DNA of 42,535 bases from a virus. The stretch's first letter is position 1; every line of letters starts with the position of its first letter. The notes under the pieces are model-generated. The model was not told the origin of the DNA. It searched no databases and saw nothing but the letters and a program-made list of their open reading frames with translations. Where the stretch lies: IMG/VR virus record IMGVR_UViG_3300028837_000572, positions 1 to 42,535 of that record; one strand, written 5' to 3'. Below, piece after piece: positions 1 to 42,535 of the stretch. Made by a program: the position numbers and the translations under genes.

Positions 1-2
1 AT

Positions 3-128
3 GGATTTGAAGATGCAACTGAATGGGTTGATATAAAAAGACAAGAATATGGATATGCTTATTTGGTTGCCTATACTATGGGCAAAACCAATTATGTATT
101 AGAGGATGATTTAAACTATATAAATTGA
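3..128 (+). CDS. C-terminal end of a truncated unknown gene
   Basis: The frame is open from the window edge to a TGA at 126-128 (41 codons) with no start inside the window, so this is the tail of a gene cut by the edge. I recognise no motif. It lies 13 bp before the replication protein in the same direction. Joining the right end of the window to this end does not complete it: a stop appears 14 codons before the join, with no ATG, GTG or TTG between. Confidence 0.45.
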   Translation, partial: GFEDATEWVDIKRQEYGYAYLVAYTMGKTNYVLEDDLNYIN

Positions 129-141
129 GTGGGTTTAAAAG

Positions 142-936
142 ATGTTTAATAGCCAAAAAGAATATTTAGAAGATGGCTATATAAAATTGTCTCGGAAAAT
201 ATTTAATAGTAAGACTTTTTCGTCTTTAAATGCTATACAAAAATTGATTACTATCTATCTTATAATGATGGCAAATTATAAAGATGTTGAATGGTGGGAT
301 AATTACAAAAAGGAATTTATTACCATTAAAAGGGGTAGTTTCGTAACTTCGGTAAATAAAATTAGGAAGAGTTTAAAAAGTAGATCGGTTACGACAATGA
401 AAGTCAGAAGTTTGCTGACCACTTTGCAGTCAATGCAATTTCTAACAATTAAAACAACAAGCCATTATACTCTTATAACCATTGAAAAATATAATCTTTA
501 TCAGGGTGGGGATAGTTACATTAACAAACCATCTAACAAAGCCTTAACAAAGCCTCAACAAAGCCTTAACAAAGCCTTAACAATAACTAATAAGGATAAT
601 AAGGATAAGAAGGATAAGAAGGGAAAGAATGTAATAGAAGAAAAGGGTATTTTTTTTAAAACTTGGAATGATTTTAAGATTATGAGGAAGAAGATAAAAA
701 AACCTATGACAGAAAAAGCAGAGGAGTTATTATTAAATAAATTAAATAAATTAGATAATGATGAGGATACACAAATTGCTATACTTAACCAAAGTATTAT
801 GAACTGCTGGCAGAGTGTTTATCCGCTAAAAGTCGATAATTCCATAAAATCAATTAAACAAATGGCTGAGGAAGACCCTTTCGATTGGGGTAAGGCTATT
901 GGAGAAGGAGAAAATGATGAAAAAAGAAACGATTAG
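142..936 (+). CDS. Replication initiator / replisome-organiser-like protein
   Basis: A 264-residue protein, probably the phage origin-binding initiator. Residues about 10-115 (GYIKLSRKIF, then a helical stretch, ending TIKTTSHYTLITIEKYNLYQ) have the look of the winged-helix N-domain of DnaD-like phage replisome organisers. Residues about 125-165 are a Lys/Asn/Gln-rich linker with repeated NKALT and KDKK units. Residues about 170-250 are helical and would be the partner-binding domain. The DNA of the linker is a tandem iteron array, as in lambda O. The next gene, overlapping by 23 bp, is a helicase-loader candidate. The ATG follows an in-frame gap after the upstream TGA; the Shine-Dalgarno is weak. 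The exact family assignment is inference. Confidence 0.6.
   Translation: MFNSQKEYLEDGYIKLSRKIFNSKTFSSLNAIQKLITIYLIMMANYKDVEWWDNYKKEFITIKRGSFVTSVNKIRKSLKSRSVTTMKVRSLLTTLQSMQFLTIKTTSHYTLITIEKYNLYQGGDSYINKPSNKALTKPQQSLNKALTITNKDNKDKKDKKGKNVIEEKGIFFKTWNDFKIMRKKIKKPMTEKAEELLLNKLNKLDNDEDTQIAILNQSIMNCWQSVYPLKVDNSIKSIKQMAEEDPFDWGKAIGEGENDEKRND
522..627. other. Probable replication origin: iterons plus purine-rich repeats
   Basis: Four abutting 11-bp units TAACAAAGCCT lie at 534-544, 545-555, 556-566 (first base C) and 567-577, with degenerate copies at both flanks (522-533 and 578-584). They are followed at 592-627 by four 9-bp purine-rich units (AAGGATAAT, AAGGATAAG twice, AAGGGAAAG). The array sits inside the initiator-like gene, over its low-complexity linker. 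Iterons within the initiator gene beside an A-rich, strand-asymmetric unwinding region is the lambda ori arrangement. The repeats are seen directly; the origin function is inferred. Confidence 0.65.
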
Positions 937-1480
937 AGATTGTTTTAATTTGCTCGAAGCGGATTATGGCAAGCAAACCAATCAGAAAAGAGAACTATGG
1001 GGGAAGATGTTTAAAAAATGTTCTGATGAACAATTAATAAAGGCGGTAGGCGAGTATCTTAATAAAGGAAAGTTTTTCCCTCGCATATCAGACATTAAAG
1101 AGATAATTGAAGGGACTTTGGAAGATGAATCCGAACTTGCTTGGGGATATTTGATGGAGATAATAGAAGATAAAGGATATTATCAATCAGTATCATTCCC
1201 TAAATATCCGGTATTAGGGGCAGTAATAGAACAGATGGCTAGGGGGTGGTGTGAATTTATTGAACTATTTGATGATGACAAAGAAAAATGGATTAAGAAG
1301 GATTTCTTGCGGATATATCCTATTATGAAAAGGCGAGGTGTTTTCCCTAGTAGATTAATAGGCAGGTTTGAATTAGATAATTTAAACAAAGGATATACAA
1401 AAGAAACAATACTCAGACACGGTTTAACATTAGATGGGAAGAAAGTAGATAGAAAATTAATTGAAACCAAAACCAGATAA
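914..1480 (+). CDS. Helicase-loader-like replication protein (DUF6475/G39P-like)
   Basis: A 188-residue, mostly helical protein. The N-terminal part (EQLIKAVGEYLNKGKFFPRI followed by SDIKEII) matches the pattern of phage proteins of the G39P/DUF6475 type, in which a helical domain is followed by a conserved FPxxSDI segment; G39P loads the replicative helicase. The frame is open from a TTG at 899, but GGAGAAGGAG at 901-910 places initiation at ATG 914 or ATG 917. Its position right behind the initiator and origin supports a loader role like lambda P. With no helicase in the window, the partner would be host DnaB. Family assignment is moderate, role inferred. Confidence 0.5.
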   Translation: MMKKETIRDCFNLLEADYGKQTNQKRELWGKMFKKCSDEQLIKAVGEYLNKGKFFPRISDIKEIIEGTLEDESELAWGYLMEIIEDKGYYQSVSFPKYPVLGAVIEQMARGWCEFIELFDDDKEKWIKKDFLRIYPIMKRRGVFPSRLIGRFELDNLNKGYTKETILRHGLTLDGKKVDRKLIETKTR

Positions 1481-1510
1481 GTATGATAAATATTTAAGAA
1501 AGGAGTAGTT

Positions 1511-1813
1511 ATGGAAAAATTTCCGAGTTTAATGAATGAAATAGGGAGGCAGATGGCGAAAATTAAACATAAGCAACTTGAAGAATTTGCGGCTGCATTT
1601 ATGGTGAAAGTGGGATTAAATCCAGAAGATATTGTGATGTTCCAGGGAATGGTTTTTTCTAAAAAGATTAATAATTCAGTTCAAAAAACATGGTTTGCAA
1701 AAAAGAATAATGAAGAAGTTAGGATCATAGAAAGGTTAAGGGAAGAAATTAAAGCACTTGAGAATAGATTAAAGAATTATGAAACTATAGGCAATGTCTT
1801 GAAGGAGGAATAA
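1511..1813 (+). CDS. Hypothetical protein with C-terminal coiled coil
   Basis: A 100-residue protein I do not recognise. The N-terminal half is amphipathic (QLEEFAAAFMVKVGLNPEDI). The C-terminal third (VRIIERLREEIKALENRLKN) is a clear heptad coiled coil, so it probably oligomerises. AAGGAG lies 5-10 bp before the ATG. The stop abuts the start of the next gene, and the AAGGAGG before that gene lies inside this gene's last codons, so the two are translationally coupled in the early operon. Confidence 0.75.
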   Translation: MEKFPSLMNEIGRQMAKIKHKQLEEFAAAFMVKVGLNPEDIVMFQGMVFSKKINNSVQKTWFAKKNNEEVRIIERLREEIKALENRLKNYETIGNVLKEE

Positions 1814-2230
1814 ATGGACATAACATTATCGAACTCACAAAGCAAACATTCTCATATGGCTAATATGCTACTCAGGCAATTAAAGACAAAAGAAATAACT
1901 TTAGATGAGTTCTTAATGCAATGTGCTTATTGGGGAGTAAGGACTATAGATGACCTGTATTTTAAGTCTATGCCTTCAAGACCTATGGCAGTAGTGGAAT
2001 ATGAGGGGTTGTCTTATTCAAAGCGAAACAAACTGAATAAAGAATATTATGAAGATTATCCGGAAGTCTCGAGGTACTACGAAGATAAAAACAGGATAGC
2101 AAGAATAAACAAAAGTAATTTATGGAGATTAAAAACCTATAAAAAGCTCATTCCTGAAAGCGATACAAAAGCTCACGAAAAATTAGATAAAGCGATAAAT
2201 GATTTTAAAATAAAAATGGAGGATTATTAA
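1814..2230 (+). CDS. Hypothetical early protein
   Basis: A 138-residue protein of unknown function, starting at the base after the previous stop and served by GGAGGAATAA. It is rich in Tyr, Lys and Asp; the middle has many tyrosines (YEDYPEVSRYYEDKNR). No membrane segment, zinc site or catalytic motif is visible. Tight packing with both neighbours (0 and 1 bp) supports it as a real early-operon gene. Confidence 0.7.
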   Translation: MDITLSNSQSKHSHMANMLLRQLKTKEITLDEFLMQCAYWGVRTIDDLYFKSMPSRPMAVVEYEGLSYSKRNKLNKEYYEDYPEVSRYYEDKNRIARINKSNLWRLKTYKKLIPESDTKAHEKLDKAINDFKIKMEDY

Positions 2231-2231
2231 A

Positions 2232-2612
2232 ATGGATACGAAAAAAGCAGTTAAGATTTTAAAGATTCATAATGAGACTATTGGACACACGATATCGAAT
2301 AAACTAATGCAAGAAATTATCGAAAGTTTAGAAAAGAGTGAGAAGTTTGAGCAGATAGTAGATTATTTAGAAAAATATTGTGGATATTATTATTATGGTT
2401 CATCAGATAATCTAAGCTATCTAATACCAAGACTTAAGCAAAAATATTTCCCAAAGCCAGCCAAGAAAATTACTAAGATTGACCTTGACAAATTACATAA
2501 GGAGTTAACAAATTTCCACGAAGAATTAATAAAGAAATATTTTCCAATAAACGATAATAAAACTCATAAGTTTTATAAAATGGAGGAATCAAATGAAATT
2601 AAAATGGGGTAA
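2232..2612 (+). CDS. Hypothetical protein, paralogue of the 36229 gene
   Basis: A 126-residue helical protein. The pattern FExIVxxLEK, then IxRxKxKYFPK, is shared with the small gene at 36229-36474 beside the repressor, so the two are paralogues or carry the same domain. The C-terminal extension repeats the KKYFP element. A GGAGG lies in the end of the previous gene, a few bases before this ATG. Function unknown; the shared motif suggests a common partner or nucleic-acid target, but that is a guess. Confidence 0.65.
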   Translation: MDTKKAVKILKIHNETIGHTISNKLMQEIIESLEKSEKFEQIVDYLEKYCGYYYYGSSDNLSYLIPRLKQKYFPKPAKKITKIDLDKLHKELTNFHEELIKKYFPINDNKTHKFYKMEESNEIKMG

Positions 2613-2697
2613 AAAAGAAGATAAAGAAATGGGTTGGTGGATATGTTGGTTTATGTTTGGGATAATGATTATTATGTTTATATTGAAGATGAGGTAA
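2593..2697 (+). CDS. Small single-pass membrane protein
   Basis: A 34-residue reading frame. A charged N-terminus (KWGKKEDKE) precedes one hydrophobic helix (MGWWICWFMFGIMIIMFIL) ending KMR, so an inner-membrane protein with its N-terminus in the cytoplasm is likely. TGGAGG stands 7 bp upstream. The start lies 20 bp inside the previous gene in another frame, and the next gene begins 2 bp after the stop. Unknown role; early phage micro-membrane proteins often act on the host, but nothing here shows that. Confidence 0.6.
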   Translation: MKLKWGKKEDKEMGWWICWFMFGIMIIMFILKMR

Positions 2698-2698
2698 A

Positions 2699-2902
2699 AT
2701 GAAAAATATTAAAAAAGAGTGTTCATATTTAGCTAAAAAACATAGTGATTTGTTTGTTTTGAAAGGCAGATTACTTGACTTAGAAGAAGATATTATTGGG
2801 GATTGTACTCTACTATTAAAAAGAATAGAGAAGGTTAGGGATGTTTTAGATAAAATCATAAATAAAATCTTAAAGAAAGAGGAAGAAAGCGAAAGGATAT
2901 AA
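2699..2902 (+). CDS. Small coiled-coil hypothetical protein
   Basis: A 67-residue, highly charged, helical protein (heptad-like from about residue 18 to 60, LLDLEEDIIGDCTLLLKRIE). It resembles no family I can name. Its stop overlaps the next ATG by one base (TAATG), so translation of the nuclease-like gene downstream is coupled to it. Confidence 0.6.
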   Translation: MKNIKKECSYLAKKHSDLFVLKGRLLDLEEDIIGDCTLLLKRIEKVRDVLDKIINKILKKEEESERI

Positions 2903-3330
2903 TGGTTAAAATAGTAGCATTCAGGGCAAATATAAAAGATTGGATTTCGAAGAAGAAAAAGACTGACAGAAAGAAATTAAAAAAACAACTTGATGATCTA
3001 TGGGCTGAACTCGTAAAAAGAAGAGCAGGTTATCGGTGCGAGAGAAGTGGTAAGACAAAATATCTAAATTCACATCATGTTTTTTCCCGGAGTAATCTGT
3101 CTGTCCGGTGGGATCCAGATAATGGAGTCTGTCTCAATGCAGGATGGCACACCTTACAAACAAACTCAGCCCACAAAAACCCCATAGAATTTATTACTTG
3201 GATAAAGGATAGGCGAGGGATCAAGTGGTATGAAAAAATGCGAATAAAGGCTAATCTGGTGCGAAAATGGAGTATTGTAGAATTAAGAGAGAAGGTTGAA
3301 GAGTTTAGGAAGGAGTTAAAAGATGAATGA
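2902..3330 (+). CDS. HNH/NinG-like nuclease
   Basis: A 142-residue protein with a basic N-terminus (about residues 10-42) and an HNH-type core: C46, HH at 58-59 (SHHVFSR), an N in WDPDNGVCL (C77), GWH at 81-83 and H91 in AHKNP. This order fits the beta-beta-alpha metal nucleases of the NinG and phage-HNH groups, which cut branched or recombination DNA. One zinc pair is degenerate: CERS instead of CxxC. The C-terminus is helical. In an early replication operon a recombination role is likely. It overlaps the next gene by 8 bp. Confidence 0.6.
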   Translation: MVKIVAFRANIKDWISKKKKTDRKKLKKQLDDLWAELVKRRAGYRCERSGKTKYLNSHHVFSRSNLSVRWDPDNGVCLNAGWHTLQTNSAHKNPIEFITWIKDRRGIKWYEKMRIKANLVRKWSIVELREKVEEFRKELKDE

Positions 3331-3748
3331 ACTTGTAAATACAGAATGGTATAATCAATTAGTAGAAGATTGTAACAGCATAATAACAGAAGCGGTATAT
3401 ATATCCCGCTGGGCTTTAGTGGAAGGCTATCATAACTTAGGCACACGAATATTAGAAGAACAAAATTTTGAAAGGTCAAAGATTTATGGCGAAAAGATAG
3501 TGCAGGGTCTTGCGTTTTCTTTGAATATGTCAAGCCGAATAATATGGTATGCAATACAATTTGCTAAAAAGTACCCCACTTTAAGCGAAATTCCCGAAGG
3601 AAAAAACATAACCTGGAACAAGATAATAAATATGTACCTGACTACAAAAAAAGAAACAGATCCGACTGATATAGACTATACCGTAAGATGTCCCCAATGT
3701 GGTTTAGAATACGAATGTCCTAAGTGTGGGAGAAAGTATAGGTTATGA
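3323..3748 (+). CDS. DUF1016-N-like protein with zinc ribbon
   Basis: A 141-residue protein. Residues about 20-85 (AVYISRWALVEGYHNLGTRI ... IWYAIQFAKKYP) resemble the N-terminal helical domain of DUF1016/YhcG, often found alone in phages. The C-terminus is a four-cysteine zinc ribbon (C123, C126, C132, C135). The usual DUF1016 nuclease domain is absent, so this is probably a nucleic-acid-binding accessory protein. AAGGAG precedes the ATG; the stop overlaps the next start (ATGA). Confidence 0.55.
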   Translation: MNELVNTEWYNQLVEDCNSIITEAVYISRWALVEGYHNLGTRILEEQNFERSKIYGEKIVQGLAFSLNMSSRIIWYAIQFAKKYPTLSEIPEGKNITWNKIINMYLTTKKETDPTDIDYTVRCPQCGLEYECPKCGRKYRL

Positions 3749-4086
3749 AAGATAAGGCATACTTCCAGAAGTATTATCAAGATCATAAAGAAGAATATAA
3801 AAAGAAAAATAAAAAATGGTGCAAGGATCACCCTAAAAAAAGAAAGGCAACGAAAGATAGATACAAAGAAAGAGTTAAAGCAGGGCAAATAGTAAGAGTT
3901 TTAGGTAAACGACTAAAAAAGCCACATCTCAAACCATTCAAAAAAAGAATAAGCCCGGAACTACTGGCCAAGATAGAAGAGAACACCAGGATAAACAACG
4001 AGAGGATAAAATTCTATAATACAGCAGAAACAAGAGATACTTATTTAATGCAGAGTCTTCTAAAAATGAGGGAAATAAAAATATGA
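3745..4086 (+). CDS. Basic protein with HNH-type N-terminal repeats, no HNH
   Basis: A 113-residue, very lysine-rich protein. The first 40 residues (YFQKYYQDHKEEYKKKNKKW) have the same tyrosine/lysine repeat that opens the two HNH endonucleases at 7547 and 16554, but no HNH core follows. The remainder (PFKKRISPELLAKIEENTRI) is a different helical domain. It may be a DNA-binding relic of a homing endonuclease or a separate basic protein. It is the last gene before the hairpin at 4085-4110. Confidence 0.6.
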   Translation: MKDKAYFQKYYQDHKEEYKKKNKKWCKDHPKKRKATKDRYKERVKAGQIVRVLGKRLKKPHLKPFKKRISPELLAKIEENTRINNERIKFYNTAETRDTYLMQSLLKMREIKI

Positions 4087-4110
4087 GGGAGGGTTAACAC
4101 CCTCCCCCTC
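4085..4110. terminator. Hairpin between convergent operons
   Basis: A strong stem (GGAGGGT paired with ACCCTCC, loop TAAC, outer pairs with a 2-base bulge) lies between the convergent stops at 4086 and 4119. The leftward strand has a T-rich tail after the stem (ATATTTTTATTT), so it is a proper intrinsic terminator for the leftward operon. The rightward side has no T run and termination there would be weaker. Confidence 0.7.
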
Positions 4111-4118
4111 ATCGCTAA

Positions 4119-4298
4119 CTAGTTTGATTCTTCAATTTCTTTTGTTTCATCAATAACCCAATCATCAGGTGCTTCAATTAAATCAAAACTATCATATTCG
4201 TCATTATCAGCTTTTTTTCTTGCTTCTTCTTCTGTATCAGCCTCAACTACACATTTAGCATATTGAGTTCCAGACCAATAAATCTCCCATCTTTTCAT
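4119..4298 (-). CDS. DpnD/PcfM-like small acidic protein
   Basis: A 59-residue protein. An N-terminal strand (MKRWEIYWSG) is followed by VVEADTEEEARKKAD and an acidic tail, a pattern like the DpnD/PcfM small-protein family common in phages and plasmids. A GTG exists three codons upstream, but AAAGGAGG sits 8 bases before ATG 4298, which fixes the start. It is the last gene of the leftward operon. Function unknown. Confidence 0.65.
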   Translation of the reverse strand: MKRWEIYWSGTQYAKCVVEADTEEEARKKADNDEYDSFDLIEAPDDWVIDETKEIEESN

Positions 4299-4312
4299 AG
4301 TTTCCACCTCCT

Positions 4313-4483
4313 TTATTTCTCATCATCAACAAGCTCAATCCTTTTCCAGCCTCTCCGGTTAATTCCCCACTTAACAGCTATTTGTCTGATACGTTCATAG
4401 CTTACACCGTAAATTTTACCTACCTCCCGGAGGCCTTTAGTTTTCATTAACTCTCTTAATTCACTTTTTTTTATTGTTTTCAT
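4313..4483 (-). CDS. Small helix-turn-helix protein
   Basis: A 56-residue basic protein. Residues about 18-42 (LREVGKIYGVSYERIRQIAV) are a clear helix-turn-helix of the sigma-region-4 / resolvase style, followed by KWGINRRGWKR. AGGAGG lies 6 bases upstream of the ATG. It probably binds DNA and may regulate the divergent promoters at 5.4-5.5 kb; that is inference from size and position. Confidence 0.7.
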   Translation of the reverse strand: MKTIKKSELRELMKTKGLREVGKIYGVSYERIRQIAVKWGINRRGWKRIELVDDEK

Positions 4484-4491
4484 TTTGCCTC

Positions 4492-4731
4492 CTATAATTT
4501 AGTCCTTATTTTTACTTCATATAATAATTTATTAGCCAAATCATTTACGAAAAGAGAAGCAGGAATATGCACATCATCAACTAATACAGTTTCATGTCCT
4601 TGTAACAATTCCCTAATTTCTTTGGAAAAGATTTTCTTTAACTGCTCTTCTTTAGTCAATCCTGATTCAAACATTTTAGCTTTTTCTTCTTCAAAGTTTT
4701 TATCTCCGGACTTCATAACTTTAACTTTCAT
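4492..4731 (-). CDS. Hypothetical small protein of the leftward operon
   Basis: A 79-residue protein with mixed charge and no motif I recognise. The centre (KEEQLKKIFSKEIRELLQGH) is helical; the C-terminus carries alternating hydrophobic residues. AAAGGAGGTG stands just upstream of the ATG, so expression should be strong. Confidence 0.65.
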   Translation of the reverse strand: MKVKVMKSGDKNFEEEKAKMFESGLTKEEQLKKIFSKEIRELLQGHETVLVDDVHIPASLFVNDLANKLLYEVKIRTKL

Positions 4732-4921
4732 GGTTTCACCTCCTTTATGGTTAATAATGATATTCAGACGCTCCAGGATTGCGTATAAGCGACGAATTTA
4801 AAGTCGCCCTTATGATTGTATAGGTGTTTTACTTTACATATTGTTGACTAACGAAAACACTACGTTCATTTTTCCAGCGTATTTCAGTACCCTCTTTTAA
4901 AGACTCTAACCACAAAGCTAT
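4732..4921. other. Gap in leftward operon with hairpin and doubtful micro-ORF
   Basis: There is no convincing gene here. A hairpin (GCGAC/GTCGC with a 2-base bulge and outer ATAA/TTAT pairs, about 4787-4812) could process or attenuate the leftward message. On the minus strand, 4829-4915 reads as 28 codons from a TTG with no good ribosome site; the peptide looks protein-like (EGTEIRWKNERSVFVS) but is too weak to call. Confidence 0.4.
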
Positions 4922-5113
4922 TTAATCTTCGTCTTTTTGTAAGTAGATGATCTCTTCTACCATATTGCCAATAGTTCTTAATATTGCTTCTTTTTGTTTA
5001 GATGCTGGTAGTCCTTCTAATTGCCAATTTATATGTGTTATTTCTGTTAACATGTTGTTTGTAAGTATAGTTTTAATGCTGTTTCCTTGAGTGGCTGGTA
5101 CGATCTTAATCAT
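4922..5113 (-). CDS. Hypothetical small protein of the leftward operon
   Basis: A 63-residue protein starting at an ATG preceded by AAAGGAGG. The C-terminal half is an amphipathic helix (QKEAILRTIGNMVEEIIYLQ) and it ends in an acidic KDED. No family recognised. It lies between the first gene of the leftward operon and a 190-bp gap. Confidence 0.65.
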   Translation of the reverse strand: MIKIVPATQGNSIKTILTNNMLTEITHINWQLEGLPASKQKEAILRTIGNMVEEIIYLQKDED

Positions 5114-5158
5114 TTTGAAACCTCCTTTATTTTAATAGCACTAAAATAACCTTAATAA

Positions 5159-5180
5159 ACTCCACTCCGGAGAATGGAGT
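5159..5180. other. Inverted repeat between leftward genes
   Basis: ACTCCA-CTCC pairs with GGAG-(AA)-TGGAGT, a near-perfect 10-bp stem with almost no loop. It sits between the first and second leftward genes and has no T tract, so it is more likely an RNA processing or stability element, or a protein-binding palindrome, than a terminator. Confidence 0.45.
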
Positions 5181-5188
5181 CTGTAAAG

Positions 5189-5365
5189 CTATTTGGTGTC
5201 AAAATTAGTATCATAACCATTTTTGCAATAATCTTCCCAACTTGAAAAATAATGTCCTAAGTTATATTTTAGTTTTCTGCCAGTCTCTACATTGATACAA
5301 GGATAATCTCTCCAATCAATATTCTTTTCTTTATTTTGTTTTACATGATCTACGCTGATTTTCAT
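5189..5365 (-). CDS. Hypothetical first gene of the leftward operon
   Basis: A 58-residue protein. AGGAGG is 8 bases before the ATG and the promoter lies about 50 bp upstream, so this is the promoter-proximal gene. The sequence is Trp/Tyr rich (NIDWRDYPCINVETGR, SSWEDYCKNGYD) with no known motif. Proteins of this size first in a divergent mini-operon are often host-takeover factors, but nothing in the residues proves it. Confidence 0.65.
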   Translation of the reverse strand: MKISVDHVKQNKEKNIDWRDYPCINVETGRKLKYNLGHYFSSWEDYCKNGYDTNFDTK

Positions 5366-5405
5366 CCTTAAAACCTCCTAAACCCTTTATTTTTAGACCT
5401 ATCTT

Positions 5406-5434
5406 ACATTAACACAAATAAACCTAATTGTCAA
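5406..5434 (-). promoter_or_regulatory. Leftward sigma70-like promoter
   Basis: Read leftward: a perfect -35 TTGACA (5429-5434), a 17-bp spacer ending TGT (extended -10), then TAATGT (5406-5411). It faces the five-gene leftward operon and is back to back with the late promoter, 36 bp between the two -35 boxes. Confidence 0.7.
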
Positions 5435-5470
5435 GCGATATATTGAAAATAAATAAAAATAGTTGAATAA

Positions 5471-5499
5471 TTGACATTTAATAAGAAGTATATTAAAAT
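5471..5499 (+). promoter_or_regulatory. Rightward late-operon promoter
   Basis: A perfect -35 TTGACA (5471-5476), a 17-bp spacer and a -10 TAAAAT (5494-5499, 5 of 6). It stands at the head of the terminase-to-lysis operon. The predicted start site falls about 7 bases after the -10, at or next to the A of the ATG at 5506. Confidence 0.8.
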
Positions 5500-5505
5500 C
5501 ATACT

Positions 5506-5640
5506 ATGGTAAATAAAATAGATATTCCTGAATTGATATACCCGGTAGTAATACTTGAGATTGAGCCAAAAATGATAAATATAGATGGATCAGATACGAT
5601 ACTGGATAAAAAAGAGGAAAAATATCAATGGGAAAATTAA
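5506..5640 (+). CDS. Small possibly leaderless protein before terS
   Basis: A 44-residue frame whose ATG coincides with the predicted transcription start of the late promoter, so it would be translated from a leaderless message; no Shine-Dalgarno is present. The product (PELIYPVVILEIEPKMINID, acidic tail) matches nothing I know. It overlaps the terminase small-subunit start by 13 bp, which would couple the two. Confidence 0.45.
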   Translation: MVNKIDIPELIYPVVILEIEPKMINIDGSDTILDKKEEKYQWEN

Positions 5641-6113
5641 AGAGAACCATCAAAGAGCAAGAATTTCTAAAAGCATACATCGAGCTAAAAGGTAATGCTA
5701 CTAAGGCTTATCTTAAAGTATTTCCTCACGTTAAAAAAGAATCGGCTCGAAGATTAGGGAGTCTTTTATTGACAAAGATAGATATTTCAATGACTGAGTT
5801 ATTAAATAGAATGGGTATGAGCGACCATATTCTTAGCCAAAAACTCAACGAAGGTCTTACTGCTACAAGAACCACCGGAACAGGTAAAAACAAGAAAAAG
5901 ATCCCCCATTATTACATAAGAGCCAAGTATTTAGATATGATCTTCCGGTTAAAAGCCAGATATCCGATTGATGAGACCAGATTAAAGTTACCAGGGATGG
6001 GAGATGGTACTGTATCGGTGACCCTAAAAGAGATTATATACGGAAAAGACGGCAAAAAGAAGTTAAAAGAGAAAATAGAAATCGCTAAGAGTGTTGATAA
6101 GCCACCGTTTTAG
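5628..6113 (+). CDS. terS: Terminase small subunit
   Basis: A 161-residue DNA-recognition subunit of the packaging terminase. The N-terminus (IKEQEFLKAYIELKGNATKA, then YLKVFP and ESARRLGSLLL) is the helix-turn-helix typical of Terminase_2-type small subunits. The middle forms the oligomerisation helices and the C-terminus (VTLKEIIYGKDGKKKLKEKI) is basic. An AGAGGA lies 10 bases before the ATG. It is first in the late operon and 1.9 kb ahead of terL, the gap being filled by a tRNA, small genes and an HNH gene. Confidence 0.8.
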   Translation: MGKLKRTIKEQEFLKAYIELKGNATKAYLKVFPHVKKESARRLGSLLLTKIDISMTELLNRMGMSDHILSQKLNEGLTATRTTGTGKNKKKIPHYYIRAKYLDMIFRLKARYPIDETRLKLPGMGDGTVSVTLKEIIYGKDGKKKLKEKIEIAKSVDKPPF

Positions 6114-6158
6114 CGATTCATAGTCCTATAATAATGATTATGTAAAATAACTAATTGA

Positions 6159-6235
6159 GCTGGCATAGCTCACATTGGGAGAGCAACTGCCTTGTAAGCA
6201 GTGGGTTGTCCGTTCGATTCGGACTGTCAGCTCCA
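6159..6235 (+). tRNA. tRNA-Thr (anticodon TGT)
   Basis: A full cloverleaf of 77 nt: acceptor GCTGGCA/TGTCAGC (one G-T), D stem GCTC/GAGC, anticodon stem ACTGC/GCAGT with loop CTTGTAA (anticodon TGT, reads ACA), T stem GTCCG/CGGAC with loop TTCGATT, discriminator T and an encoded CCA. It is transcribed in the late operon just after terS. Confidence 0.9.
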
Positions 6236-6507
6236 GTTTGAGCTTGTCAAGGGTTGGCAGATTGCCAAAATTGAAAGCCTTATAAACAAAGGACTAAATG
6301 CCTGGACTCCATAGGGCTGGTACAAGATTGAAAATTGAAAATTTGAAATTAGGAATAAGCATACTATATCGAAGGGCGAGGGGCATGTGAGGAGAAAAAG
6401 AATAAAATATAATGCTAATCCCAACGTACACTATAATTTTTTCTAAAATTTATCGAGTTTTAATCGAGTTTTATTGAGTTCAATCAATTTAAAAGGGGGT
6501 ACACAAT
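6236..6507. other. Non-coding stretch with 11-bp tandem repeats
   Basis: I see no gene in these 272 bp. Features: an A/T-rich AATTGAAAATTGAAAATT-like run near 6330, and three 11-bp tandem units at 6452-6462, 6463-6473 (both ATCGAGTTTTA) and 6474-6484 (degenerate). No convincing promoter or terminator is visible. It may be a regulatory or recombination spacer. Confidence 0.5.
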
Positions 6508-6660
6508 ATGGGTTATGATTATGAAGATGCTTGGAACGAATTATTTGAAATATTTAAGGAACTTCCACCCAATACAGAGAGTGAAATGCCATTTAATAAT
6601 AATTCAAGGAAATGGATTAGAGACAAAATGTCAGATATCAAAAAAAATATTACAGTATGA
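6508..6660 (+). CDS. Small acidic hypothetical protein
   Basis: A 50-residue protein preceded by AAAAGGGGGT. The first half is acidic and aromatic (YDYEDAWNELFEIFKELPPN), the second half more basic. It matches no family I know. Its stop overlaps the next start (ATGA), so it is coupled to the small membrane protein. Confidence 0.6.
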   Translation: MGYDYEDAWNELFEIFKELPPNTESEMPFNNNSRKWIRDKMSDIKKNITV

Positions 6661-6830
6661 AAATACCAATGATATTCTGTAATAGAGAGACTGTAGAACT
6701 TTTACTTGCTTTTCAGAGAGCATTAAGACATTTACGTTTAGGCTTTAAAGATTTATTTATATGTATTGTTTTCGCTATACCGTGTATTTTTTTGACTATT
6801 CTGGATTTATTGTTTAAGAAAAAAGTCTAA
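6657..6830 (+). CDS. Small membrane protein
   Basis: A 57-residue protein with an amphipathic N-terminal half and one hydrophobic helix near residues 32-53 (LFICIVFAIPCIFLTILDLL) followed by FKKKV. The basic C-terminus suggests it stays on the cytoplasmic side. The start overlaps the previous stop by 4 bp. Function unknown. Confidence 0.55.
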   Translation: MKIPMIFCNRETVELLLAFQRALRHLRLGFKDLFICIVFAIPCIFLTILDLLFKKKV

Positions 6831-6906
6831 AATTGAAACCGTTGAAAAATAAGGGCAAATTACCACTCGTCCATGGAGTGGGTAAAATATAAAGGAGAGA
6901 GATATC

Positions 6907-6999
6907 ATGGAAATTGGTTGGGGAACTATACCTTTGGTTTTAGGAATTATTATTGTGGCTATTATTGTGGGAGCTTATTATCTTGGAAGAAAAGGATAA
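6907..6999 (+). CDS. 30-residue membrane peptide
   Basis: AAGGAGAGAG precedes an ATG that opens a 30-residue peptide: a short polar start, one glycine-containing helix (LVLGIIIVAIIVGAYYL) and a GRKG end. A longer frame starting at 6873 runs through the same DNA in another frame, but its N-terminal part is aromatic nonsense lacking a ribosome site, so I prefer this pair of small genes. It overlaps the next start by one base (TAATG). Confidence 0.65.
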   Translation: MEIGWGTIPLVLGIIIVAIIVGAYYLGRKG

Positions 7000-7181
7000 T
7001 GAAAGATATAAAATCCGGCGGAAGTCGAAAGATAGGCAGAGACAAAAATAAGTGCGCTAAGTATCGACTTGACCAACGAAGAATAAAAAACAAAATCCGC
7101 CGATTGAAGAAGCAGTTTAAAAAATTTGGCGAACCTGATATTGCGAGCAGGATAAGGAAATTAGAGGATATTATTATATAG
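6999..7181 (+). CDS. Small basic phage protein (GGSRKIGR...RRLKK type)
   Basis: A 60-residue, strongly basic protein. The segment GGSRKIGRDKNKCAKYR, then RRIKNKIRRLKKQFKK, is a pattern seen in many short phage proteins of unknown function encoded near packaging genes, probably nucleic-acid binding. Start chosen by the TAATG overlap with the membrane peptide; extending it upstream to 6873 would add a shadow frame. Confidence 0.65.
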   Translation: MKDIKSGGSRKIGRDKNKCAKYRLDQRRIKNKIRRLKKQFKKFGEPDIASRIRKLEDIII

Positions 7182-7190
7182 GGGGATATC

Positions 7191-7391
7191 ATGAACAAAA
7201 TTAAAGCAAAAACAATAAGTGAATTTGCCAATAAACTACTATATCCACTTTCAGAATGGCAAAAAGACTTATTGAATCTGAAAAAATCAGGCGGCAAGAT
7301 TGTATTTTATCACGGGAGAAGGAGGACTAACTTTTTAAATTATTATTTATTGGAACAATCATTGGAGAAGTTAGAGAAAAGTGAAACATAA
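7191..7391 (+). CDS. Small protein with degenerate P-loop-like segment
   Basis: A 66-residue protein preceded by GGGGGATATC. LSEWQKDLLNLKKSGGKIVF followed by YHGRRRTNFLNYYLLEQ resembles the first strand and nucleotide-binding turn of terminase-type or small phage ATPases, but the expected GKT/S lysine is missing (GRRRTNF). It is either a binding-only domain or a decayed ATPase fragment. It sits just upstream of the disrupted terL start. Confidence 0.5.
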   Translation: MNKIKAKTISEFANKLLYPLSEWQKDLLNLKKSGGKIVFYHGRRRTNFLNYYLLEQSLEKLEKSET

Positions 7392-7436
7392 GTTATAAGG
7401 AGATAAAAGGGGAATAAAATTTAGAACGGGGGAAAA

Positions 7437-7502
7437 ATGAAGGAACTTGACGTCAATATCCCTTATCATTTTAAAGAATATGATTGGCAGAAAAGAAGCT
7501 GA
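7437..7502 (+). pseudogene. Truncated second copy of the TerL N-terminus
   Basis: ACGGGGGAAAAA precedes an ATG and 21 codons ending TGA. The peptide (ELDVNIPYHFKEYDWQK) aligns with the start of intact TerL (DLDIELPYHFREYKWEI): nine of seventeen positions are identical and several others are conservative. The copy stops just after the conserved Trp, and the HNH gene begins 45 bp later. This is a diverged 5' fragment of a terminase gene, probably left or brought in with the HNH insertion. Confidence 0.7.
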
Positions 7503-7546
7503 TATTATCGTGAAATTGTGATAAAATAGTACTAAAAGGAGAAAAA

Positions 7547-8017
7547 ATGAATCCATCACAAATACGATATTATCAAAAAAATAAAGAAAAAATATTAGAA
7601 CAAAAAAGGCAAGATTATAAAAAAAATAGAGATAAGAAAATTGCATACCAAAGGCAATATCGTTTAGATAATGTAGAAAAAATGAAAGCATATCGTTTAA
7701 AAAATAGAGAAAAAAAGATAAAACAACACAAAAAGTGGTATGAAAATAATCCTAATTACTATAAAGAGCGATATTTGGAAAAACGCCGATATATTAAAAA
7801 TTATAAAATATCTAAAGGTTGTGCTATTTGTGGGTATAATAAATGTGCAAGTGCCTTAGATTTTCACCATAATAATAATAGCGATAAAAAATTTAGCATT
7901 TCCCAATTTAATGATTGTGGTATAAAAAAGATCAAAAATGAAATGGACAAATGTATAGTTCTATGTAGAAATTGTCATGCGGAATTACACGAAAGGGAAA
8001 GAGAAAATGGATCTTGA
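7547..8017 (+). CDS. HNH homing-type endonuclease
   Basis: A 156-residue protein. Residues 1-85 are a lysine/tyrosine-rich array of YxxNKEKIxxxxxxY-type repeats that would wrap DNA. Residues 90-150 form the HNH core: C92/C95, DFHH (105-108), C140/C143-H144 and H148, all expected ligands and catalytic positions. AAAAGGAG precedes the ATG. It lies between a truncated TerL start and the intact terL gene, overlapping the latter by 11 bp, the classic site for a free-standing homing endonuclease in a packaging gene. Confidence 0.8.
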   Translation: MNPSQIRYYQKNKEKILEQKRQDYKKNRDKKIAYQRQYRLDNVEKMKAYRLKNREKKIKQHKKWYENNPNYYKERYLEKRRYIKNYKISKGCAICGYNKCASALDFHHNNNSDKKFSISQFNDCGIKKIKNEMDKCIVLCRNCHAELHERERENGS

Positions 8018-9395
8018 TATTGAACTTCCTTATCATTTCAGAGAGTATAAATGGGAAATTCCGATAGTTCGGGCGTTCTTTGACAATAAAGAAGTTTGGA
8101 TGAACATACACCGTAGAGGAGGGAAGGATCTCCTCTCATTCTGTAGATTTCTTCTTCCTTCTGCCTTCAAGAGGCCTGGAACCTACCAATATATCTGGCC
8201 TACGCTTAAACAGGGCAGAGATGCCATCTGGGAGGGCAAGGATGAGGAAGGAAGAGACTTTATGAATTATTACATTCCTCAGGAGATGATAGCACGCAAA
8301 GACAATCAGGACATGAAATTAATCGTCTATGCCATAGGGGGGACTTCTCAGATACAGATATTCGGAACCAATAAACTACAATACAAGGATTTGAGAGGAA
8401 AACCGAGCAATGGATCGGTGTATTCGGAGTTTTCGAGGCAGGACCCGAGGGGAAGGGATGTTGTAACTCCCATGATAAGAAAGACCAATGGATGGGAGGT
8501 AATTAACTCCACTCCCAATGGAAACAATCATTTCAAGTCCGGGTATTATACGGCGAAAAATAATCCTAAATATTGTTACTATATCACCGCCACGGTGGAA
8601 GATACATTCGACCATCAGGGCAATAGACTGGTAACTGAAGAGGCTATTCAGAGGGAAAGGGACAACAACCGGACTGAAGATTATATCAATCAGGAGTATT
8701 TCTGTTCATTCAATCAGGGTATAGAGGGCACCTATCTAGGGAGGCAACTTCAAACCGTTGCAAATGATGGAAGAATATTAAGTCTTGCTTATGACGAGAC
8801 CGTACCGGTGAACACCGCCTGGGATCTCGGAGTTGGCAACTTTATGAGTATCATCTTCTACCAGACGATCGGTAACTGGGTACATATCCTGGATTACCTT
8901 GAGGCTGTAGGTTATTCATTCGTTTACTATGCACAGAAGTTGAGAGAAAGAAATGAAGAGAAAGGCTTCTTTTACGGTACGCACTATGCACCTTTCGACA
9001 TAAAAGACCGGGAGATGGGGAGCCTCGACCATAAGGAAACGAGAGCATTATCACGTCAGGAGAAGGCTGAGAAGATAGGAATAGTCTTTGATGATGTGGA
9101 AAGAACAAGTTTCAGTAACAGCGTTGACAACGCCCAGGCTATTATGCGGAGGTGTAAATTTAACTCCGACAGCAAGGGAGTTAACCTGTTGATATCGCAT
9201 CTTGAGCAATGGGGCAGAAAGTGGAATGACCTCAATCAGGAGTACGGAGATTTTGAAGATCCGACCGTACATACTCATGCGGGAGCAGCCTTCAGGTACA
9301 TGAGTACGGTAGTGACAGAGGAAACACATTTAGCGAATTATGACGAGATACCTGAAGATTATAAAGATAAATGTCAGGAGTTTATAGGTTTATGA
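8007..9395 (+). CDS. terL: Terminase large subunit
   Basis: A 462-residue packaging motor and nuclease. Walker A-like RRGGKD is at 36-41, Walker B region SVYSEFSRQDPR near 137-148, coupling motif STPNGN at 168-173, and the nuclease domain begins with AWDLGVGNF (D273) followed by the LDYLEA acidic pair (D296/E299). The length is usual for the family. A longer frame opens at 7977 but the homology to the truncated copy begins at ATG 8007, which is the likely start; the ribosome site is weak (AAAGGGAAAGAG), perhaps because the HNH insertion replaced the original leader. Confidence 0.9.
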   Translation: MDLDIELPYHFREYKWEIPIVRAFFDNKEVWMNIHRRGGKDLLSFCRFLLPSAFKRPGTYQYIWPTLKQGRDAIWEGKDEEGRDFMNYYIPQEMIARKDNQDMKLIVYAIGGTSQIQIFGTNKLQYKDLRGKPSNGSVYSEFSRQDPRGRDVVTPMIRKTNGWEVINSTPNGNNHFKSGYYTAKNNPKYCYYITATVEDTFDHQGNRLVTEEAIQRERDNNRTEDYINQEYFCSFNQGIEGTYLGRQLQTVANDGRILSLAYDETVPVNTAWDLGVGNFMSIIFYQTIGNWVHILDYLEAVGYSFVYYAQKLRERNEEKGFFYGTHYAPFDIKDREMGSLDHKETRALSRQEKAEKIGIVFDDVERTSFSNSVDNAQAIMRRCKFNSDSKGVNLLISHLEQWGRKWNDLNQEYGDFEDPTVHTHAGAAFRYMSTVVTEETHLANYDEIPEDYKDKCQEFIGL

Positions 9396-9398
9396 AAC

Positions 9399-9472
9399 GA
9401 GTCTGTAGTTTAGTGGTAGAACGTCTGGCTCCAGACCAGGAGGCGTGGGTTCGACTCCTACCAGATTCGCCA
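9399..9472 (+). tRNA. tRNA-Trp (anticodon CCA)
   Basis: A full 74-nt cloverleaf: acceptor GAGTCTG/CAGATTC, D arm GTTT/GAAC, anticodon stem TCTGG/CCAGG with loop CTCCAGA (anticodon CCA), T stem GTGGG/CCTAC with loop TTCGACT, discriminator G as expected for Trp, and an encoded CCA. It starts 3 bp after the terL stop. Confidence 0.9.
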
Positions 9473-9486
9473 ATAAAGGGGGAAAT

Positions 9487-9663
9487 ATGGATAAAAGATT
9501 AATTGTATTTAATCATAGCAAAAAAAACAAAACTGTTTATATATGCTTTGCAGATTTTAAAGATAACAAAATAATAAGTCAAGAGAAAGCCATATTTAAG
9601 GAAAAAGAAATTTATAAAATATTAAAAACATGGTTAGTAAAATTTATGAGAGTAAAGGGGTAA
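9487..9663 (+). CDS. Small hypothetical protein
   Basis: A 58-residue protein: a beta-rich first half (RLIVFNHSKKNKTVYICFAD) and a basic helical second half. AAAGGGGGAAAT precedes ATG 9487. The frame is open upstream through the tRNA-Trp gene, but that part is tRNA, so the later ATG is the start. Unknown function. Confidence 0.6.
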   Translation: MDKRLIVFNHSKKNKTVYICFADFKDNKIISQEKAIFKEKEIYKILKTWLVKFMRVKG

Positions 9664-9666
9664 ATT

Positions 9667-9849
9667 ATGTCAGTACTATCAGAATCGGCGAAACTATTAA
9701 CCCATTACGATATGGTATGGGCTAAAAAACACGGCATTGCCAAAAAGGATATAAAAAAATCTTTAAATCTAATTAGTGAAGTATTAGCTGAAACCAAATA
9801 TAGTACGGATGAGGTTGAAACTGCATTTGTTTATTTGTACCATAAATAA
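9667..9849 (+). CDS. Small hypothetical protein
   Basis: A 60-residue helical protein (AKLLTHYDMVWAKKHGIAKK, then a two-helix tail) behind AAAGGGGTAAATT. The same leader, AAAGGGGTAAATTAT, recurs just after its stop at 9849 but without a start codon there, suggesting that a neighbouring gene has been lost or that the leader was duplicated. Confidence 0.6.
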   Translation: MSVLSESAKLLTHYDMVWAKKHGIAKKDIKKSLNLISEVLAETKYSTDEVETAFVYLYHK

Positions 9850-9916
9850 AGGGGTAAATTATAGAAAAAAGATAACCTACATATTTAACATTGAAAATTG
9901 AATTTAAGGGGAAATT

Positions 9917-10144
9917 ATGAGAATTATGGGTGAAGATGATATTAGGGGTATTTATTGGTTACTAAAAGAAATAAATGAAGATAGAAAATTAGCGAGTTAT
10001 TTTAGGGAACAACTTAATATACGAAATACGGATATAAAAAGATTAATGATAATATTCACTGATTTTATTAAAATACTCGATAATCCAATGAAAGATGAAT
10101 TAAGTATAGATATGATACCAAATATAAGAGTAGGGAAATTATGA
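9917..10144 (+). CDS. Small hypothetical protein
   Basis: A 75-residue protein served by AAGGGGAAATT. It is helical (IYWLLKEINEDRKLASYFRE) with a hydrophobic middle (MIIFTDFIKIL) not long enough to be a clear membrane span. It overlaps the next gene by 4 bp (ATGA). No family recognised. Confidence 0.6.
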   Translation: MRIMGEDDIRGIYWLLKEINEDRKLASYFREQLNIRNTDIKRLMIIFTDFIKILDNPMKDELSIDMIPNIRVGKL

Positions 10145-10392
10145 AAAAAGAAAAATATACTATACCAAAAGAATTTCACGATAGGAAAATAGCGGAGCAA
10201 GTTAAAAGAATAGAGGAGAAAGAAAACAAAGATAAAAAAATCTTTGAAAAAATTATGAGCAGATTTGTCGAAGCGGTGCATTACAAAATAGAAAGAGATA
10301 TAGAACTATATGGGGAATGTAGATTGGAGATAGGCAATATGGATGATTTAGATGACATTATTGATATACGCAAGATGTTAGATGGGAAATAA
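10141..10392 (+). CDS. Small charged hypothetical protein
   Basis: An 83-residue, highly charged helical protein (KIAEQVKRIEEKENKDKKIF) ending in an acidic segment (GNMDDLDDIIDIRKML). It is coupled to the previous gene by the ATGA overlap and lies just upstream of the portal gene. It could be a small head-assembly factor; that is only positional. Confidence 0.6.
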   Translation: MKKEKYTIPKEFHDRKIAEQVKRIEEKENKDKKIFEKIMSRFVEAVHYKIERDIELYGECRLEIGNMDDLDDIIDIRKMLDGK

Positions 10393-10419
10393 TCGAGAGT
10401 TGGGGTAGAAGGATATGAA

Positions 10420-12282
10420 GTGGACGAATTACAAGTTGTCAAAAAGAAAAATGAAGTTTTATTAGACTTTGTAATGACCGAATATAATAGGTCAAAAAGG
10501 TTCTGGGACCCTTACCATGATGACTGGAAGAAGATGCGAGACCAGTATAATGGTATCTTGCTTGTAGGTAAGGAAATATGGCAGAGTAATATCATCGTTC
10601 CGACCTTGAAGAAAATTGTCCGTGCCTTGTGTTCCCATTATATTAATATCTTACTATCGAAAGGTGCGGAATCATTCGACATAGCCCCAGGGGAAGAATC
10701 AGATAAAAAGAACGCTGAATTGTTACGTTATAAGATAATTTATGACCTGACCACTTTAGAGATAGAGAAAAAGATACTTCCTATTTTGAAAAACTTTGTT
10801 CTTTACGGATATGCCGTTGCCTACGTTCCCTGGGTACACACAGTAGAAAAACAAAGGATAGATAAGAATACGGTAAAGGAAATAACCATATTTGATGGAC
10901 CCGATTTAGTATGTGTTGATTTGTTTCATTTCTTTTCTGATCCGAACTGCCTTGACCTGACTTCATGGAAAGTCTACGAGAAAGAAAATATCCCTATTCA
11001 TTATCTTAAAAATAAAGAGAAAACAAAAACTAATCCTGATGGTATATATTTTAATATCAATGCATTAAAAGAAACCACCTATCCGGATGAAAGTAAAGAT
11101 GATCTCGAATATAAAGACAAAGTCCAAACACTTGAATATCACGGACTCGTACCCAAGAAACTGATCGAAGGAAACATGGAAGAACTTACCGAAGTCAACC
11201 CCTTTGATGATGAATACGTACCGGCTATTATCGTGGTAGCAAATCAAAAGGTAGTGATCAGGGCGAGTGCTTATCCTTACTGGTGTAATGATATATTCGT
11301 ACCTTTTGTCAATGACCGCATGGTAAGCGAAATCATAGGTTGTGGCATAGGACAGGACATCAAGGCACTCGCACCAATGCTGACCAATCTATACAATAAA
11401 TTAACCGATTGTGTGAACATAGTAGCCAATCCCATGTATGAAGCAGTTATAAATCGTTATTTAGGTAAGGCAAAGACTATACTGACAAGACCTGGCAGAG
11501 TCTTACCGGTAAGGCAATTAGGAGGAATCAGGGCGATTGATACCACCGGACAGGCTGCTGCGTTAAGGACGATTCAAGAATTAATTGTAATGTTTAACAA
11601 AATCATAGAAGAACTCACCGGTACGACTCCACAAGTTATGCCAGCCAGCGGTGAGGGTGATGTTCATAGAACGATGGGTGGACTGGCCATGATGAAAGAA
11701 GAATCCATGCTTCCGATTAACACCAAAATAAAATTCTATCTTGAACCGCCATTTCGTAAGGTACTTGGTATTATCTACCGTCACAATATACAAAGATTCA
11801 AGAAAGAAAGTGCTTTAAGGATATTAGGCAAGAAAGCGGAGAAGTTTGATTTAACACATATCACCAAAACAGATATTATGATGAAGGGCAACCCTGACTT
11901 CATACCTACGGGTATATCGGGATTTATGGAGAGGATGTCCGAAATCAAGAATTTATTAGATTATATGAAATTATTGGCAGGTGTTGCCATTCCTGCAACC
12001 AAGATGGACCCGATGGGGAATGAAGTACCGATATACGACCCTGAAGGTAAACCGGCTATGAAGCCTTATGGTAACATAGCTTATATTGCCAGAAGGATAG
12101 CCGAATTATTGAGATTAAAGGAGATAGACAAAATAGCTCCTGAAGTGGAGGAATTGGAAAAACCTAAACAGATTGGTCCCCCACGGTCGTACTCTCCGGC
12201 CGGCGCGGCAGGAGAGAGGACCCCGTCTGTCCTGTCCGGGGGATATTTAGGCAGGGCAACGAGAGCTGTAGGGGGAGAATAA
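10420..12282 (+). CDS. Portal protein (P22-like)
   Basis: A 620-residue portal, the dodecameric ring through which DNA is packaged and ejected. Features: an N-terminal YNRSKRFWDPYHDDWKKMRD, the helical WQSNIIVPTLKKIVRALCSH segment, a beta-rich clip/wing region (LFHFFSDPNC), and the long crown helices near residues 300-420 (IKALAPMLTNLYNKLTD). The start is GTG 10420 with AAGGA 8 bases upstream; the ATG at 10415 is out of frame. Large size and neighbours (terL, scaffold, N4-type capsid) fit podoviruses. The last 30 codons are abnormally GC-rich (see 12192-12241). Confidence 0.8.
   Translation: MDELQVVKKKNEVLLDFVMTEYNRSKRFWDPYHDDWKKMRDQYNGILLVGKEIWQSNIIVPTLKKIVRALCSHYINILLSKGAESFDIAPGEESDKKNAELLRYKIIYDLTTLEIEKKILPILKNFVLYGYAVAYVPWVHTVEKQRIDKNTVKEITIFDGPDLVCVDLFHFFSDPNCLDLTSWKVYEKENIPIHYLKNKEKTKTNPDGIYFNINALKETTYPDESKDDLEYKDKVQTLEYHGLVPKKLIEGNMEELTEVNPFDDEYVPAIIVVANQKVVIRASAYPYWCNDIFVPFVNDRMVSEIIGCGIGQDIKALAPMLTNLYNKLTDCVNIVANPMYEAVINRYLGKAKTILTRPGRVLPVRQLGGIRAIDTTGQAAALRTIQELIVMFNKIIEELTGTTPQVMPASGEGDVHRTMGGLAMMKEESMLPINTKIKFYLEPPFRKVLGIIYRHNIQRFKKESALRILGKKAEKFDLTHITKTDIMMKGNPDFIPTGISGFMERMSEIKNLLDYMKLLAGVAIPATKMDPMGNEVPIYDPEGKPAMKPYGNIAYIARRIAELLRLKEIDKIAPEVEELEKPKQIGPPRSYSPAGAAGERTPSVLSGGYLGRATRAVGGE
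12192..12241 (+). repeat. GC-rich double hairpin in the portal 3' end
   Basis: Two adjacent palindromes sit in otherwise AT-rich DNA: CTCTCC (12192-12197) with GGAGAG (12211-12216), enclosing a GCC/GGC inner stem, and CCCCG (12221-12225) with CGGGG (12237-12241). They encode a Gly/Ala/Pro/Ser-rich tail. Composition and symmetry resemble a small inserted palindromic element, or a structured signal ahead of the downstream head genes. Confidence 0.55.
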
Positions 12283-12300
12283 TTATGAAAGGGGGATATT

Positions 12301-12615
12301 ATGCCAGATAAACAGACTGAAGAAGAAGTGCAACTTGCCTTATCAGGTAAAGATGCACACAATTTAATTGAGATGTGTAATTCCAATGGCTGGAAAGTTA
12401 TAAAAGAGATGTATTTCGATACTACCTTAAAACAAATCAGGGAGTATTTAGACAATACCGAAAATACCGATATGTTTATGATACAGGCCAAACGTGAACT
12501 GCGTAGTTGGGTACAGAATCTTTTAGACGATATCAAACTTACCATCGAAATTGGTTTACAGCATGAGAAAGAGTTAGCTGAGAGAACGGAAGAAAAAAAG
12601 ATTAAAGGAGAGTAA
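12301..12615 (+). CDS. Hypothetical protein between portal and scaffold
   Basis: A 104-residue, mostly helical protein (EVQLALSGKDAHNLIEMCNS, LRSWVQNLLDDIKLTIEIGL). AAAGGGGGATATT precedes the ATG. Small proteins in this position in podoviruses often assist head assembly or are minor capsid parts. No motif confirms this. Confidence 0.6.
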   Translation: MPDKQTEEEVQLALSGKDAHNLIEMCNSNGWKVIKEMYFDTTLKQIREYLDNTENTDMFMIQAKRELRSWVQNLLDDIKLTIEIGLQHEKELAERTEEKKIKGE

Positions 12616-12657
12616 AGGGGAATATTAAAAGTATGAAAGGAGTTTGAAGCAGAAGCG

Positions 12658-13569
12658 GTGGTAGACGCAGAGGAAGGACACATTGAGGAAGCGATCGAAA
12701 AGTCGAAAACAGAAAAATCAGAGAAGGAAACAAGAATTGCACCTGATTTATTGAAGTTGAAAAAAGAACAGACCGAGAAGAAAAAAGAGGTAAAACAGAA
12801 AAAAGCAGAAATCAAAAAAGAAGTCAAGAAGGAAGTAATTGCTCCCAGTAAGTTTGAGGGCAAAACTCCCGAAGAACGACAGGAAATCTACTTGGAGATG
12901 GAGAAAAGTTTTACCCAAAAGAGCCAAAAAGTCACCGAGTTGGAAGCGAAGATAACCGAACTTGATTCGGTCAACAAGAAGATAGAAGAATACGAAAAGA
13001 ACGCAGTCATTAACCAACAGAAGATAACTCAAGTTAAGCTTCCTGACAAACCTAAAATGACTCTGTTTTATGATGACCCTGAAAAGTATTTTGAAGAAAG
13101 AGAAAAATATGAAGATGCAAAAAGGAACGCACAAATAGCTCCTTTGTATGGCCAGAATTGGGAAACTCAAAAGCAGAATGTAATAAATAAACTAAAAGAA
13201 GCAACCGAAAAAGATGTTGTACCTTACAAGGATGTAGAAGGCGAGGTTGAATCAAGAGTGAAAAAGAATCCTGCTTTAGTTAACCAATATGGCTTAAATG
13301 CAAGGCAATATTTTTATACCCAGATCAGGAACGAGCAACTTCCTCAAAAAATAGATGACATAAAAAACAACGCTAAAGAAGAAGCAAAAAAAGAGTTGGC
13401 GGAAGAAAACAAAGAAAATAGCGAATCACAGATTATGACTTCCGATATCACAACTGAAAAAAGGGAGAGTGCGCAAGTCGATTTTGAAAAGCAGCTTGAT
13501 GGTGGAGCTGACCCCGAAAAGGTCATCCAAGCCATAAAGAAGAAACACGGAATCACTAGTGACATCTAA
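12658..13569 (+). CDS. Scaffolding-protein candidate with doubtful start
   Basis: A 303-residue, very charged coiled-coil protein between portal and major capsid protein, the usual scaffold position. KFEGKTPEERQEIYLEMEKS followed by long heptads is typical of scaffold-like proteins; the acidic/basic alternation and helical C-terminus (VDFEKQLDGGADPEKVIQAI) fit capsid binding. The only start in frame is GTG 12658 without a good ribosome site. The frame is open back to 12637 and reads KEFEAEAVVDAEEG there; an ATG at 12633 would join it if one A of ATGAAAGGAG were removed. I suspect a one-base indel or frameshift at the true start. Confidence 0.65.
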   Translation: MVDAEEGHIEEAIEKSKTEKSEKETRIAPDLLKLKKEQTEKKKEVKQKKAEIKKEVKKEVIAPSKFEGKTPEERQEIYLEMEKSFTQKSQKVTELEAKITELDSVNKKIEEYEKNAVINQQKITQVKLPDKPKMTLFYDDPEKYFEEREKYEDAKRNAQIAPLYGQNWETQKQNVINKLKEATEKDVVPYKDVEGEVESRVKKNPALVNQYGLNARQYFYTQIRNEQLPQKIDDIKNNAKEEAKKELAEENKENSESQIMTSDITTEKRESAQVDFEKQLDGGADPEKVIQAIKKKHGITSDI

Positions 13570-13598
13570 GGGGAATACTAATTAGGAAGTGATTAATA

Positions 13599-14840
13599 AT
13601 GGCAGGCTTTGAAGATACTGGCGGATCAGTAGCCAGAGCTGGCGGAGTCTCAAGTGGAGCAGCCGCCAAAGATATTAAGATATTGTATAAGGCTGTCTAT
13701 CTCAGAAATAGGCAACCAAAGTTAGTTTATCAACAGTTCGCAGCCAAGCAGGATAACGATACGAACATTCCCTTAAATAAGGGTGACAACATAGAATACA
13801 CCAGATATGCACCATTAAACGAGTATGACCCAGGTGATAGGGCTTATGCCTTACTGGCTGAGGGGATTAACCCTGAACCAGAGAAATACTATGCACAGAC
13901 CGTCAATGCTGTACTGGATGAATACGGTAGTTATATTAAACCATCATCTAGGAGCTGGTTGACCGCATACGACCCGAAACTGGGAGGGTTGATAAGTTTA
14001 CTTGGAGTTCAATCAGGTAAGACTTTAGAACTTAAAATCCAGAATATACTTGCACAGGGATTTATGCCGATAAGAGGAGACAGTGACACAACCTTTCAGG
14101 GTGAGAGAACTTGTGTAACAGCAGGTTCAAGCGTGACAGTAATTGTAACTGATGCAATTCCTACAGGTATCATTGCTACCGGTACAGGTGTTGTAGTTTT
14201 CTTAAGTGGTAGGAATGAAGGTATTACAAGGACTTTCACTTATACGGGTGCCACTTCTGTTACTTTAACTGTTGCATTACCATACTCACCTCTTACTGGC
14301 GATAGAGTATGGATGGGTTCTACTTTAGCATTGACTACAGGTGATAAGTTAACTCCTGCATTGGTGAAAAGAGCAGTAGCCAAACTTGAGGACCAGGAAG
14401 CACCTACATTTGATGATGGATACTATCATGCGATAATTCCCAGAGGTGGAATGAAGTATGACTTTATGAACGACACCGAATACGTCAACTTAAAACACTA
14501 TGCAGCTCCAAAAGATTTGTACAGGAATTTAGTTGGTGAGTTTGCAGGTGTCCGTTTCCATGAGTCTACTGTTCCTTACCGACATACCGCAGGAACTCTT
14601 GGAACTTATGTAGCAAGTGCTGTGCCGAGAATGGTTTCCATGTTCGGGAAATGGGCTTTCGGTAATGTAAAATTGGCTGGTAAAGACCAGAAGTTTTATG
14701 TTAATCCTCCTCCTGAAGAAGGTACTACTACCAATCCGCTCGGGATGTTTGGAACGATAGGCTGGAAGAATATGTATGCCCCACTGGTATTAAATGGCGC
14801 CTGGGGCGTAAATCTTTTTTGTGTCCCAACTGTGGTATAA
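13599..14840 (+). CDS. Major capsid protein (N4-gp56 family)
   Basis: A 413-residue HK97-fold coat protein. KAVYLRNRQPKLVYQQFAAK, then PLNKGDNIEYTRY, EYGSYIK, and the C-terminal IGWKNMYAPLVLNGAWGVNL follow the N4-gp56 major-capsid pattern from start to end. Residues about 165-245 (repeated T, V and G) form a beta-rich insertion, usual in this family. The ribosome site is GGAAGTGATT. A GC-rich hairpin follows the gene, and the decoration-protein candidate comes next. Confidence 0.85.
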   Translation: MAGFEDTGGSVARAGGVSSGAAAKDIKILYKAVYLRNRQPKLVYQQFAAKQDNDTNIPLNKGDNIEYTRYAPLNEYDPGDRAYALLAEGINPEPEKYYAQTVNAVLDEYGSYIKPSSRSWLTAYDPKLGGLISLLGVQSGKTLELKIQNILAQGFMPIRGDSDTTFQGERTCVTAGSSVTVIVTDAIPTGIIATGTGVVVFLSGRNEGITRTFTYTGATSVTLTVALPYSPLTGDRVWMGSTLALTTGDKLTPALVKRAVAKLEDQEAPTFDDGYYHAIIPRGGMKYDFMNDTEYVNLKHYAAPKDLYRNLVGEFAGVRFHESTVPYRHTAGTLGTYVASAVPRMVSMFGKWAFGNVKLAGKDQKFYVNPPPEEGTTTNPLGMFGTIGWKNMYAPLVLNGAWGVNLFCVPTVV

Positions 14841-14866
14841 TAGGACTGTTGTATAAATAATTAAAT

Positions 14867-14887
14867 GAGGGGGATTCATTCCCCCTC
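14867..14887 (+). terminator. Hairpin after the capsid gene
   Basis: GAGGGGGA pairs perfectly with TCCCCCTC around the loop TTCAT. No T run follows (TCAAATC), so it may act as a partial terminator or a 3'-end stabiliser that sets the ratio of capsid to downstream messages. Confidence 0.6.
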
Positions 14888-14913
14888 TCAAATCTTGAAA
14901 GGAGATGTTAAAA

Positions 14914-15288
14914 ATGGAATGGACACCGATTATAGATTGTGCTTACGATGTAGATTTTACCATCGCTACTCCCGGTGCCACTATGGTTGTTACTATCCAA
15001 TTAAAAGACTTTGAAGGCAAGAACTTAAATGTCAAAGCTGGTGTGATGATGTATATTACAAATGATGCTGCTGGAAATGTACTTCATTCTCTTGCAACCG
15101 ATGCAGTAGTAGCGACTCATGGTTTTGTTAATGTGATTATAACTAACCGTGTATACTATTTAATTACAGAAGATACTGGGATTGTTGCTGTTACTCTTGA
15201 TGGAGCTTCTGCTGCCGATGATTTTGTGAATGTAGTATTACCTAATGGAAAAGTTGTAACAAGTGGCGCAGTGGCATTTAATGCTTAA
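14914..15288 (+). CDS. Probable capsid decoration protein
   Basis: A 124-residue, beta-rich protein with no cysteine-based site beyond one Cys. Regular alternation (ATMVVTIQLKDFEGKNLNVK, VYYLITEDTGIVAVTLDG) suggests an Ig-like or beta-sandwich fold. It follows the capsid gene directly. An ATG at 14905 lies inside the ribosome site; AAAGGAG at 14898-14904 serves ATG 14914. Its place between two GC-rich hairpins suggests high, separately tuned expression. The role is inferred from position and fold. Confidence 0.6.
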   Translation: MEWTPIIDCAYDVDFTIATPGATMVVTIQLKDFEGKNLNVKAGVMMYITNDAAGNVLHSLATDAVVATHGFVNVIITNRVYYLITEDTGIVAVTLDGASAADDFVNVVLPNGKVVTSGAVAFNA

Positions 15289-15309
15289 AATTAACTTAAC
15301 AAAATAAAT

Positions 15310-15329
15310 AGGGGGCTTAACCGCCCCCT
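15310..15329 (+). terminator. Second hairpin between structural genes
   Basis: AGGGGGC pairs with GCCCCCT around a six-base loop, immediately before the AAAGGAG of the next gene. It has only two T's after it. With the similar hairpin at 14867-14887 it flanks the decoration-protein gene. Confidence 0.55.
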
Positions 15330-15345
15330 TGAAAGGAGAAAAATA

Positions 15346-16260
15346 ATGTTAACAATTGAAAAAAGTATAGAACAGGGTTGGGGTGCTGGTGGATTATACG
15401 ACATCCTGAAACAATTACAGAATATGGCAGTACCAATAACTCAAACCCAAATCTATTATGTTTCAAAAGGCGGTAATAACGTAGATGGTTTATCTTGGGC
15501 AACTGCTTTTACAACTCTTACTGCTGCTATTACAGAACAAAGAAGAATGAGGGCAACTTTACCTTCTGCCGAACAATCTGTAAATAGTTACATAATTATG
15601 GCACCTGCAACTTATGTTGAAGCTACCATTGAATCTTTTCCATTTTCCACTACAATAATTGGACTGGGAATACCAGGAACAGATAAAGCAGTTGAAATTA
15701 TTCCTGCATCGGGTGCTTGTATGGCAGGAACGGTATCAGGTTTACGTCTTGTGAATTTAAGATTTGAAGCTGTTGGAGCTGTTAATTTACTTGATTTTAA
15801 TATTAGTAATAATGTTGAAATCTTAAATTGTGAATTTGAATGTGGCGATACTGACAACTTAGCTGCTATATCTAATACAGGTGGAGCAGGATTTATGACT
15901 ATAAGAAATTGTAAATTCGGAAGTCAAATAGCTACTCCTGGATTTAGTTATTGCCTAAAATTTACATCTTGGTTTAGTGCTGCTGTAATAGAAAATAACG
16001 TATTTGATGGGATGGATGCTACTGGAACTGCAATATCAATACATATAAACAGCGTAGGTTATGGTGCTGTAATCAGAAATAACATAATCAGACTTAATGG
16101 TGCTGGCGTAGGTATAGACGATAATAGTGATGACGCTATGGTTATAGAGAATAAAATATTCCACGTTGGAGATAGTGGCTGGGTTAGTGGCAACTTTGAA
16201 GGGTTAGTTTGTCGCAATAAAAAGGAAAGGGGGAAAAATAAATGCCAGCGAAGAGTTTAA
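15346..16260 (+). CDS. Right-handed beta-helix virion protein
   Basis: A 304-residue protein. Residues about 35-65 (IYYVSKGGNNVDGLSWATAF) are the usual start of right-handed parallel beta-helix (DUF1565-type) domains. Later rungs repeat in the N-V-E-I-L-N-C-E-F / M-T-I-R-N-C-K-F / V-I-E-N-N-V-F / V-I-R-N-N-I-I pattern. Such helices form phage spikes or capsid fibres that bind or cut polysaccharide. The C-terminal 15 residues are basic and overlap the start of the next gene by 19 bp. No catalytic residues can be assigned by eye. Confidence 0.7.
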   Translation: MLTIEKSIEQGWGAGGLYDILKQLQNMAVPITQTQIYYVSKGGNNVDGLSWATAFTTLTAAITEQRRMRATLPSAEQSVNSYIIMAPATYVEATIESFPFSTTIIGLGIPGTDKAVEIIPASGACMAGTVSGLRLVNLRFEAVGAVNLLDFNISNNVEILNCEFECGDTDNLAAISNTGGAGFMTIRNCKFGSQIATPGFSYCLKFTSWFSAAVIENNVFDGMDATGTAISIHINSVGYGAVIRNNIIRLNGAGVGIDDNSDDAMVIENKIFHVGDSGWVSGNFEGLVCRNKKERGKNKCQRRV

Positions 16261-16397
16261 AGCAATTCAAATTAATGAAGGCAATCGCAGAAGGAACATA
16301 TCGTTCTGGTTATAGAGGAATATCTCGGAAGGTGGCTAAAGAATTTGTAGACCATCAGAGTCCTAAAGGATTGCCAAGAAAAGTAAAAAAGAAATAA
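16242..16397 (+). CDS. DUF3008-like small basic protein
   Basis: A 51-residue protein, MPAKSLKQFKLM ... ISRKVAKEFVDH ... KGLPRKVKKK. This is the layout of short phage proteins of the DUF3008 type (PAKSxxQxxLM at the start, KGLPxxV at the end), of unknown function and usually next to structural genes. AAAGGGGG precedes the ATG. Confidence 0.65.
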   Translation: MPAKSLKQFKLMKAIAEGTYRSGYRGISRKVAKEFVDHQSPKGLPRKVKKK

Positions 16398-16409
16398 GGA
16401 GTGATTATT

Positions 16410-16532
16410 TTGGGTAAAACCATAAGAAAGAAACGTGATTCTTCAGGACCCTTCAAGGGTTCTTACCAGCGTAAAGTAAAAAAAATAGGTAAAAGACAAC
16501 AATCGGGGCTACCTTGTCCCAAAAAAAAGTAA
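16410..16532 (+). CDS. Small basic protein with GPFKGSYQRKV motif
   Basis: A 40-residue, Lys/Arg-rich peptide starting at TTG 16410, six bases after AAGGAGTG. RDSSGPFKGSYQRKVKKIGK, then LPCPKKK, resembles other tiny phage-encoded basic proteins found beside capsid genes. It is probably virion- or nucleic-acid-associated. No ATG lies upstream in frame. Confidence 0.55.
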   Translation: MGKTIRKKRDSSGPFKGSYQRKVKKIGKRQQSGLPCPKKK

Positions 16533-16553
16533 GGGGGTGATTAATTTATATCT

Positions 16554-17174
16554 ATGCCATATAAAAATAAGGAAGACTTAAAAAAATATTACATAAAAAA
16601 TAAAGATAAAATAAAAATATATAAAAAACGATATCGTCAGAAACATAAAGAATATTGTAAGGAATATGAAAAGGAATATCGTAGAACACACAAAGAAAAG
16701 ATTAAAAAAGATAACAAAAAATATCGTACAGAACATAAAGAACAAATAAAAGAAAATCGGAGAAAATGGAGTAAAGAAAATAAGGAATATAGTAAGAAAT
16801 ATAGAAATGAACATAAGGAATATATCAAGAAATACCGTAAGGAATATTGTAAAACAGAAAATGGGAAGGCAGCTAATCAGAGGGGTCATTTTGCAAGAAG
16901 AGCAAGAGAGAGGGAAATTATTAATAACTTAACTTTTGATGAATGGTTGGAAATATTAAAAAGATATAGTTGGAAATGTGCTTACTGTGGGATTGGGTTT
17001 GACTTATTTAATAGACCAGAAAGAGACCATATAATTCCTATATCTAAAGGCGGTAATAACACGAGAAAAAATATTGTTCCAGCTTGTAGGAGTTGCAATG
17101 CAAAGAAACATAATAAAATATTGAAAGGGGTTGAAAATTTTGAGTTTAAAAATAACGCAAGAATATATGGATGA
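16554..17174 (+). CDS. HNH homing-type endonuclease
   Basis: A 206-residue protein. Residues 1-100 are eight or so lysine/tyrosine repeats (KKYRNEHKEYIKKYRKEY). The HNH domain has C142/C145 (CAYCG), DH at 158-159, the asparagine in NNTRKNI and CRSCN at 178-182, all intact. It lies between two structural genes and its 3' end runs 35 bp into the next gene, like the HNH gene at terL. The ribosome site is poor (GGGGGTGA, 14 bases away). Confidence 0.8.
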   Translation: MPYKNKEDLKKYYIKNKDKIKIYKKRYRQKHKEYCKEYEKEYRRTHKEKIKKDNKKYRTEHKEQIKENRRKWSKENKEYSKKYRNEHKEYIKKYRKEYCKTENGKAANQRGHFARRAREREIINNLTFDEWLEILKRYSWKCAYCGIGFDLFNRPERDHIIPISKGGNNTRKNIVPACRSCNAKKHNKILKGVENFEFKNNARIYG

Positions 17175-17316
17175 AGAAGTAATCAAACCGATAATGAAAA
17201 GATTCGATGATTTGGAAAAACTAATCAAAGATAATGACAAGAATCTAAGGATGAAGATTAGTTGGATGTCTGATAATATTACCAAGATACCAAAGAAAAA
17301 AATGAAGAAAAAATAA
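17140..17316 (+). CDS. Small helical hypothetical protein
   Basis: A 58-residue protein with a helical, acidic N-terminal half (DEEVIKPIMKRFDDLEKLIK) and a basic end (PKKKMKKK). GAAAGGGG sits nine bases before TTG 17140; the TTG at 17131 is too close to it. The beginning lies within the HNH gene's 3' end, which suggests that the endonuclease was inserted at this gene's start. Confidence 0.5.
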   Translation: MSLKITQEYMDEEVIKPIMKRFDDLEKLIKDNDKNLRMKISWMSDNITKIPKKKMKKK

Positions 17317-17330
17317 AGAAGGTGATAGAT

Positions 17331-17603
17331 ATGGAAGTATGGAAATGGAAATTAGTTACATCAAATACACAACTTACTAATGATATTACTTTCATTAAAA
17401 CAATAATATTAGACCATAGCACTACGACCAACGTGGTTATTGATGACAGTGCTTCAGGGGCAGGTACAGAATTTATGACTGTTCGCAATACAGCAGAGAT
17501 ATTAACTGTGCCTATCATTCTCGATGACCCTGCTCAGTTGGATAATGGCTGTTATGTTGAAATATCAGCAGGTCAAGTGTGGATTCAATATAGGGAAGGA
17601 TAA
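17331..17603 (+). CDS. Small beta-rich virion-type protein, copy 1
   Basis: A 90-residue protein, one of a tandem pair with the next gene. Conserved positions across the two are W-K-W at the start, QLTNDITFIK, EFMT, VPIILDDPAQL, NGCY and the VWIQYR end. AGAAGGTGA precedes ATG 17331 (a GTG at 17322 lies inside the ribosome site). Its place between capsid and adaptor genes suggests a decoration or head-fibre subunit, not proved. Confidence 0.65.
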   Translation: MEVWKWKLVTSNTQLTNDITFIKTIILDHSTTTNVVIDDSASGAGTEFMTVRNTAEILTVPIILDDPAQLDNGCYVEISAGQVWIQYREG

Positions 17604-17617
17604 AGAAGGTGGAGTAA

Positions 17618-17923
17618 ATGGAAAAATGGAAATGGGATTTGCTTACTTCAAGTGGGAGTGTTGTTGATAAACAGCTTACCAATGATATAACTTTTATCAA
17701 GTCAATAATATTAGAACACGCAGATACGGCAACCAGTGTAACTATTTATGATGAGGCTAAGGGTGGTACGACTAAAGAATTTATGACTATTCATAACACT
17801 ACCAAACAATTGGTTGTACCTATTATACTTGATGACCCTGCTCAATTGGAGAACGGTTGTTATATTGTGCCAGCAGCACAACAAAATGATATAAATGTAT
17901 GGATTCAATATAGAAATGGTTAA
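17618..17923 (+). CDS. Small beta-rich virion-type protein, copy 2
   Basis: A 101-residue paralogue of the preceding gene, with short insertions after residue 12 and near the C-terminus. The leader AAAGAAGGTG is shared too, so the duplication included the ribosome site. The two copies have diverged well, consistent with an old duplication and separate roles. Confidence 0.65.
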   Translation: MEKWKWDLLTSSGSVVDKQLTNDITFIKSIILEHADTATSVTIYDEAKGGTTKEFMTIHNTTKQLVVPIILDDPAQLENGCYIVPAAQQNDINVWIQYRNG

Positions 17924-17940
17924 TAAGTAGGTGATGATAT

Positions 17941-18651
17941 ATGGCAGATTTAATGTATGCAACTATAGCGACTATGGAGACTGCGGTAAGAAGTCTTATA
18001 AATGAGAAAACTGCTAAATTCTGGACTTCCGATGAAGTCAAAGCGTGGCTATTAGAAGGACTTGAAGATATCGCTCACGAGACTCACTGTCTAAGAACGT
18101 GGAAAATCGTTGGTGAAGAAGGAACTGAAACTATTTCGGATGGTGATATATTTGATGAACGAGAAGTTAGAATGGATGAAGATTTTATCGCTATTGACGA
18201 GGGTAAAGTCTATTACAATGATATAGTTTGTTATCCTACAACTATAACTCGTATGTCCAATTACGATAACAAATGGCGTAACCATTCAGGTGATCCTTCG
18301 GAGTATTACATTAGGGGTGATATGCTCGGATTCAATCGAAAAATATCAGCAGGGGATACGATTAAGTTTTATCAAATCGAAAGGGCAGCCGAGATAGCGG
18401 GAACTGTAGCACCTTTTAATGGTGATTACAGATTGATTAATTTCAGAAAACTGGCGATATGGTATGCGATTTCAATGTGCTGGTATAAGAAAAACGAAGA
18501 TACAAAAGGTGACAGATTCAGAGTTTATTACGACAGAGGCGTATTAAGGATGCAGGAATTACTTGGTATAGATTTAGACGGAGTATCAGCTATGGTGCCT
18601 GAGGAGAGTTTAAGTCATTTCTCGGTAGAAGAGACGTGGCCACCGCAGTAA
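17941..18651 (+). CDS. Head-tail adaptor protein
   Basis: A 236-residue protein. SLINEKTAKFWTSDEVKAWL followed by LEGLEDIAHETHCLRTWKI, and a later LINFRKLAIWYAISMCWYKK, follow the layout of podovirus adaptor (connector) proteins: an N-terminal helix hairpin, a beta-barrel centre and a helical return. It would bind below the portal. It lies just before the tail protein genes, as expected. Ribosome site AGGTGATGAT. Confidence 0.65.
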   Translation: MADLMYATIATMETAVRSLINEKTAKFWTSDEVKAWLLEGLEDIAHETHCLRTWKIVGEEGTETISDGDIFDEREVRMDEDFIAIDEGKVYYNDIVCYPTTITRMSNYDNKWRNHSGDPSEYYIRGDMLGFNRKISAGDTIKFYQIERAAEIAGTVAPFNGDYRLINFRKLAIWYAISMCWYKKNEDTKGDRFRVYYDRGVLRMQELLGIDLDGVSAMVPEESLSHFSVEETWPPQ

Positions 18652-18678
18652 GGGGAATAATAATTGAGAAGTGATTAG

Positions 18679-19509
18679 ATGAAACAAGTATATAAAATGT
18701 TCGACAGAAAAACAGTAGGACAATCTCATATATATTTAGACCAACTCCCCAGAGAGGCGGGCGGTATTCATAATATGTCTTTCGATAATAACGGAAGATT
18801 AATCAAACGTCTTGGCTTTACCGAACACAATACAGCATCATTAAGTGACGACCATCCGATAACAGGATTGTTTAGATTTTACAAGATTGCCACAGATACT
18901 AAATATACTTTAGTGGTGTGTGATACGATTCTGTATAAATTGGCTAACACTGACCCCTGGAATGGGGAGTCGATAAAAACAGAGTTAACCTCCGAAGCGG
19001 TTATGCACTTTGCTGACTTCGGCAATCGTTGTTATTTTTGTAACGATGAGGATGGTCTTTTCAAGTTTGGAGTAGATACTACTACTGTCAGAACTGTAGG
19101 GATAACCGCACCTGCTGCTAAACCTGAGGGAGTGGGTGGAGCTAATAGTGGTTCATTGGGTGTGGGTAATTATAAATTTTGTTACACTTATGTAGATGAG
19201 GACGGCTATGAGAGTAATCCATCACCTGTTAGTGATGCTATAGATGTGGAAGCAGGAGAAAAAGTTACGTTAACTGTTGTCATTGGGACTGATTCTAAAA
19301 TAGTATCCAGAAATTTTTATCGTACTGCTGTTGGTGGTGCGATTTACTATTATGATGGGGAAGATGCAAATGATGACACCTCTTATGTATCTTCACAAGC
19401 AGATACTGGTCTCGGTACTCAAGTATCTACCAAACACGATACCGCACCTACTTCACCACAGAACTTGATCAAACGTGGTTTCAGCGGACTCCTGATAGAC
19501 GAAAGATAA
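18679..19509 (+). CDS. Tail protein, 5' part of a split gene
   Basis: A 276-residue, beta-rich product (QLPREAGGIHNMSFDNNGRL, LTGLFRFY-like blades, YKFCYTYVDEDGYESNPSPV) of the kind found in podovirus tail hub/knob proteins. It ends at TAA 19507-19509 in the middle of a domain. The -1 frame continues with related sequence to 20369, so the gene is split by a frameshift, or by a deletion: the region usually found before the LIVFTE segment seems short. GAAGTGATTAG precedes the ATG. Confidence 0.65.
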   Translation: MKQVYKMFDRKTVGQSHIYLDQLPREAGGIHNMSFDNNGRLIKRLGFTEHNTASLSDDHPITGLFRFYKIATDTKYTLVVCDTILYKLANTDPWNGESIKTELTSEAVMHFADFGNRCYFCNDEDGLFKFGVDTTTVRTVGITAPAAKPEGVGGANSGSLGVGNYKFCYTYVDEDGYESNPSPVSDAIDVEAGEKVTLTVVIGTDSKIVSRNFYRTAVGGAIYYYDGEDANDDTSYVSSQADTGLGTQVSTKHDTAPTSPQNLIKRGFSGLLIDER

Positions 19510-20369
19510 CGGGTCTTGTCGAGCAGGCAAGAAATTTAATTGTATTTACTGAAGATATAGTAATTGTCTTAACAGGCACAGATGAGGATAATTTCACTTT
19601 TAGAAAGTCTTATGCTGGGGATGGGTGTATTGCTACTCGAAGCATACAGAATATCAGTAATTATATTATATTCCTTTCTTTTAACGGATTGATGGCTTTT
19701 AATGGCAGTGAAATTGCGGAAGTTGACGCCAAGTTAAGCAAATATTTGAAAGATAACATAAATTACGCTGCTGCCGGTACTTCCTGTTCTTTTTATTATG
19801 ATGATAAATACATTCTGTCTTATCCTACTAATGCCTCCCATGTTTTAGGTGAAAGTACTGTGCCAAATGAGTCAATATATTTCGATTACAAGACCGGCAA
19901 GACCGGTGTATTTAGTTTTGCTTTTAATGTATTTTCACGCTGGGACAAGGGCGATGACGGGATACAAATAAAGGGTGGTTCAACCACCGAAGGTAGAGTC
20001 TATAATATATTCGATGGACTTGATGATGACGATTCGGCGATAGAGTTTTACGATAGAACAATGCCTTTGGATTTCGGACTACCGGAAGTGGAAAAAAATT
20101 TCTACGAATTACGTGTTAAATTAAAGACCACTACGGCAACGGATTTTAGATTTTACTACACTATTGATGATGGTGGTGAGACCTATGTAGATACACCCAA
20201 TAATCCTGGTGAAGCCGTTGTTGCAGATAGTGAACGCTGGTATGGGTTCAACTTACCCGAAGAAACAAGAGGAAAGAGCATAACTATAAGACCGAGAATG
20301 AGTGACGCATATCAGGCAGAATTTCAGGGTTATATTATCGTTTACGATACTGAACCATTAAGGGTATAA
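19500..20369 (+). CDS. Tail protein, 3' part in the -1 frame
   Basis: The continuation of the previous gene, read one base back. It begins RKITGLVEQARNLIVFTEDI, then IATRSIQNISNYIIFLSFNG and LMAFNGSE, a familiar ITGL...LLVFTE...FLS..G..AFNG run of tail proteins. There is no ribosome site or ATG of its own; the first TTG (19689) falls inside the conserved run. No clean slippery heptamer is visible in the overlap, so mutation, deletion or sequencing error is more likely than programmed shifting. Confidence 0.6.
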   Translation, partial: RKITGLVEQARNLIVFTEDIVIVLTGTDEDNFTFRKSYAGDGCIATRSIQNISNYIIFLSFNGLMAFNGSEIAEVDAKLSKYLKDNINYAAAGTSCSFYYDDKYILSYPTNASHVLGESTVPNESIYFDYKTGKTGVFSFAFNVFSRWDKGDDGIQIKGGSTTEGRVYNIFDGLDDDDSAIEFYDRTMPLDFGLPEVEKNFYELRVKLKTTTATDFRFYYTIDDGGETYVDTPNNPGEAVVADSERWYGFNLPEETRGKSITIRPRMSDAYQAEFQGYIIVYDTEPLRV

Positions 20370-20371
20370 AT

Positions 20372-22060
20372 ATGATAAGTAAAAGCGTATTTAAAGTGAC
20401 TGATACGGTAAGCAAAATAATAGAGGATATGCATGGTTTCCAACCTGGTATACATTATGGTGTTAATATTTTAGGACAAGTTTCTTCATGGGGAACTCCT
20501 AAAATCGAGGATACTCAAGAACAAATAGACAATATAGTTGACAGCATAGAGAATAAATATGCTTCTGGTTATGTTTTTGATCAATGGCAGGATATGACTA
20601 CAGAAGTACCTTTTTATTTTTATTGGGAGATACCCCTTGGAACGGTTGAGATAATATCAGCAAGGTTGAGTTTTGAAGTCAAAACAGGTACGGGAACTAT
20701 AAACTTTACCATATCGGAAGATAAAGGGGCTTTGTATGGTAATAATTACGGACCATACACAACTGATATGAGGGCTATCGATATATTAGGCGACTTAACT
20801 GGCGAAGGAATAAAGATAATTAAATTTACCACAAGTGCCAATGTAACTTTAACAGCGAGAGTTTTCTTGAGGGTAAGGATTAGTAAAAAGGAAACACCTG
20901 ACGCTGTTTCAGAACGACCCGAGGTCAGGACTTTAGTAGCGACTTCTATTGTAAATGTATCGGCTACCTTAAACGGAGATATTGTAAGTGTAGGCAAAGG
21001 TACTTATGTTGACCATTCTACAGGTGAGATAAAACCTGTAACTTGCACTAAACGAGGTTTTAAGTATGGATTGACAATGACTGATACCTGGGATACCAAT
21101 GAATCAGATACTTATGTAAGAGGTACTTTTGGAATATCTGCGACAGGATTGACCCCTGAAACAGATTATTACTTCAGGGCTTATGCGGATAATCAATACG
21201 GAAGGAGTTATGGTGAATATATGAAACTGACAACGACAGTAGCAGTGCCAGCTATTTATCTGGCATATGAAAACGCAGTAACCAGTAAGAGATATATTAA
21301 TGTATATAATTCGGGTGGGACTTATATAGAGCAATGGGAAATTGAACTTACCGAACTTTATTACGGAAATAATGTTTTATGTGTTGATGTAGACGGAAAT
21401 GTCTATACCGTAGATGGAGACAACCACGGCATTTCAAAAAGAAATTCCAGCGGAACATTAACTCTTAATAAAAATGAGGCTAACTACATCTATAATATTG
21501 CGACTGGTCCTGACGGCTTTATCTACACCATAGAATATGACAGTGCTTTTAATAATGGGTATATTTCAAAAAGAAATGCTTCCGATTTGGTGAGTGTAGA
21601 TACAGAGGTTATTGATCCAGGAGGAGTAAAAAGTAATGCTTGGGAAGGTTTTGTCATTGACTCGGATGGTAAATTTTATCTGACCAATGCAAGTGATGAC
21701 CGATATGAGGAGTGGACTTGGGGAGACGGTATGACTGATTCCCATGATGGCGTTAATGCCATCCGTTCAGGCGGTCTTGGAGTGGCAGGAACAAAACTGG
21801 GAAGTCTTGATAGATTGGGAAAGCACGCTATCACTATTTTAAAATCACTTGGTGATGACGAAGCAGACGATGATTTAGATGATATTACCCGACCTGCAAA
21901 AGTAGGAACAATATCGGGATATTTGTTATACACAGGGGATGATGAAAGTTCTAACCTATGGATAGGAAAATATAACAGTAGTTTAGTAAAACAGTGGACA
22001 GTGATGCTTGCAAGCAGTACCAATTTTAGTGTAGCTTCAATAGCAGCTTATCCATTTTAA
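20372..22060 (+). CDS. Tail/fibre protein with FN3-like and propeller-like parts
   Basis: A 562-residue protein. Residues 1-60 are an attachment-like helical part, 60-180 a beta-sandwich, about 185-290 a fibronectin-III-like domain (SVNVSATLNGDI; then YGL...ATGLTPETDYYFRAYADN), and 295-562 repeated blades (GNVYTVDGDNHGISKRNSSG, DGFIYTIEYDS, DGKFYLTNASDD) resembling an NHL-type beta-propeller. It probably builds part of the tail or a receptor-binding appendage. Two bases separate it from the upstream gene. Confidence 0.65.
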   Translation: MISKSVFKVTDTVSKIIEDMHGFQPGIHYGVNILGQVSSWGTPKIEDTQEQIDNIVDSIENKYASGYVFDQWQDMTTEVPFYFYWEIPLGTVEIISARLSFEVKTGTGTINFTISEDKGALYGNNYGPYTTDMRAIDILGDLTGEGIKIIKFTTSANVTLTARVFLRVRISKKETPDAVSERPEVRTLVATSIVNVSATLNGDIVSVGKGTYVDHSTGEIKPVTCTKRGFKYGLTMTDTWDTNESDTYVRGTFGISATGLTPETDYYFRAYADNQYGRSYGEYMKLTTTVAVPAIYLAYENAVTSKRYINVYNSGGTYIEQWEIELTELYYGNNVLCVDVDGNVYTVDGDNHGISKRNSSGTLTLNKNEANYIYNIATGPDGFIYTIEYDSAFNNGYISKRNASDLVSVDTEVIDPGGVKSNAWEGFVIDSDGKFYLTNASDDRYEEWTWGDGMTDSHDGVNAIRSGGLGVAGTKLGSLDRLGKHAITILKSLGDDEADDDLDDITRPAKVGTISGYLLYTGDDESSNLWIGKYNSSLVKQWTVMLASSTNFSVASIAAYPF

Positions 22061-22081
22061 TTAAATAAAGGAAGTGATATT

Positions 22082-23080
22082 ATGGCACAATTAACTTATG
22101 AACAATTTGTAAGTAAATATTATGGCGGAGGCGTAGGGCATGCTCAAGATTGGCTTCAAGGTGCTTATAATAAATATATAGGCAGAGTAGAAGGGGGTAC
22201 GATTACAGATGTTACTACACCAAGCGGTTATACACCTATGCCCGGTCATCCTGGATGGGGTAAAACACCAGAAGAACAGGCAGCAGCACAAGCAGAATAT
22301 ATCGCAGGTGGATGGGGTGAAGGATTAACCGTACCAACTGAACCACCACCAAAACCAACACCAATTACCCCTGTTTTCGGTGAAGGTGTAGAAGTACCGG
22401 CACCGGTAGTAACCCCTGCACCAGCTTATGAGGTATCACCCGAATTACAGGGAATGATGGATTTATATGGTAGTAAACTGACCGATTGGGTAACATCAGG
22501 CGGATACGGACTATCTCCTGAAGTACAGTCACAGATGATCCAAGTTCAGACCGATACCTTAAAAGCACGTGAAACAGAGAATATTCGGGTTATGCGTAAT
22601 AACATGGAACGTAGGGGAATCACTAATTCAGGATTTTTGATTGCTGCCGAGAACCAGATTCACTCAAACACTTCCGTAGCCATAGCAGGGGCAATAGCTG
22701 ATGTCCAGATTAAATCGGCGTTGATGAAAATGGCAAGTTTCGAGAAAGGTATGGGTGCGATGGCTCAATTCTTGGGATTCTTGAGTGAGCAAAGTCAACT
22801 TGCTTATGCTCCTGAATTTGCCACTTGGCAGGCAGAACAATTATCCAACTTACAGCATTGGCAGGGACAATTAGATATATTGAAAATAGACCTTAATGCA
22901 GCATATCAAACACAGAATACAGAGTTACAAGCAGAATTAACGAGTGAATTAACCGAACAGCAACACGGATATGATATTGAACTGGCTGAAATGGAAATAG
23001 AAGCAAATCAAAAAGTAGCGATGGCTCAAGGTATAGGCGGAATCTTCGGAACAGTGTTAGGATTCTTATTCGGTAAATAA
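22082..23080 (+). CDS. Internal virion / ejection protein candidate
   Basis: A 332-residue protein. Residues 85-125 are proline-rich (PPPKPTPITPVF ... PAPVVTPAPAY). The rest is a long helical region rich in Gln/Ala/Glu, and the C-terminus (QGIGGIFGTVLGFLFGK) is a glycine-zipper membrane helix. Helical, Ala/Gln-rich proteins with a membrane-active end are typical of podovirus ejection proteins that form a channel across the envelope. GGAAGTGATATT precedes the ATG. Three more candidate internal proteins follow. Confidence 0.6.
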   Translation: MAQLTYEQFVSKYYGGGVGHAQDWLQGAYNKYIGRVEGGTITDVTTPSGYTPMPGHPGWGKTPEEQAAAQAEYIAGGWGEGLTVPTEPPPKPTPITPVFGEGVEVPAPVVTPAPAYEVSPELQGMMDLYGSKLTDWVTSGGYGLSPEVQSQMIQVQTDTLKARETENIRVMRNNMERRGITNSGFLIAAENQIHSNTSVAIAGAIADVQIKSALMKMASFEKGMGAMAQFLGFLSEQSQLAYAPEFATWQAEQLSNLQHWQGQLDILKIDLNAAYQTQNTELQAELTSELTEQQHGYDIELAEMEIEANQKVAMAQGIGGIFGTVLGFLFGK

Positions 23081-23081
23081 A

Positions 23082-23507
23082 ATGATAAAGCAATTTAACG
23101 ATAGTAATACATTTTTAGAGATATGTGATAAATTGGATGATGTTCCTGATTGCAAGTTAAGTAAAAAGTCACTATACAGTTTTATGGTATCAGGCGAATA
23201 TAATAAACGTATTTTTACTTTTGCCAGTTTTGACGGTAAGATTGGTAAAATGACAGGGTGTGAAGTGATTGCCCTAAATAACGATTTAAATGGTGTTTTA
23301 ACGCTATCGGTGGTTTTCTTATGGATTAGCCCATGTTATAGGAAACTGTGGAAGGAATACATGAAATTTACCGAATTAAAGGCATTAGAGTTTAAATGTA
23401 AGAAAATAAGTTTTACGACATCGAGGAATGAAAAAGCGATAGATAGACAAATGGGAAAATATAATTATAGAAAGGTTTATTCAGTTATCGAGAAGGAGAT
23501 GATTTAA
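23082..23507 (+). CDS. GNAT acetyltransferase-like phage protein
   Basis: A 141-residue protein whose layout is that of compact GNAT-fold phage proteins: a central strand VLTLSVVFLWISP, a helix YRKLWKEYMKF and the C-terminal KISFTTSRNEKAIDRQMGKY followed by NYRKVYSVIEKEM, close to the usual R...KyGF...v end. The acetyl-CoA loop is not clearly conserved. Such genes often sit among ejection-protein genes of podoviruses. Substrate unknown. It starts one base after the previous stop. Confidence 0.55.
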   Translation: MIKQFNDSNTFLEICDKLDDVPDCKLSKKSLYSFMVSGEYNKRIFTFASFDGKIGKMTGCEVIALNNDLNGVLTLSVVFLWISPCYRKLWKEYMKFTELKALEFKCKKISFTTSRNEKAIDRQMGKYNYRKVYSVIEKEMI

Positions 23508-23508
23508 A

Positions 23509-24678
23509 ATGGACGGATATATCGGATATGCTTTACAAGCAGGTGTTAGTGGATTCCAGACTGGATTTAATATGGCCCAACAAAAACAAGAGATGGAATG
23601 GAAAAAAGCCCAGATGAAAAAGTTGGAAGAAAAGGAAAAGAAAATTGCCGATGGTGCTGCTAATTATTCTAACCTAATCAAACAATATGGTGCAGATGGT
23701 GTATATTCAGAGGATGAAATTATGCAGTTGAATACCGCTTTTTTATCTGCTGGTTATGAAGTGCAGTCTGTAATTAAGGACACTCATAATGCAATACAAA
23801 CAATGGACAAAAATAAGTTAGAGCAGGATTTAACTTGGTTGGGTTTATTTGCGGATATGACTGAAGGATTAGACCCCAAAGATGTTCAAGGGGCATTTGA
23901 TATTGTCAAGGGAACTATCAAAAGTGAAAAGGGTATGAATTTACTTGAAGCTTATGGTAACTTACAAACAAAGAAATATGAGGTAACAGAGAAAGAAAGA
24001 GAATTAGAAATCACAAAATATTTACCAGAAGAATATAGATATCCCCATCTTAAAGAAGCAGGGATAGTGGGAGAGATAACTCCAACGGTCAAGCCTGAAA
24101 CAATTTCTGCTGCTGACGCAAAACTTAATTTTGCAATATCAAGTTATAATGCAGGAAAGATAACTTTTGACGAACTTTCAAAATATATGGGAACTTATAT
24201 TGCACAAGAGAAAGCTACTGCATTGGAAGGCAAAATTGAGGAAGCCAGAAAAGTAGGTGCGACTGATGAACAGATTAAAAGTATGATATTAGGCAAACCT
24301 ACTCCTGAACCAGAACTTAAGCCTGAAACAGTAACTACTTTGAAAAGTTGGGAAATAATGTTCGACATAAAAACTGAAGAAGGCCCAAAAACAGAAGAAG
24401 AATATAACCGTGCATTAGAATTATTAAGACAGTCAGAAGATGTATATAAACCAAAATACGCAACTTGGAAAGAAGCATTGATTGCAGAAGCGAAAGGTAT
24501 AGCCAAAGAGCTAAAAGGGATAACAGATAAAGAAGATTTTAATTTATTGGTAGGTATCTATATGCAGAAATTGGAAGAAATAAAATCAAAATATCCTGAA
24601 GTTAATTTGGACCAATTCCCTGAATTTGAAGAACAGAAGAATTGGTTTGAGAAATTAAAAGAAAAGGTTGGTTTATGA
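23509..24678 (+). CDS. Internal virion / ejection protein candidate
   Basis: A 389-residue, mainly helical protein. The start (IGYALQAGVSGFQTGFNMAQ) is a small-residue, membrane-like helix, followed by a Lys/Glu/Gln coiled coil and a Pro/Glu linker near 260-275 (PTPEPELKPETV). No enzyme motif is seen. Its position between the zipper-ended protein and the very large internal protein suggests the second member of an ejection set. It overlaps the next start (ATGA). Confidence 0.55.
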   Translation: MDGYIGYALQAGVSGFQTGFNMAQQKQEMEWKKAQMKKLEEKEKKIADGAANYSNLIKQYGADGVYSEDEIMQLNTAFLSAGYEVQSVIKDTHNAIQTMDKNKLEQDLTWLGLFADMTEGLDPKDVQGAFDIVKGTIKSEKGMNLLEAYGNLQTKKYEVTEKERELEITKYLPEEYRYPHLKEAGIVGEITPTVKPETISAADAKLNFAISSYNAGKITFDELSKYMGTYIAQEKATALEGKIEEARKVGATDEQIKSMILGKPTPEPELKPETVTTLKSWEIMFDIKTEEGPKTEEEYNRALELLRQSEDVYKPKYATWKEALIAEAKGIAKELKGITDKEDFNLLVGIYMQKLEEIKSKYPEVNLDQFPEFEEQKNWFEKLKEKVGL

Positions 24679-25271
24679 GTTATTTAGATAAATACAAAAT
24701 AAAAGAAGAAGAGGAAGAAAAATTTTCTTTCTTAAAAAAATATAAGTTTACTCCTACTGAGGTTGCTACTCCTACTCAATTTGGAATAGGTGCTAAAACT
24801 GTGGATAATGCAACCGAGGATACCTCATTACATTTAGTGAGAAATCCTTATTTAGTGAAAATAAATAATCTAAAAAGTGAATTAGAAAAATCAGACACTA
24901 TATTAGATAATTACGATAATGATTTGACCAAACTAGATGAGCAATTTAAAACAAAACCTACCCAAGAATTAGCAAATCAATATAATTCTATCTTGAATAA
25001 ACGTCAAACTCTATTTAAAGAATACGAAACAAAAGGAAATCAATTAGATCATTTAATTGATGAATATAATAAAACTGTGAAAACTAAAAATGAACAAATA
25101 GATGTAAAATATAAGCAAGCATTTAAACGATATAAACAAGAAACAGGATTACCAGGGGAAGTAGGATATCTCACTCCTTTACCTAAAAAACCTGAACCCG
25201 AAATACCTTCTTATTGGGGTATTAGCGATGTAACTACTCCTGAAAAATTAAGTAAAATAGAAAAGGGTTAA
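24675..25271 (+). CDS. N-terminal part of the large ejection protein (0 frame)
   Basis: A 198-residue product ending EKLSKIEKG-stop. It starts YLDKYKIKEEEEEKFSFLKKYKF, and has a coiled-coil middle (LKSELEKSDTILDNYDNDLT). Its last sense codons are A AAG GGT followed by TAA. In the -1 frame the coding continues without a break in style for 1184 codons. Read through by slippage, the fusion is 1382 residues. Unshifted ribosomes would make this short form. Confidence 0.65.
   Translation: MSYLDKYKIKEEEEEKFSFLKKYKFTPTEVATPTQFGIGAKTVDNATEDTSLHLVRNPYLVKINNLKSELEKSDTILDNYDNDLTKLDEQFKTKPTQELANQYNSILNKRQTLFKEYETKGNQLDHLIDEYNKTVKTKNEQIDVKYKQAFKRYKQETGLPGEVGYLTPLPKKPEPEIPSYWGISDVTTPEKLSKIEKG
25262..25268 (+). 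promoter_or_regulatory. Candidate -1 frameshift site AAAGGGT
   Basis: In the zero frame the bases read A AAG GGT then TAA: a perfect X XXY YYZ slippery heptamer touching the stop. A slip back by one base reads AAA GGG TTA AAA GGT, which opens the long downstream frame. I see no strong stem or pseudoknot within about 10 bases downstream, so programmed use is possible but unproved. An indel is the alternative. Confidence 0.5.
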
Positions 25272-28200
25272 AAGGTGTAGATTGGAAAAAATTCGGTTCT
25301 AACGTTGAACAAGTTGCTATCATACATGAACGTTTAACAGGTGAATCAAGAGATGGAGCATTAGCAGAGATTAAAAGTCAAAAAGACTTAAATATATTTT
25401 TTGTCAATCCACCTGAAAAGTATAAAGAAGCAGTCAATTTACAACAGCAATTAGGTGATATACGTATGAAAATAGCTGAGCCAGGTAAGGACATAATAGG
25501 TCAATTTGGTTGGACTGGATTGGTAACAATAATGGGATGGCAGATTTTACCTTTGATATCAAAATTACCTTCTGCTACATTAAATAAAATAGCATATAAA
25601 GTCGAAGGTAAAACCATAAAAGGTAAAGAATTATTTGAAGCTTTAAGAAGAGCTAGGGAAGATCCTCGTGCAGGATTTGGCAAACCAAGTGCGTTTGATA
25701 AAAAAATATTTGCTAAATTTACAGAAGAAGGTGGATTCAAGTCTTTAGCCGAAAGAATGAAGGGAATTACCATAACCGAAGTTACCCATCGCTTTGCTTT
25801 TGGTGATAAATTATATGCTGGCGTTCCCATTGACGAAATAGTTAAATCTATAGTGTCAGCAGGTAAACTTACTAAAGATATTGCCAATGCTTTAAAAGTG
25901 ATGGACCCGGTTGACACAGGACTTGTATTCCAAGAATTGAGTCTTGCTTCACCTGCTATAGCTTCTAAATTAGCTTCTCAATTTGTAGATTTAATGCCCC
26001 AAAAGATAACGAAAATCCCTAAAGTCGAAGAAGAAATGACCCCAGAAGAAGCAGAACAATTAGAAAGATTGAGAGAAGCCAAGATTGTTCCAGGAGAAGA
26101 GATAACCAAAGAAAAAGTATTAGAGAAAGTAGAACCAATAAAATTAGCAAAATTATCAGAACCTGAACAATTAGAAGCAACAATAAAAGGTATAAAACCA
26201 ATATTTTTAACTGGGATTGAAAATCCGAATTATGAGAAACAAGTTAAAATAGCAAAAGAAGCTGGATTGAAAATTAAAATTGGTGATGAAAAACCATATG
26301 CTTGGGATTTAGAGGGAAATGTTAGAGCTACAACAAAAGATGTAGTTATTTATAGACCTGAAAATGAAACACAAGCTATAGAAACATTAGAAATATTAAA
26401 AACACCCACCCAAGAAATAACAAAAGAATATCATAGTAGATTAGGAAGATTATTAGGATATACCGAGAAAGAAATCGAAGAATTTATAAAAGAACCCAAA
26501 CCAATTGCAGAAAAGATAGTGCAAGACCTTACACCAACTGAACCAAAAGTAGAGCCAAAAGTAGAAGTCAAACCAAAAGAACCCAAAATTGATTTAGCCA
26601 CACCCGCACAAATAAAAAAAGCCCATGCTATTGCTAATACTAAAGCAATGATTAGTGAGAAAGGAAAAGTTAAACCACAATATAGGGCAGTAGCCAAAGC
26701 ATTTACAGGTAAAACATCTGTAAAGGAAATGACACCAGAAGAAGCAGAAATGTTTATTGATGCACTCGATAGATTGCCAGAACCTAAATATAAAGCTGGA
26801 AAGTTAGTACCGCCAAGTATACCGACAACTATGAAATTAACAACAGAGGGTTTCTTTCAGAAAAAATATGGTGAACCCACACCTGTATGGTTGTTGACTG
26901 ACCAAACTTACTATGCCACCAAATTAGGCATAAAACCATTGGTAGAACCATTTGAAAAAGGTAAGATGGAATTTGATTTGGAATTCAGGCAATCGAGTAG
27001 ATTAGTGGATAAGATGGTTAACAAGTTGAACGATATAGCCAGGACATCTGCCTTTGCAAAGATAAAATCAAAGATAAAAAATATCCCCACTAAAGCTGAA
27101 TCTAATATGGCAGAATTAATTAACAAACACGAAGCAACACCACCAGGATTGACTGAAAAAGAGGAAGATGTTTTTAAATATTTCAGGAATTTGGGCAAGG
27201 ATATTTGGAGGAGAGAGAACGAAGTAAGAGAAAAAGTCGACTTACCACCAATCAAATATAAACAGGCATATTTCAGACATACTGCCGATGTTATGGCTAA
27301 AGAGATGTTAGAAGGCAAATACCCATTTCCTCAAGGTATAAAATATTGGGGAGAAAAAATGGTTGGTAAAAAGATATTCAATCCGATGGAATTTCACCGA
27401 AAGTTATCTGATGATTTAATCGACCTGTGGAGCAAGGATATAAGAGCAGTTACCAAAGCAATGTTATGGAGTGGCTTAAAAGAGATTTATTTGGCACAAC
27501 CTGCGAAATTTTTAAATGAACAATTAAATGCTATCTCTAAAGATTTACCAGAATATAAAAACTTATCACCAAGAGACCAGGCGGCTTACGACCAAACCAG
27601 AGTTATGCCTGCCTCTACAAGAAAATGGTTAGTGGATTATGTCAATCAAGTTCTTAAAGGTCAGGAGACGGAATTAGATGCAAGTCTAAATAGGATAGTT
27701 ACCAAAAGTGGATTAAAAGGGATATTTGATAAAGTATTAAGTCCGTTTGGTAGAGCTGTGGGTAGAAAACCTATAACTAATATTTTTATGTTGTCCGGTA
27801 GAGCAGTTATATCTGGCGTAATGGGTTGGGTTCCAAGACAGATAACGAGAAATTCCTTCCAACCGGTACAAAATTTAGCTTTATATGGAATAAAGGCTAC
27901 TATAAAAGCATATCTACCAGCTTCAGTAGACAAGAATTTAAAAGATTTAATGAGTGAAAGTTTATTTTTGAAATCATATACAGGTTTTGAAGAATTACCA
28001 ACTAACTTAATGGGGAAATTAGAGAAAATCTGGCTTGGTCCTTATGGAATAGTAGCGGTTAATAATGCAAAATTAGGAATGAAAGCAGCTTATTGGAATA
28101 CAATAGAATTGATTAGAAATCCTAAATTTAAAAAACACGGATGGGCTGATCCTCAAAGAACCAAAGATACACCAAAAGGATTTTTATATCCAAGTGAAAA

Positions 28201-28822
28201 AGAAAAATTGTTAAGAGAAATGGAGTTTGGTGCAAGTGCTACGCAATATCAATATATCCCTATGGGTATGCCTGGAGTATTCAGATATAAAGCACTTGTT
28301 CCCTTAACACGACTCCAAAGTTGGTGGATGAATTATTTTACCAAATTTAATAGGGAGGCATTACATAGAGGGTTTAAAGGACGACCTTCTTGGTCCGGCG
28401 AGGATGGACCAACTTTACCTTGGTCAAGAAGAGTTAATTATTTAAAATATGTTATAATTGGTGGAGCAATATTAACGGCTTTAGGATATAGAAAAAGTTT
28501 TATGTTAGGTGTAGCACCAGTATATTTATCGCCGGCAGGACAGGTTGCTTTAGGATTTTATAATTACGTGACCGCAACTGAAGATTGGAAAAGAGAAAAG
28601 GCTTTAAGACAAATTTATTATTCTTGGAAAGCCTTTATTCCAGGTTCGCTTGCTTGGAGAGATTTTTTAGCAGTTTGGAAAGGTGAAAAGGAATTAAATG
28701 AAATATTGTTCTATGGGAAAAAAGAAGAAAAGAAAGTTAAACCTGTAAGTCCTTATCTTGAAAAATACAAAGAAGAAGTTAAACCGACTGTAAGTCCTTA
28801 TTTAAAAAAATACAAGAGGTAA
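25268..28822 (+). CDS. Large internal (ejection) protein, -1 frame part
   Basis: 1184 codons entered by the -1 shift; the first in-frame ATG is only at 25466, and the 60 codons before it (LKGVDWKKFGSNVEQVAIIH) look fully coding. Features: a hydrophobic segment near 25495-25580, long Lys/Glu/Pro stretches (PKVEPKVEVKPKEPKI), a helical core, a putative membrane-active segment near 28450-28590 (VIIGGAILTALG) and a C-terminus with two copies of SPYLxKYK. It resembles the giant internal proteins of podoviruses, ejected with the DNA. No lytic-transglycosylase or polymerase motif is visible to me. Confidence 0.6.
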   Translation, partial: LKGVDWKKFGSNVEQVAIIHERLTGESRDGALAEIKSQKDLNIFFVNPPEKYKEAVNLQQQLGDIRMKIAEPGKDIIGQFGWTGLVTIMGWQILPLISKLPSATLNKIAYKVEGKTIKGKELFEALRRAREDPRAGFGKPSAFDKKIFAKFTEEGGFKSLAERMKGITITEVTHRFAFGDKLYAGVPIDEIVKSIVSAGKLTKDIANALKVMDPVDTGLVFQELSLASPAIASKLASQFVDLMPQKITKIPKVEEEMTPEEAEQLERLREAKIVPGEEITKEKVLEKVEPIKLAKLSEPEQLEATIKGIKPIFLTGIENPNYEKQVKIAKEAGLKIKIGDEKPYAWDLEGNVRATTKDVVIYRPENETQAIETLEILKTPTQEITKEYHSRLGRLLGYTEKEIEEFIKEPKPIAEKIVQDLTPTEPKVEPKVEVKPKEPKIDLATPAQIKKAHAIANTKAMISEKGKVKPQYRAVAKAFTGKTSVKEMTPEEAEMFIDALDRLPEPKYKAGKLVPPSIPTTMKLTTEGFFQKKYGEPTPVWLLTDQTYYATKLGIKPLVEPFEKGKMEFDLEFRQSSRLVDKMVNKLNDIARTSAFAKIKSKIKNIPTKAESNMAELINKHEATPPGLTEKEEDVFKYFRNLGKDIWRRENEVREKVDLPPIKYKQAYFRHTADVMAKEMLEGKYPFPQGIKYWGEKMVGKKIFNPMEFHRKLSDDLIDLWSKDIRAVTKAMLWSGLKEIYLAQPAKFLNEQLNAISKDLPEYKNLSPRDQAAYDQTRVMPASTRKWLVDYVNQVLKGQETELDASLNRIVTKSGLKGIFDKVLSPFGRAVGRKPITNIFMLSGRAVISGVMGWVPRQITRNSFQPVQNLALYGIKATIKAYLPASVDKNLKDLMSESLFLKSYTGFEELPTNLMGKLEKIWLGPYGIVAVNNAKLGMKAAYWNTIELIRNPKFKKHGWADPQRTKDTPKGFLYPSEKEKLLREMEFGASATQYQYIPMGMPGVFRYKALVPLTRLQSWWMNYFTKFNREALHRGFKGRPSWSGEDGPTLPWSRRVNYLKYVIIGGAILTALGYRKSFMLGVAPVYLSPAGQVALGFYNYVTATEDWKREKALRQIYYSWKAFIPGSLAWRDFLAVWKGEKELNEILFYGKKEEKKVKPVSPYLEKYKEEVKPTVSPYLKKYKR

Positions 28823-28825
28823 ATT

Positions 28826-29071
28826 ATGCCAAATTATACAGAACCAGAAAAACCGACTCCAAATTTAACCGAGCCATCAAAGACGGATCCGTCTCATACC
28901 GAACCGCCTAAATCTGATGTGACCTATAATGAACCAAGTGTCAGAGGTTGGTTAACTACACCTGGGTGGTTCGTAAATCCATGGTTTGGTGGGGAAAATA
29001 AAGGTAATCCTTCTTATACTGAACCAGAAAAATCTACACCGAACTATAACGAACCGAGTAAAGGAGATTAA
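28826..29071 (+). CDS. Proline-rich TEPxK-repeat protein
   Basis: An 81-residue protein of repeats YTEPEKPTPNLTEPSK, HTEPPK, YNEPS, then YTEPEKSTPNYNEPSK. A single aromatic insert (GWLTTPGWFVNPWFGG) breaks the array near residues 41-56. Extended repeat linkers of this kind occur beside tail-fibre and ejection genes. The insert could anchor it to a membrane or another protein. AAGAGGTAAATT precedes the ATG. Confidence 0.6.
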   Translation: MPNYTEPEKPTPNLTEPSKTDPSHTEPPKSDVTYNEPSVRGWLTTPGWFVNPWFGGENKGNPSYTEPEKSTPNYNEPSKGD

Positions 29072-29072
29072 T

Positions 29073-32000
29073 ATGAAGAAATTATTATTAGTTTTGGCTT
29101 TAATAAGTATGATTGTATTCCCTATATTTGCGGTAAGCGGGACTTATACTGACAATGAATATTTTTATCTTCCTGGCTATGGTGCTTATGGCACTGATGA
29201 ATGGGAAAAGTATAATGATTATATGCAGATAGCGGATGACCAGATTGAGGCAAACAAAACTTCTGGCGGAAATGAAAATATTCAAGATGTAGCTGGTGGA
29301 ATGTTTAGTGGTAATACCGAGACATTTATTACAGTTACTTACCAAGATGGTGATGGTACGATTGACCTTGTCCTCCCAATTCTTGATGAGGATAATATGT
29401 CCACTAATTCAGACACTCATTTAGCCACTCAACAAAGCATTAAAGCGTATTCTGATGCTTTACACGCACTTCAATACCTTAAAACCGAGATGGATGCTTT
29501 AAGCGAATTAGAAGCAATATGGTCTAAAGATGTAACAGACAGTACAGAACTTGCTGCTGCTCTTGGTGATTACTATTTAAAAACCGCAATCGATACTATT
29601 GGAGAAGTGGAATCAATTTGGAGCAAGGACATAACAGATAGTAGCGAATTAACTTCCGCATTAGCAGACTATTACCTAAAAACCGCTATAGACGAATTAA
29701 GTGAGGTAGAAGCTATATATAGTAAGGATATAATAGATTCGGGAGAATTAGATGCTTTTACAGGGACAACGAATATCGTTACTCTTGGAACTATAACTGA
29801 AGGTACTTGGACGGCTACAGCAATTACAGATTCTTATATAGCTTGGGGAACAGGTGCAGGTCAAGTAAGTGGTGTTGACTTACCTATAATTGATTCTGCT
29901 TTTACCGTAGATGACGGTTTTGACGCAGGACTTCGTAATGGGGTCTATTCTGGACTCGCTGTAACTGATAGTGCTGAACTGAATATATATTGGACAGAAG
30001 GCGTTGCCTATGTAGATGGCTCTATATTTGCAGTAGACGCAGATGCTTCAGAGGATATTGCAAATAATGCTACAACATATTTGTATGTTTTAAAAGATAA
30101 CGCTACCATGCAAGAGAGCACCACTGAACCTGTAACAGGCGTAGTAGGCGAGTTTGCTCTTGTTTGTATATTAAGCACTTACGCAAACGATATTCATGAG
30201 AAATTCGATTTCCCTCTTATGTCGGGAACTTTACGATATGATATGTGGAAGTTCCTCGATGCTATAACTCCTACCGCTTGTGTAGGAGGGTGTGACACTA
30301 CAATAGATACTGACGCAACTCTTGCTAACGATTTTAAGATAACAACTGGAACGTATTATACAGATGTACTCGAACTAAATACTATATCATCTATCCTTTA
30401 TTCTTCGACAGCAACTCATGACGGCACAAATGTAACAGCTTACTATCATAGTGCAAGTGCATGGACAACTGGTGCTGAAGCAGGAATTAGTTTTACTCAA
30501 TGGGATAATGGCACTCAAAAGACAAATACAGCAGCTAATAAGTGGTATACAGGTTGGATTTACATTGAGGATGGAGATACTTTAATATATGTATATCCTC
30601 AGACCGAACACGCCTCTGAAGGAGATGCTTTGGACGAGGCTGCACAGTTCCCCCCATATCATGAAGGTATAATATTGCCAAGTGCTAAATTCATATTTAG
30701 GCATGGTGAATCTGCTTTTGGTGCAAGAGCTTATATTATTGATATCAGACCATTCTTTGGATACGGTGATGGTGCAACAGCTCAAATGATTTACCAGACT
30801 GTAACAGGTGATAGCGGAACTACAACAGCAACAGCTTCAGATGACTCTATTGCCATAGTAGGTGATGGTATAGCAACTACGGCAATTACAGCAGACACGA
30901 TCACGGTAACAGCTACAGAAGTAGACTCTGTAGTCGGTGCAGTAACAGGTATTGTAGAAGCTGATGGTGCTGGTAATATAAGTGCTGCAACAGCAGGAAC
31001 AGATTATGCAATTCCAGGGGCGAATGATGATATAACTTCGATGACTGGATTAAGTAATGACGGAATACCTTTAGCTAAAGTGGCTAATGCTGCAAGTGAT
31101 GGGGCTAATTCGGACATCACTTCTATGACTGGACTAACTACTCCTCTTGCTGGTGTTTATGGTGGTACAGGTAAAGCTACTATAACAGATGAAAGTTTTC
31201 TAAAGGGTGGTGCTGGCAATACTTATGAAGAAAGAACTATTGCCGAAGTAAAGACAGATTTAGCTTATCAACTATCTGATTTAAGTGATGTTAATACTTC
31301 TACTGCTACTGATAAATTTGTATTAGTTGCTGATGGTGTTGACTTTGAAAGCAGGCAGTTAACAAGTGACGACTTATCCGACGTAGCTTCTATTGCTATG
31401 TTAGATGAGGCTGAGACGGTTACAGGGGGGTGGACTTTTAATGACTACCTTTATATAAGTGGGATTCATGATGCATCTGAACCTTATATTATATTTAATA
31501 GAAAAAGAGATGGAGACCCGTCTGATAACGTTGCCGATACTGACATATTAGGTGTTTTTGAGTTTTATGGTTATCATACTGATGGGTATGACTTTGGAGC
31601 AATGATTCGTGCTACTGTTGACGGAACTCCTGGCAATGCAGATATGCCGACAAAGTTAGAATTTTTTACTACTCCCGATGATGATAACTCTCCAGTTCTA
31701 CGTCAGGCAATAGACAACGCAGGCAATATCAAAATGGGTGATGGTGTCTGGACTAATTTCATTAATGTTAGTGCTGGTGGAGTATTAACTTTAGAAGGAA
31801 CTGCAAATATAGAAGGAGTAGATGCAACTGAATTAGGCTATGTCGATGGAGTAACAGAAGATATACAAACCGCCTTAGATACTATACTTGCCAATGTGGT
31901 AGAAGATACATCACCTGAATTAGGTGGTGAAATGGATGCAGGTGCTCATTCAATCGGTTTTACTTTACAGACCGATACAGGGACAGGTGCAAAAACTATA

Positions 32001-32267
32001 GATTGGAAATTAGGTAATAAAATGAAATTTACCTTTGGTGCTGGCAATGTAACTTTTACGTTTACCTCACCTACAAATCCCTGCACACTTATGTTGACAT
32101 TAATCCAAGATGTCACAGGTTCAAGAACTGTAACATGGCCTGCAACCGTAAAATGGCCTGGTGGAACAGAGGCAACATTATCGACTGCTGCAAACGCACG
32201 AGATAAGGTAGCTCTCGATTGGGATGGTTCTCAATATGATGCTGTTATAAGCAAGGATTTTAAATAA
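29073..32267 (+). CDS. Tail-fibre-like protein with signal peptide
   Basis: A 1064-residue protein. AAAGGAGATTAAT fixes ATG 29073, giving a textbook Sec signal peptide (KK, then about 16 hydrophobic residues, FAVSG). Residues 114-129 (DTHLATQQSIKAYSDA) are the fibre motif; 145-228 hold nearly three copies of a 31-residue unit ending DYYLKTAID. A beta-rich shaft with repeated TSMTGL and WTATAI motifs follows, and the last 85 residues (GNVTFTFTSP ... TVTWPATVKWPGG) are a known fibre-tip type domain. An export signal on such a fibre is odd. A longer frame to 28986 overlaps the previous gene and lacks a ribosome site. Confidence 0.7.
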   Translation: MKKLLLVLALISMIVFPIFAVSGTYTDNEYFYLPGYGAYGTDEWEKYNDYMQIADDQIEANKTSGGNENIQDVAGGMFSGNTETFITVTYQDGDGTIDLVLPILDEDNMSTNSDTHLATQQSIKAYSDALHALQYLKTEMDALSELEAIWSKDVTDSTELAAALGDYYLKTAIDTIGEVESIWSKDITDSSELTSALADYYLKTAIDELSEVEAIYSKDIIDSGELDAFTGTTNIVTLGTITEGTWTATAITDSYIAWGTGAGQVSGVDLPIIDSAFTVDDGFDAGLRNGVYSGLAVTDSAELNIYWTEGVAYVDGSIFAVDADASEDIANNATTYLYVLKDNATMQESTTEPVTGVVGEFALVCILSTYANDIHEKFDFPLMSGTLRYDMWKFLDAITPTACVGGCDTTIDTDATLANDFKITTGTYYTDVLELNTISSILYSSTATHDGTNVTAYYHSASAWTTGAEAGISFTQWDNGTQKTNTAANKWYTGWIYIEDGDTLIYVYPQTEHASEGDALDEAAQFPPYHEGIILPSAKFIFRHGESAFGARAYIIDIRPFFGYGDGATAQMIYQTVTGDSGTTTATASDDSIAIVGDGIATTAITADTITVTATEVDSVVGAVTGIVEADGAGNISAATAGTDYAIPGANDDITSMTGLSNDGIPLAKVANAASDGANSDITSMTGLTTPLAGVYGGTGKATITDESFLKGGAGNTYEERTIAEVKTDLAYQLSDLSDVNTSTATDKFVLVADGVDFESRQLTSDDLSDVASIAMLDEAETVTGGWTFNDYLYISGIHDASEPYIIFNRKRDGDPSDNVADTDILGVFEFYGYHTDGYDFGAMIRATVDGTPGNADMPTKLEFFTTPDDDNSPVLRQAIDNAGNIKMGDGVWTNFINVSAGGVLTLEGTANIEGVDATELGYVDGVTEDIQTALDTILANVVEDTSPELGGEMDAGAHSIGFTLQTDTGTGAKTIDWKLGNKMKFTFGAGNVTFTFTSPTNPCTLMLTLIQDVTGSRTVTWPATVKWPGGTEATLSTAANARDKVALDWDGSQYDAVISKDFK

Positions 32268-32276
32268 GGAGAAGAT

Positions 32277-33914
32277 ATGAAAAAATTTATATTACCATTA
32301 ATATTAATATTGTTTTTATCCTTTACATTAATAGGCAATTGTGATTGGCTTGAAGGTTGGGATTATAGAATAGAACTTAAAATTGAAGATTATGCTGGTG
32401 ATATTGGTCATGATTCAAAATATCCGACTGCACATACAGCTGATTATGTTAAAGCAACTACAACATTTGGAGCAGGTTATTATCCATATTATGCTACTGA
32501 CCCTGAACGTAGTGTAACTGGAGGTTGCAATGGTCTCGAATGGTTGTCTGATGATACAGAGGTAACCAACCAGAGGTTTCACATTGATTTGGGAAGTGCA
32601 AAAATTATAAGCAGGATATACTATGAAAATTCACATAATAGTGGGGCTGATACAAACCATGGGGTGCAAAACTTTATTTTTCAGGGAAGCAATACGGGAG
32701 CAGGAACTTTTGATGATTTAGTCTATGCCAATGATGAGGGCTGGACAACCCTTACAACCTCACAATCAACCTTTGATGAACATGTTGGTGCTGACCAAGC
32801 CGACCCAAAATATATAACAGTTACAAATAATACTGCTTATAGATATTATGCTTTTAAATTTGCAGATAATTATGGTGACGCTACTTTTATGGGAGTTAGA
32901 AGAATAGAATTGCAAGAAGGTGTTACGTGGTTTCCCGTAACAGTATTTTTAACTGATTCACAGGCGGAAGAAGTATTTACAGAGTTAACTACAGATGCAG
33001 AGTACCTTAAAACAGCAGTTACTAAAGCAGATGGTACAACACAATTATACGCTGAATTTGAAATATTTGATGTTTCAGAAACTAATGGGATATTTCATAC
33101 ATCCAGAGATGGATGGACTGTTGATGCTAATACTTCAATTTTTCTTTACTATGATTCGACACACGCTGATAATACAGATTATATTGGTGCAATAGGTGCA
33201 AGAACAGAAGTCTGGGATGGTAACCATAAAATCGTTTATCATCAGGCTGACCTCACTACATCTTCAGTAGAGGATAGCACGAGTAATAGCAATGATGGCA
33301 CAAAAGCAAGTGCTAATAATCCCGTTGAAGCTATAGGAAAAATAGGTCAGGGGCAAATTTATGATACTAATTCAGACGCAATATATTCAGGAGCTGCCCT
33401 TGATGCTATGAGTAATTTCACCTTAGAAACATTGGTGAAATTTTCAAGTGCCGATGGTGGGATTGATGATAAGTTTCTTACCATTGCAGAAATAGGCACT
33501 TATAATGACCCAAGTGTATTTCGATATACCAATGAGACAATTCAAATTTATGCTGATGGAGCTGAAAAAATAGTTAGCACTACCACAATAGCTGATACAA
33601 ATTGGCATCATGTAGCTATTGTAGCTGATGGAACTTATATTAGATTATATATTGATGGAGTAGAGGATGGTAGTTCTCCTATTGCTTACACAGGCAATTC
33701 TGCTAATAAACCACTTCATATAGGTGATAACTGTTTAGGAACAGATACCTTTACTGGCACATTAGATGAGTCAAGAGTAAGTGATACTAAGCGTAGTGCT
33801 GCTTGGGAGAAAGGTTCTTATAATTCGTCATTTGATACTTTATTCACTTATGGGAGTGAGGAAACAGAAGAAGTGGAAGAAGAAAATGCAATATTCTTTG
33901 GTTGCAACTTCTAA
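32277..33914 (+). CDS. Exported DUF2341-discoidin-LamG adhesin-like protein
   Basis: A 545-residue protein. Residues 1-22 are a signal peptide. Residues 27-36 (GWDYRIELKI) and 218-305 (WFPVTVFLTD ... SIFLYYDST) are the two halves of a DUF2341 domain, split by a discoidin (F5/8C)-like insert at about 45-215 (FHIDLGSAKIISRIYYENS, RYYAFKFADNYGDATFMGVR). Residues 312-525 form a LamG domain (DSTSNSNDGT, FTLETLVKFS, NWHHVAIVADGTYIRLYIDG). All three are typical of surface carbohydrate binding. It follows the signal-bearing fibre gene by 9 bp. It may be a host-derived adhesin or a secreted fibre component. Confidence 0.7.
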   Translation: MKKFILPLILILFLSFTLIGNCDWLEGWDYRIELKIEDYAGDIGHDSKYPTAHTADYVKATTTFGAGYYPYYATDPERSVTGGCNGLEWLSDDTEVTNQRFHIDLGSAKIISRIYYENSHNSGADTNHGVQNFIFQGSNTGAGTFDDLVYANDEGWTTLTTSQSTFDEHVGADQADPKYITVTNNTAYRYYAFKFADNYGDATFMGVRRIELQEGVTWFPVTVFLTDSQAEEVFTELTTDAEYLKTAVTKADGTTQLYAEFEIFDVSETNGIFHTSRDGWTVDANTSIFLYYDSTHADNTDYIGAIGARTEVWDGNHKIVYHQADLTTSSVEDSTSNSNDGTKASANNPVEAIGKIGQGQIYDTNSDAIYSGAALDAMSNFTLETLVKFSSADGGIDDKFLTIAEIGTYNDPSVFRYTNETIQIYADGAEKIVSTTTIADTNWHHVAIVADGTYIRLYIDGVEDGSSPIAYTGNSANKPLHIGDNCLGTDTFTGTLDESRVSDTKRSAAWEKGSYNSSFDTLFTYGSEETEEVEEENAIFFGCNF

Positions 33915-33926
33915 TAAGGAGATATT

Positions 33927-34418
33927 ATGTGCTTTAAAAACAAATGGACTAAATTTAAGCCAACTACCGAGTATCTATCGGCAGTTAAAGACCTGACTAC
34001 CGTAGATAAATTATATCATTTTATACAAAAATTTAAGCGTAAGGAAGATGTAAAAGATTACTGGCAAGACCCTGAAGAAACGCTTATATTATTGACTTAC
34101 GACTGCGACGATAGTATGAGATTCACCGTAGATGTTTTAAAACGAGTGATGGGAATTGACGCTAAAGGGATAATTAGTAGCGGTTATGATTTTGCAAGAT
34201 GGGGTAATAAGATATGGAATGTTAAGTGCCACGCAATTTGTGTGTTCCCTTACAATGGCAAATTTGCTTTGTTTAGTAATATGGAATTTAAGTCAGGTTA
34301 TAACAGCTATGAAGACGCTTGTAAATATACATTCCCAGGCGGGCTAAAGAGTATGGTAGTGAGGGATTGGCAGGGGAAGGTAGAATCAAGAAAATTCAAG
34401 TTATTCGGAACATTTTAA
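33927..34418 (+). CDS. Transglutaminase-like cysteine protein
   Basis: A 163-residue protein. YDCDDSMRFTVDVLKRVMGI and VKCHAICVFPYNGKFALFSN follow the transglutaminase-like cysteine peptidase layout: catalytic Cys in the xDCDD helix and His in CHAI. The third acidic residue is not obvious (FSN replaces the usual D). It stands directly before the holin candidates, so a cell-wall or virion-processing role is plausible. AAGGAG precedes the ATG. Confidence 0.6.
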   Translation: MCFKNKWTKFKPTTEYLSAVKDLTTVDKLYHFIQKFKRKEDVKDYWQDPEETLILLTYDCDDSMRFTVDVLKRVMGIDAKGIISSGYDFARWGNKIWNVKCHAICVFPYNGKFALFSNMEFKSGYNSYEDACKYTFPGGLKSMVVRDWQGKVESRKFKLFGTF

Positions 34419-34432
34419 AAGGAGATAGTGTA

Positions 34433-34627
34433 ATGAATAGTGATTTTCTTTTAGCAATATTTGCTATGATATTAGCTTTCGGGATTATTATGCTTGGAAT
34501 ATTTGCTTTACAATGGGTTATATTCTGGGCATTGAATAAGTTTGGTATTAATATACCCATCATCTATAGAGCTATCATTTCTGTGGGTATAACATATTTA
34601 GTATATTTTATATATTTTAAACGTTGA
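34433..34627 (+). CDS. Holin candidate with two membrane helices
   Basis: A 64-residue protein with two hydrophobic helices (LLAIFAMILAFGIIMLGIFA and AIISVGITYLVYFIYF) joined by a short polar turn, ending KR. AAGGAG lies eight bases before ATG 34433; the frame is open further upstream inside the previous gene but without a ribosome site. Size, topology and position before the endolysin fit a class II holin. Confidence 0.6.
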   Translation: MNSDFLLAIFAMILAFGIIMLGIFALQWVIFWALNKFGINIPIIYRAIISVGITYLVYFIYFKR

Positions 34628-34640
34628 AGGAGATGAAGTT

Positions 34641-34961
34641 ATGATAGGAGAACTAATTAGTAATTATGGAGATGTAGGAGCATTAGGAGTATTTGTGTTA
34701 GTGATGGCTTGGTATTTAAAATATCAAACAAAACGTCAGGCTATAAGAGAAGATACACAAGATGCAGAACGGAAAGATGAGAGATTATTTTATAGAAATT
34801 TAATTACCAATGACTTGAAGGACTTGCATAAAGATGATACAAGAAATATCGACCTAAATAGCCAGAGTATAACATTGCTCAAAAATATAGGTAATAACCA
34901 AAATAAACTGTGTAAGTTAATAGAAAGTGTTGATAGGAGAATCAATGGACGAAAAAAATAA
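34641..34961 (+). CDS. BhlA/UviB-type holin-like protein
   Basis: A 106-residue protein: one N-terminal membrane helix (VGALGVFVLVMAWYL), then a basic and coiled-coil tail (KRQAIREDTQDAERKDERLF). This is the layout of BhlA/UviB holin-like proteins. It overlaps the endolysin start by 17 bp. With the preceding two-helix protein the cassette would have a holin pair, one of which could be an antiholin. Confidence 0.55.
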   Translation: MIGELISNYGDVGALGVFVLVMAWYLKYQTKRQAIREDTQDAERKDERLFYRNLITNDLKDLHKDDTRNIDLNSQSITLLKNIGNNQNKLCKLIESVDRRINGRKK

Positions 34962-35421
34962 TCCTTTAGGTGATCTTTCGACTAATTTCTGGTCGAAAGA
35001 ATTTAGATGTCCTTGTAAAAAATGCAGAAGAAAAAAAGTTTTAGTGGATGATCTTTTATTGTTTAAGTTGGAAATGATCAGGATAGACTTGGGTAACAGA
35101 CCTATGACAATAACCAGCGGAAATCGTTGTCCGGAAGAAAACAAGAGAGTTGGCGGACATCCCAATTCTGCCCACATTCCCCGGCCAAGGGGAAAAGCTT
35201 CTGATGTCAAAGTAAGAGGGATAAAGCCTATTGATGTGGGATTGGCTGCCGAGAAAGTTGGCGGGCTTAGGATAGGTATAGGAAGAACTTTCTGTCATTT
35301 AGATGTGATGTCTCCGAATCCGAGTAGGTTTTGGATCTATCTGAGAGGTAAGATTATCTATTCGGCGAAGATAGCGAATAAGAGTTTAATGAAGTTTTAC
35401 AAAATAATAAAAGGAAAATAG
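34945..35421 (+). CDS. Endolysin, M15 peptidase
   Basis: A 158-residue peptidoglycan peptidase of the M15 family. Zinc ligands are visible at H77 (NSAHIPR), D87 (ASDVKV) and H118 (CHLDV), with the SGNRCPEENK loop at 58-67 before them. The N-terminus has a CPCKKC cluster. No signal peptide, so it depends on the holin for release. GGAGAATCA precedes ATG 34945; an upstream in-frame start (34927) lacks a ribosome site. Confidence 0.8.
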   Translation: MDEKNNPLGDLSTNFWSKEFRCPCKKCRRKKVLVDDLLLFKLEMIRIDLGNRPMTITSGNRCPEENKRVGGHPNSAHIPRPRGKASDVKVRGIKPIDVGLAAEKVGGLRIGIGRTFCHLDVMSPNPSRFWIYLRGKIIYSAKIANKSLMKFYKIIKGK

Positions 35422-35438
35422 ATTATATATATTTAATA

Positions 35439-35447
35439 TGTTATAAT
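35439..35447 (+). promoter_or_regulatory. Extended -10 promoter candidate
   Basis: TGTTATAAT, a perfect extended -10, lies 25 bp before the next small membrane gene. The -35 region is AT-rich without a clear TTGACA. It could start a secondary message for the genes at 35472-36085. Confidence 0.4.
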
Positions 35448-35471
35448 GCTATTTGAGAGGAGGATAATAAA

Positions 35472-35564
35472 ATGTTAGATTGGTTAGTAGGATTGGAATG
35501 GTACTGGGTAGCTGGGATTGTAGCTGCAATAGCGGCATTGTATTACTGGTTCTTTATGAAATAG
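35472..35564 (+). CDS. 30-residue membrane peptide after the endolysin
   Basis: AGAGGAGGATAAT precedes an ATG opening a 30-residue peptide: an aromatic start (WLVGLEWYW) and one helix (VAGIVAAIAALYYWFF) ending MK. It is a single-span peptide at the end of the lysis cassette, perhaps a lysis modulator. Confidence 0.6.
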   Translation: MLDWLVGLEWYWVAGIVAAIAALYYWFFMK

Positions 35565-35600
35565 AAAAGAAAAAAATAATTATGAAAGGAGTGAGAAAGA

Positions 35601-35786
35601 ATGGAAAAAATAATCTTAATTATTATAAATGCACTTGGAACACTCGGTGAAAGTTTTGCACATAAAACATTTGATGCACTTGAAGCATGGGTTACCAAAA
35701 GTGAAACTGAAGTGGACAATGCTTTATTCTATAAATTAATAGCTTATGTTCAAAGCTGGACACCAAAAAACCCCCCCGTAGAATAA
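35601..35786 (+). CDS. Small protein, 0-frame part of a possible fusion
   Basis: A 61-residue product (IILIIINALGTLGESFAHKT ... LIAYVQSWTPKNPP-VE) behind AAAGGAGTGAG. Near its end the message contains A6C7, after which the -1 frame stays open for 103 codons of charged helical protein. Normal decoding stops at 35784-35786. The 58 codons before the slip plus the -1 frame would make 161 residues. Confidence 0.6.
   Translation: MEKIILIIINALGTLGESFAHKTFDALEAWVTKSETEVDNALFYKLIAYVQSWTPKNPPVE
35768..35774 (+). promoter_or_regulatory. Candidate -1 frameshift site AAACCCC in A6C7
   Basis: In the zero frame the bases read A AAC CCC CCC GTA GAA TAA. AAACCCC is an X XXY YYZ heptamer, and the C7 run lets the proline codons slip as well. 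A -1 shift enters the frame of 35774-36085. Because it is a double homopolymer, a sequencing or replication indel is an equally good reason. Confidence 0.45.
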
Positions 35787-36085
35787 CCAACAGGGAGGTA
35801 AACAAAGCAAGAGCAAAATTAGTTCTTCTGTTGGGATGGGAACTTGCAAAATATGAAATACTTGATAAGGTAATGGAAGAGTTTATTAGAAGGGGATTAG
35901 ATAAGGTCTACGCTAAAGAAATCGAGGAGTGGAAAAAGTATAAGAGGGAAAAGAAGTTTGCTAAAAAGTTAGATAAACAAATGAAAGATGAGATAAAGAG
36001 ATTTAGAAAAGAAATTAAAGGATGGGAACCAAAAGAATTAGGGGAAATCGTTTGGGATATTATTCCGCACACAACCACAAACTAG
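35774..36085 (+). CDS. Charged helical protein, -1 frame part
   Basis: 103 codons downstream of the A6C7 run, reading PRRITNREVNKARAKLVLLL, GWELAKYEILDKVMEEFIRR, then a Lys/Glu helix (KREKKFAKKLDKQMKDEIKR). No ATG is usable before 35874. A GGGAGG stands at 35792-35797 but no start codon is properly spaced after it. The content is clearly protein-like, so it is either reached by frameshift or the gene is broken. It is the last gene of the late operon. Confidence 0.5.
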   Translation, partial: PRRITNREVNKARAKLVLLLGWELAKYEILDKVMEEFIRRGLDKVYAKEIEEWKKYKREKKFAKKLDKQMKDEIKRFRKEIKGWEPKELGEIVWDIIPHTTTN

Positions 36086-36106
36086 GCTATGACTCTAGAG
36101 CATAGC
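36086..36106 (+). other. Hairpin before the late terminator
   Basis: GCTATG and CATAGC flank a self-complementary CTCTAGAG, a compact stem directly after the last late-operon stop. It has no T run and is followed 9 bp later by the terminator, so it may protect the 3' end of the message. Confidence 0.5.
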
Positions 36107-36114
36107 ACCTCCTG

Positions 36115-36156
36115 AAAGACAAAGTCGAGTCTGACCAGCTTGGCTTTGTCTTTTTT
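36115..36156 (+). terminator. Intrinsic terminator of the late operon
   Basis: AAAGACAAAG (36115-36124) pairs with CTTTGTC plus T's (36144-36153) around a 19-base loop, and six T's follow the stem. It separates the late operon from the regulatory promoter that starts 16 bp later. Confidence 0.8.
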
Positions 36157-36171
36157 ATTTTGAAAATAAAT

Positions 36172-36200
36172 TTGACATCTATAATATAGTGTGATATATT
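36172..36200 (+). promoter_or_regulatory. Early/regulatory promoter with overlapping palindrome
   Basis: A perfect -35 TTGACA (36172-36177), a 17-bp spacer ending TGA (extended) and -10 TATATT (36195-36200). A palindrome AATATA-GTGTGA-TATATT (36183-36200) covers the spacer and -10 and is a candidate operator for the XRE protein encoded 270 bp downstream. Confidence 0.75.
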
Positions 36201-36228
36201 TGTAACAAGTTGAGTTAAGGGGATTGAG

Positions 36229-36474
36229 ATGAATACGAGAGAACATATAAATAGTTTAAAAGAACTCATAAGTTGTAAAGGTTTTACTTTAAAAATTAGT
36301 CAAGAAACTGTTAATACGTTGAAGGAACTTATTACTTTAATCCAACGAGGCAAGAGGTTTGAGAAGATAGTGAAAGAATTAGAAAAAATTACGACTGGAG
36401 AAGATATATATGCAAGATGGCTACTTAGTGATATAAAAAGAATCAAAGAAAAATATTTCCCAAAGGAGAAATAA
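36229..36474 (+). CDS. Small helical protein, paralogue of the 2232 gene
   Basis: An 81-residue protein sharing FEKIVKELEK and IKRIKEKYFPK with the early gene at 2232-2612. AAGGGGATTGAG precedes the ATG. It is the first gene after the regulatory promoter and overlaps the XRE gene start by one base, so the two are made together and may act together. Confidence 0.65.
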   Translation: MNTREHINSLKELISCKGFTLKISQETVNTLKELITLIQRGKRFEKIVKELEKITTGEDIYARWLLSDIKRIKEKYFPKEK

Positions 36475-36701
36475 TGGAAAAGATTGATTTTGTAAAATCA
36501 GATATCGGTAAAAGATTAAAGAGACTAAGGATTTTAATGGGTCTTTCCCAGTTAGAGGTTGCAGAGCTTATGAATATAAGAAGAGAAACTATCGGCCATT
36601 GGGAAAGAGAAGATAATGTTCCCCAAAAGATTTGTTTGTTTTTGTTAAATAATGTATTGGATGATTGGGAGAAACTTATAGGCATGAGTGACAAGTTATA
36701 A
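36474..36701 (+). CDS. XRE-family repressor/Cro-like regulator
   Basis: A 75-residue protein: IGKRLKRLRILMGLSQLEVA, then ELMNIRRETIGHWERED and NVPQ form a complete XRE helix-turn-helix, with a short C-terminal helix and no cleavage or dimer domain. Size suggests a Cro-like protein rather than a CI-like one. It probably binds the palindrome in its own promoter. CCAAAGGAGA precedes the ATG. Confidence 0.8.
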   Translation: MEKIDFVKSDIGKRLKRLRILMGLSQLEVAELMNIRRETIGHWEREDNVPQKICLFLLNNVLDDWEKLIGMSDKL

Positions 36702-36720
36702 GATTTGCCTAAATAGGCTT

Positions 36721-36789
36721 GCACGAGAGGTCAAAGACATACAATCGTAAGCGGAAAGTATGAAAGCCATTTAAAGGGCATTCTCGTGC
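36721..36789 (+). ncRNA. Structured intergenic RNA candidate A
   Basis: A perfect 8-bp closing stem GCACGAGA (36721-36728) / TCTCGTGC (36782-36789) encloses CATAC (36738-36742) / GTATG (36758-36762) and short GTC/GAC and GCC/GGC helices, a three-way-junction-like layout. A small GCCT/AGGC hairpin precedes it. There is no T tract after the stem. It lies between the repressor and a zinc-finger gene. It could be a regulatory leader, riboswitch or small RNA; I recognise no class. Confidence 0.5.
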
Positions 36790-36835
36790 GTTTATAGCGA
36801 TTTCTTCAAAGAATGGTCAAAAAGGAGGTAAAAAA

Positions 36836-37159
36836 GTGTCATTAACTGATGATTTTATGTCGAAGGTCATAAATTTAGACGAAAAAGAAAAGGAAGAGAC
36901 AATATTATTTCTTGCCGAAGCACTCATTAACGATAACTACGAATTCCTAAAACTCATTTCACCAAAAGTCCAGAATATAGTATTGCCTTTTTTGACGAGT
37001 ATAGCTGTGAAAGGTAACGAAAAAATAATGAAGAAATGTGAATGTTATCTTTGCAAAGAAGAAAAGGAATGTACTGAACAAATTTTGTATGAACAAAATG
37101 AATATAGAAATGTTTACATTTGTACTGAGTGTAATATAAAAAAATATGGAAGGAGGTGA
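36836..37159 (+). CDS. Small zinc-binding protein
   Basis: A 107-residue protein starting at GTG 36836, seven bases after AAAGGAGGT. The N-terminal 60 residues are helical. The C-terminus has cysteines at 68, 70, 73, 79, 96 and 99 (CECYLCKEEKEC ... CTEC), a zinc-finger-like arrangement. It is probably a nucleic-acid or protein-binding early factor. Family unknown. Confidence 0.6.
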   Translation: MSLTDDFMSKVINLDEKEKEETILFLAEALINDNYEFLKLISPKVQNIVLPFLTSIAVKGNEKIMKKCECYLCKEEKECTEQILYEQNEYRNVYICTECNIKKYGRR

Positions 37160-37166
37160 ATAAAGA

Positions 37167-37700
37167 ATGAGCTTAGAAAAAGATTTAAAGGTAATCAAGG
37201 ATGCTACATTGGATATTGAGCTTCTTCATAGGGATAACGATAAAAAGTGTGCAGAGAACAACAAAGAGATTGACGACCTAGAAGAGAGAATTAAATCGAC
37301 AGAGTTTATTATGGAAGAAGAGTTGAAGAAATCCAAAGAAGACAAAATTGAGTGTAAATTTGATAACTACAAAGGTTCAATAGGTTGGCGGAAGATGCCT
37401 GATGAGTGGATTTACACAGATGATATCTTAATGGATTGGATAATGTCTTTACCTGAAAAACTTAAAGAAATATACCTCAAAGTTACTACTACAGTTAAAA
37501 GAGGAGAATTGAAGAAACAGATAATATCTTATAATGATGAGTTGTTTGAGAATGGGAAAATCGTTGAAGAATATCTTAATACAGATGTTACTGGTGGGGA
37601 AATATTTTTGCACACAGAAGAAAAAGACTTCAGAGTTAATGGCATAGAAATCAAGCAACAAAAAAAGAAATTTAGATACACAATCAAAAAAATAAAGTGA
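37167..37700 (+). CDS. Gam-like or Gp157-like host-nuclease inhibitor candidate
   Basis: A 177-residue protein with an N-terminal coiled coil (residues 1-65, NNKEIDDLEERIKSTEFIME), a GSIGWRKMPDEW turn and a beta/helix C-terminus ending EEKDFRVNGIEIKQ. This order is like Mu Gam or Siphovirus Gp157 proteins, which bind DNA ends and block host exonucleases or aid recombination. The OB-fold gene nearby supports a recombination role. AAGGAGGTG precedes the ATG. Which of the two families cannot be decided by eye. Confidence 0.5.
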   Translation: MSLEKDLKVIKDATLDIELLHRDNDKKCAENNKEIDDLEERIKSTEFIMEEELKKSKEDKIECKFDNYKGSIGWRKMPDEWIYTDDILMDWIMSLPEKLKEIYLKVTTTVKRGELKKQIISYNDELFENGKIVEEYLNTDVTGGEIFLHTEEKDFRVNGIEIKQQKKKFRYTIKKIK

Positions 37701-37710
37701 GGTGTTATAT

Positions 37711-37884
37711 TTGATTAATTTAAGGTTACTCCGAGGGGATTTAAGTCATCTTTTACATGTACCAATTAAAAATATAAATATCAAGCGAAAGAAAAAGATG
37801 ATTTTAGTAAAGACAAATGGAGATGTAAAGGCAAAGAGAGTAAATTATATAAAGATTGAAATTATCGAAGGAGGGAAGAAATGA
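37711..37884 (+). CDS. Small basic hypothetical protein
   Basis: A 57-residue basic protein (GDLSHLLHVPIKNINIKRKK, then a beta hairpin and GGKK). GTGAGGTG lies seven bases before TTG 37711, which I take as the start; GTG 37702 lies inside that ribosome site. It overlaps the next gene by 4 bp. Unknown function. Confidence 0.55.
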   Translation: MINLRLLRGDLSHLLHVPIKNINIKRKKKMILVKTNGDVKAKRVNYIKIEIIEGGKK

Positions 37885-38279
37885 TAAAATTAAAATTATA
37901 TGGTGAGACCATGCCCAATAATGTTGTAAAAGGTTCTGGCAAAGGAATACATTTTTTAATAAACGGCTGGTGTTTGTCTGCTCAAGCAGGTTGGGGTAAT
38001 TATTGTTCAGAAGACCCTACAAGATGCAATATTGATTTAAAACCAGACACAATTAGAACAGATTGTGAGATTGCTTTATGGAATACAAAAGATGATAACA
38101 TGATAGAATTAGATGGTGATACAGTAATGGGTTGGGTTTGCTGGGATATGGTATTTGATATTGTTGAATGGTTAAGAAAACAAAAAACAATACCAATGGA
38201 AAAACAATTAAGAGATAAAGTTTTACGATTCAAGAATAAATATATAAAGGAGGTGAAAGAAATTGAAAATGAAAATTAA
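37881..38279 (+). CDS. Hypothetical protein with conserved-looking aromatic core
   Basis: A 132-residue protein. Trp, Cys and Gly occur densely (GIHFLINGWCLSAQAGWGNY, MGWVCWDMVFDIVEW), and the C-terminus is a charged helix. No family recognised. GGAGGGAAG precedes the ATG. The stop lies 17 bp inside the next gene. Confidence 0.6.
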   Translation: MIKLKLYGETMPNNVVKGSGKGIHFLINGWCLSAQAGWGNYCSEDPTRCNIDLKPDTIRTDCEIALWNTKDDNMIELDGDTVMGWVCWDMVFDIVEWLRKQKTIPMEKQLRDKVLRFKNKYIKEVKEIENEN

Positions 38280-39417
38280 AGAACTACCGAGAGCAAGTGA
38301 AGGGGATGTTATAGAGCTTGAAGGGAAAGTCTCCTTTGCCCGAAAACCAAACTCAAATGATTTTGAAGGTACAACTGTGTGGAGTCAATTCATAGTTTTA
38401 AAGGATGATACAGGGGAACAGGGAGCATGGCTTAAACTTGATTCACCAGAAGATAAAGTTACAAAGGGTACATCTATAAAAATCAAAGGTAAGTTAGGTG
38501 AAGAATACGAAGATAAAAAAGGAGTAATGAAAAGGTCTATAAATAGCTGTGATTTTGAGGTTGTTGGGAAAGTGCAAGGCAATGCACAATCTTCTTCAAG
38601 TTCAGGAAATGGTAATGGTAGAGATAATTATTGGGAGAAGAAATTTATTTGGGATCAGAAAGTACATTTCAGTATAATCCGGGAGTGTGCCATAAAAGCT
38701 GTTACCGAATTGGCTAAAGTAGACCCAAGTAAAGGCAACTTCAAAATCAAAATAATTACAGAAAAAGACTTCTTTGTTTTTGCCGATAAGATACAGGATT
38801 ATATCCGTAAGAAAATAACCAGTGAAGATATCACTAAGGAATTTGGGGGAATTGCCAAAGAGGAAACAAAAGAAGGAACAAAAAAAGAACGTACCAAAAA
38901 AGCAGAAGAAGTTGTTGGTGAAACAAGATTCAAACCAGCCTCTACAGAACAGAAGAAATATATATACGGCTACAGAAACAACGAAGATAAATGGTGCAAA
39001 GGGATCATTGAATCAAGATACATGACCAAACCTGAAATAAGAGAGATAGGAGCACCTGAAAAACTATCTTTAGAAGATGCTACCGATTGGTTATTGTGGT
39101 GGTGGGGTCATGATAAAAAAAGTGGCGAGAGAAAGAAAAGAGAAAAAGAAAATCCGAGAGATACAGAAGGGAATCTCATAAGTGAATTAGAAGGAAGAGA
39201 AACTCTTGTAAAAGGAGATAAAACTTCTATAGTTAAAGATGATTTAATTGATGATATAAATGCCTGGAGAAGAGAAAATTTCCTAATCGATGATAAAAAA
39301 TTTAAAGAAGAGTTAGGTTACAATCCCAATCTTGAGAAATTATCCGAAGAAGATCTTCTCAAGATAAAAAAGTTAATCAAAAATTATCATCCTAAATCGT
39401 GGAACGGAGAGAAATGA
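38263..39417 (+). CDS. OB-fold DNA-binding protein
   Basis: A 384-residue protein. Residues about 1-105 (EGDVIELEGKVSFARKPNSN, then TVWSQFIVLKDDTGEQGAWL and GTSIKIKGKLGEEYED) form an OB-fold like those binding single-stranded DNA. A Ser/Gly linker follows at 110-120, then a helical region, a Lys/Glu stretch near 200-215 and a Trp-rich end (DATDWLLWWWGHDKK). It could be an SSB-like recombination or replication factor. AAAGGAGGTG nine bases upstream selects TTG 38263 over ATG 38269. Confidence 0.55.
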   Translation: MKMKIKELPRASEGDVIELEGKVSFARKPNSNDFEGTTVWSQFIVLKDDTGEQGAWLKLDSPEDKVTKGTSIKIKGKLGEEYEDKKGVMKRSINSCDFEVVGKVQGNAQSSSSSGNGNGRDNYWEKKFIWDQKVHFSIIRECAIKAVTELAKVDPSKGNFKIKIITEKDFFVFADKIQDYIRKKITSEDITKEFGGIAKEETKEGTKKERTKKAEEVVGETRFKPASTEQKKYIYGYRNNEDKWCKGIIESRYMTKPEIREIGAPEKLSLEDATDWLLWWWGHDKKSGERKKREKENPRDTEGNLISELEGRETLVKGDKTSIVKDDLIDDINAWRRENFLIDDKKFKEELGYNPNLEKLSEEDLLKIKKLIKNYHPKSWNGEK

Positions 39418-39422
39418 TATTT

Positions 39423-39524
39423 GCCTGTCCTGTGGCGTTCCATATTAACGTCAGGTAAGGGTCTACGGACAAGGTAACGGTGTGGAGAAGGTAGCTATGT
39501 TGGGGTAGCATGGCCAAGACAGGT
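39423..39524 (+). ncRNA. Structured intergenic RNA candidate B
   Basis: GCCTGTC (39423-39429) pairs with GACAGGT (39518-39524) and encloses three hairpins: GGCGTT/AACGTC (39434-39452), GTC/GAC (39461-39470) and GCTATG/CATGGC (39494-39514), a cloverleaf-like set. The sequence between is G-rich (GGTAAGGGTC). It is just upstream of the methyltransferase ribosome site and could control it. Evidence is pairing only. Confidence 0.35.
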
Positions 39525-39536
39525 GAAAGGATTAAA

Positions 39537-40076
39537 ATGTCAAAAGTAATTTATGATTTATGTGGTGCAAAAGGAAACTGGAGTAAAAATTACAGAGATA
39601 ACGGATATGATGTAAGAATTATTACTTTACCAGAACATGACGTTAGACTGTTATGCCCACCAGATAATGTTTATGGTATATTGGCTGCCCCACCCTGCAC
39701 TCATTTGGCCGGGAGTGGAGCAAGATGGTGGAAAAAAGCAGGGTTAAATGCGTTATTTGAGGCATTGGCTATTGTAGATGCGTGTCTTAGGATGGTTGCA
39801 ATATGCAATCCGAAATTTTGGTGTTTGGAAAATCCCGTAGGTAGATTAGTTCATTATTTGGGAAAACCTAAAATGTATTTTAACCCTTGTGATTATGGCG
39901 ACCCCTACACTAAAAAAACTTGCCTTTGGGGAAATTTCAATATACCGAAAAAGAATCCGATAAAATCGACAGAAGGAAGCAAAATACATTTATACCCACC
40001 ATCAAAAAATAGGTCAGCTTTAAGGGCAATAACACCAGCAGGTTTTGCTAAAGCATTTTATGAGGCGAATAAATGA
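39537..40076 (+). CDS. Compact cytosine-5 DNA methyltransferase-like protein
   Basis: A 179-residue protein. VIYDLCGAKGNWSKNY is the SAM-binding start, APPC at 51-54 carries the catalytic Cys of motif IV, and LENP at 97-100 is motif VI. The usual C5 enzymes exceed 300 residues; here the target-recognition domain is nearly absent, as in short phage members. It would modify phage DNA against host nucleases, or may bind without methylating. GAAAGG precedes ATG 39537; ATG 39510 has no ribosome site. It overlaps the next gene by 4 bp. Confidence 0.65.
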   Translation: MSKVIYDLCGAKGNWSKNYRDNGYDVRIITLPEHDVRLLCPPDNVYGILAAPPCTHLAGSGARWWKKAGLNALFEALAIVDACLRMVAICNPKFWCLENPVGRLVHYLGKPKMYFNPCDYGDPYTKKTCLWGNFNIPKKNPIKSTEGSKIHLYPPSKNRSALRAITPAGFAKAFYEANK

Positions 40077-40489
40077 AAAAAATAATAATCTTAATTCAAA
40101 TAATAACTATAATAATTTTACTTTCTCTCTCTCCTAAAGCAGAGCAGAAGTATTACTTGATGAATGTTACATTTTATTCCCTGCATGAAGATTGTATATC
40201 CGATAAACACAATGATGGGAAAACTGCAACAAATACTAATATAAGAGAAGGAGTATGCGCTATAAATGTAGATTATATTAATGGGAAATGGGTTGTAAGA
40301 AGTCCTCTAAAGTTGGGTCAAAGAATTCATATTGAAAGTTTAGGGGAATATTCAGTAGAGGATACTGGAAGGTTTGGTGAAGTAAATACAATGCAGGATA
40401 TCTGGACAGTAGATGTTTTTGAACCAGACCACGAGAAAGCGATTAAAGGTGGCAAAGAAGTAAGAAAAGTTTATGTATTGGAGGAATAA
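40073..40489 (+). CDS. Exported 3D-domain (double-psi barrel) protein
   Basis: A 138-residue protein. Residues 1-24 are a signal peptide (KKIIILIQIITIIILLSLSP). The mature part shows the 3D pattern: VTFYS, DGKTATNT, REGVCAINVD, PLKLGQRIHIESLGEYSVED, TGRF, DVFEPDHEKAIKGG, VRKVYVLEE, with aspartates at the expected places. 3D domains belong to lytic transglycosylase-type cell-wall enzymes. As an early gene it may alter peptidoglycan or block superinfection rather than lyse. Confidence 0.65.
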   Translation: MKKIIILIQIITIIILLSLSPKAEQKYYLMNVTFYSLHEDCISDKHNDGKTATNTNIREGVCAINVDYINGKWVVRSPLKLGQRIHIESLGEYSVEDTGRFGEVNTMQDIWTVDVFEPDHEKAIKGGKEVRKVYVLEE

Positions 40490-40490
40490 A

Positions 40491-40559
40491 ATGGAATTTA
40501 TACAATACTTATTCTGGTCAGGGGTAATGGCGTTGTTTTACTTTATATTTTTAAGTTAG
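40491..40559 (+). CDS. 22-residue membrane peptide
   Basis: TTGGAGGAATAAA precedes an ATG opening 22 codons: FIQYLFWSGVMALFYFIFLS, almost entirely one membrane helix. It begins one base after the previous stop. Short length lowers confidence, but the ribosome site is good. Confidence 0.45.
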   Translation: MEFIQYLFWSGVMALFYFIFLS

Positions 40560-40569
40560 GGAGGTAAGC

Positions 40570-40668
40570 ATGAAAAATAAAATTTGTTACCGCAGATGCC
40601 TTATAAAAAAATCCGACAAACTCACCCAGACGGAAGCAGGTTCGAATCCTGTCAGGGGGGGGCAATAA
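40570..40668 (+). CDS. Doubtful 32-residue ORF through a tRNA T-arm
   Basis: AGGGAGGTAAGC stands before the ATG and 32 codons follow, ending SNPVRGGQ. The 3' half of the frame is the translation of a T-arm-like sequence (40636-40653), so this may be an artefact of a tRNA fragment placed behind a real ribosome site. Confidence 0.25.
   Translation: MKNKICYRRCLIKKSDKLTQTEAGSNPVRGGQ
40636..40653 (+). other. tRNA T-arm fragment, possible att remnant
   Basis: GCAGGTTCGAATCCTGTC contains the exact T-loop consensus GGTTCGAATCC with a matching stem, followed by G8. No D arm, anticodon arm or 5' acceptor can be folded upstream. tRNA 3' ends are common phage attachment sites, but there is no integrase here, so a decayed tRNA or a captured att core are both possible. 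Confidence 0.4.
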
Positions 40669-40673
40669 AGTTA

Positions 40674-40758
40674 AGCCTCCGCAAGGTTGAGTCGAAAGTT
40701 TCTCACCCGATTAAACCCGGGGACTTTGCCTTTTGGCTCAAGGACCTAAACGGAGGCT
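40674..40758 (+). ncRNA. Structured intergenic RNA candidate C
   Basis: A perfect 8-bp closing stem AGCCTCCG (40674-40681) / CGGAGGCT (40751-40758) encloses a second helix (AGG-TTGAG with CTCAA-gga-CCT), then AAAGT/ACTTT and CCCG/CGGG with an ATTAAACC loop: one long, internally looped hairpin of 85 nt. It is G+C richer than its surroundings. It has no T tract and no class I recognise. It lies between the T-arm fragment and a gene remnant. Confidence 0.55.
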
Positions 40759-40783
40759 GCAATTATATTTTATTATTTATTAA

Positions 40784-40903
40784 ATTAAAGAAGAATTAAG
40801 AGAATTTGTCAAAGAGAATGATATCAAACTTTTGGAGCTGTTGGAATATCTAAGAAAAAGAAATTATAAAAAGATTGGAAAGGTGAAATATGGGACAAGG
40901 TAA
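40784..40903 (+). pseudogene. C-terminal remnant of a small helical gene
   Basis: An open frame of 39 codons with no usable start reads KEELREFVKENDIKLLELLE, then YLRKRNYKKIG, ending at TAA 40901-40903. It is a convincing helical protein tail, so its 5' end was probably lost when the structured element and T-arm sequence came to lie upstream. It overlaps the next gene by 14 bp. Confidence 0.45.
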
Positions 40904-41594
40904 AAAATGGTCTGAATCGGAGATAAATTATTTGAATGAACACTGGGGCAGGAATACGTTATTTAATCTTTCTATTCATTTTAAAAGAACTAAAGTAGCG
41001 ATTCATATAAAAGCAAAGAGAATGAATTTAGGAGCAATCACAAGAGCAGACGAATATATGACAGCGAATCAAGTAGCCGTTTTATTAAAAGTTGATAGAC
41101 ATACAGTTTTAAGATGGGTTGAAAAATATAACTTAAAAGCAATAAAGAAAATAATGCTTTTTAGAAAACGGCTATGGATGATAAAACATTGTAATTTGTG
41201 TAAATGGTTAAAGAATAATCAGAATAGATTTGATAGCAGAAAAATTGAATTATATGGACTTGGTTATGAACCTCAATGGGTACAAGTAAAAAGAAAAAAA
41301 GACAAAGAATTTCCAAAAAATAGATTTAAAAAATGGACTAAATTCGAGATACAGAAAATTATAAATTTATCTCGAGATATGAATTATAGCGAAATTGCTA
41401 AAAAAATGGACAGGTCGCATAATTCAATTGAAAAACAATTCGGAAGATTAAGAGATAAAACAAAATTAAATCAATTAAAGAAAGATAAACCAAAGGGTAA
41501 TTATAAGAGCCAAATAGAAAATATTAGAAATTATATTAAGGAAAATGATTTTACAAAAGAAGAAATTATATCAGCTCTTTGTGCAAAAGATTAA
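40890..41594 (+). CDS. Myb-HTH-Myb type DNA-binding regulator
   Basis: A 234-residue protein. Residues 6-48 (KWSESEINYLNEHWGRNTLF ... IHIKAKRMNLG) form a Myb/SANT-like domain. Residues 56-110 (MTANQVAVLLKVDRHTVLRW) are an excisionase/MerR-type winged helix. Residues about 147-192 (KKWTKFEIQKIINLSRDMNY ... SIEKQFGRLRDKT) form a second Myb-like domain. Three DNA-binding units in one small protein suggest a transcription factor, possibly the late-gene activator. AAAGGTGAA precedes the ATG. Confidence 0.65.
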   Translation: MGQGKKWSESEINYLNEHWGRNTLFNLSIHFKRTKVAIHIKAKRMNLGAITRADEYMTANQVAVLLKVDRHTVLRWVEKYNLKAIKKIMLFRKRLWMIKHCNLCKWLKNNQNRFDSRKIELYGLGYEPQWVQVKRKKDKEFPKNRFKKWTKFEIQKIINLSRDMNYSEIAKKMDRSHNSIEKQFGRLRDKTKLNQLKKDKPKGNYKSQIENIRNYIKENDFTKEEIISALCAKD

Positions 41595-41622
41595 AAATAT
41601 TTTTGGAGATTAAAAAACAAAC

Positions 41623-42435
41623 ATGAAAAATAAAATAGGCTGGTGCAATATGACCTGGAATCCGGTTTGGGGATGCCTTAATCATTGTGAATATTGTTAT
41701 GCGAGGAAGATAACAAAAAGATTTGGAAGTTTAATGGCAGAAAATGAATATAGAAAAACAAGTTATATATCTGATGCAGGTATAACAACACCCGATGACG
41801 AATGTGTGGGATTTACAGATAATTTAAAAAATTTTAAACCCACATTTCTATATTCACAATTCGGTAAGAAATTCCCTAAAAAACCCCAAAAGATATTCGT
41901 GGGTTCTATGTCAGAAATATATTACTGGAAGAAGGAATGGATTGAAAAGATAATTGAGAAGGTTAAACAATATCCCCAACATACCTTCCAATTCTTGACG
42001 AAGTTTCCCAAAGTATATTCAAAATATATATTTCCTAAGAATTGTTGGTTGGGAACAATTATTACCAAAAATGATGATTTTGATAAGGGTGCTTATAATT
42101 TTATATTTCCAAAGAATAGTGAAACCAACCGTCATAATATAAAATATATCTCATTCGAGCCATTGTTGGGTAAAATATTGGATTTGGAAATATTGAAATA
42201 TTTCGATTGGGTAATTATTGGAGCAGAAACAGGCAATAGAAAAGGTAAGGTCATTCCAAAATTAGAATGGATAGATGACATAATTTATTATTGCAGAAAA
42301 AACAATATTCCCATTTATTTAAAGGATAGTTTGAAACCTATTTGTCCATCGCTCTGGAAGGTTATTCCTATTATGAAGAATCAACCTTCTTTGTTATCGT
42401 ATAAACCAATAAAAGAATTTCCAATAAGGAGATGA
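41623..42435 (+). CDS. Gp37/Gp68 (DUF5131) radical-SAM-like protein
   Basis: A 270-residue protein of the phage Gp37/Gp68 family. WNPVWGCLNHCEYCYAR places cysteines at 18, 22 and 25, the C-x3-C-x2-C cluster that would hold a 4Fe-4S centre. VGSMSEIYY, FQFLTKFP, WLGTIITKN, ISFEPLLG and VIIGAETGNRKGK follow the family order to the end. The reaction is unknown; phage members are suspected of base or RNA modification. It stands late in the early operon. The ribosome site is weak (TTGGAGATT). Confidence 0.7.
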   Translation: MKNKIGWCNMTWNPVWGCLNHCEYCYARKITKRFGSLMAENEYRKTSYISDAGITTPDDECVGFTDNLKNFKPTFLYSQFGKKFPKKPQKIFVGSMSEIYYWKKEWIEKIIEKVKQYPQHTFQFLTKFPKVYSKYIFPKNCWLGTIITKNDDFDKGAYNFIFPKNSETNRHNIKYISFEPLLGKILDLEILKYFDWVIIGAETGNRKGKVIPKLEWIDDIIYYCRKNNIPIYLKDSLKPICPSLWKVIPIMKNQPSLLSYKPIKEFPIRR

Positions 42436-42439
42436 TGCT

Positions 42440-42535
42440 ATGGTTAATCAAGGGTTAACTACCCGATATAAAGCGTTTCAGAGTAGGGGCAGGTTTGAGG
42501 CTGTGTTTGCCTGCCCCCAAAAAAAGGAGATAAAT
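42440..42535 (+). CDS. Partial ORF running off the right edge
   Basis: An ATG after AAGGAGATGATGCT opens 32 codons to the edge of the window (VNQGLTTRYKAFQSRGRFEA ...). It includes a GC-rich hairpin, and its end holds AAAAAGGAG, a ribosome site for a gene starting just beyond. Joined to base 1 it would end after 11 more codons, so it is at best a 43-residue gene. Low confidence. Confidence 0.3.
   Translation, partial: MVNQGLTTRYKAFQSRGRFEAVFACPQKKEIN
42486..42517 (+). other. GC-rich hairpin at the right edge
   Basis: GGGGCAGG (42486-42493) pairs perfectly with CCTGCCCC (42510-42517) around a 16-base loop, followed by A7 and GGAG. It is not a terminator in either direction (no T tract downstream). 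It may be an RNA element controlling the ribosome site next to it. Confidence 0.5.

Follow-up and report, generated by a model that had tools for sequence, protein, structure and literature searches.

Matched predicted signal peptides on a tail-fibre-type protein and its partner in a podovirus-like phage and its relatives, and a possible attachment of fibres outside the cytoplasm

The fibre gene, its partner and their surroundings

The IMG/VR virus record IMGVR_UViG_3300028837_000572 comprises 42,535 nt, and this whole stretch, here called the window, belongs to a tailed phage with a dsDNA genome, in which portal, terminase and endolysin are encoded. Its gene set reads as podovirus-like, a label that is our reading of the sequence, and the terminase has its kin in Alteromonas phage ZP6, the Manatee Spring podoviruses and pelagiphage HTVC010P. 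Upstream of the two genes considered here lie those for a head-tail adaptor/portal, a major head protein and an internal-virion or stabilisation-type protein; downstream, a small membrane protein is followed by an M15 endolysin. The order of the genes starting at 25466, 28826, 29073 and 32277 parallels that of a large internal protein, a small protein, gp17 and gp18 in ZP6. No gene besides 29073 and 32277 was found in the fibre and tailspike slots of the window.

Directly 5' of the fibre gene, an 81-aa protein with (N/T)YTEP repeats and without a signal peptide is encoded at 28826..29071 on the plus strand. Similar small T/Y/P-rich repeat proteins, likewise devoid of signal peptides, precede the fibre in four related loci (L009 2391-2675, L002 7723-8001, L210 4963-5196 and L187 1001-1312). 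They occur in cassettes with signal peptides, such as that of L210, and in cassettes that lack them, such as that of L187; they are perhaps fibre adaptors. The conserved neighbour that follows the pair (33927..34418, plus strand) has an 80% identical homologue behind the signal-peptide-less pair of L187. The stabilisation-type tail protein at 18679-20369 was compared with L002 and L009; in the window it appears as two adjacent open reading frames that lie in different frames, and a frameshift is possible.

The mature product of the first gene (29133..32267, plus strand) is a tail-fibre-type protein, in which an N-terminal domain, a shaft module and a C-terminal PHROG 9017 region are distinguished by N-terminal alignment, module homologues and PHROG comparison. 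Residues 945-1055 match the PHROG 9017 tail fiber protein (E=4.7e-12), and the shaft module, GNTETFITVTYQDGDGTID...DEDNMxSxSxTxLATQQSIKAY, is common to dozens of phage fibres, including structural proteins of pelagiphages. Both matches bear out a preliminary description of this DNA that had called the product fibre-like. The gene thus resembles known fibres, and it also stands, like gp17 of ZP6, at the end of the tail and internal-protein module.

The mature partner (32343..33914, plus strand) was described beforehand as a DUF2341-discoidin-LamG protein, and of these three domains the LamG domain (about 33366-33803) is firmly recovered by Pfam (PF13385, 64.8 bits against a curated cut-off of 27.6, E=1.3e-17). 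The F5/8 type C (discoidin) domain at 32454..32834 (plus strand; PF00754, residues 60-186, E=8.5e-4) is a weak match below the curated cut-off. The Pfam DUF2341 model gave no match at E<=0.1, for which reason the label DUF2341-like refers here to a similarity of pattern only. Alignment with the homologues in L211 and L207, from which the discoidin part is absent, indicates that it is an insertion into the DUF2341-like domain of the window partner. The AlphaFold model of the partner has a pLDDT of 33.

At its C-terminus the partner ends with the tag NAIFFGCNF and a stop codon (33885..33914, plus strand). The window and L009 partners have little in common except for the signal peptide and these last residues (NAIFFGCNF vs NAIMFGINF). 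A DNA pattern for NAIxFGxNF-stop was found on 29 viral contigs, compared with one or two expected according to our estimate from base composition. The tag is found at the C-terminus of many phage proteins that have little else in common (loci L180-L208); these mostly lack a signal peptide and often directly follow a fibre-like gene. Some partners with signal peptides have other C-termini instead. The tag may mark a site of docking or of module swapping. A role as outer-membrane beta-barrel signal was rejected, because the tag is found mostly on proteins without signal peptides.

Signal peptides as a matched and facultative prefix

Both genes begin with a predicted Sec signal peptide. In the fibre gene (29073-32267, 1064 aa) it comprises about 20 residues, encoded at 29073..29132 on the plus strand, and reads MKKLLLVLALISMIVFPIFA ahead of VSGTYTDNEY; in the partner gene (32277-33914, 545 aa) it comprises about 22 residues (32277..32342, plus strand) and reads MKKFILPLILILFLSFTLIGNC ahead of DWLEGWDY. 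All signal peptide calls in this study are heuristic and come from a simple test of n-, h- and c-regions rather than from SignalP. Three of the 54 window genes were positive in this test (29073, 32277 and 40073-40489), and 1.3% of shuffled sequences passed overall, with 26/5000 and 21/5000 for the fibre and the partner sequences. Both proteins combine a charged n-region and a hydrophobic core with small residues at the predicted cleavage site, which is ordinary in the fibre (IFA^VSG or AVS^GTY) and less canonical in the partner (GNC^D or nearby). Each of the two ATG codons has its own AAGGAG ribosome site. The pair lacks a lipobox, as the fibre signal peptide ends without cysteine and that of the partner ends in LIGNC, which is not standard; the near-identical signal peptide of the L211 homologue ends in LTGYC, likewise no standard lipobox. 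The signal peptide of the L210 fibre ends in IVGC, a possible lipobox. The clear Sec signals noted beforehand on both proteins are therefore confirmed by the test, the shuffles and the ribosome sites, and also by signal peptides on the homologous fibres of two other phages, L002 and L009.

Of the loci that contain the shaft module, just three have a fibre with a signal peptide (the window, L002 and L009), and the other fibres have cytoplasmic N-termini. As seen in an N-terminal alignment, the signal peptide stands in place of the initiator methionine of a common fibre N-terminus, TTNLxLxKP...NxNxxxID: the L009 fibre reads MKRNVFITIISVLILVCIFAYA followed by RTTTTDLGLIKP, compared with a single M followed by ATLTTNISLTKH in L187 and by PSSFTTNLNLEKP in L018. 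This common domain is kept intact behind the signal peptide in the fibres of the window, L002, L009 and L210. The partners behave in the same way. Signal peptides are found on the partners of L009, L184 and L210, and that of L187 starts with M and AVIDIGS; among the homologues of the window partner, that of L211 has a signal peptide and that of L207 starts with M and LSGWKHY. Relatives without signal peptides (L187, L207, L018 and L041, for example) begin at a methionine near the expected mature N-terminus. Overlooked signal peptides were rejected for L187 and L207, where stop codons lie just upstream of these starts. Relatives starting downstream of the hydrophobic segment, which the preliminary description had regarded as evidence against its reading, do exist in these four loci, yet in the syntenic L187 pair both genes lack the signal peptide, which speaks for a facultative prefix and not for a wrong start. 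The predicted signal peptide is a facultative prefix, set before fibre and partner proteins that are ordinary in other respects.

The state of the two genes is matched also in a wider set. Signal peptides were called on both genes of 39 fibre and partner pairs in related phages, drawn from the tag scan and a second scan with a partner family. They are present on both genes in 14 pairs, on neither in 25 and on one only in none (Fisher p = 6.6e-11, a value that takes the pairs as independent and uncorrected for shared ancestry, and that overstates independence because the pairs are partly related). Some of the rows without signal peptides are weaker, as the partner domain forms part of a larger protein and a rule was used to choose the upstream gene. 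The fibres with signal peptides fall into eight N-terminal types (BLAST cut-off 1e-5), and their genomes are varied: the window, G028 and G001 are podo-like, G007 has an HK97-type capsid and head-tail connector genes, and G014 and several others have tape-measure-type tails, all of these labels being our reading of sequences that in several relatives are contig fragments. Fibre segments up to 75-81% identical are common to different groups, which suggests exchange among phages with overlapping hosts. The predicted signal peptides on both genes, their matched state, their prefix nature and the fibre/tailspike position of the pair can be read directly from the sequences.

Searches anchored on the nearby membrane protein and on the internal virion protein yielded no further fibre pairs. 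A pattern scan of a genome collection gave one phage-like match, a pair without signal peptides and with the NAIxFGxNF tag in a Syntrophomonas MAG (L235), and 11 others that were unconvincing as phage tail genes; a host search with the partner family in about 800 genomes from two phyla gave no match.

Signal peptides occur on further phage proteins. The third positive window gene, 40073-40489, encodes a protein of 138 aa that by eye resembles those with a 3D (DxG...W.VDV) domain and may be exported to act on the cell wall, and a similar protein with a signal peptide is found in G001 (L176 14854-15213, minus strand). Two more such proteins lie between the capsid and tail genes of L002 (4592-6298 and 6317-6775), and the one of 568 aa looks fibre-like. 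In L010 6653-7951, a widespread virion structural protein (PHROG 1645, E=7e-86) carries the signal peptide MRKLIYIFLLLSAVA^YAQ, which is missing from the reference homologues L242 and L243; this may be another, independent instance of virion protein export.

Export and the site of action

Where exported fibres had been proposed beforehand, the export part has been strengthened by the features of the signal peptides, by their presence in relatives and by the agreement between the two genes, so that export of both products is well supported at the sequence level. We give nearly even odds (about 0.48) to the reading that a matched fibre/tailspike-type pair is exported by Sec, cleaved and joined to virions outside the cytoplasm. 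The host Sec pathway would export both the fibre and its partner, and signal peptidase would trim the signal peptide, by which the fibre would regain about the N-terminus of ordinary cytoplasmic fibres. This mature N-terminus would still bind the virion, and the exported pair would attach to virions in the periplasm or the medium, during or after lysis. We infer actual export and cleavage, virion binding by the mature N-terminus and late attachment. The main argument that fibres with signal peptides would still bind a phage structure is that four of them retain the fibre N-terminal domain.

Tailed-phage particles are usually finished in the cytoplasm. There is a precedent for late addition in T4, whose long fibres attach late to finished fibreless particles (PMC3004832). 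Sec-exported tail fibres were not described in the literature searched, outside of which lie most subscription journals and preprints. Extended to the relatives, the proposal that a set of short- and long-tailed phages exports matched fibre or tip proteins by Sec, with the virion being finished outside the cytoplasm, is a tentative one.

In the main competing reading the pair is exported and acts off the virion, being displayed on the infected cell or released. There it would cover or occupy receptors, which might block superinfection or keep progeny from being lost on debris, or it would alter host adhesion. Surface proteins often bind by means of discoidin and LamG domains, and the presence of these in the partner would suit such a role. 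A surface anchoring would also fit the possible lipobox of the L210 fibre and the one or two predicted small lipoproteins encoded just upstream of the pair in the siphovirus-like, tape-measure-type loci L246, L250, L251, L258 and L266. However, the fibres of the window, L002, L009 and L210 retain the common fibre domain behind their signal peptides, many partners keep the NAIxFGxNF tail that is found on phage proteins without signal peptides, and the fibre and tailspike slots of the window are filled by no other gene found. Moreover, the window and 12 of the 14 other records with signal peptides gave no integrase match (PF00589; 13 of 15 in all, records that may be fragments), and a role in lysogenic conversion is therefore not general. 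We consider action off the virion rather unlikely.

An uncleaved hydrophobic N-terminus, which would anchor the fibre in the tail or enter the membrane during DNA entry after cytoplasmic assembly, appears improbable. Hydrophobic N-terminal helices could act as anchors, but a positively charged n-region and small junction residues are what signal peptides typically show, the prefix occurs together on two structurally different proteins and is missing from both in relatives, and an ordinary fibre domain follows it intact. A start-codon artefact or dual start with true translation from 3' of the hydrophobic segment is scarcely credible and was rejected, since, although relatives without this segment exist, both window starts have good ribosome sites and none of 11 genes with signal peptides checked, including both window genes, has a start codon with an SD-like motif near the junction.

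Tail fibres set the host range. If fibres are exported and added after lysis, as in the reading that we prefer, tailed-phage assembly would extend beyond the cytoplasm, and fibres might be shared by several particles or block the receptors of neighbouring cells. With the matched state of two adjacent genes across phage types as a simple marker, such phages can be recognised from sequence and the reading put to a direct test by proteomics.

Comparison with known systems

Filamentous phages offer familiar examples of virion proteins with Sec signal peptides, the coat proteins pIII and pVIII. These phages are assembled at the membrane and have no tails, in contrast to the tailed dsDNA phage of the window with its portal, terminase and endolysin. 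Exported proteins encoded by phages are known as well, namely the superinfection-exclusion proteins Llp of T5 and Ltp of TP-J34, but by their description these are small lipoproteins and not fibre-type proteins in fibre slots. Methanoculleus virus Blf4 encodes, in a tail module, a DUF2341-like protein that is 28.5% identical to the partner over residues 219-393, but this protein has neither a signal peptide nor the NAIxFGxNF tail. The DEDNM...ATQQSIKAY shaft module of the window fibre is also found in fibres of marine phages, such as the pelagiphages HTVC115P and HTVC104P, but all homologues examined outside the window clade have cytoplasmic N-termini. Finally, the tail protein gp17 and the tailspike gp18 of ZP6, a phage with a related terminase, occupy the same slots after a large internal and a small protein as the window pair does, and differ from it in that they start without signal peptides.
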